Shown here: positions 1 through 64,000 of the stretch, one piece after another
Layout of the letters: each line of letters opens with the position of its first letter
Numbering within the stretch: position 1 is the first letter of the stretch
Assembly: GCA_028753945.1 (NCBI GenBank)
Contig: JAPNXP010000014.1
Span: forward strand, 1-64,000
Reading direction: 5' to 3'
DNA from: Hexactinellida sp. DTS-2022
Taxonomy: Eukaryota > Porifera > Hexactinellida
Length of the DNA: 64,000 bases
Position numbers and translations under genes: made by a program
The notes under the pieces: generated by a model
The model's database searches: none
What the model was told of the DNA's origin: nothing
Seen by the model: the letters and a program-made list of their open reading frames with translations, nothing else

Positions 1-3000
1 AAAGTAAATCTCTTTTTAAAGTGACCTGGATTGTTATTGTCAAACAGTCACCTTCTTAATGTACTATTATAGCATTCTTAAAATCTATCTTTGGTTGGTT
101 AAAAATTGGCTGGAACGAAGGGAGTGATAGAATTATTCTTTTTTATTGTCTTTGATGGGGTATAGTGAAAGGACTGGCTATCTTTATGTGATGTTTGGGA
201 TGTCTGGTGAAAAGTAAATCTCTTTTTAAAGTGACCTGGATTGTTTATTGTCAAACAGTCACCTTCTTAATGTACTATTATAGCATTCTTAAAATCTATC
301 TTTGGTTGGTTAAAAATTGGCTGGGAACGAAGGGAGTGATAGAATTATTCTTTTTTATTGTCTTTGATGGGGTATAGTGAAAGGACTGGCTATCTTTATG
401 TGATGTTTGGGATGTCTGGTGAAAAGTAAATCTCTTTTTAAAGTGACCTGGATTGTTTATTGTCAAACAGTCACCTTCTTAATGTACTATTATAGCATTC
501 TTAAAATCTATCTTTGGTTGGTTAAAAATTGGCTGGAACGAAGGGAGTGATAGAATTATTCTTTTTTATTGTCTTTGATGGGGTATAGTGAAAGGACTGG
601 CTATCTTTATGTGATGTTTGGGATGTCTGGTGAAAAGTAAATCTCTTTTTAAAGTGACCTGGATTGTTTATTGTCAAACAGTCACCTTCTTATGTACTAT
701 TATAGCATTCTTAAAATCTATCTTTGGTTGGTTAAAAATTGCTGGGAACGAAGGGAGTGATAGAATTATTCTTTTTTATTGTCTTTGATGGGGTATAGTG
801 AAAGGACTGGCTATCTTTATGTGATGTTTGGGATGTCTGGTGAAAAGTAAATCTCTTTTTAAAGTGACCTGGATTGTTTATTGTCAAACAGTCACCTTCT
901 TAATGTACTATTATAGCATTCTTAAAATCTATCTTTGGTTGGTTAAAAATTGGCTGGGAACGAAGGGAGTGATAGAATTATTCTTTTTTATTGTCTTTGA
1001 TGGGGTATAGTGAAAGGACTGGCTATCTTTATGTGATGTTTGGGATGTCTGGTGAAAAGTAAATCTCTTTTTAAAGTGACCTGGATTGTTTATTGTCAAA
1101 CAGTCACCTTCTTAATGTACTATTATAGCATCTTAAAATCTATCTTTGGTTGGTTAAAATTGGCTGGGAACGAAGGGAGTGATAGAATTATTCTTTTTTA
1201 TTGTCTTTGATGGGGTATAGTGAAAGGACTGGCTATCTTTATGTGATGTTTGGGATGTCTGGTGAAAAGTAAATCTCTTTTTAAAGTGACCTGGATTGTT
1301 TATTGTCAAACAGTCACCTTCTTAATGTACTATTATAGCATTCTTAAAATCTATCTTTGGTTGGTTAAAAATTGGCTGGGAACGAAGGGAGTGATAGAAT
1401 TATTCTTTTTTATTGTCTTTGATGGGGTATAGTGAAAGGACTGGCTATCTTTATGTGATGTTTGGGATGTCTGGTGAAAAGTAAATCTCTTTTTAAAGTG
1501 ACCTGGATTGTTTATTGTCAAACAGTCACCTTCTTAATGTACTATTATAGCATTCTTAAAATCTATCTTTGGTTGGTTAAAAATTGGCTGGGAACGAAGG
1601 GAGTGATAGAATTATTCTTTTTTATTGTCTTTGATGGGGTATAGTGAAAGGACTGGCTATCTTTATGTGATGTTTGGGATGTCTGGTGAAAAGTAAATCT
1701 CTTTTAAAGTGACCTGGATTGTTTATTGTCAAACAGTCACCTTCTTAATGTACTATTATAGCATTCTTAAAATCTATCTTTGGTTGGTTAAAAATTGGCT
1801 GGGAACGAAGGGAGTGATAGAATTATTCTTTTTTATTGTCTTTGATGGGGTATAGTGAAAGGACTGGCTATCTTTATGTGATGTTTGGATGTCTGGTGAA
1901 AAGTAAATCTCTTTTTAAAGTGACCTGGATTGTTTATTGTCAAACAGTCACCTTCTTAATGTACTATTATAGCATTCTTAAAATCTATCTTTGGTTGGTT
2001 AAAAATTGGCTGGAACGAAGGGAGTGATAGAATTATTCTTTTTTATTGTCTTTGATGGGGTATAGTGAAAGGACTGGCTATCTTTATGTGATGTTTGGGA
2101 TGTCTGGTGAAAAGTAAATCTCTTTTTAAAGTGACCTGGATTGTTTATTGTCAAACAGTCACCTTCTTAATGTACTATTATAGCATTCTTAAAATCTATC
2201 TTTGGTTGGTTAAAAATTGGCTGGGAACGAAGGGAGTGATAGAATTATTCTTTTTTATTGTCTTTGATGGGGTATAGTGAAAGGACTGGCTATCTTTATG
2301 TGATGTTTGGGATGTCTGGTGAAAAGTAAATCTCTTTTTAAAGTGACCTGGATTGTTTATTGTCAAACAGTCACCTTCTTAATGTACTATTATAGCATTC
2401 TTAAAATCTATCTTTGGTTGGTTAAAAATTGGCTGGGAACGAAGGGAGTGATAGAATTATTCTTTTTTATTGTCTTTGATGGGGTATAGTGAAAGGACTG
2501 GCTATCTTTATGTGATGTTTGGGATGTCTGGTGAAAAGTAAATCTCTTTTTAAAGTGACCTGGATTGTTTATTGTCAAACAGTCACCTTCTTAATGTACT
2601 ATTATAGCATTCTTAAAATCTATCTTTGGTGGTTAAAAATTGGCTGGGAACGAAGGGAGTGATAGAATTATTCTTTTTTATTGTCTTTGATGGGGTATAG
2701 TGAAAGGACTGGCTATCTTTATGTGATGTTTGGGATGTCTGGTGAAAAGTAAATCTCTTTTTAAAGTGACCTGGATTGTTTATTGTCAAACAGTCACCTT
2801 CTTAATGTACTATTATAGCATTCTTAAAATCTATCTTTGGTTGGTTAAAAATTGGCTGGGAACGAAGGGAGTGATAGAATTATTCTTTTTTATTGTCTTT
2901 GATGGGGTATAGTGAAAGGACTGGCTATCTTTATGTGATGTTTGGGATGTCTGGTGAAAAGTAAATCTCTTTTTAAAGTGACCTGGATTGTTTATTGTCA

Positions 3001-6000
3001 AAACAGTCACCTTCTTAATGTACTATTATAGCATTCTTAAAATCTATCTTTGGTTGGTTAAAAATTGGCTGGGAACGAAGGGAGTGATAGAATTATTCTT
3101 TTTTATTGTCTTTGATGGGGTATAGTGAAAGGACTGGCTATCTTTATGTGATGTTTGGGATGTCTGGTGAAAAGTAAATCTCTTTTTAAAGTGACCTGGA
3201 TTGTTTATTGTCAAACAGTCACCTTCTTAATGTACTATTATAGCATTCTTAAAATCTATCTTTGGTTGGTTAAAAATTGGCTGGGAACGAAGGGAGTGAT
3301 AGAATTATTCTTTTTTATTGTCTTTGATGGGGTATAGTGAAAGGACTGGCTATCTTTATGTGATGTTTGGGATGTCTGGTGAAAAGTAAATCTCTTTTTA
3401 AAGTGACCTGGATTGTTTATTGTCAAACAGTCACCTTCTTAATGTACTATTATAGGCATTCTTAAAATCTATCTTTGGTTGGTTAAAAATTGGCTGGGAA
3501 CGAAGGGAGTGATAGAATTATTCTTTTTTATTGTCTTTGATGGGGTATAGTGAAAGGACTGGCTATCTTTATGTGATGTTTGGGATGTCTGGTGAAAAGT
3601 AAATCTCTTTTTAAAGTGACCTGGATTGTTTATTGTCAAACAGTCACCTTCTTAATGTACTATTATAGCATTCTTAAAATCTATCTTTGGTTGGTTAAAA
3701 ATTGGCTGGGAACGAAGGGAGTGATAGAATTATTCTTTTTTATTGTCTTTGATGGGGTATAGTGAAAGGACTGGCTATCTTTATGTGATGTTTGGGATGT
3801 CTGGTGAAAAGTAAATCTCTTTTTAAAGTGACCTGGATTGTTTATTGTCAAACAGTCACCTTCTTAATGTACTATTATAGCATTCTTAAAATCTATCTTT
3901 GGTTGGTTAAAATTGGCTGGGAACGAAGGGAGTGATAGAATTATTCTTTTTTATTGTCTTTGATGGGGTATAGTGAAAGGACTGGCTATCTTTATGTGAT
4001 GTTTGGGATGTCTGGTGAAAAGTAAATCTCTTTTAAAGTGACCTGGATTGTTTATTGTCAAACAGTCACCTTCTTAATGTACTATTATAGCATTCTTAAA
4101 TCTATCTTTGGTTGGTTAAAAATTGGCTGGGAACGAAGGGAGTGATAGAATTATTCTTTTTTATTGTCTTTGATGGGGTATAGTGAAAGGACTGGCTATC
4201 TTTATGTGATGTTTGGGATGTCTGGTGAAAAGGTAAATCTCTTTTTAAAGTGACCTGGATTGTTTATTGTCAAACAGTCACCTTCTTAATGTACTATTAT
4301 AGCATTCTTAAAATCTATCTTTGGTTGGTTAAAAATTGGCTGGGAACGAAGGGAGTGATAGAATTATTCTTTTTTATTGTCTTTGATGGGGTATAGTGAA
4401 AGGACTGGCTATCTTTATGTGATGTTTGGGATGTCTGGTGAAAAGTAAATCTCTTTTTAAAGTGACCTGGATTGTTTATTGTCAAACAGTCACCTTCTTA
4501 ATGTATGTACTATATAGCATTCTTCAAAATCTATCTTTGGTTGGTTAAAAATTGGCTGGGAACGAAGGAGTGATAGAATTATTCTTTTTTTTAGTTCTTT
4601 GAATGGGTATAGTGAAAGGACTGGCTCTCTATGTGATGTTTGGGATGTCTGGTGAAAAGTAAATATCTTTTTAAAGTGACCTGGATTGTTTATTGTCAAA
4701 CAGTCACCTTCTTAATGTACTAATATAGCATTCTTAAATCTATCTTTGGTTGGTTAAAAATCTGGCTGGGAACGAAGGGAGTGATAGAATTATTCTTTTT
4801 TATTGTCTTTGATGGGTATAGTGAAAGGACTGGCCTATCTTTATGTGATGTTTGGGATGTCTGGTGAAAAGTAAATATCTTTTTAAAGCTGAACCTAGGA
4901 TTGATTGTCAAACAGTCACCTTCTTAATGTACTATAGTATAGCATTCTTAAAATCTATCTTTGGTTGGTTAAAAATTGGCTGGGAACGAAGGGAGTGATA
5001 GAATTATTCTTTTTTATTGTCTTTGATGGGGTATAGTGAAAGGACTGGCTATCTTTATGTGATGTTTGGGATGTCTGGTGAAAAGTAAATCTCTTTTTAA
5101 AGTGACCTGGATTGTTTATTGTCAAACAGTCACCTTCTTAATGTACTATTATAGCATTCTTAAAATCTATCTTTGGTTGGTTAAAAATTGGCTGGGAACG
5201 AAGGGAGTGATAGAATTATTCTTTTTTATTGTCTTTGATGGGGTATAGTGAAAGGACTGGCTATCTTTATGTGATGTTTGGGATGTCTGGTGAAAAGTAA
5301 ATCTCTTTTTAAAGTGACCTGGATTGTTTATTGTCAAACAGTCACCTTCTTAATGTACTATTATAGCATTCTTAAAATCTATCTTTGGTTGGTTAAAAAT
5401 TGGCTGGGAACGAAGGGAGTGATAGAATTATTCTTTTTTATTGTCTTTGATGGGGTATAGTGAAAGGACTGGCTATCTTTATGTGATGTTTGGGATGTCT
5501 GGTGAAAAGTAAATCTCTTTTTAAAGTGACCTGGATTGTTTATTGTCAAACAGTCACCTTCTTAATGTACTATTATAGCATTCTTAAAATCTATCTTTGG
5601 TTGGTTAAAAATTGGCTGGGAACGAAGGGAGTGATAGAATTATTCTTTTTTATTGTCTTTGATGGGGTATAGTGAAAGGACTGGCTATCTTTATGTGATG
5701 TTTGGGATGTCTGGTGAAAAGTAAATCTCTTTTTAAAGTGACCTGGATTGTTTATTGTCAAACAGTCACCTTCTTAATGTACTATTATAGCATTCTTAAA
5801 ATCTATCTTTGGTTGGTTAAAAATTGGCTGGGAACGAAGGGAGTGATAGAATTATTCTTTTTTATTGTCTTTGATGGGGTATAGTGAAAGGACTGGCTAT
5901 CTTTATGTGATGTTTGGGATGTCTGGTGAAAAGTAAATCTCTTTTTAAAGTGACCTGGATTGTTTATTGTCAAACAGTCACCTTCTTAATGTACTATTAT

Positions 6001-9000
6001 AGCATTCTTAAAATCTATCTTTGGTTGGTTAAAAATTGGCTGGGAACGAAGGGAGTGATAGAATTATTCTTTTTTATTGTCTTTGATGGGGTATAGTGAA
6101 AGGACTGGCTATCTTTATGTGATGTTTGGGATGTCTGGTGAAAAGTAAATCTCTTTTTAAAGTGACCTGGATTGTTTATTGTCAAACAGTCACCTTCTTA
6201 ATGTACTATTATAGCATTCTTAAAATCTATCTTTGGTTGGTTAAAAATTGGCTGGGAACGAAGGGAGTGATAGAATTATTCTTTTTTATTGTCTTTGATG
6301 GGGTATAGTGAAAGGACTGGCTATCTTTATGTGATGTTTGGGATGTCTGGTGAAAAGTAAATCTCTTTTTAAAGTGACCTGGATTGTTTATTGTCAAACA
6401 GTCACCTTCTTAATGTACTATTATAGCATTCTTAAAATCTATCTTTGGTTGGTTAAAAATTGGCTGGGAACGAAGGGAGTGATAGAATTATTCTTTTTTA
6501 TTGTCTTTGATGGGGTATAGTGAAAGGACTGGCTATCTTTATGTGATGTTTGGGATGTCTGGTGAAAAGTAAATCTCTTTTTAAAGTGACCTGGATTGTT
6601 TATTGTCAAACAGTCACCTTCTTAATGTACTATTATAGCATTCTTAAAATCTATCTTTGGTTGGTTAAAAATTGGCTGGGAACGAAGGGAGTGATAGAAT
6701 TATTCTTTTTTATTGTCTTTGATGGGGTATAGTGAAAGGACTGGCTATCTTTATGTGATGTTTGGGATGTCTGGTGAAAAGTAAATCTCTTTTTAAAGTG
6801 ACCTGGATTGTTTATTGTCAAACAGTCACCTTCTTAATGTACTATTATAGCATTCTTAAAATCTATCTTTGGTTGGTTAAAAATTGGCTGGGAACGAAGG
6901 GAGTGATAGAATTATTCTTTTTTATTGTCTTTGATGGGGTATAGTGAAAGGACTGGCTATCTTTATGTGATGTTTGGGATGTCTGGTGAAAAGTAAATCT
7001 CTTTTTAAAGTGACCTGGATTGTTTATTGTCAAACAGTCACCTTCTTAATGTACTATTATAGCATTCTTAAAATCTATCTTTGGTTGGTTAAAAATTGGC
7101 TGGGAACGAAGGGAGTGATAGAATTATTCTTTTTTATTGTCTTTGATGGGGTATAGTGAAAGGACTGGCTATCTTTATGTGATGTTTGGGATGTCTGGTG
7201 AAAAGTAAATCTCTTTTTAAAGTGACCTGGATTGTTTATTGTCAAACAGTCACCTTCTTAATGTACTATTATAGCATTCTTAAAATCTATCTTTGGTTGG
7301 TTAAAAATTGGCTGGGAACGAAGGGAGTGATAGAATTATTCTTTTTTATTGTCTTTGATGGGGTATAGTGAAAGGACTGGCTATCTTTATGTGATGTTTG
7401 GGATGTCTGGTGAAAAGTAAATCTCTTTTTAAAGTGACCTGGATTGTTTATTGTCAAACAGTCACCTTCTTAATGTACTATTATAGCATTCTTAAAATCT
7501 ATCTTTGGTTGGTTAAAAATTGGCTGGGAACGAAGGGAGTGATAGAATTATTCTTTTTTATTGTCTTTGATGGGGTATAGTGAAAGGACTGGCTATCTTT
7601 ATGTGATGTTTGGGATGTCTGGTGAAAAGTAAATCTCTTTTTAAAGTGACCTGGATTGTTTATTGTCAAACAGTCACCTTCTTAATGTACTATTATAGCA
7701 TTCTTAAAATCTATCTTTGGTTGGTTAAAAATTGGCTGGGAACGAAGGGAGTGATAGAATTATTCTTTTTTATTGTCTTTGATGGGGTATAGTGAAAGGA
7801 CTGGCTATCTTTATGTGATGTTTGGGATGTCTGGTGAAAAGTAAATCTCTTTTTAAAGTGACCTGGATTGTTTATTGTCAAACAGTCACCTTCTTAATGT
7901 ACTATTATAGCATTCTTAAAATCTATCTTTGGTTGGTTAAAAATTGGCTGGGAACGAAGGGAGTGATAGAATTATTCTTTTTTATTGTCTTTGATGGGGT
8001 ATAGTGAAAGGACTGGCTATCTTTATGTGATGTTTGGGATGTCTGGTGAAAAGTAAATCTCTTTTTAAAGTGACCTGGATTGTTTATTGTCAAACAGTCA
8101 CCTTCTTAATGTACTATTATAGCATTCTTAAAATCTATCTTTGGTTGGTTAAAAATTGGCTGGGAACGAAGGGAGTGATAGAATTATTCTTTTTTATTGT
8201 CTTTGATGGGGTATAGTGAAAGGACTGGCTATCTTTATGTGATGTTTGGGATGTCTGGTGAAAAGTAAATCTCTTTTTAAAGTGACCTGGATTGTTTATT
8301 GTCAAACAGTCACCTTCTTAATGTACTATTATAGCATTCTTAAAATCTATCTTTGGTTGGTTAAAAATTGGCTGGGAACGAAGGGAGTGATAGAATTATT
8401 CTTTTTTATTGTCTTTGATGGGGTATAGTGAAAGGACTGGCTATCTTTATGTGATGTTTGGGATGTCTGGTGAAAAGTAAATCTCTTTTTAAAGTGACCT
8501 GGATTGTTTATTGTCAAACAGTCACCTTCTTAATGTACTATTATAGCATTCTTAAAATCTATCTTTGGTTGGTTAAAAATTGGCTGGGAACGAAGGGAGT
8601 GATAGAATTATTCTTTTTTATTGTCTTTGATGGGGTATAGTGAAAGGACTGGCTATCTTTATGTGATGTTTGGGATGTCTGGTGAAAAGTAAATCTCTTT
8701 TTAAAGTGACCTGGATTGTTTATTGTCAAACAGTCACCTTCTTAATGTACTATTATAGCATTCTTAAAATCTATCTTTGGTTGGTTAAAAATTGGCTGGG
8801 AACGAAGGGAGTGATAGAATTATTCTTTTTTATTGTCTTTGATGGGGTATAGTGAAAGGACTGGCTATCTTTATGTGATGTTTGGGATGTCTGGTGAAAA
8901 GTAAATCTCTTTTTAAAGTGACCTGGATTGTTTATTGTCAAACAGTCACCTTCTTAATGTACTATTATAGCATTCTTAAAATCTATCTTTGGTTGGTTAA

Positions 9001-12000
9001 AAATTGGCTGGGAACGAAGGGAGTGATAGAATTATTCTTTTTTATTGTCTTTGATGGGGTATAGTGAAAGGACTGGCTATCTTTATGTGATGTTTGGGAT
9101 GTCTGGTGAAAAGTAAATCTCTTTTTAAAGTGACCTGGATTGTTTATTGTCAAACAGTCACCTTCTTAATGTACTATTATAGCATTCTTAAAATCTATCT
9201 TTGGTTGGTTAAAAATTGGCTGGGAACGAAGGGAGTGATAGAATTATTCTTTTTTATTGTCTTTGATGGGGTATAGTGAAAGGACTGGCTATCTTTATGT
9301 GATGTTTGGGATGTCTGGTGAAAAGTAAATCTCTTTTTAAAGTGACCTGGATTGTTTATTGTCAAACAGTCACCTTCTTAATGTACTATTATAGCATTCT
9401 TAAAATCTATCTTTGGTTGGTTAAAAATTGGCTGGGAACGAAGGGAGTGATAGAATTATTCTTTTTTATTGTCTTTGATGGGGTATAGTGAAAGGACTGG
9501 CTATCTTTATGTGATGTTTGGGATGTCTGGTGAAAAGTAAATCTCTTTTTAAAGTGACCTGGATTGTTTATTGTCAAACAGTCACCTTCTTAATGTACTA
9601 TTATAGCATTCTTAAAATCTATCTTTGGTTGGTTAAAAATTGGCTGGGAACGAAGGGAGTGATAGAATTATTCTTTTTTATTGTCTTTGATGGGGTATAG
9701 TGAAAGGACTGGCTATCTTTATGTGATGTTTGGGATGTCTGGTGAAAAGTAAATCTCTTTTTAAAGTGACCTGGATTGTTTATTGTCAAACAGTCACCTT
9801 CTTAATGTACTATTATAGCATTCTTAAAATCTATCTTTGGTTGGTTAAAAATTGGCTGGGAACGAAGGGAGTGATAGAATTATTCTTTTTTATTGTCTTT
9901 GATGGGGTATAGTGAAAGGACTGGCTATCTTTATGTGATGTTTGGGATGTCTGGTGAAAAGTAAATCTCTTTTTAAAGTGACCTGGATTGTTTATTGTCA
10001 AACAGTCACCTTCTTAATGTACTATTATAGCATTCTTAAAATCTATCTTTGGTTGGTTAAAAATTGGCTGGGAACGAAGGGAGTGATAGAATTATTCTTT
10101 TTTATTGTCTTTGATGGGGTATAGTGAAAGGACTGGCTATCTTTATGTGATGTTTGGGATGTCTGGTGAAAAGTAAATCTCTTTTTAAAGTGACCTGGAT
10201 TGTTTATTGTCAAACAGTCACCTTCTTAATGTACTATTATAGCATTCTTAAAATCTATCTTTGGTTGGTTAAAAATTGGCTGGGAACGAAGGGAGTGATA
10301 GAATTATTCTTTTTTATTGTCTTTGATGGGGTATAGTGAAAGGACTGGCTATCTTTATGTGATGTTTGGGATGTCTGGTGAAAAGTAAATCTCTTTTTAA
10401 AGTGACCTGGATTGTTTATTGTCAAACAGTCACCTTCTTAATGTACTATTATAGCATTCTTAAAATCTATCTTTGGTTGGTTAAAAATTGGCTGGGAACG
10501 AAGGGAGTGATAGAATTATTCTTTTTTATTGTCTTTGATGGGGTATAGTGAAAGGACTGGCTATCTTTATGTGATGTTTGGGATGTCTGGTGAAAAGTAA
10601 ATCTCTTTTTAAAGTGACCTGGATTGTTTATTGTCAAACAGTCACCTTCTTAATGTACTATTATAGCATTCTTAAAATCTATCTTTGGTTGGTTAAAAAT
10701 TGGCTGGGAACGAAGGGAGTGATAGAATTATTCTTTTTTATTGTCTTTGATGGGGTATAGTGAAAGGACTGGCTATCTTTATGTGATGTTTGGGATGTCT
10801 GGTGAAAAGTAAATCTCTTTTTAAAGTGACCTGGATTGTTTATTGTCAAACAGTCACCTTCTTAATGTACTATTATAGCATTCTTAAAATCTATCTTTGG
10901 TTGGTTAAAAATTGGCTGGGAACGAAGGGAGTGATAGAATTATTCTTTTTTATTGTCTTTGATGGGGTATAGTGAAAGGACTGGCTATCTTTATGTGATG
11001 TTTGGGATGTCTGGTGAAAAGTAAATCTCTTTTTAAAGTGACCTGGATTGTTTATTGTCAAACAGTCACCTTCTTAATGTACTATTATAGCATTCTTAAA
11101 ATCTATCTTTGGTTGGTTAAAAATTGGCTGGGAACGAAGGGAGTGATAGAATTATTCTTTTTTATTGTCTTTGATGGGGTATAGTGAAAGGACTGGCTAT
11201 CTTTATGTGATGTTTGGGATGTCTGGTGAAAAGTAAATCTCTTTTTAAAGTGACCTGGATTGTTTATTGTCAAACAGTCACCTTCTTAATGTACTATTAT
11301 AGCATTCTTAAAATCTATCTTTGGTTGGTTAAAAATTGGCTGGGAACGAAGGGAGTGATAGAATTATTCTTTTTTATTGTCTTTGATGGGGTATAGTGAA
11401 AGGACTGGCTATCTTTATGTGATGTTTGGGATGTCTGGTGAAAAGTAAATCTCTTTTTAAAGTGACCTGGATTGTTTATTGTCAAACAGTCACCTTCTTA
11501 ATGTACTATTATAGCATTCTTAAAATCTATCTTTGGTTGGTTAAAAATTGGCTGGGAACGAAGGGAGTGATAGAATTATTCTTTTTTATTGTCTTTGATG
11601 GGGTATAGTGAAAGGACTGGCTATCTTTATGTGATGTTTGGGATGTCTGGTGAAAAGTAAATCTCTTTTTAAAGTGACCTGGATTGTTTATTGTCAAACA
11701 GTCACCTTCTTAATGTACTATTATAGCATTCTTAAAATCTATCTTTGGTTGGTTAAAAATTGGCTGGGAACGAAGGGAGTGATAGAATTATTCTTTTTTA
11801 TTGTCTTTGATGGGGTATAGTGAAAGGACTGGCTATCTTTATGTGATGTTTGGGATGTCTGGTGAAAAGTAAATCTCTTTTTAAAGTGACCTGGATTGTT
11901 TATTGTCAAACAGTCACCTTCTTAATGTACTATTATAGCATTCTTAAAATCTATCTTTGGTTGGTTAAAAATTGGCTGGGAACGAAGGGAGTGATAGAAT

Positions 12001-15000
12001 TATTCTTTTTTATTGTCTTTGATGGGGTATAGTGAAAGGACTGGCTATCTTTATGTGATGTTTGGGATGTCTGGTGAAAAGTAAATCTCTTTTTAAAGTG
12101 ACCTGGATTGTTTATTGTCAAACAGTCACCTTCTTAATGTACTATTATAGCATTCTTAAAATCTATCTTTGGTTGGTTAAAAATTGGCTGGGAACGAAGG
12201 GAGTGATAGAATTATTCTTTTTTATTGTCTTTGATGGGGTATAGTGAAAGGACTGGCTATCTTTATGTGATGTTTGGGATGTCTGGTGAAAAGTAAATCT
12301 CTTTTTAAAGTGACCTGGATTGTTTATTGTCAAACAGTCACCTTCTTAATGTACTATTATAGCATTCTTAAAATCTATCTTTGGTTGGTTAAAAATTGGC
12401 TGGGAACGAAGGGAGTGATAGAATTATTCTTTTTTATTGTCTTTGATGGGGTATAGTGAAAGGACTGGCTATCTTTATGTGATGTTTGGGATGTCTGGTG
12501 AAAAGTAAATCTCTTTTTAAAGTGACCTGGATTGTTTATTGTCAAACAGTCACCTTCTTAATGTACTATTATAGCATTCTTAAAATCTATCTTTGGTTGG
12601 TTAAAAATTGGCTGGGAACGAAGGGAGTGATAGAATTATTCTTTTTTATTGTCTTTGATGGGGTATAGTGAAAGGACTGGCTATCTTTATGTGATGTTTG
12701 GGATGTCTGGTGAAAAGTAAATCTCTTTTTAAAGTGACCTGGATTGTTTATTGTCAAACAGTCACCTTCTTAATGTACTATTATAGCATTCTTAAAATCT
12801 ATCTTTGGTTGGTTAAAAATTGGCTGGGAACGAAGGGAGTGATAGAATTATTCTTTTTTATTGTCTTTGATGGGGTATAGTGAAAGGACTGGCTATCTTT
12901 ATGTGATGTTTGGGATGTCTGGTGAAAAGTAAATCTCTTTTTAAAGTGACCTGGATTGTTTATTGTCAAACAGTCACCTTCTTAATGTACTATTATAGCA
13001 TTCTTAAAATCTATCTTTGGTTGGTTAAAAATTGGCTGGGAACGAAGGGAGTGATAGAATTATTCTTTTTTATTGTCTTTGATGGGGTATAGTGAAAGGA
13101 CTGGCTATCTTTATGTGATGTTTGGGATGTCTGGTGAAAAGTAAATCTCTTTTTAAAGTGACCTGGATTGTTTATTGTCAAACAGTCACCTTCTTAATGT
13201 ACTATTATAGCATTCTTAAAATCTATCTTTGGTTGGTTAAAAATTGGCTGGGAACGAAGGGAGTGATAGAATTATTCTTTTTTATTGTCTTTGATGGGGT
13301 ATAGTGAAAGGACTGGCTATCTTTATGTGATGTTTGGGATGTCTGGTGAAAAGTAAATCTCTTTTTAAAGTGACCTGGATTGTTTATTGTCAAACAGTCA
13401 CCTTCTTAATGTACTATTATAGCATTCTTAAAATCTATCTTTGGTTGGTTAAAAATTGGCTGGGAACGAAGGGAGTGATAGAATTATTCTTTTTTATTGT
13501 CTTTGATGGGGTATAGTGAAAGGACTGGCTATCTTTATGTGATGTTTGGGATGTCTGGTGAAAAGTAAATCTCTTTTTAAAGTGACCTGGATTGTTTATT
13601 GTCAAACAGTCACCTTCTTAATGTACTATTATAGCATTCTTAAAATCTATCTTTGGTTGGTTAAAAATTGGCTGGGAACGAAGGGAGTGATAGAATTATT
13701 CTTTTTTATTGTCTTTGATGGGGTATAGTGAAAGGACTGGCTATCTTTATGTGATGTTTGGGATGTCTGGTGAAAAGTAAATCTCTTTTTAAAGTGACCT
13801 GGATTGTTTATTGTCAAACAGTCACCTTCTTAATGTACTATTATAGCATTCTTAAAATCTATCTTTGGTTGGTTAAAAATTGGCTGGGAACGAAGGGAGT
13901 GATAGAATTATTCTTTTTTATTGTCTTTGATGGGGTATAGTGAAAGGACTGGCTATCTTTATGTGATGTTTGGGATGTCTGGTGAAAAGTAAATCTCTTT
14001 TTAAAGTGACCTGGATTGTTTATTGTCAAACAGTCACCTTCTTAATGTACTATTATAGCATTCTTAAAATCTATCTTTGGTTGGTTAAAAATTGGCTGGG
14101 AACGAAGGGAGTGATAGAATTATTCTTTTTTATTGTCTTTGATGGGGTATAGTGAAAGGACTGGCTATCTTTATGTGATGTTTGGGATGTCTGGTGAAAA
14201 GTAAATCTCTTTTTAAAGTGACCTGGATTGTTTATTGTCAAACAGTCACCTTCTTAATGTACTATTATAGCATTCTTAAAATCTATCTTTGGTTGGTTAA
14301 AAATTGGCTGGGAACGAAGGGAGTGATAGAATTATTCTTTTTTATTGTCTTTGATGGGGTATAGTGAAAGGACTGGCTATCTTTATGTGATGTTTGGGAT
14401 GTCTGGTGAAAAGTAAATCTCTTTTTAAAGTGACCTGGATTGTTTATTGTCAAACAGTCACCTTCTTAATGTACTATTATAGCATTCTTAAAATCTATCT
14501 TTGGTTGGTTAAAAATTGGCTGGGAACGAAGGGAGTGATAGAATTATTCTTTTTTATTGTCTTTGATGGGGTATAGTGAAAGGACTGGCTATCTTTATGT
14601 GATGTTTGGGATGTCTGGTGAAAAGTAAATCTCTTTTTAAAGTGACCTGGATTGTTTATTGTCAAACAGTCACCTTCTTAATGTACTATTATAGCATTCT
14701 TAAAATCTATCTTTGGTTGGTTAAAAATTGGCTGGGAACGAAGGGAGTGATAGAATTATTCTTTTTTATTGTCTTTGATGGGGTATAGTGAAAGGACTGG
14801 CTATCTTTATGTGATGTTTGGGATGTCTGGTGAAAAGTAAATCTCTTTTTAAAGTGACCTGGATTGTTTATTGTCAAACAGTCACCTTCTTAATGTACTA
14901 TTATAGCATTCTTAAAATCTATCTTTGGTTGGTTAAAAATTGGCTGGGAACGAAGGGAGTGATAGAATTATTCTTTTTTATTGTCTTTGATGGGGTATAG

Positions 15001-18000
15001 TGAAAGGACTGGCTATCTTTATGTGATGTTTGGGATGTCTGGTGAAAAGTAAATCTCTTTTTAAAGTGACCTGGATTGTTTATTGTCAAACAGTCACCTT
15101 CTTAATGTACTATTATAGCATTCTTAAAATCTATCTTTGGTTGGTTAAAAATTGGCTGGGAACGAAGGGAGTGATAGAATTATTCTTTTTTATTGTCTTT
15201 GATGGGGTATAGTGAAAGGACTGGCTATCTTTATGTGATGTTTGGGATGTCTGGTGAAAAGTAAATCTCTTTTTAAAGTGACCTGGATTGTTTATTGTCA
15301 AACAGTCACCTTCTTAATGTACTATTATAGCATTCTTAAAATCTATCTTTGGTTGGTTAAAAATTGGCTGGGAACGAAGGGAGTGATAGAATTATTCTTT
15401 TTTATTGTCTTTGATGGGGTATAGTGAAAGGACTGGCTATCTTTATGTGATGTTTGGGATGTCTGGTGAAAAGTAAATCTCTTTTTAAAGTGACCTGGAT
15501 TGTTTATTGTCAAACAGTCACCTTCTTAATGTACTATTATAGCATTCTTAAAATCTATCTTTGGTTGGTTAAAAATTGGCTGGGAACGAAGGGAGTGATA
15601 GAATTATTCTTTTTTATTGTCTTTGATGGGGTATAGTGAAAGGACTGGCTATCTTTATGTGATGTTTGGGATGTCTGGTGAAAAGTAAATCTCTTTTTAA
15701 AGTGACCTGGATTGTTTATTGTCAAACAGTCACCTTCTTAATGTACTATTATAGCATTCTTAAAATCTATCTTTGGTTGGTTAAAAATTGGCTGGGAACG
15801 AAGGGAGTGATAGAATTATTCTTTTTTATTGTCTTTGATGGGGTATAGTGAAAGGACTGGCTATCTTTATGTGATGTTTGGGATGTCTGGTGAAAAGTAA
15901 ATCTCTTTTTAAAGTGACCTGGATTGTTTATTGTCAAACAGTCACCTTCTTAATGTACTATTATAGCATTCTTAAAATCTATCTTTGGTTGGTTAAAAAT
16001 TGGCTGGGAACGAAGGGAGTGATAGAATTATTCTTTTTTATTGTCTTTGATGGGGTATAGTGAAAGGACTGGCTATCTTTATGTGATGTTTGGGATGTCT
16101 GGTGAAAAGTAAATCTCTTTTTAAAGTGACCTGGATTGTTTATTGTCAAACAGTCACCTTCTTAATGTACTATTATAGCATTCTTAAAATCTATCTTTGG
16201 TTGGTTAAAAATTGGCTGGGAACGAAGGGAGTGATAGAATTATTCTTTTTTATTGTCTTTGATGGGGTATAGTGAAAGGACTGGCTATCTTTATGTGATG
16301 TTTGGGATGTCTGGTGAAAAGTAAATCTCTTTTTAAAGTGACCTGGATTGTTTATTGTCAAACAGTCACCTTCTTAATGTACTATTATAGCATTCTTAAA
16401 ATCTATCTTTGGTTGGTTAAAAATTGGCTGGGAACGAAGGGAGTGATAGAATTATTCTTTTTTATTGTCTTTGATGGGGTATAGTGAAAGGACTGGCTAT
16501 CTTTATGTGATGTTTGGGATGTCTGGTGAAAAGTAAATCTCTTTTTAAAGTGACCTGGATTGTTTATTGTCAAACAGTCACCTTCTTAATGTACTATTAT
16601 AGCATTCTTAAAATCTATCTTTGGTTGGTTAAAAATTGGCTGGGAACGAAGGGAGTGATAGAATTATTCTTTTTTATTGTCTTTGATGGGGTATAGTGAA
16701 AGGACTGGCTATCTTTATGTGATGTTTGGGATGTCTGGTGAAAAGTAAATCTCTTTTTAAAGTGACCTGGATTGTTTATTGTCAAACAGTCACCTTCTTA
16801 ATGTACTATTATAGCATTCTTAAAATCTATCTTTGGTTGGTTAAAAATTGGCTGGGAACGAAGGGAGTGATAGAATTATTCTTTTTTATTGTCTTTGATG
16901 GGGTATAGTGAAAGGACTGGCTATCTTTATGTGATGTTTGGGATGTCTGGTGAAAAGTAAATCTCTTTTTAAAGTGACCTGGATTGTTTATTGTCAAACA
17001 GTCACCTTCTTAATGTACTATTATAGCATTCTTAAAATCTATCTTTGGTTGGTTAAAAATTGGCTGGGAACGAAGGGAGTGATAGAATTATTCTTTTTTA
17101 TTGTCTTTGATGGGGTATAGTGAAAGGACTGGCTATCTTTATGTGATGTTTGGGATGTCTGGTGAAAAGTAAATCTCTTTTTAAAGTGACCTGGATTGTT
17201 TATTGTCAAACAGTCACCTTCTTAATGTACTATTATAGCATTCTTAAAATCTATCTTTGGTTGGTTAAAAATTGGCTGGGAACGAAGGGAGTGATAGAAT
17301 TATTCTTTTTTATTGTCTTTGATGGGGTATAGTGAAAGGACTGGCTATCTTTATGTGATGTTTGGGATGTCTGGTGAAAAGTAAATCTCTTTTTAAAGTG
17401 ACCTGGATTGTTTATTGTCAAACAGTCACCTTCTTAATGTACTATTATAGCATTCTTAAAATCTATCTTTGGTTGGTTAAAAATTGGCTGGGAACGAAGG
17501 GAGTGATAGAATTATTCTTTTTTATTGTCTTTGATGGGGTATAGTGAAAGGACTGGCTATCTTTATGTGATGTTTGGGATGTCTGGTGAAAAGTAAATCT
17601 CTTTTTAAAGTGACCTGGATTGTTTATTGTCAAACAGTCACCTTCTTAATGTACTATTATAGCATTCTTAAAATCTATCTTTGGTTGGTTAAAAATTGGC
17701 TGGGAACGAAGGGAGTGATAGAATTATTCTTTTTTATTGTCTTTGATGGGGTATAGTGAAAGGACTGGCTATCTTTATGTGATGTTTGGGATGTCTGGTG
17801 AAAAGTAAATCTCTTTTTAAAGTGACCTGGATTGTTTATTGTCAAACAGTCACCTTCTTAATGTACTATTATAGCATTCTTAAAATCTATCTTTGGTTGG
17901 TTAAAAATTGGCTGGGAACGAAGGGAGTGATAGAATTATTCTTTTTTATTGTCTTTGATGGGGTATAGTGAAAGGACTGGCTATCTTTATGTGATGTTTG

Positions 18001-18316
18001 GGATGTCTGGTGAAAAGTAAATCTCTTTTTAAAGTGACCTGGATTGTTTATTGTCAAACAGTCACCTTCTTAATGTACTATTATAGCATTCTTAAAATCT
18101 ATCTTTGGTTGGTTAAAAATTGGCTGGGAACGAAGGGAGTGATAGAATTATTCTTTTTTATTGTCTTTGATGGGGTATAGTGAAAGGACTGGCTATCTTT
18201 ATGTGATGTTTGGGATGTCTGGTGAAAAGCATATCTCTTTTCGAAGCGAGCTGGATGATTTATTGTCAAAGATTCACCTTCCAAATGAACTAGTATAGCA
18301 TTCTTAAAATCTATTT
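1..18316. repeat. 212-bp satellite array, about 86 tandem copies
   Basis: A 212-bp unit repeats head to tail from the left edge. From about 5.0 to 18.2 kb some 62 consecutive units look identical. The first roughly 23 units differ mainly by one-base insertions or deletions, many in homopolymer runs, and the units at about 4.49-4.96 kb are more damaged. The last unit (about 18230-18316) is diverged by substitutions and ends where unique DNA begins. Each unit holds a small hairpin-like motif in which GTGAC pairs with GTCAC around TGTTT/AAACA. A 60-codon open frame recurs in each unit but starts with TTG and resembles nothing, so I do not call it a gene. A centromeric, pericentromeric or subtelomeric satellite is likely, but nothing in the window decides which. 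Confidence 0.97.
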
Positions 18317-18705
18317 TTTTATAGTGGGTGTCCCTGTCCCATAATTGCTACATTTCCATGAGCCAGTGGGTGTCCGGACAACCAGTCCACCCCCGATAGC
18401 GCCGCCCTGTAATCAGAACCTATATAAATTTGATAATTTCGCTATAAATTGTGACGAAATTCCCACCAAATTTTGTTTACGTCAGTGGCGCAAGGTGGTA
18501 TATTTCCTAAATTTTTTGGAATTTCGGGATGAAAATTTCTGTGAATATACCCCATCTATAGAGCATGCGGAATATGCAATAATATTCATTTAATCAATGT
18601 TCTGGTCCTCCGTCCTGAAGGTGTGCGTCGAGCCATAATTGTCTAATTCTCACATTGTGTATTATACTATTCCCCTATTTGTTTGAAATTAGTTTGGCTA
18701 CCGCA
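18317..18705. other. Gap between satellite and first gene
   Basis: Unique sequence with no supported gene. An 82-codon plus-strand frame (18345-18593) has no recognisable domain. A TATA-like stretch lies near 18420, too far from the start codon at 18706 to be called a promoter unless there is a 5' untranslated exon. Confidence 0.5.
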
Positions 18706-21700
18706 ATGAGTAAGCGCATGCATATAATTGAGTTGAAGGAGTTGCACAAGAAGAGCCCCGGTGACTTTATATCATCCGGGGACTTCTGCTGGCACCACAA
18801 CTCGAGCACCCGTCTCGGCAAGGGCGCATTTGGAGAGGTGTTCCTCGGGTACCACGACCAGGATTCCTTCCAGGTAGCTGTGAAGATTGTGAAGGAAGAC
18901 TTTTATACCAAGGAGCGAAAGGTTTTTATCAACCTGAAGCGGGAAATTAAAATAATGGAGGTAGGCCCTACTGTTTGTGTGCATTCTGTTTACAGTTTGT
19001 GTGTTAGGAGCTGGTGCAGTGCGAGTTCGTGGTTCGCCTGCTGCAGGTGGAGGAGCAGAAGGGACTAGGGATGATACTCGTTATGGAAATATGCGACTGC
19101 GACCTGGAAGACTTTCTCAAAAAGAACCAAATAACTGAGCCCCAGTTCCGAAGGTTTCTGAAGCAGCTCAGCATCGGCGTCCACGCGATGCACAATCTGA
19201 GCATCGTGCACCGCGACCTGAAACCTCAGAACATCCTGCTCAAGTTCCCGGGCGCCGACCGGCGGGCCCGCGGACCGGACGCCTCCCCGGAGTGGGACAT
19301 CCGGCTGGCGGACTTCGGGTACTCGCGCTTCTATAAGGAGCAGCTCGAGGGGGAGGTGAGCAACAAGAACATCGACATGGAGTCTCTGGCGGGCACGCCG
19401 GTGTTCATGGCCCCCGAGGCGCTCTACTGCGTGATGTACCCCGGGGGGAGCTACGACCACACCGTGGACATCTGGTCCGTGGGGGCCCTGCTCTACCGCG
19501 TGCTGGTCGGGAAGTGCGGCTTCTTCGCGCCCATTCAGGACATCCTCAGCATTCTGCAGAAGAAGGGTACGTTGATATAGTGTGCTATGGAGTGAGTTAC
19601 GGGATATGTGCCTATAGGAGACGCGATAGCCTTCACGCGGGCCTCGCGCAAGACGACGTACATCCGGGAGCTCCCGCCGGACGTGGACGACATTCTGACG
19701 CCGGTCTTCAAGGACAAGATGACGTGGCTGATAAAGGAGTGCCTCCGAGTTGAGGCCGCGGCGCGGATTGGCTACGACACTTTCTATCAAGTCAGTGCTT
19801 AGTGGGTAACTTATGCGTGTGTTGACCAATCGGATTAGGTTGTGGACGACCTTGTGCAGACCAAGATCCAGCTTGTGTCGGTGCACTCGGGCCTCGAGAG
19901 CAAAGTGGCCTACGGAGACAAGCCGCTGCTTATAGCGGAGCTGAAGCGACAGATAGCGGCAGACTTCGGCATAGCGGCGGAGAGCCAGGTCATACTGAGG
20001 GACACCTCTCTGCCCGAGGCAACCATTGCCAGTCAGACAGCGCTAGACGTGAGTACGGACCATGGATTGTAATGAGGTAGCATGTTATGGGCATGCCCTC
20101 TATTTTAGGCTTTCGTGAGCTTCTCGCGGTCCCAGCAGTTCGGGGGGTCGGGGAGGGACCCTAAGCTGTTCCTGTTGGACCAGTCGGTCCTCTCGCGCAT
20201 GGACCCGCCCCCCCTGCAGCTGCTGGCCTACCAGGACCTCTCAGAGTTCCTGAAAACCCCCGAGCGCATCGAGGAGGTGCGCACCCGCGACAACGCGCAC
20301 CACGTGCCGCACCTCTGCTCTAAGCTCCTTAAGGACATAGAGCTCACCGCCGAGTCGCAGGTGGCCGGCATGAGTGCCTATGCGCAGTACGCGTTAGGCG
20401 CACGGGAGCGCCACAAGGCGCTGCGCGTCCGCTTTAACGAGGAGTTCTCCCCGCTGCGCGCTAGGCTCGGCTCCCTGGGGGCGGAGCTACGCTGCTACGG
20501 CCCCGCGCTGGGCGGCAGCGGGTACCTGCCAGAGGCGGACTCATTCCGGGAGCTGGCCGGCGAGGCGGATGCGGTGCGGGAGTTCCTCGAGGAGGCGGCG
20601 GCAGAAATAGACGCGGATGTTCTGAGACGCCACGCGGCGCTCGTGTCGGACGCGGAGCGGGCCCCCGGCCTCTCCGTGCGCGAGCTGGTCAGGTAAGCCG
20701 GCTGTATACAGCCTGCATTCCTAACATTCCAATGTACCCAGGCCGTTGCAGTCGGAGTGCCGCGGAATGAAGCGACTGCCGGTGTCGGAACAGCTGTTGC
20801 GCGTGGCGGCGCTGAGAAAAAGCGTGGAGAACCGACACATGGACCTGAACGCGCAGATCCACTACAGACTGAATGCCAGCTGCGCCACGCTCCGCCAGTT
20901 CGAGGCGTCCCAGCAGGCGCTGCTAGCCCTAAGCAGGGAGATAAAGGTAGCCAATCAGATGTCTGCATAGTGTTTATGTTTTGGTAGGAGACTCACGCGG
21001 CTAAAGTGGAGGCGATTAGCGGGAAACTGCGCGGGACTCTCCTCTTGGTTATACAGACGCCTCAGACACCGGTCGGGCCGACAACCGGTACCGGGCCGGA
21101 CTCGCCGGAGCAGAACCGGCGCCGGGAGCTGCGGGTCGCGGAGCTGGAGAGAGAGAGGAGTCAGCTGATCGAGAGCACCGCCAGACTGAAGCGCGATAAC
21201 GAGCAGCTGATTGGTCAGCTGGAGAAGGAGCGCGAGGGCAAGCCGATGATGGAAACTATTCTCGTCTCCGCTAACGAAAAGGTACATTCCTATTGCCACT
21301 CCCGTTGCCAGGTATTACAGTATGCTAGATCGCGGAGTGCGGGGCCTGGCTGGACTGGCTGAAGGGCGCCCTGGGCGTGGCGGACGCGCCGGCTGAGGCA
21401 CCCCGCTCCTTAGAGGAGTTCCGGACTGGGGAGTGGGACCCGAGCCTGGGCGCCGTCTGTCGGGAGCTCTCGCAGAGCCTGCAGCGGTGTCCGACCGGCG
21501 CCCTGGAGCGCATGCGCACCGAGGTGGGCCGCAAGCTGGCGGGGGACGGACATAAGGACCCCATGTGCGCCCGCTTCAACGTGGCGGACTTCCACAAGGG
21601 CGACTACGTGCTGTTCCTGCCCACCAAGCCCATGGGCCCCTATAAGAGCGTCCCCAAGGCGTTCTGCATTGACAACAAGCAGTACTTCCTCAGTCGCGAC

Positions 21701-22095
21701 TGCTACGAGGCCTTCAAACTCAGGGAGGACCAATCCCTCTCCACCTGGCTCCTAGGTACGTAGTTCCTATTGGAACCAACTAGTGTACGTAGTTCCTATT
21801 GGACCTAACTCTCTGTTTACTTACTGTACGTAGTTCCTATTGGAACTGACTGTTACTTTTGGTAGTTCCTATTGGAACAAACTATGTTGTTGACCTAGTT
21901 CCTATTGGAACTAATTATTGTATGTAGTTCCAATTGGAACTAACTCTGTTTACTACTGTAGGCCAGGCTACGGAGGACCCGGTTAAAGAGACCGCGCGGC
22001 ACGTGTGTCAGTACCCGGCCGGACGGACAGGAACAGAGTTCTACACAATGCGCGCAAACTTTTATTTCGCGCCGGCCTCTAAGCCGTCAGTGTAA
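18706..22095 (+). CDS. ULK/RB1CC1: ULK/ATG1 kinase fused to ATG11/FIP200 scaffold
   Basis: Nine exons: 18706-18960, 19008-19566, 19618-19790, 19839-20048, 20109-20692, 20742-20946, 20988-21281, 21329-21755, 21962-22095. They give 946 residues with every junction in frame. Residues about 25-329 are a ULK/ATG1-type kinase: glycine loop GKGAFGEV, VAVK lysine about 60, HRDLKPQNILL with catalytic Asp about 155, an insert, ADFG about 186-189, APE about 220-222. Residues 330-415 look like the ubiquitin-like domain that opens FIP200, followed by an ATG17/FIP200-like helical region and a coiled coil (about 690-760). Residues 842-946 are the ATG11/FIP200 claw: GDYVLFLPT, a YFLS segment, WLLGQ and GTEFY. 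In other animals ULK binds FIP200 through ATG13 and its C-terminal MIT (EAT) domains; no such MIT region lies between kinase and scaffold here. TBK1 also has kinase-ULD-coiled coil, but the claw and the ULK-type kinase argue against it. The start is the first in-frame ATG. Confidence 0.9.
21756..21961 (+). repeat. Degenerate tandem repeat filling last intron of the kinase-scaffold gene
   Basis: At 206 bp this intron is four times longer than its neighbours. It consists of repeated copies of a motif around GTAGTTCCTATTGGAAC. At least three copies begin with GTACGTAG, the same bases as the donor site used, so potential donors are duplicated. Confidence 0.85.
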
Positions 22096-22179
22096 CTGAT
22101 AAGATAACTGGATTTGTTTTTTGAATTATTTGTTTTATTGCATTCTTATTTGCGTCCCTGGTCCAGGCTGGCTTACCGG

Positions 22180-22192
22180 AACTATAAATAAC
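22180..22192 (+). promoter_or_regulatory. TATA-like box upstream of liprin-alpha
   Basis: GGAACTATAAATA about 30-40 bases before the liprin start codon, in a gap of only 123 bp after the preceding gene. The same sequence occurs on the minus strand upstream of the neurexin-like gene (about 30266-30280), which supports a promoter element shared by closely packed genes. Confidence 0.45.
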
Positions 22193-22218
22193 CTGCTTTC
22201 CTACTCTCTGCATTAGCC

Positions 22219-25200
22219 ATGGCAGAGTACAGACAGTCGCCGCCCCCCACCGACCCGGCCAGGGCCCGGTCCCTCTCGCCGCCCGGCATCCGGTTGGAGC
22301 GCAAGAAGCCGCAGCCGCTGCTCCTGTCGCCGCAGCGCGCAGAACCGGTCTCCACGCCCTCGCCGGTCCTGACGCCCCTCGGACCAGGGACGGAGGAGCT
22401 GGACACCATTTGGGAGCCGAGCGGCTCGCTGGCCTTGGCAGACCCGGACCTGAGTCCGCTCAGTCCGCACCACCTGGAGCAGGTAGGCCTACACAGCGAC
22501 GCTATTGGTAGATAGGAATGCGATACTCTGAGTAGATTAGCGTAGTAGTAGTGTGACTATCATGGAATGTGATATCGAATTAGAGGAGTATTGAATTCTA
22601 ATTTGATTGGTTGGTAGATTAGAAATTAGAAATTTAATATTTATGATTCGTAAGCGAATAATTATTTCTGATTAGTGTTGATGGAAACTAAATGCTTTCT
22701 TTTCAAAAGAAAAGTTGCGCGCAACCATTATGGAAACCTTTGAATATTTATTAACCACTAATGCGCTATGAATCCTACGCAGGGTTATAACAATGCTTTC
22801 CAGTGGAACCGCAGGCCAGTAGCATTGACTTATCCATGGTAGATCCTGGAGCGGCTGCTGGATCAGAAGGAGCGCCTCCAGGAGCAGCTGACGGAGCGGG
22901 AGGACTCCCTTAGGGACTCCCAGCTGTGTCTGAGTGTGTGCGCGCGGGAGCGGGACCTGCTCACTGCGCAGCTGAGTCAGCTGACGCCCCAGCTGACGAG
23001 CGGACAGCTGGAGGAGCTGGAGGGGATCCGCACCTGTCCCGAGTCGGACCTGCTCGAGATCTGTCCGCTCGCGCGCCGCTTCTGGGACGAGTTCCTACGT
23101 CTGCGCGGGGACCTGGAGCAGCAAAGGGACATCGTGGCCGAGCGCGACGAGGAGGTGCGCAGTCTGCTGGCTGAGCGCGCCAACACGCGCATCCTATTGG
23201 AGCACCTGGAGCGACTGGTGGCGCGCCACGAGCGCAGTCTCCGCTCGACCGTCGTTAAGCGGCAGACCGCCCAGAACGGGGTGTCTTCAGAGGTAAGACT
23301 GACCAATCAGAGGCTCGCTTTACGCTGCGCTAGGTGGAGGTGCTCAAGGCGCTCAAGTGTCTCTTCGACCACCACAAAACCCTCGACAGAGTCAAGGACA
23401 AACTCAAGCTGCAGGTGGCGCGCAACAAGGAGCTCGAGGATCAGCTGACGGACGCGCATGCGCAGCGGGAGCTCTCCCAGCTGGCGCCCCGGGCCCGCGA
23501 CAGTCTCGGTCAGCTGTTGGAGCGGGAGCGGGAGATTGAGTCGCTGAGATTCGAACTGGAGGAGACGCGCGCGGTTAGCGAGTCGCACCTGGAGCAGACC
23601 GGCCAACAGCTGGAGGATGTCAGGTAGGTACCCTATATCCTATAGCGCATTCCTAACAGCCTGCCTGTTGCTAGGGAGCAGTGCCGCATCGAGCGGGAGC
23701 GGCGCGAGGAGGCGGGGCGGAAACTGAAAGACATCTATTCTCTTCTGACCAATAAGGAGCGCGCCATAGACCGACTCGAGAAACAGCTGTGCAAGTGCCA
23801 GCTGGCCCTCACAGACCTGACGCAGGAAGCCAATCAGAAGTGTCTCGACCTGCAGCGACAGCTCAGCGAGAGAGACCAGCTGCTAACGCCAACCAATCAG
23901 CTGCTAGAACCAACCAATCAGCTGTTCGAGCCAACCAATCAGCTGCTAGCCCCAACCAATCAGCTGTTAGCACCAACCAATCAGCTGCTAGCACCAACCA
24001 ATCAGCTGCTAGCCCCAACCAATCAGCTGTTAGCGCCAACCAATCAGCTTCTAGCGCCAACCAATCAGCTTCTAGCGCCCGGTAATCAGCTGTTAGCCTC
24101 CGGAAATCAGCTGTTATCACCAACCAATCAGCTGCTGGCGCCCGGGGATCAGCTGTTGCTGCTGGAGCGCGTGGAGGCGCAGGCGCTGGAGCTGCTGGCG
24201 CTGCGCGATCAGCTGACTGAGCGTACGCGCTCCGAGGAGCAGATGCACACAAAGGTGCAGCAGACCGTCGGGAAGCTCTCGCAGGTGCAGCGCGAGAAGA
24301 TGGACCTGGAACAGCTGTTACACGAGACGCTGCCGGCCGGCGGCGACAAGCGCGGGTCGCGGCGCTCCAAGAAGCAGCAGCGCCAGAGCATGCACGCCAT
24401 CATCACAGAGATTAACCGCATGTCCGACCCCAACCTGGTCGTGCATTCCAGTCTGCCAGCGCGGGAGCTACGGAGGCCTAGCGACACGCGGGTGCGCGTG
24501 TACAGTCCGGAGCACACGCCCTCCTCCAGCCGGAAGGGGTCCCCCTCCGACCCGGATCCCGACCCGGCGAGCAAGCAGTCCCCCACCGAGTCGGACCTGG
24601 GCGCGGGCCGCACGCCGCTCCGCGGGTCCCACTCCTCCCTCTCGGACATAGACACCCTCACCACCGTCTCCGACACCTCACACATTGTCGACGAGTCCGT
24701 AAACGAGCGCACCGAGTTTGACCCGGGCGCGCCCAAGCTGAGCATCCCGCGCTCGCGCAAGAAGACTCTCAAGCGGAAGTCTTCGCTCCGCCGAATCGTG
24801 CACTCCTTTCGGGGCGCCCGTCCGCCGACGCCGCTGAGCCCGCCGGGCCCGGTTCTCCTCCCGGAGGCGGCGGACACGCGGCGCTGTCGCCTGGAGGCCG
24901 CGCTCGCGGGGATGGAGCGGCGCAACACGCAGTTCCTGCTCTGGGGCCCGGAGGAGCTGCAGGCGTGGGTCGAGACGGAGCTCGGCCTCCCGGAGGGGGT
25001 CGGAGAGGCGGTCCGCTGGCAGTGCCGCACGGTGCCGCTCCTCCTATCGATGGGGGACCGCGACTACGAACTCGAGTTAGGCATTCAGGAGCCGCTGCTG
25101 CGCCTGAAACTCATGAAGGCGGTGCAGGAGCGAGTGGCGCTCTCCAAGGCGAGCACGCCGTGTCTCTACTCGCCCTACCGCGGCGTCAACCACGAGTGGA

Positions 25201-26028
25201 TAGCGGGCCGCTGGCTGCCCTCCCTGGGCCTCACGCAGTACAACAACAACTTCAGGTAGGCTCCTTGTAGCTATTTATAGCCACTCAGGTGATAACTTAT
25301 AACGAAGTCGGATATTATAATCCCATATTGCCTCTAAGCCATTGATTTTGCTCCAGTTATAACGAATTCTGCTTATAACGAATGAAACTACTGTCGTTAT
25401 GACGAGGTTGACTGTATGTATAGCTGTCACATTCCTGTGTAGGCAGTGCTGCGTGGACGGACGTGTGCTGGAGCACCTGAGCAAGAAGGAGCTGCGCACC
25501 AGTCTCGGGATGGTGGAGAGCGCGCATCGGAACTCCCTACAGTTCGGCATTCTCGCGCTGCGCTCGCTTAACTACGACAGACAGGCCCTGGAGGAGAAGC
25601 AGCGACAGCCGGCACCGGAGCGGGCGGACATGCCCTTCTGGTCCAACTGCCAGATCGGCCAATGGCTGCACTCCATCGGACTAGGGACGTACACCTGCAA
25701 CCTGGAGTTCTCCGGCCTCCATGGTGCGGTGCTGTACTTCGACAGCTCCTACGACTACCACGAGATCGCCATTACGCTGCAGATCCCGCAGAACGACACC
25801 GTGTCCAGACGGCGGCTTAAGGGCTCCCTCGCGGACCTGCTGGCCCTGCCGCGGGGCGGACAGAAGAGCAGACGCCGCAGTTTCGCGCTGTTCCGCCGCC
25901 GAAGCGACGCGGCCTCCCTAGAGTCCCCGCTGTCCCCCCGGGCCTCCCCCGAGCCCGCGCCCACCCCCGAGGGGGCAAGCCCCTGCTCAGAGGAGGACAG
26001 ACCCAACCCGGTGCAGTTCTACTGCTAG
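22219..26028 (+). CDS. PPFIA: Liprin-alpha, presynaptic active-zone scaffold
   Basis: Five exons: 22219-22482, 22843-23292, 23334-23623, 23675-25255, 25443-26028; 1,056 residues. The N-terminal coiled coil holds the liprin signature [17 protein letters not shown] followed by TVVKRQ and VEVLKALK. The C-terminal half has three SAM domains, with NHEWI...WLPSLGL at the second and a third ending LQIPQNDT. The protein ends in a short Tyr-Cys tail like the PDZ ligand of vertebrate liprin-alpha. Liprin-alpha organises synaptic vesicle release sites and binds LAR-type phosphatases. Odd features are a proline-rich N-terminal extension (about residues 1-85) and a run of about 13 seven-residue repeats in the coiled coil. 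The intron at 25256-25442 contains a MITE-like sequence. Confidence 0.95.
23877..24160 (+). repeat. 21-bp coding minisatellite in liprin (about 13 units)
   Basis: Each unit reads close to CCAACCAATCAGCTGCTAGC and encodes Pro-Thr-Asn-Gln-Leu-Leu-Ala. Later units degrade to PGNQLL or SGNQLL. The seven-residue period keeps the leucine pair at fixed heptad positions, but a proline in every heptad should kink or break a coiled coil. The core word CCAATCAG is the same one scattered through the neighbouring 18 kb. Confidence 0.93.
25283..25420. mobile_element. MITE-like insertion in liprin intron
   Basis: An AT-rich stretch with repeated CGTTATAA motifs in both orientations. It ends GACGAGGTTGACTG followed by TA, which resembles the pogo/Tigger-type ends seen elsewhere in the window. 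The left terminus is eroded, so the limits are approximate. Confidence 0.5.
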
Positions 26029-26075
26029 CTAGTAACTGTATTAATGTAGCGCTGCATAAATATAAATAAATAAAT

Positions 26076-26303
26076 TCATTTCTTCTTCTTTCCCTTTCGT
26101 GCCTTCTTCTTCTTCTTGCCGGTCTCCGGTTTTACGAATCCGGTGTAGGTCAGGAAGTGCGCCGCATTGTGGCACACATAGTACGCGTCCACTATTTCCG
26201 AGTGCGTCAGCGGCTCCTTCGGGGGTCCGGTAGGTGCCGGTTTCTTCTTAAGCTTCCGTTTTTTCTTTCCGGCCTTCTTGGGGCTGGCGGCCTTGCCAGG
26301 CAT
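26076..26303 (-). CDS. SMKR1: Small lysine-rich protein 1 (SMKR1-like)
   Basis: Single-exon gene of 75 residues. Lysine-rich tails flank a short central segment with DAYYVCHNAAHFLTYTGF, which matches the small conserved core of vertebrate SMKR1 (YY-x-AHN-x-A...L...GF). The molecular function of SMKR1 is poorly known; expression in ciliated tissue is reported for vertebrates. It lies 46 bp after the neurexin-like gene on the same strand and converges on liprin, the two stop codons being 47 bp apart. The family call rests on one short motif, so confidence is moderate. Confidence 0.65.
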   Translation of the reverse strand: MPGKAASPKKAGKKKRKLKKKPAPTGPPKEPLTHSEIVDAYYVCHNAAHFLTYTGFVKPETGKKKKKARKGKKKK

Positions 26304-26349
26304 GCTAGTTTAATTAAAGTTAAAAGGTAATCAGTCAGTCTATAAATAG

Positions 26350-29300
26350 CTACACGGGCCACTCCTGGGCGGAGAGCGGCGGCGAGTGGCGCCTGATTGA
26401 GTCCGGCATGAGCGTGGTGCCGGTCTCCTCGCCGGTCCGGTACGTGCCGGTTCCGCGGTCGCACTGCCGCACGGTCAGACAGACGGAGAGCGCAGCGCCG
26501 GCCGCTAATATCAGAGAGAAAGCCAGCAGGCCGGACAGCAGGTACGGCAACAGCTGAGGGGCGGACACCGGGACAGCAGCGGTAGTCGCGTCTAAATGGG
26601 AACAGGTTATATAGTTAGGAATAGGGATTCATACAGGCGTGCGCGACTTCATTCAGGCGCGTAAATTTAAAAGATACTTATCTAGGAGCGCCAAAATCGA
26701 GATATGCTCTCATAGACATAACAAAAAGTTAGTTTTTAGGCGCGTATGAGTGAGCTCAAACTTAATCTAGGCGCGCATAACATTCCCCTGTATAATACCC
26801 TGGTTAAGAATAGCAACGGCTACAACTCACTGGTGCAGAAGCGGCCCGTGTAGGCGGGGGAGCACGCGCACTTGGGAGGCGTGGCGCCGCGCGGGAGACA
26901 GGTGGCTCCGTTGGCGCAGGGAGAGAAGTCGCAGGGCGTGAGGGAGGGACAGCTGTTCGTGACGTAGGCAGCCAGCCGGCCCGACAGCAGCGACCCCAGC
27001 GAGAGCCCGTGTCCGAAGAGAGCCGCATTCCTAAGACACCCACCTGGCGCCATGGCAACGTAAACAACAGGAATTAGGCGCCATAACTCACCTAAGGAGG
27101 CGGCGCCGTTGTCGCCTATGCGCAGCTGGCCAATCAGCTGTCCGGCTTTGGAGAACTCCCGCGTGACGTAGACGCGGGACTCGGAGTGGCTGTCGACCGA
27201 CAGGCGCACCAGAGTTCTATAAATAGAATATGTAAACAGAGTTCTATAAATAGACCAACAGCTGCTCACCTGTTGCCAGCTGACCGCAGCACAATCTCCA
27301 GTTTGTGCCAGGCCCCGTCTCGGACGCGGGTTCCGCTCAGGATGTTCCCCTGGGGCGCGAACAGCTGTAGCCCCCGCTCCGACACCCCGCAGGTTAGTTC
27401 CAGTTCCAGTTCCGGTAAGGAGAGGAGCAGCAGCCCCCTGGAGCCGGGCCCCGCCCCCAGAAGGAACTCCAGCTGGAGGATAACCAGTCGCCCGCGCAAA
27501 CGCGACTCCTAACACGCAGAGATAACAGCCAATCAAACGGCGGGGTTATAAGTAATACTTACGTTAATGCTGAGTCCGTGGAGACGCGTTTGTGAGTATG
27601 GAATGTGAACCGAGAGAGTTTTGTGGGTCGGACAGATGTCCCTGTGTCCCGTGTGCGTCTCGGAAATAATCTAAAATAGAAATAATCGGAAACACTTATG
27701 AGTTCGTTAATCAGAATATATAATTGGCTTCTCGCATTTGATTGGCTGATTGGATTGGAATTTAATCTCGAATCAGCTGGTACGGATTCTGGCGCCTAAT
27801 CTAGAGTTTACATAATCTGACAGCCAATCAGATTCCAGTCTCTAACCTCAAATCTGTTAACTGTCAGCTGAGAAACGCAGCCAATCATTCCTCTCCCGAC
27901 TGTAATCCTGTCTGCATTCCAATCCCACAGCTCCGTCGTCAGGGTGCTCTGCGCCCCGTTAACCTACGGAGATATTGGTCGGTTTTCTGAAATTATTAAC
28001 GAACAACCTACATTTATTCTTATGAGAAATTAACGAGGAACTTATAGTTATTCCAATGAGATAATTAACGAGCACTTACAGTTATTTTGATAAGAAATTA
28101 TTAACGAAGGAACTTACAGTTATTTTGATAAGAAATTATTATTAATGAGGAACTTACAGTTATTCTTATTTGAGAATTCGATTGGAACTGAACTGAGATA
28201 TAGTTCCAGTTCTGACCGGCGTTTCCTGGGCCTAGCAACCCAGATACGTTAACGGAATGCTCTCTCCCTCCAATCAGAACGGAGGCCTTAACTTGGCTCC
28301 CTCTTATCTCCAGGCTGAGATCAGCTGACTCCAGAGAGAGAACAGCTGACTGCCCTGTAGCTGTTAGTGCCGAGTGGGAGGAGCGCAGCGCTATTAGCGT
28401 CCCGCCCTTAGTTAGAGAGCGGAAGAATAGCGAGAGAGAAAACAGGCGCCTTAGCGGGAGAGAGAAGTCAGCTGATTGGTTCCCGAACAGAGCAATCTGA
28501 TTGGCGGCTAAACGAGAGCAAATATTCAATTCGAATAAAGCGACTCTTGTATGATTACAGCAATCTGATTGGCTGACAGACTCCAGCAGTTATAGCTAAG
28601 AAACCCATTCTCTGTGTTATGGAATGTCAGCTATTGGCAGACACTGGAATTATTCGCAATTCTATAAACCGAGACTTTCAAAGGATTTGAGAAATAGTAT
28701 CAGATTACAGTCTGACAAAAGGTGCTAAATGCAATCGCTTTATTTGAGGTGTCAATCGCTTAAGTGGATTAATTGATGGCTAATCGTAGTTCCATATGGA
28801 ACTGCATCTGTGGAAGTCTTACAAACACGAATAATTCTAAATTCGTAGACAAACGCACTTCAACAGTTGCAGTCATCAGCCAATCAAAAGTTCAGTTTGG
28901 AATATCTGCAACTTACGTTCTGAGCAGAATCGCCCGCTCTGCAGAGTTTGGCTGCAGTCGCAGAAGTGTCGGCTCCACGCATTCACGCAGCGCCCCGCGC
29001 CACACGACACGTTATCACACCTGTCCACGCAGCGCCGACCAATCAGAACGCCGGCTGAGGCCACGGGCCGCACCGACACCAGCGGAGTGGCAGACCGGTT
29101 CGACACTTTCACACCTTTCATGCAACCAATGAAATGTCCCCCTGCCCCCCTCCCCAGCACCGGCACCAGGGAGCCCTCTGATTGGCTGTCTGGGAGAACA
29201 GCTGATTGGCTGAGCCCCCGCGCGGACACCTGCACGCGGAGGCCGGCGGGCTCAGCTGAGAGGAGCAGCGTGGCCCAGCTGTTCGTGGCGAGGAACAGGT

Positions 29301-30242
29301 CAGAGAATAACAGCTGGCTGATCAGCTGACCGGAGCTCCAGAGCTCAGCGGTCAGCTGACCGTCCGAGTTGAGGGAACAGCTGACGAGCAGCTGATTGGC
29401 TGAGAGCGTGAGGAGCGGGAGCGAGGTGTGAATAGTCGCGAACTGAAACCTGAGTCTCCCGCCCGGTCGGTAGAACCAGGGCGCCAATTCCAGCCAGGCA
29501 TCTGATTGGTTAGTGAAAGAAAACTTGAGAGAAGGCACTGAGATTGTTTCTATCAAACAACAAATAAATAAACAACATATTTGCAACAATCAGCTGACAA
29601 CTAACCTATGTGACACCTGTCGCCTGTGAACTTAGTTCCGGAACAGTCGCACTCCGCTGCGTCGTAGAACTCCAGGCAACGGCCGTGGACACAGGAATGC
29701 GAGTCGCATTTCGTGGCACACGAGTCTCCGATCGAGACGGCAGTAACAGCTGACGGATAAACTGAGCTCTGATTGGTCAGTTTCAGCCCGCGCAAGCAGC
29801 CAATGAAGCTGGAGTTATCGCTGCCCAGCGACCAATTGAAGCGAGTGGAATGCTCCTTGAGAGGGAATACGAGCGGGGGTTGTCCCGACACCTGGAATGA
29901 GATGATCTGATTGGTCGCTTTAGCCGCGAAGAGCGTCCATCTGTCGCGGAACAGCTGCGGCGGCCCGCGGCGCTCAGCTGTCAGAACGGAATCTGATTGG
30001 TTAGTCAGCCGGTACTCCCTGACCACTAGGGCCCCCTCGAGTCTAGCGACCCATTCAGAGGCGCCTGCGGTCACCGCGAGGAGGGCGCCCCCCCCGCGAC
30101 GGGTCCGGAACTGGAACCTAATCCGCCCCTCCGGAAACAGCCCCTCCGCATACCTGGCAACGGAGGAGCCGCTATGGAATGTGAGAATGTGCTGGCAGTT
30201 AGCTAAATACAGAACAGCTGACAGAATGCAAATACACCTCAT
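26350..30242 (-). CDS. Neurexin-like LNS/EGF transmembrane receptor
   Basis: Nine exons: 30242-29606, 29549-28917, 28564-28248, 27963-27847, 27670-27563, 27508-27270, 27216-27092, 27043-26831, 26591-26350; about 876 residues. Order: signal peptide (about 1-17), LNS (laminin G), EGF, LNS, EGF, LNS, LNS, EGF, one membrane span (about 805-830) and a short cytoplasmic tail. LNS landmarks are SSFIGCLRGLKL, GHFIGCMKGVKV and DGAWHKLEIVLR; the EGF modules have six cysteines. The tail has GTGTYRTGEE, like the neurexin/CASPR protein-4.1 site, and ends EWPV, a probable PDZ ligand like EYYV of neurexins. The domain order matches neither alpha-neurexin (six LNS, three EGF) nor CASPR (discoidin domain), so I call only the superfamily. 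Exons 3 to 5 are the least certain. Likely a neuronal adhesion receptor. Confidence 0.82.
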
Positions 30243-30322
30243 GCTTAGTTACGATTGGCTAGTGTAGTATTTATAGTTCCAGTAGGCTGTGACGTAACAG
30301 AGTTCTATAAATAGCGCAGCTG

Positions 30323-33300
30323 TCAGAGCGTGTCCAGCAGTTCTCGCAGCTGTCTCGCGGCTCTGACCAATCGGCTTCTCAGCTGCGGCGAGGGCGCTTC
30401 TTGGATCCACTTCAGGCACTGACGCATAATCTGTTGTCTCAGCAGGGAGAAGTGAATCTAGGCGCCGATTGGTTAGTTATTAATAAGTTATATAATTATT
30501 ATAACCTTCGTTGCACACGGGGTAAAAGGTATAAAAACCCATTTTCACTTTCAGTTTCAATTGAAAGTGAATTTACTATCAGTTTCAATTTCATTTACCT
30601 AGTCCTCGAAGGGTCAACTAGGATAGAGAGGTGTGATAATGTGAGTATACCTGCACGACTTCCTGGAACCCCTCCGGGGGCTGCCGTATGACGTCACACA
30701 TGGCGTGTCGGACCGTGTACAGAGCCAGCTCTGCGTTTGTCTCGCTGCTCCGCCGGTCCCCCTCAGCTGTTCCTCTGATCCCCTCGTAGCCGGGCTCGTT
30801 GTACAGCGGCTCCGGGATTAGGATTATGCTCTGGATGGACACCAGCACCTGGTACAGCGAGGACACCTAGGGGGGACCGGATTAAGTGAACCCTTTAAGC
30901 GAATAGTGCACAACGGTGTATATGCGTTAAAGGCATTAATTGGTAGCTGTTATTAAATTGAAATCGATAGCGAATAACAAAACATGTTAAATCTGAGATT
31001 TTTTTTAATTTGAAGTATTTTACTACCATTTTGCTATACATACTCTACAATTAAGTTAGCACCTAACGTACCTAGGGTCATATGTCTACGGTTAAGCTAG
31101 CACCTATACTATACGTACCTTGGGGTCCCACTTCTCCGACTGGTCCCCCCCGTGCCAGGTGCCCAGCAGGGACAGACACACCTTCCCGTCCGCGTACAGG
31201 TTCGGGTTGAACCGGACGGTGCCGCCCGCGGTGGTGCATAGCTTAACCAGGGGCGGGTTGTTGGGGAAAGAGGCGGGGAACAGACAGTCGAACAGGAAGC
31301 ACCCGTGGGCGTAGGGGGACCCGGCGGGGCCCGTTACCAGCCCCCTAACCAGGTCCATGCGGTCCTCGTCCTGCCGACAGAATATGGACGCGTCGGGGTG
31401 CAGAGGGAGCGAGTCTCGAAGCTGGGACGCCTACACACACATTCCTATTGACTATACGGTTGCTAACCACAGTGCCATATAGCCAGGCAGGCATCGATTG
31501 AGGAAAAAATTCTAATTAGGTTGTCACTTAAAAAATTATAATTAGGTTGTCACTTAATTTGGTGTCAGGTATATGGACAGATTTTCTGGCCCTGGATAAA
31601 TCCCTATTTAGCATCCGTACAAATTATCCCTCCATAATAGAGTGCCATCATAACACCCTACCCCCCCTGTGACATTACCTCTCTCAGGAGGGCCTTGAGT
31701 CGGGCCGGGGCGGGGGTCCCCGGATACAGCGACCCTCTCAGGGCGTGGCACTGCTCCAGCGGACAGGAGCAGTACCGGCTCTCTCCCAGAGACACCTCGT
31801 ATGCCTCTGTGAGCAGCTCAGCATCCAGACCGGAGTCCAGCCCCCGGGACAGCAGGGCCAGGTCCCCCTCTGTCTCCTCCTGTGTACCCTCCTCTCCAGC
31901 CTACGGACAGGTGTTATGTACCGGAACTAACCAGCAGGGCATAGTAGCATAGAGGCACACAATAATGGTTTGTTCACAAATTTCAGGGATGGTAGAAACA
32001 ATGATTTTTTAATTAAAATTAAACTATAATAAGAACTGGCCCACTATGCTATAGTATAGTCGGCACAGTAAATATCAATTGATTTAATGTCGATTTTTCT
32101 ATTTGTACAAGGTTTCAATCGTAGTTATTTCGACTAAATACTGCAAAGTATATTCACTACACAATTCGCAATTGAATAGCTGTTATACAATTCGAGTTAT
32201 GTCCATTCAAATCAATCATTTAAATTTCCCTAAAATCAAATAACCATACATTATCAATCCCTGTCTTACATACCGGAACCTATACCGAATATATCTACCC
32301 CCAATAGCATACCACTCCTTAACTCACCAGTCTCTCCCCCAGCCTACAGCAGGTGTCCCCCCAGGGCACCCCCTCCTCGCTCATCAGCTGTCCCATCCGC
32401 CTCACGGCCCCGGCCTCCAGGTCCGGGTGGGAGGCCAGCGCCGCGTAGAATGCCCCCCCGTCAGCTGACAGCACCAGGGCAGTCAGCTGGGAGAGCCCAC
32501 GCAGCAGCCGCTTCGGCTCGAACCGGAAGCTCTCCTTCCGGCGCACGTTAACCTCCTTAGCCCGGGACCCGCACAAAGACTCCAGGAACCCTAGAGACCA
32601 GAGGGGGTAAAGGAATGCCGGGTAGAGTAGACACTTTATATTATACACTTATACACTTGTAGGCATGGTATGATTTTTAGTAAATTTGAAATTAGGAACG
32701 CGAAAATTTGGAATCCTCTCCTATACCGTAACATTTATGTGTGATTAGACGTATTGGAAATTGTATAACACCAGGATTAGGAGTGTATTTACAAAGCCTG
32801 TATAATACCCAGTACAGTATATCCCCATAATATCGCTATATAAGTGTGTACAACAGTCACATACCTATGAGAGCCGCTGCGGTCCTGTGAGCCAGGGGGG
32901 GCGTGGCCAGGAGGCGCGACACGCCGGGGGACTCTGCCAACAGCTGCAGGAGGGAGAGGGCGCTCTGGGAGAGGGAGAGGAACCCGCGCGTGACCCGCTC
33001 CTCGCTCCTGAGGAAGTCCTCGCGGCCCCGCTGCTCCCGCGGGGACAGGCGGGACCAGGCCGGACCCTCCATCGCCAGCTGCACCAGTCGGGCGTTCCGC
33101 AGTCGGTGGAGAGAGTCCCCGAGCATGTACTGCAGGGTGTCCAGAATGGAGGATAGGAATGTGGGGAAGGCAGGGGAGGAGCACTCCCTCAGAACAGAGT
33201 CCCTACGTGGTAGAATGTTATAGCACAGTTATAATGTGATAGATAGTAATACAGAGGATATAGGATATAAGAACATCGTCGGGAATTGCATATAGTGTTC

Positions 33301-35836
33301 TTATAACCGGTGTTCTTATATCCGGTATCTACTGTATATAATATGGAACTAAGGGTGTTACAATATGGACCTAACCTGCAGTCCTGTCTGCCCCAGAGGT
33401 GCGTGAGGAGACTGGTGATGTCCTGTCGCGAGGAGAACTTATCGAATGAGTCCTTATCCACGTCCAGCCCCTCCACCACGTCAACAGCTGAGTAGGCTAC
33501 CAGCAGCGCCGGCCCGAGGCGGTCCCGTACGGTCGGGTTTGAGTGCAGGATGGTTCCGAGCCCCCCCTGCCCGGAGGACCAGCTGTTCGTCAGCTGACCG
33601 GCCGGCAGCGTCTGCACGAGGCTCAGGAGGAACGAGACCACCTTGGACTGCGCCACGGGGCCCGGCATCAGCTGTTGTCGCTGCAGGAGGAGCACACAGA
33701 GGTCCACAACGGGGGACATCTCGAGGTGTCGGAACAGCTGGGGACTCGAGGACACCAGGAACCGGAACCAAACACAGGCGTCCTTAATCAGCAGCTCCGG
33801 TACTTGCGAGAGGGCCTGGCAACGGGAGGGGCAATAGGAATGCTGTTAGGAGAGATGGACCTACCTCTAGCTCACAGACGCCTATCTTCATGTTTAGCCA
33901 GATGGCAGCCGTGACGTAGAACTGTGACGTCATCAGCGCCAGCTGCTCGTTGAGCAGAGAGAAGTCCCAGCTGACAAACGTGAGTCCCGCCAGCTGATCC
34001 AGCAGGTCCCGCTCCGGGGACTCCGGCGGCAGCGACTGCGCCACCTTGCTCAGGTCCGACACCACCTACCGACTCTTAGGTAACAGCTGACTGCTATAAC
34101 AGCTGACTAGCTGCTATAACAGCTGACTAACTGTTATAACAGCTGACTGATATAACAGCTGATTGCTATAACAGCTGACTGACAGCTGATTGGCTACTGA
34201 CCTGTAGGGCCTGGTTCATGGGAGCGACCAGCAGAAGGTTGAGAGCGCGCATAGTCAGATAGAATATCTCTGTTATGAAGTTTGCCTGGATACAGAGGGG
34301 ATAACAGGAATGCCTAGCTTAACAGCTGAGCTCACACTTGGGGGGGCGGGCCCGGGGTCCCGGGGGAGCACGGCCCCCCGCGCCAGACACGGCTCGTGCG
34401 GGAGGTCCAATCTGCACCCTCTGCTAGCAAGGTAGACCTCTGAGATGCCCGCCAGCTTCTGGTTGGCTGTCCGCGAGAAGAAGGGCTCGCAGAATAGCAG
34501 CATGACGTAACAGAAGTTTAGGCGCCACCCCGGGTGCGCCACCAGCTGCTCCTCGCGCCCCTTCATGAACTTAGGCGTCGCCAGCGCCAGGTGGCAGTTG
34601 ATGACGTCACTCAGCCACTCGAGGGGCGCCGCCTTGAGTCGGGGGTCCGGGTTACGCAGCATCTTCTTTAGCACCGCGTGCGCTAGTTTGCAGGCCTTGT
34701 GCGTGTACTCACTGTTCTGCTGACGTAATGCCCCGCTGTTCTATAAATAGAAAATATAAATAGTCTGTAAATAGAGGCGGGCTCACCTGTAGCATTCTTG
34801 GGAAGTCTCTCGGGTAACCAGGCAACGACTTTATAGGAATGTAGCACGAATTGTTTATATACTTTTTGTTGACACTCGGCATCAGGAGGCTGTAGCCTAG
34901 CAACTCGCTCAGGGAAGAGGAATGCGAGTAGAACCTCCCGGTGTCAGCTGATCTCTCCTTCACCTAAAACAGCTGTTAATCCCAGTTGGTTCCAGTTCCA
35001 ATACGAACCTCCCGGATCAGCTGACCGGCCATTATGTGTGAGCATTCCTGTAGCGACACGAGTGTCTCGACGGGCGGGAACACCTCTTGGTGTCGCAGCG
35101 CCACTTTCTCCAGAGACTCCACCGACTGGATCTGCTCGCACCCCGCGCGCACCATCCTATCAGCCAATCAGACAGACCTATAGACTAAAAAGGGACCATG
35201 GATACTAACCGGATTAGCGCGGAGGTTCCGATTTCGCTCTCGCCGAGTCTCCGGATCAGGGACGGCAGCAGCGGCTCCGGCAGAGGCGCAGTTTCCGCGT
35301 CGCAACCGGTCAGATGCCGCAGGGCCGACAGGAACCGCGAGTCGTGAGAGGGCCGCGAGCCCGCCTCCTGATTGGTCAGGTTCCGCCAGAGACTGTCCTC
35401 CCCCATCGAGTCCCCTTCCGAGCAGACACTCATCAGCTGTGCACACAATAACCACATTCCAATCAACAAACTTATCACTAGGCACCTGTGTGAGGATCCT
35501 CTCCATGCAGGCCTCCCTAGCTACGCCGCAGAGCGTATGGAATGCAGGCGTATTCACGCATTCCGGAGAGGAGCTTTGGTTGCCGTGCGCGTAAGAGCGC
35601 TTGTAGGTCAGTAATACAAATTTAATTTCGTCATACTCCCTAGCAACGCGACGCAGAAATATGCTCTGGAACCGGCGCCCAGTTTCCCCGCCCTGAGTGG
35701 GCAGTTCCTCTGCGGACCCCAGTCTGCATACCTGAGTGTAACTCTGGTTGTCAGGCAGGGCCGTGTGACCGGACACCTCGATTCGGCACTGAAGCAGAAA
35801 AGACAGCGAATTTATGCTGTCGCTAACGCTGGCCAT
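30323..35836 (-). CDS. UBE4: Ufd2/UBE4 E4 ligase core fused to BIRC6-type E2 (no U-box)
   Basis: Fourteen exons: 35836-35486, 35436-35210, 35156-35009, 34963-34787, 34740-34336 (alternative start 34716), 34285-34202, 34065-33865, 33815-33376, 33202-32865, 32590-32328, 31900-31679, 31430-31119, 30866-30651, 30457-30323; about 1,170 residues, all in frame. Residues to about 878 follow the Ufd2 core: NFITEIFYLTM, QVPELLIKDACVWF, ERVTRGFLSLSQSALSLLQ, and FRFEPKRLL near its end. Where UBE4A/B carry the U-box there is instead an E2 domain of BIRC6/UBE2O type: YAHGCFLFD, FPNNPPLV, RFNPNLYADGKVCLSLL with catalytic Cys about 1,037, LVSIQSIILIPEP, NEPGYE, and the BIRC6-like end IMRQCLKWIQE. Ufd2 proteins elongate ubiquitin chains and recruit an E2 through the U-box; here the E2 is part of the chain. 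The 427-bp intron at the join is AT-rich and holds no U-box. Confidence 0.9.
31431..32327 (-). other. Two introns around the E4-E2 junction exon
   Basis: The intron at 32327-31901 lies between the last Ufd2-core exon and the 74-codon linker exon (31900-31679). The intron at 31678-31431 precedes the exon with the E2 core. Both are AT-rich, contain no cysteine-free U-box-like frame, and have ordinary GT and AG ends. Both are phase 0. Part of the first one (near 32040-32070) contains a GCCGAC-type repeat fragment seen elsewhere in the window. Confidence 0.7.
34079..34200. repeat. CAGCTG-rich tandem repeat in an E4-E2 intron
   Basis: Six or more copies of TATAACAGCTGACTG in tandem fill the intron between exons 6 and 7 of the E4-E2 gene. 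CAGCTG is itself frequent in the flanking exons and introns. Confidence 0.85.
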
Positions 35837-35987
35837 TCTGCCAATCAGATTAGAGAGTTAGTTATAGTATTGTACCATGGATAAGAGAAATAATAAAAGA
35901 TTTTTGAAATGAAAACACAAACAAAAACAATAATTGAAACCTAATTACAGAAGTGATCGGGTATAAAAATAAAACGTTGCCAAGTGC

Positions 35988-36202
35988 CTAGAGAATGGCA
36001 TTCCAGTCGAATTCCTGAGAGGAGGGTTCGTTGCTGGAGTAGAGTTCCTGTGGACCGCTAAAGTGTTTTGGGAACATTTCTAATTCCGGTAATCTCGAGT
36101 TGCTTCCGGAAACCGAAAGCTCTCTCAGAAAGTTGCTAAACGAGTCTTTCAGATTCATAAACAGCTCTCCGGACTCCTTGTCACCTAAGAAACAACAACA
36201 AT

Positions 36203-36236
<34 letters not shown>

Positions 36237-36256
36237 CCAACAACACCAACAACACC

Positions 36257-36291
<35 letters not shown>

Positions 36292-37518
36292 CCTGGGTTT
36301 AGAGAGGACACTAATTCCTCGAATCTTGACACGTCCAGGTCTGCCAGTTCGTCTGCGCGGGAGAAAGTATCCATAGTGTCTCTCAGACTGGAGAGCGGAA
36401 CAGCTGATTCCCCAAAGGCGCCATTTCCGCCTACGTCACTCTCCATACGCTGCACCTCCATCAGAGATCTAAAAATGTAAAATTACAGCTGTGCCGACAG
36501 CATTTCAATACTGACCCAAAACGTAGTAGTTGCATAATAAAAATAGATTATAACTCCAGTCAGCTGATTCCTGTAGGTACCGGTTATAAGAACATTCCGG
36601 TTATAAGAACATTCCGGTTATAAGAACATTCCGGTTATAAGAACATTCCGGTTATAAGAACACCGGTTATAAGAAGATACCGGTTATAAGAACATTCGAC
36701 TGGAAAACGGTTGCCATACCCTGTATAATTTATGTCGGTTATACGAACATTAATGCAGGCCCCTACGATGTTCTTATAACCGGTATCCACTGTACCTGTA
36801 GAAAGCAGTGAATGATTGGTTGAGCTGGTTGGGGGTGTCGGGGGGACAGAGAGGGGGCACAAACGGACCCCAGGGGGCGGGGAACTGGAAGTAGGGGTCC
36901 GGCTCTTGCGTGAGAGGGGCGACAGGAAGATTCTATAAATAGAACAGTCAGCTGATGCAGTAATTAGCTCCGGTACTCACAAACTCCTTCTTTTTCGGAG
37001 ATTTTGTATTTCTCTTGGACAGCTCCAAAACTTTATGATCCACTTCCCAGTAGGCTCCCTAACAACAGCAAGGTTACTTAGGTATTTACACATTATAGAC
37101 ATACCTTGCCGGTCTCGCCCTTTGGTCTGGCGACTCTCAGAAAGAGTTTGTTTAGCGACAGGTTGTGTCGAATGGAATTCTTCCATCCAGAGTTTGTCGT
37201 TTTGAAGTAGGGATAAGTTTCTATCACAAAACTGTAGATCTCATTGAGAGTCATACGTTGATTGGCCGACTGCTTTATAGCCGTAACTATGATCTTGGCG
37301 TAGGAATGCGAGGGTTTGCCAGGGGACAGGGGGGCCGGGGGCGGGGCCGAGGGGTCCGGTTTAATCGGAGGGGGCGGGGTTGTTTTTGGGCGGGATTTCA
37401 AACGGGAACAGTGGAGACAACTGCCGCAGTAGTGAGTCTGCTTTTTGATTGGCTGCTTGTCTGGCGAGAAGCTGACTAGCCAATCGATGTTAGTCAAACT
37501 TCTGTCGAGTTTTGACAT
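35988..37518 (-). CDS. FOXJ2: FoxJ2/3 forkhead transcription factor
   Basis: Five exons: 37518-37105, 37058-36981, 36932-36796, 36468-36293, 36184-35988; 333 residues. The N-terminus has LDRSLTNIDWL, the short motif that opens vertebrate FOXJ2/FOXJ3. The forkhead domain spans about 67-160, with MTLNEIYSFV, SGWKNSIRHNLSLNK (recognition helix) and GKGAYWEVD across the first intron. A C-terminal acidic-aromatic segment (about 270-295) resembles the FOXJ2 activation region. It is shorter than vertebrate FOXJ2 (over 550 residues), mostly by loss of glutamine- and proline-rich tails. Its last intron is almost entirely GTT repeats. The E4-E2 gene follows 151 bp downstream on the same strand. Confidence 0.9.
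36185..36292 (-). repeat. Intron made almost entirely of GTT repeats
   Basis: On the coding strand this 108-bp intron begins GTTGTTG, runs through GTT/GGT/GAT triplets, and ends in TTTCTTAG. The donor is therefore simply the first unit of the microsatellite. Read on the other strand it is a CAA tract. Confidence 0.85.
36575..36800. mobile_element. Palindromic MITE-like element (CCGGTTATAAGAAC family)
   Basis: Tandem and inverted copies of CCGGTTATAAGAACATT in the third FoxJ2/3 intron. Related copies are at about 33240-33345, 50675-50845, 53085-53297 and 58157-58285. Better-preserved copies begin CAGTGGATACCGG and end near ATCTACTG next to TA, as expected of a non-autonomous pogo/Tigger-like family. 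No transposase is visible. Confidence 0.75.
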
Positions 37519-38573
37519 GATTTGGCCAATCAGATTCCAGCTAAAGCTAATTCCTAAATCACAATAATGCAACCTTATCTCAAACGGGATTCTAACAATA
37601 CTAATACAGATATAAGTTGTTAATTCAAATCCATTAATGATGAAAAAGCAAAATTCAATAAGTTTGCTGCAAATGCTAATACGATATTTGCAGTGAGTTC
37701 TTGAGGTCAGAAATAGGGCGTATCTAGTGAACTATGCAATAAAGTTAGAATGCAAATGCTGTGGTATTATCAGAACAGCTGATCAGTGATAATCAGCTGA
37801 TTCTTTGTTCGGAATCACATGCGAGAGATTAGCTCACTGAAGGAACAATGGGTGTATTCAACCAATCAGATAGCAGTTAGAAAACATTTGCAATTGACTA
37901 ACCAATCAGAAAAGAGACAACATAATGCAGTTGACAAATCAGATTTCAAATTGCAATGCAAGTTTGTTGCAAACTATATTAGATTCTGGATACAAATGTT
38001 GCAAAAAACAACAAAAATACATCAAAAACAGCTCAAGCTTGCATCTCTTAATCAATCATTCAATTTGCACTGGGCTCAATCCCTCTGTTCTCCCGTTAGT
38101 AAACAAAAACAGAATTTAATTAAAGTGTCACATTTCTGACTTCCAAAACTATAAATCGGTGCCCAAGCCATGTACAAGAATAGGCATAATCCAATTAGCA
38201 ATCAGATTCCCTGCATTGTCACTCACACCTCGCAGATGAATGCTTTAGAAGCCGCCTGCCCTGAATGGCATCGCCATATGGCAGAAGCCAGCACACAATG
38301 CGCCAGTGGCACAAAGCGAGGAAGTTGTGTTGACAAACAAATAAATTTAGAATCCCAGTGAGTAGAAGCAGGCTTCGCCACATGCGCCGCTGCTAAGCGA
38401 GAGAGCTGGCTTCTCGCCTGCGAGCTGAGATCATTAGGACACACGGCTTCCCAAACAAAGAATATATATATGCTCTCCGCTGGAACAACCAACTCGTTTT
38501 TAGAGCAAGCTTTTGAATACTTTTTACATTTCAAACACAATATTAATTGGAACTAACACCTTTTTAGTGTCAC
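37519..38573. other. Gap between divergent FoxJ2/3 and CPEB1
   Basis: About 1 kb of AT-rich sequence with no supported gene; the open frames here lack domains. It contains several CCAATCAG words (37533, 37860, 37902) and CAGCTG/TCAGCTGA motifs. The right end has a TATA-like run near 38462. FoxJ2/3 and CPEB1 diverge from this gap, so it probably holds both promoters. Confidence 0.6.
38462..38472 (+). promoter_or_regulatory. Probable TATA box for CPEB1
   Basis: ATATATATATG about 105 bp before the CPEB1 ATG and inside a moderately GC-rich stretch. A TTTTTAG just before the ATG could be the acceptor of a 5' untranslated intron. Confidence 0.4.
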
Positions 38574-39941
38574 ATGGAGGCGCCCAACTACCTGTGTTCC
38601 CCCTTCGGGTCCTACCTGCCCCCCGAGCCCCCCCTCCTCTCCCGTCCGGACTACGCGCCCCCTTCAGACTCGACAGCTGGGAAACAGCTGATCGACATGA
38701 CGCAGCTCTTGAGCGAGATGAGTCTAGTGCCGCCCCTTACAGGTGTGAACCCCGACACCTCCGATAAAGAGGACCCGGACCCCCCCGCCCCCCTGCCCCC
38801 CCAAGAGTCCCTAATATCGGACATTATAAACCCGCCCCTCGACTGGCTAAGCCCCTCCCAGCCCGAGACGCGCTTCTGGCCCCCCGAGCCCCCCCAGCCC
38901 TCCTCGCCGGGCCCCGGGGCCCTGTTCCTCTCCTCCATTCACCAGAGCTTCGAGATGGCTCAGCTCAGGAACCCCAGCCCGACCCCTCACCGGGCCCCCT
39001 ACCCCTCCCCACAGGCCCCCTACCCCCCCCTGGTGCCCAACAACTTCTACCAACCAGACAAAACAAATCCCTTCTTCCCGCGGCACAAGGCACAGCCGCT
39101 TGACCCGAAGGAGTACCTAAAACTCCCAGAGGTGATATGTACCTGGTCGGGCCAGCTGCCCCCCCGGCGCTACCGGAACCCCGTCTACAGCACCAAAGTA
39201 TTCCTGGGAGGGGTCCCATGGGACATCACAGAGGAGACGCTCCTAAACACCTTCAAACCATTCGGGAACCTCAAGGTCGAGTGGCCCGGCAAGGACAGTA
39301 AGCACAACCGGCACCCCCCCAAGGGGTACTCCTACCTAATATTCGATTCTGAGAAGAGCGCCAAACTGCTCTTGGGGGCGTGTACGCAGGACGCGTCAGA
39401 GGGGGGCGACTACTACTACAAGGTGTCCTCATCGCGCATGCGCAATAAGGAGGTGCAGGTGATCCCGTGGGTCCTATCTGACTCTAACTCTGTGTATCGG
39501 GCCAGTCCCCGTTTGGACCCCAACACCACCGTGTTCGTAGGGGGGCTGCACGGGCTGCTGAATGCAGACGCTTTGGCGCTCATTATGGATGACCTGTTTG
39601 GGGGCGTGGTGTACACCGGTATCGACACGGACCGGCATAAATACCCGATTGGGTCCGGTAGAGTCACGTTTGTGAGCGCAAAGAATTATATGAAGGCGGT
39701 GCAAGCGGGCTACGTCGAGATTAAAACCTCGAAATTCGCGAAAAAGGTGCAAGTGGACCCCTACCTCGAGGACACACCCTGCAACATCTGCGGTCGCATG
39801 ATGGGTCCGTTTTTCTGCCGCGATATGAATTGCTTCAAATATTTTTGTCGCCTTTGCTGGGAATGGCACCACTCAATCGATGGGTTTCGACTCCACAAAC
39901 CACTTATGCGCACCACCAAAAACCAGTCTGCTTGTGAGTAA
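38574..39941 (+). CDS. CPEB1: CPEB1 (Orb-type) cytoplasmic polyadenylation factor, intronless
   Basis: A single 455-residue open frame. RRM1 begins at about 208 ([12 protein letters not shown]) and RRM2 at about 318 (TVFVGGLHG), with the family-specific GIDTD[13 protein letters not shown]. The C-terminal ZZ zinc-binding domain spans about 403-445 ([15 protein letters not shown]...[12 protein letters not shown]). CPEB1 binds U-rich elements in 3' untranslated regions and controls poly(A) length and translation in germ cells and synapses. The first 190 residues are proline-rich and low complexity, as in other CPEBs. The coding region has no intron, unlike its neighbours. The stop overlaps a perfect donor consensus (GTGAGT), but the family ends at this point, so I take the stop as real. 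Confidence 0.96.
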
Positions 39942-40668
39942 TATGTCGCTGTTTTAGCCAAGTTTTACACCCAAATTGTCACCTATCATTATTTTTGAGC
40001 TCAGTAGTCCACTTGTTGTTATTTTTATAGTTTTCTATTCATCAAATCTCAGAAATTTTTAGTTTCAAAAGTTTCCAGTCATCATCGCTTGTTTTGAATT
40101 AGATTTGTCTTATTTTGAAAAAAATATTTGTGTTCCTATAATTTGTTTGGTATTTATATTTGGTATTATGCTCTATTGATAGTTTGTAAATTTATTATTA
40201 TTATTATTAATTTATTATTTTGTATTCTTATTTATTTATATTTGATTATTTGATTATTTGATTCCAATAAACAACAATAATAATCGTTTCAACAAATGCA
40301 AGTCATTATATGATAAAGCAAACAATACTAAAATTGCCTTCTTGAAAACGTAATAGATGTTTGACATTAAAATAAACAAAATACTGTATAACAAATAAGC
40401 AACAGGAACACAAAAGAATAATTGTTTGCATTTATAATAATTCAAAACAATCAAATGGCATTTAATTTGCCTCCTACAATTAAAGGAGCAAACGTAGATT
40501 CAAAATACCCAACATCTTACAGAATAAAAACAACATTATGGTGCAAGTTTCAACTTACTAACTCAGTCATAAATATATCAATGATATGATAGTATACGGT
40601 GCTTAGTTTCAATTTAGGCTAATAGATATGCTATTATGTGGTGCAGCATTGGTACAAATAATGTATCA
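39942..40668. other. CPEB1 3' region and AT-rich gap
   Basis: Very AT-rich, with several T-rich and TTATTA runs. TTTTTAT and AATAAA-like motifs fit a CPEB1 3' untranslated region and polyadenylation site (AATAAA at about 40266). A 66-codon minus-strand frame (40254-40454) is not supported as a gene. Confidence 0.5.
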
Positions 40669-40750
40669 GCTGTGATGGCCGAGTGGTTAAGGCGTTAGAC
40701 TTGAAATCTAATGGGAGTTTCCCGCGCAGGTTCGAACCCTGCTCGCAGCG
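40669..40750 (+). tRNA. trnS-UGA: tRNA-Ser, anticodon UGA
   Basis: An 82-nt cloverleaf without the CCA end. The acceptor stem GCTGTGA pairs with TCGCAGC, followed by discriminator G. The D arm is GCCGAGTGGTTAAGGC. The anticodon stem TTAGA/TCTAA encloses CTTGAAA, giving anticodon TGA. The variable arm is long, as in serine tRNAs, and the T arm is GCAGG-TTCGAAC-CCTGC. A T-rich pol III terminator follows at once. No intron. Confidence 0.96.
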
Positions 40751-42337
40751 TTCTTTTTGCACTTTTTTATATAAAACTATTGAAAGTTTCCAACAGTCAA
40801 AGTTTTGTTTGGCTTTATTGTCCAGTTTGCAATTGTCTAATGTATTCGGAATAAACAGACATATCGAAAGTGTTTGGCGTAATTATTCTGTCCATCAGTG
40901 GAATACACAGACGCGGTTAAATATAAACAACAACAAAAACCGAACTAGCACCAACACCTAAGTTACTTTTCGCCACAAACAGCTTGTATCATCTTTTCAG
41001 ACTTTTAAACTTTGCAGCAATGATTGAGCAATCTACCCACTCAACCGATTAACTGCAGAGGAATGTGTGTATAACCAAGGAATTACAAAATTAAAGTGGT
41101 CAGGTTAATCTGACCAGTGGCTACGGGTCTGAATTATACAGGAGCGCGAGACGCTCCTTGGACCATGATATTTGGAAATTTGAATTTAGGAGCGCGAAAA
41201 TTTGGAACCTTCTCCTATACCGTAACATTAATTTGTGATTTAGGCGTATGGAAATTGGATAAGACCAGGATTAGGAGCGTGTTTACAAATGCCTGCATAA
41301 TAAACTTGTGTATAACAACCACAAGATATCAGCTGTTCCTGAATTAACCCTTATCAACAGAATAAACAGAACACAAGTTACTACTCAGTTAGGTGTTATG
41401 TTAACACTATGGTCACTATATCTTGCAAGGGAGGGCTCTAGTTAACAACTTACATAGGGTTTATATTAAGTTGAGTTTGCTTATTATAAAGTCTCTCTAT
41501 TATGAACACAACTTTTGGTCCCTTGAATGTTCATATAAGAACCTAACTGTATTATTGTTAGAATCTTGCAAAAATAACAATAAAATTGTTGCCAGTTTTC
41601 ACGGCAAATAGTTCACACTAAAAAGGTAACCCAACTGTTGTTGTTGTTGTTGTTGTTGCATTTTGTCGAGAGCACCCGAGAGAGAGCACTTAAACACTTC
41701 TCTTTTATACACGATACAAGCTGCAAGTATTTTGTTGACCATTGAACAAATATTGGGAGAACGAAATAATACTAGAGATAGGGTCTACTGCCCCTGACAC
41801 AATTATCGACGCATTTGTTTGAGAGCTAAGTACAGTCAAGTTCTTATTATGAACATTCAAGGGGCTAGATATTGTGTTCATAAATCATAATATAGACTTC
41901 ATAATAAGCGAACTCAACTTATTACAGAACCTATGTAAGTTGTTAAATTGGGACCATAGGGCTTGTTCATAACAAAAAGTGTCATATTTAGCAGACGAAA
42001 AATCGTTCACAATAAGCAGACCTGACTGTATCAAATATCTTAAGTAATAACCCGTAGTATTAACGTGTGTGTTGTGATTAAATAAAGGCCGTAAATACGC
42101 ATATAAGAAATTACTGAACAGTCACACATCACAAAATATATAAATAAACGCACTCAACCCACCACTTAGATTTTAACTAAAATCCCGAATAAAAGCAAGA
42201 AATAGTTTGCAAATAAGATTAAATATTAAAGTTTAATTGCTATTTGATCAGCGGCCTTACATGTGTTATAATTAGGAGTTTGTTGCATAAATGTGTTAAA
42301 TGTGCGGTTAATAAGCAGTGCGATAAATAGCGGCCTA
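40751..42337. other. Repeat-rich gap after the tRNA
   Basis: No supported gene. It contains one copy of a roughly 120-bp dispersed repeat (41180-41305), a GTT microsatellite (41636-41660), and two related AT-rich MITE-like stretches at about 41410-41560 and 41830-42030. The latter starts ACAGTCAAGTTCTTATTATG and ends CAGACCTGACTGTA. Confidence 0.6.
41180..41305. repeat. Dispersed repeat, copy 2 of a pair
   Basis: About 120 bp closely matching 32685-32805 in the same orientation. Shared segments include GCGAAAATTTGGAA, CTCCTATACCGTAACATT and ACCAGGATTAGGAG. The other copy lies in an E4-E2 intron. A transposon fragment is the likeliest explanation. Confidence 0.8.
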
Positions 42338-42709
42338 CTACAGTGAGCCCATAGCCGACTTGTAGAATTCTATCTCAGATTTCAGTTCCGATCTCTCTGT
42401 TTCATAGCAAGCGCGGAGTTTCTGTAGAACCCCTATAGTGGCTCCTAATTCCGCCTCTTGAGAACTCTCCATTTGGCGTTTGTTGCGTTTGTAGAAAAGC
42501 TTCCGTTTGCTGTAGTGCATGTTGAGAATAGCTTCAGCGAACACGCGGGGCACGCCGCTCTCCAATAACAGCTGTTTGATCTGCTTAGAGTCGAGCTGTG
42601 CCAATTTCCGAGTCTCGATAAGGTCGAATATATTGGCAACCTCCGGGGCACAAGTGCGCCAATCGGATTTGAGGATCGGAGTCAGCTTAGCGAGGGTTTC
42701 GGAAGACAT
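42338..42709 (-). CDS. Small bZIP-like protein A
   Basis: Single-exon gene of 123 residues. A helical N-terminal part (about 8-60, ending VPRVFAEAIL) is followed by a basic stretch HYSKRKLFYKRNKR and a C-terminal coiled coil with heptad-spaced L, L, Y, L, Y. Its order and spacing match the neighbouring inverted pair: SPLL/TPIL, W, then VP...AxIL, then YS-basic-KRN-x-R. The layout of a short helix, basic region and zipper recalls CNC/Maf bZIP factors, but the invariant Asn and Arg of a normal basic region are not clearly present. DNA binding is therefore inferred. A TATA box lies about 35 bp upstream. Confidence 0.65.
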   Translation of the reverse strand: MSSETLAKLTPILKSDWRTCAPEVANIFDLIETRKLAQLDSKQIKQLLLESGVPRVFAEAILNMHYSKRKLFYKRNKRQMESSQEAELGATIGVLQKLRACYETERSELKSEIEFYKSAMGSL

Positions 42710-42742
42710 GCGCGCTCGTTTTTACAGAAATAATCGGAAGAA

Positions 42743-42752
42743 CTTATATAGG
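42743..42752 (-). promoter_or_regulatory. TATA box of bZIP-like gene A
   Basis: CCTATATAAG on the minus strand, about 35-45 bp before the start codon. All five bZIP-like genes have such a box at a similar distance, or slightly farther in the inverted pair. Confidence 0.6.
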
Positions 42753-43325
42753 AACGGAGAGGAAATTGTGCAATTCAGTAACAACTGTGTTTGTAAGAGA
42801 ACTGAGACTAGCAAACTGATGAGTGAGAGAGTCCGAAATATAATTTGTTTTCAATAAGAAGAAATGCTGCGAGAACACAATTGCTCTGAACCGTTAATTA
42901 GGATACAAACGTCCAAACAGCTTTATTGAAACGGACACTTTAAGTCCTTGGTACATACCGTAATAGAGAAAGCAACTAACAAACGACATTCTGGCATATA
43001 AGAATCCAGTGACAACTGACAGAGAATAAAGAGGTTCCCTATGTATCAATCTCCTCACTAAACTGAATGGTAAACTCATAACAGAGACAGAACAGCAGAT
43101 ATTAGCAGATATTGAATGAGAGCTCTTATGTAGCTAAACATCACAGGAATGAATCGTATTTAATAATGGCTATATAAGTTATATAATTATATAAGGCTAT
43201 AAGCAAATGGCGACTAGGCATGGAATTGGATTTTATTTAATAAACAACAACAGTAATTATGGCAAATATAAGCAAAGCGATTTATGTATGCAATACAAAG
43301 CATTAGCAATACACTAGCAATACAA
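42753..43325. other. Gap between bZIP-like genes A and B
   Basis: AT-rich, no supported gene. A 61-codon hydrophobic frame on the minus strand (42894-43079) has no homology that I recognise. Confidence 0.45.
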
Positions 43326-43718
43326 TCATATAGCATTATAGTACTGTGTACAGGTAAGGTCCCGGTATAGCTGTATCTGGGCCAGGAGGTCGTGTCTCTC
43401 CCGCTGGAGGGTCCGCTTGGCCTCGCGGAGGAGGGCCAGGTGTGCGGAGAGCCCCGAGAGGGCGCCCCGGTCCCGCACACGCTGGTTCCGCTTGTCCGCC
43501 GCTTTCTTGCGCGAGTAGCGCCGACCCAGAATGGCCGCGCTCTCCGCCGCCGGCACGCGCGCCTCGCGGAACAGCCGGTTTACGATGGACCCGTTCGTGG
43601 CGAGCAGCGTCGCGAAGTCGACCAGGTCCCCCAGGGGCCTGCCTCCCTCCAGGAGCCCGCGCCAGTGCGGCACCAGCAGGGGGGACAGGGGCCCGAAGTT
43701 CACACCTGAGAGAGACAT
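43326..43718 (-). CDS. Small bZIP-like protein B (inverted-pair member)
   Basis: 130 residues in one exon. A hydrophobic N-terminal segment (FGPLSPLLVPHW) precedes a helical region ending VPAAESAAIL. The basic segment RRYSRKKAADKRNQR follows, then a good leucine zipper with four leucines at exact seven-residue spacing and a final LYRDL. This is the clearest zipper in the cluster. The AA within the basic region is bZIP-like, but the usual Asn four residues earlier and Arg four residues later are replaced. It differs from its inverted partner at only a handful of residues. A TATA-like sequence (CTATAAATATAC) lies about 75-85 bp upstream, with a GTT microsatellite between them. Proposed role: a homo- or heterodimerising DNA-binding factor. 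Confidence 0.7.
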   Translation of the reverse strand: MSLSGVNFGPLSPLLVPHWRGLLEGGRPLGDLVDFATLLATNGSIVNRLFREARVPAAESAAILGRRYSRKKAADKRNQRVRDRGALSGLSAHLALLREAKRTLQRERHDLLAQIQLYRDLTCTQYYNAI

Positions 43719-44113
43719 TCTTATTAGTGTTGTTGTTGTTGTTGTTGTTGTTGTTGGTGCAAGTTTATTTTGTGTAAAAACACTGAATTTTGTATATTTA
43801 TAGAAAAAGGAATTTAAGATTAGCCACTAATGTGTTGCCTCTGGCGCCCAAATCTGAGACACGACACACACATAGTTACTACCGGTACCGAAAGGAATGT
43901 GTAACCAGAAGTTAGTTCCAATGGATGTATGTAATGCTTTTGTTCGCATTAGATAAGGATAATCACACACACGCAAATTAACTTGTTCCAAATTGCATTC
44001 TGAAGTGAAAGAGAAATGTCTCGACAAACTGAATTGTATAAATACTCAAATTCTTGCAGATTTTACTTACATAACTTGCAACAACAACAACAACAACAAC
44101 AACACTAATAAGA

Positions 44114-44506
44114 ATGACTCTCTCAGGTGTGAACTTCGGGCCCCTGTCCCCCCTGCTGGTGCCGCACTGGCGCGGGCTTCTGGAGGGAGGCAGGCCCCTG
44201 GGGGACCTGGTCAACTTCGCGACTCTGCTCGCCACGAACGGGTCCATCGTAAACCGGCTGTTCCGCGAGGCGCGCGTGCCGGCGGCGGAGAGCGCGGCCA
44301 TTCTGGGGCGGCGCTACTCGCGCAAGAAAGCGGCGGACAAGCGGAACCAGCGGGTGCGGGACCGGGGCGCCCTCTCGGGGCTCTCCGCACACCTGGCCCT
44401 CCTCCGGGAGGCCAAGCGGACCCTCCAGCGGGAGCGACACGCCCTCCTGGCCCAGATACAGCTATACCGGGACCTTACCTGTACACAGTGCTATAATGCT
44501 ATATAG
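44114..44506 (+). CDS. Small bZIP-like protein C (inverted-pair member)
   Basis: 130 residues, almost identical to protein B. Visible differences are S2T, D34N, an Asp-to-Ala change near the end of the zipper, and one residue in the C-terminal tail. The zipper leucines and the basic region are unchanged. The preserved frame in both copies suggests selection or recent gene conversion. A TATA-like TGTATAAATA lies about 70 bp upstream. An AAC tract abuts the 5' leader. Confidence 0.7.
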   Translation: MTLSGVNFGPLSPLLVPHWRGLLEGGRPLGDLVNFATLLATNGSIVNRLFREARVPAAESAAILGRRYSRKKAADKRNQRVRDRGALSGLSAHLALLREAKRTLQRERHALLAQIQLYRDLTCTQCYNAI

Positions 44507-44540
44507 TGTATTGATATTGCTAATGCTAATGCTTATGCTA

Positions 44541-45598
44541 TGTTCTTACAATGCTGATTATTACTTGCAATTAGAATGAGATTAAATTTGCTATCATTTC
44601 TTCAAATTATATAAGTACTCTGTTATCATAAGACATATCAAGCACTGTATACATTATGTCACCTGTTAATACTAACTACAGATAAGGGAAGAGAGGTTCA
44701 AACGTTATGTAATAGACATCGCATTACAGGCTTCCATCCAGGCCAAATTTCTGCGAGCCTAGCTTAGATTTAGTTTGAGCTCGCTCACTCGCTCACACGC
44801 GCCTAAAATATTCGATTTGTATTACGTCTTATGGGAGCATCTCTCGAATTTCGCGAGCCTAGAAAAGTTTTCTTTTCAAATACGCGCCTGGATTAAGCCC
44901 TTCCTATGTCGATTTTTGGACCATTTTGTAAAACAAAGATATGGTCTGTCACACATTGGTTGACGCGCCCCCCCCCCCTTGAAAGCGTTACGTAACGTTT
45001 GAATGGTCTCCAAAATATTCATACGGTTCCCTGTAGTGATATTAGAAATAATTTATCTAATTATCAAAACTGAAAACTATTGACAATTAAAACAAGATTC
45101 GCTTGGTAGATTTAATCTTTGGAAAACTTGCAAATTAGACAGTAATTATTTGTAATATTTATACCATATATGGAATGAAGTAGTTGCATATCCAGCAACC
45201 ATAAGCTTAAATATGAATGTGGCTACTAACTATTCAACTGTTAAAGCAAAACGAATGGAACTAGCAAGTCTCAATTATTGTGTTAGTGTAATTAATTAAC
45301 AGATAAAAAGCTCCCATGCAAATTGTCACGCAATAAATTAAACAGTCTAATGGAACAAATGCCCATAGAAAGTACCGGTTCTAATTTACAGTTTATAGCC
45401 TAGTTAAACTAGTGACGAATCCAGACAAACATTACTTAAACCTAACCACTTATACGAGGACACTTTCAGACATATTGAGTTTCATTGAAAGTGAATTGCA
45501 CAACAAATATGCACATATCTCTATAATGAATAGCATGCATTAAGCTGACTCAATGAACTTCATTTCTCAGAGAGCACAGCCTATTAATAAGTGCCTGG
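44541..45598. other. Repeat-bearing gap
   Basis: No supported gene. A fragment near 44745-44800 is a reverse-orientation relative of 26700-26785 in the neurexin-like gene (shared GAGCTCAAACT and AGGCGCG motifs). The stretch 44935-45005 is related to 61625-61680 and 63615-63680 (shared TATGGTCTGTCACACATTG and GTTACGTAACGTTTGAATG). Confidence 0.6.
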
Positions 45599-46813
45599 TT
45601 AGTATATGGGGGGGTTGTAATGTGGTCCTATTGGTGGCAGAATGGAGCCACTATATCGGCCCTGTTTCTTGCCATTGAGTGTGCGCTCGCGTTTTGCGCT
45701 TTTTCGCATCTTTCTCTTCCTGGCAGTGAGCACATCGGTCAGCTGTTCCGCGGTTAAGGTGTCTCGCATTATCGACCTGAGCTCTTCGGGTTTCTTGAGT
45801 CGTATCCGGTCCAGATGGATCAGCTGAGTGACCACCTGTACCAGGTCGACACCTGGCCTGTCGAGCTCCTCGCACTCGGGGACCCACGCGTCTCGGAACA
45901 CACAGCTGAGTGGCTCCAGGCGCCGGACCAGCGGCGATACCGAGCTGTGCCCCCTCCGAGGGGGCGGCAGCGACACCTGCTGTAAGGACACATTCCTGGG
46001 GGGGGCAGGGGTGTCGTGGGAAAGTGGTATAGGGGACAGAAGTGGCACAGGTGATACCACAAGTGGCACAAGTGGCATATGAGATCCTGATGATACATTG
46101 GGTCCAGGCGGAGAATTAAGCATATGTGTCATAAGTGGCATAGAGGAAACAGGTGGCACAAGTGGCATAGATGACGTATTGGGCATAGAGGAAACAGGTG
46201 GCACAAGTGGCACAGGGGACACATTAAGCATATGAGGTGTATTGAGTCCAGGTGGTGTATTGGGGACAGACGACAAATGGGATCCAGATGAGACATTGTG
46301 TCGAGGGGGCGAATTAAGCATATGTGTCATAAGTGGCATAGATGACGTATTGGGCATAGAGGAAACAGGTGGCACAAGTGGCACAGGGGACACATTAATC
46401 ATATGAGGTGTATTGAGTCCAGGTGGTGTATTGGGGACAGACGACAAATGGGATCCAGATGAGACATTATGTCGAGGGGGCGAATTAAGCATACGAGTCT
46501 CAAGTGGCACAAGTGGCACATAAGATCCAGGGGATGTATTGGACACAAGTGGCAGAGGGGACACAAGTGGCAGAGGGGACACATGGGGTCCAGAGGAGAC
46601 AGGGGGCCTTTGGGCCTCTGGGAAGAACCCGGTCCTGAGGGGGCTCATGTTCCTGTAGGGGGCGTGGAAGTGCGGAGAGAGAGAAGCGTCCCAATCGGGT
46701 GAGAACAGATCCGCGAGGGAGTTATATGAGTCCTGTTCGGGGGGCATGCTGTTGTTGTTGTTGTTATAGATGCTCCATAGGGTAAACTCGGGGTCCTGCA
46801 ATGATGATGCCAT
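45599..46813 (-). CDS. Proline/serine-rich protein D with bZIP-like basic region
   Basis: 404 residues in one exon. The N-terminus (DPEFTLWSIYNN...LADLFSPDWD) is acidic and aromatic and could be an activation segment. Residues about 65-290 are Ser/Pro/Leu/Val-rich and contain a duplicated block of about 60 residues with units such as LNSPPRHNVSSGSH and VPLVPPVSSMPNTSS. The last 100 residues show the cluster's pattern: a helical region, LTAEQLTDVL, then the basic run ARKRKMRKSAKRER. LT-x-EQL followed by a basic run resembles the CNC motif. Unlike its neighbours it stops shortly after the basic region, with no leucine zipper. TATA box about 38 bp upstream. Confidence 0.6.
   Translation of the reverse strand: MASSLQDPEFTLWSIYNNNNNSMPPEQDSYNSLADLFSPDWDASLSPHFHAPYRNMSPLRTGFFPEAQRPPVSSGPHVSPLPLVSPLPLVSNTSPGSYVPLVPLETRMLNSPPRHNVSSGSHLSSVPNTPPGLNTPHMINVSPVPLVPPVSSMPNTSSMPLMTHMLNSPPRHNVSSGSHLSSVPNTPPGLNTPHMLNVSPVPLVPPVSSMPNTSSMPLVPPVSSMPLMTHMLNSPPGPNVSSGSHMPLVPLVVSPVPLLSPIPLSHDTPAPPRNVSLQQVSLPPPRRGHSSVSPLVRRLEPLSCVFRDAWVPECEELDRPGVDLVQVVTQLIHLDRIRLKKPEELRSIMRDTLTAEQLTDVLTARKRKMRKSAKRERTLNGKKQGRYSGSILPPIGPHYNPPIY
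46030..46570. repeat. Coding tandem duplication in protein D
   Basis: Two imperfect copies of a roughly 190-bp block are nested in shorter repeats of AAGTGGCA(CA/TA). They produce repeated Met-Pro-Leu-Val and Ser-Pro units. The AAGTGGC word also recurs as short tandem runs at 47183-47215 and in Mi-2. Confidence 0.85.
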
Positions 46814-46848
46814 CTGATAGTAATTGGATTAGATAGAGGAGAATTCTT

Positions 46849-46858
46849 CTTATATAGG
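46849..46858 (-). promoter_or_regulatory. TATA box of gene D
   Basis: ACCTATATAAG on the minus strand about 38-45 bp before the ATG. Confidence 0.6.
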
Positions 46859-47266
46859 TTCAAAATAATCCTGGAATACCCAGGATTTCCAATGGATTTT
46901 CCAGTTTAACCGAGGTGTTTTTAAGTTCGTGTACTAAGCAAAAAATTGCATCGTAATTGTAGCCAGAAATAGAACTGGAATTTCCCGAAAATTAAAAAAC
47001 ATTTGTAAATATTTAAATTTGGTATTTTTAGCAACTGACAACATAAAGATAAAATATACCTAAATCCACTCAACCAGAATGAAAGTAACAGGAATTTTAT
47101 GTAAAGAAATACTGGCATAGTAAAGCAACAACACTGGACAAAGCTATGGACTCTTCTTGAAATGAGGCGTCAAATGGAAGGCATAAGTGGCATAAGTGGC
47201 ATAAGTGGTAAAGTGGTTAAAGTTGGAAGTGAGTAGGATCTATAAGTATCTATTTATAGAACGAAT

Positions 47267-47641
47267 TCAAACCATCACTAGCATTTCGTAGTTCGCGATT
47301 TCCTCACTCAGTTTCGCTATTTCCGCCACTAAGCTGGCTTTGCGCCACTTCAACACCTCTATTTTGAGCCCTTCTTCTATCTCCCCGATTTTATCGCTTT
47401 TGCGAATATCCTGTTTGGACTTCCGTTTCAGTTGTCGCGTACGAATTCTGAAAATCTCCATTTTTCCGGCCTCGGAAAGCCGGGCGGTGTGGCACGCGCC
47501 TCTCAGCTGTTTGGCGGAGAAGTGGCTGAAGGTGTCGCTGTGCTTTGTGTCGCAGAGCCACTTAATGGCCACAGCTGGGCTTGAGAGGAATGGCACTTGA
47601 AATGATTCAAACTTGGAACTCATTTTGTTTGGTGGAATCAA
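47267..47641 (-). CDS. Small bZIP-like protein E
   Basis: 124 residues (or 118 from the second Met, MSSKFESF) in one exon. A helical N-terminal half (AIKWLCDT, FSAKQLRGACHTARLSE) precedes a basic run (RIRTRQLKRKSKQDIRKSD) and a C-terminal coiled coil (VLKWRKASLVAEIAKLSEEI) with leucines at heptad spacing. This is the most diverged member. It is grouped by size, exon structure, order of parts, TATA box and position, not by strong identity. Confidence 0.55.
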   Translation of the reverse strand: MIPPNKMSSKFESFQVPFLSSPAVAIKWLCDTKHSDTFSHFSAKQLRGACHTARLSEAGKMEIFRIRTRQLKRKSKQDIRKSDKIGEIEEGLKIEVLKWRKASLVAEIAKLSEEIANYEMLVMV

Positions 47642-47652
47642 AACACTTTCAG

Positions 47653-47664
47653 ATTATTTATAGA
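47653..47664 (-). promoter_or_regulatory. TATA box of gene E
   Basis: TCTATAAATAAT on the minus strand, about 15-40 bp upstream of the two candidate start codons. It fits better with the second one (MSSKF). Confidence 0.5.
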
Positions 47665-48946
47665 GATACACATTCAAAATAACGCCTTAGGTCAAAATTA
47701 AATAAAGACGCAGAAAATTTTATAAAAATTTATATTTCGTGTGTCATCTAAAAATACAACATGAAATAGAAATTAACTGCAAAAGCTACATTTTTAGTCA
47801 ATAAACTGAAACTGTTCCTTCTATAATTAGCAAACACTGATTAATACTGCAATAGTGCAATGGTAGACAATAGTGAATAGGAACCAAGATAGTAACCAAG
47901 TATAAATATAGAACAATTGTGCCAATTAGTGCCAGATTCAAATATAAACTCAAATATAATCCATTAATACAGTACGTATAATATTATCTGGGTATATAAC
48001 AACATAGATATATGTATATTGTTCGTTTGTTGTAAACCTGTATACATCATGGAAATAATGCAATGTTAATATAAATGTAAACAACAACAACAATAACAAC
48101 AAACCTGGTTGCTCAATGAATCGATTCTTGTGTAAAACAAACTTCTGAATCAACAAATGAAATAAGAGATAACAACTGCTCCAATCCAATCCAATCCAAT
48201 CCAAATACAAACAAACAAGTAAACAAACAAGTAAACAAATAAGCAAACAAATAAGGAAAGCAACAAACAAATAAACTAATAAGTAAACATACACACAACA
48301 AATGTAAATAATAAGTGACAACCTAACTACATTTGCAAACAGAATAAATGCAAATATAATCTTATTAAGAAGCCTTAACAAACACCTGCAAACAAACCGC
48401 GACACAACAACAACAACAACCACCTCCAACACCACTTCACACCTCCAAAATACCACATTCCAACCTACATCACCCTAGCAACCATATAACCGCACAAGAA
48501 TTCATACTAATCACAATAGACAAAGCGTATAGATAAGAGCCTAAACAAGAAGGATGGCCTTTTTGAGCTATGGTTTCCAGAGTTAATATTTACCCACACG
48601 CATTACTCTTGCCAAGGAATGCAGTTAATGATTCGGAACTGAAATCAACCCGACACTTCGACTAGTAGCGGACACAATTTTCACACCTTTGTTGTGCCAC
48701 AACTTATTATGATTCTCGACACTTTCTATTGTTCGAAGTTACTTTTTATAATAATTAGTTTCTATTCATTTCCATTTGCAATTGAATAACAGCAAATTCA
48801 TTTCACTTTTAGAAGACTAACCACAAATAATATTCTGCCACTTTTGCGCCACTAAAGTGACACCTGTGACGTAACCACTTCACAGTCCAAGCTAAATACA
48901 AACAATCCGCATTCCTACTTCATAGCAACCGAACTACTGAATCGGA
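47665..48946. other. Gap with simple repeats between gene E and Mi-2
   Basis: Includes AAC repeats at 48078-48105 and 48403-48425 and an AACA/TAAG tetranucleotide-rich tract at 48180-48300. A 168-codon minus-strand frame here is translated low complexity. The final 150 bp, with TGACGTAA (48868) upstream of the Mi-2 ATG, probably contains its promoter. Confidence 0.55.

Positions 48947-64000
<15,054 letters not shown>

Follow-up and report, generated by a model that had tools for sequence, protein, structure and literature searches.

In humans, the two autophagy machines that are linked at the locus described here are separate proteins. Parts of both in one gene are what an evolutionary tie between the two would predict. 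TBK1 possesses an adaptor-binding tail, and its clustering is thought to let the kinase domains activate one another. TBK1, IKK-epsilon and IKK-beta are not known to carry a claw. On the other side, FIP200 (RB1CC1) ends at residue 1594 and has no kinase domain, and the C-terminal MIT domain of ULK1 pairs with ATG13, as described in the 2025 ULK1C structure paper (PMC12440827). The study by Shi et al. (PMC7337493) presents FIP200 as an ATG13-binding, C-shaped dimer, finds the scaffolds of FIP200NTD and TBK1 similar, and reports an NPIF motif common to both proteins. The shared FIP200–TBK1 fold is confirmed in the 2025 paper. Kinship between TBK1 and FIP200 is already published in these two sources (PMC7337493, PMC12440827), where it is argued from likeness of structure and from one short motif common to both.

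A gene that joins both sides in one chain lies in the 64,000-nucleotide stretch of DNA analysed here (the window). An initial sequence-only reading described it as a single nine-exon gene running in frame from a ULK-type kinase to a FIP200-type claw. Exon joining and translation bear this out, with one frame of 946 codons plus the stop and all eight introns of GT-AG type, 41–206 bp in size; intron 3 has the length and phase first claimed for it. The features are collected in Table 1.

Table 1. Features of the composite gene; positions are those of the window.
Feature	Position	Strand	Basis or remark
Coding region, kinase-ULD-helical-claw, 946 aa + stop	18706..22095	+	Single frame, GT-AG introns
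Exon 1, start codon to kinase N-lobe	18706..18960	+	
Exon 2, kinase core with HRD, DFG and APE	19008..19566	+	
Exon 3, end of kinase C-lobe	19618..19790	+	
Insert GDAIAFTRASRKTTYIRELP ahead of the last kinase helices	19618..19676	+	Kinase alignment; position common to 5/5 TBK1/IKK, missing in 4 ULK
Intron 3, 48 bp, phase 0, separating kinase from ULD	19791..19838	+	
Exon 4, probable ubiquitin-like domain (ULD), first part	19839..20048	+	Without in-frame ATG
Exon 5, ULD end with DPKLF (NPIF-like), then helical region	20109..20692	+	
Exon 6, helical region	20742..20946	+	Helical nature judged by eye
Exon 7, heptad-like stretch at about 21120-21251	20988..21281	+	Coiled coil assigned by visual inspection
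Exon 8, linker and first claw part; claw from about 21566	21329..21755	+	
Exon 9, claw end, GTEFY, stop	21962..22095	+	

An exon model could in principle have falsely joined an adjacent ULK kinase gene and a small FIP200 gene. Retention of intron 3 would indeed bring a stop at the fourth codon past the junction and thus a kinase-only protein ending in FYQVSA, which may exist as an isoform. However, the gap between the two parts is only 48 bp, and there is no in-frame ATG from the junction to residue 430, the first methionine past it. As this methionine stands at the ULD end, a second protein with its own ULD start is impossible. A further argument comes from the other copies of the gene described below, one of which (L030) is a single intronless ORF, while two others (L031 and C8) cross from kinase to ULD inside a single exon. 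On these features mis-joining is rejected as hardly credible.

The locus is not an isolated oddity. A search of the 112.4 Mb of its genome (18 contigs) with the window protein gave three more loci, with 48 of 171 candidates scored, so that the family has at least four members, all from this one genome. The L030 copy (C6, 5.00 Mb) is one unbroken ORF of 777 aa from first ATG to stop, which contains the kinase, a segment at the ULD position, the helical part and the claw. The L031 copy (C11, 12.97 Mb, minus strand) has six exons and encodes 907 aa. The C8 copy has ten exons and 954 aa; its claw exon lies about 99 kb downstream of the remainder, across a satellite-rich gap, and this join is the least certain among the four gene models. 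The one-frame architecture from kinase to claw is thus present in four copies.

These copies are well diverged. Their kinase domains are 43–53% identical to that of the window copy and form one clade (support 99.3/100) in a maximum-likelihood tree of 23 kinases and 246 columns, with long branches that suggest old duplications. Identity in the ULD drops to 6–21%, and none of the 22 intron positions of the three spliced copies fall in matching alignment columns, the middle of the alignment being poor. In all six copy pairs, third codon positions are the least alike, both in the kinase (26–44% identical, versus 49–77% at first and second positions) and in the claw (20–36% versus 41–59%); the top third-position value, 44%, belongs to the pair of GC3-rich copies. 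This pattern reflects protein-level selection, and kinase and claw ends are constrained at the protein level in all four copies. A pseudogene is ruled out by the four open frames, the conserved catalytic residues and this codon-position pattern.

The kinase is ULK-like, as first read. Residues 34–326 of the window protein score 162.7 bits with Pfam Pkinase. Among solved structures, ULK2 (E 1.9e-32) and ULK1 come closest to them, and the top non-ULK match is STK33 (82.6 bits). A profile of the four copies ranks ULK2 (191.8 bits), ULK1 (190), ULK3 (152.4) and STK33 (134) in the same database, and TBK1 is not among the best 60 of its 960 matches. K60, E80, D155, N160, D187 and E222 are invariant in the four copies; judging from these residues, the domain is apparently active. 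The absence of MIT domains noted at first was also found by Pfam, where PF12063 and PF21127 match none of the four copies at E<=1, with the caution that a separate ULK-like protein of this genome (L034) itself gets just a weak match to MIT2 (PF21127, 12.5 bits) and none to PF12063.

How this kinase relates to the TBK1/IKK family is less straightforward. The protein might be a TBK1/IKK-family kinase proper that has gained or kept a claw, its ULK-like score being due to slow evolution at shared sites; it would then act as TBK1 does, the claw standing in for the adaptor-binding tail. We consider this unlikely, though several features speak for it. In profile–profile comparisons, which give a rough ranking because the sets differ in depth, the IKK set comes second with 325, ahead of two sets of other kinases from this genome (310 and 293), but the ULK set is higher at 364; lone ULK3, at 277.8, scores lower than the other kinase sets. 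The profile built from TBK1, IKK-epsilon, IKK-beta and the two IKK-like ORFs that this genome has at L051 represents five IKKs, and its alignment to the family runs continuously from the kinase into the ULD, with window residues 27–430 on TBK1 7–390. Ahead of the last kinase helices stands an insert (DAIAFTRASRKTTYIRELP in the window copy, DIVVSEDLNGTVKFSSSLP in IKK-beta) which is present in all five TBK1/IKK sequences and missing from each of the four ULK sequences in the alignment. At the same place, two kinases that by eye look CDK-like have an insert of their own, so the IKK-type insert is suggestive only. A kinase joined straight to a ULD is a TBK1/IKK trait that the family displays. The kinase tree does not place the family and accepts both a grouping with ULK1/2 (AU 0.348) and one with IKK/TBK1 (AU 0.542). 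Against an IKK origin, the family kinases are 32–36% identical to ULK1 versus 23–26% to TBK1, and the solved-structure search is headed by ULK proteins, as given above. The presence of a claw, together with a kinase that scores nearer to ULK, speaks against a plain TBK1 or IKK.

The FIP200-like ubiquitin fold proposed for the region after the kinase exons, 617 aa long in the window protein, is only partly upheld. With the window copy leading, hhalign scores the post-kinase region 29.4 against human FIP200 (probability 5.7%), which none of 100 column shuffles reach (mean 15.1, maximum 23.4; reversed FIP200, 16.0). Against the IKK profile the score is 49.0 (probability 81%), again reached by 0/100 column shuffles (mean 12.5, maximum 18.0). 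In this window-led comparison the ULD is both IKK-like and FIP200-like. The values fall to 38.1 for the IKK profile and 20.5 for FIP200 when the C8 copy leads, the latter under the window-led shuffle maximum. Single human sequences compared with residue 334 onward give another order, with FIP200 at 29.6, ubiquitin at 20.2 and TBK1 at 19.0, which indicates that the lead of the IKK set comes partly from its depth. The window-led FIP200 alignment begins at FIP200 residue 2, past the kinase end, and DPKLF is the counterpart of the NPIF motif in the window copy. In pairwise comparisons, the window ULD beats 495/500 shuffles for FIP200, 498/500 for IKK-beta and 412/500 for TBK1.

Other searches with this region gave little. 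No match to Pfam TBK1_ULD was found in any copy at E<=1, nor in the two IKK-like ORFs of the genome at E<=0.001. The ULD-helical profile yields 355 weak matches to solved structures (E<=10), the best being a caveolae protein (E 0.021), and TBK1, IKK and FIP200 are not among the best 60 of them; the 617 post-kinase residues of the window protein alone give no match at E<=10. By the profile alignments, the segment following the kinase is a probable ubiquitin-like domain.

At the C-terminal end, the assignment to a FIP200-type claw is supported. All eight distinct solved-structure matches to the four-copy claw profile (E<=10) are RB1CC1/FIP200, the best at E 9.7e-4. Pfam ATG11 gives 21.8 bits on the whole window protein, 0.2 below the 22-bit cut-off, and three places above cut-off in a genome search, the window among them at 23.1 bits. 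Three of the four copies match it in a protein scan (E<=1), L030 giving none; the L030 claw is recovered by a C8 claw query (E 0.019).

In the human claw, mutation of R1573, F1574 or R1584 nearly abolishes p62 binding, according to PMC6477179. In the order window, L030, L031 and C8, the counterparts are Q/Y/N/F for R1573, Y/C/Y/Y for F1574, and T/gap/T/L or gap for R1584; the placement of loop residues is uncertain. K1569 corresponds to R in the window copy alone. F1529 is kept in three copies and replaced by Y in the fourth, and F1582 is kept in all four in one alignment, with a gap in two copies in the other. Because R1573 and R1584 are not kept, the partners are probably other than the phosphorylated motifs bound by FIP200, or are bound in another way. 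The claw would recruit the protein to cargo, though, as these arginines are not conserved, not necessarily through the receptors of FIP200 itself.

The same genome was searched for separate autophagy and IKK genes. The ULK-like ORF L034 (842 aa stop to stop) groups with ULK1/2 (support 97.9/99), which gives the genome a ULK-like gene besides the fusion. An ATG13 gene is found at L037 (34.5 bits, cut-off 25), along with an ATG101 gene (69.3 bits); the idea that the fusion makes ATG13 unnecessary thus finds no sign in its favour. Two IKK-like ORFs stand in tandem (L051). A free-standing RB1CC1 claw was not found: the C8 claw query gave four places at E<=10, all inside the fusions, and human FIP200 gave one match (C10, E 0.235) and missed all four fusions. 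Nor was a clear TBK1 found among the 61 of 207 candidates scored, the top match to human TBK1 being an IKK-like ORF (94 bits). A TBK1_ULD search of the genome gave eight places below cut-off (best E 8.5e-4), none in the fusions, and PF04108 gave three matches, all below cut-off. A PF12063 search of the genome gave no match, and neither did its control. A Hox-type homeodomain query, run without a positive control, gave none at E<=1e-10; the source is more likely a non-bilaterian animal. The negatives for a claw gene and for TBK1 are weak, as the search runs exon by exon and its human FIP200 query did not reach the fusions.

These results bear on a further possibility, a lineage-specific fusion of ULK with its own FIP200, apart from the origin of TBK1/IKK, any likeness to TBK1 being convergence; this is the initial reading carried over to four copies. 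The ULK-like kinase, the FIP200-type claw, the confinement of claw matches to the fusions and the higher score of the post-kinase part with single human FIP200 all fit such a late event. Yet the junction and the insert are TBK1-like, a separate ULK-like gene, ATG13 and ATG101 remain in the genome, and the long branches suggest old duplications; we hold this scenario to be distinctly improbable. The original description of a ULK fused to its own scaffold stands as far as the ULK-like kinase and the FIP200-type claw are concerned, but it has not been distinguished from a claw-bearing kinase of TBK1/IKK type.

The reading we favour, with slightly better than even confidence, is that the genome encodes four or more composite autophagy kinases of one family. 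In each, a ULK-like kinase leads directly into a ULD and helical scaffold of FIP200/TBK1 type, and the chain ends with a FIP200-type claw. By analogy with the known systems, such a protein is expected to be a dimeric scaffolded kinase, recruited by its claw to cargo and activated by crowding. The middle region would fold as a ULD plus scaffold and dimerise, and the claw would dock at cargo on receptors or adaptors. Clustering there might let the kinase domains activate each other, as is thought for TBK1, after which the kinase would phosphorylate receptors and autophagy factors at the cargo. Four diverged claws would suit different partners. As to origin, a single old fusion between a ULK-type kinase and a FIP200-like protein is favoured, of the kind from which TBK1/IKK may also have come upon loss of the claw. 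A more specific proposal, possible but rather doubtful, is that the four genes preserve an intermediate stage through which TBK1/IKK arose, with a ULK-type kinase placed before a FIP200-like protein and the claw, later lost in TBK1/IKK, still kept. In this genome, where a free-standing FIP200 claw and a clear TBK1 both went undetected, the composites may then do the work of both.

No description of a kinase–claw fusion was found among the best-ranked titles and abstract openings of the literature searched, and relatives outside this genome may be known or even common. A single chain that unites kinase, ULD, scaffold and claw would open the link between TBK1 and FIP200 to tests at the sequence level. 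The family also offers a natural case of a kinase covalently joined to a cargo-binding claw, which bears on the origin of the TBK1/IKK signalling kinases and on whether a kinase placed at the claw suffices to start selective autophagy.

Compared with the systems described so far, the family looks like the chimera discussed by Shi et al. (PMC7337493), with the claw still attached. It resembles TBK1, IKK-epsilon and IKK-beta in the succession of kinase, ULD and helical scaffold, in the similar insert and in the collinear profile alignment into the ULD, but differs from them by its claw and by a kinase sequence nearer to ULK. With FIP200/Atg11 it shares the C-terminal claw and, more weakly, a ULD likeness with an NPIF-like motif; unlike FIP200, it has a kinase, a chain of 617 aa past the kinase exons, and a claw pocket whose arginines are not kept. 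ULK1/ULK2 (Atg1) provide the closest kinase domain by profile, whereas in the family a ULD and a claw are in place and MIT domains are not detected.

The three spliced copies of the fusion family (the window gene, L031 and the copy on contig C8) share none of 22 intron positions when compared by alignment column, the middle region being one that aligns poorly. Across these three genes and L030, the single-ORF member devoid of introns, the GC content at third codon positions ranges from 0.39 to 0.83. The longest intron of the window gene, intron 8, is made up of repeats of about 29-32 bp centred on TAGTTCCTATTGGAACTA. Along what appears to be its final intron, the C8 copy repeatedly carries a satellite-like array.

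The right end of the 212-bp tandem array, detected by a repeat scan of a stretch starting at 16000, lies about 390 bp upstream of the window gene, and this array may continue leftward beyond position 16000. The adjoining SAM-domain gene, which looks like a liprin-alpha, contains an internal coding minisatellite encoding an NQLLAPT repeat. The four other genes of the window listed below fit an animal genome.

Features of the window, of contig C8 and of locus L051
Feature	Position	Details
212-bp tandem array	16000-18318	~10.9 copies, 99% matches
Intron 8, window gene	21756-21961	
21-bp minisatellite	23877-24142	~12.7 copies
Forkhead gene	37096-37731	
CPEB gene	38568-39938	RRM + ZZ
Glycogen synthase gene	52147-53007	
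SNF2-type helicase gene	57575-58150	
Satellite-like array	C8 2668000-2765000 (L041-L050, L033)	step roughly 154 bp
IKK-like kinase ORF, first	L051 186-2291	701 aa stop to stop
IKK-like kinase ORF, second	L051 3798-6086	762 aa stop to stop

Elsewhere in the same genome, locus L051 carries a tandem pair of IKK-like kinase ORFs, both of which cluster with human IKK-beta in the kinase tree (support 97.9/99).
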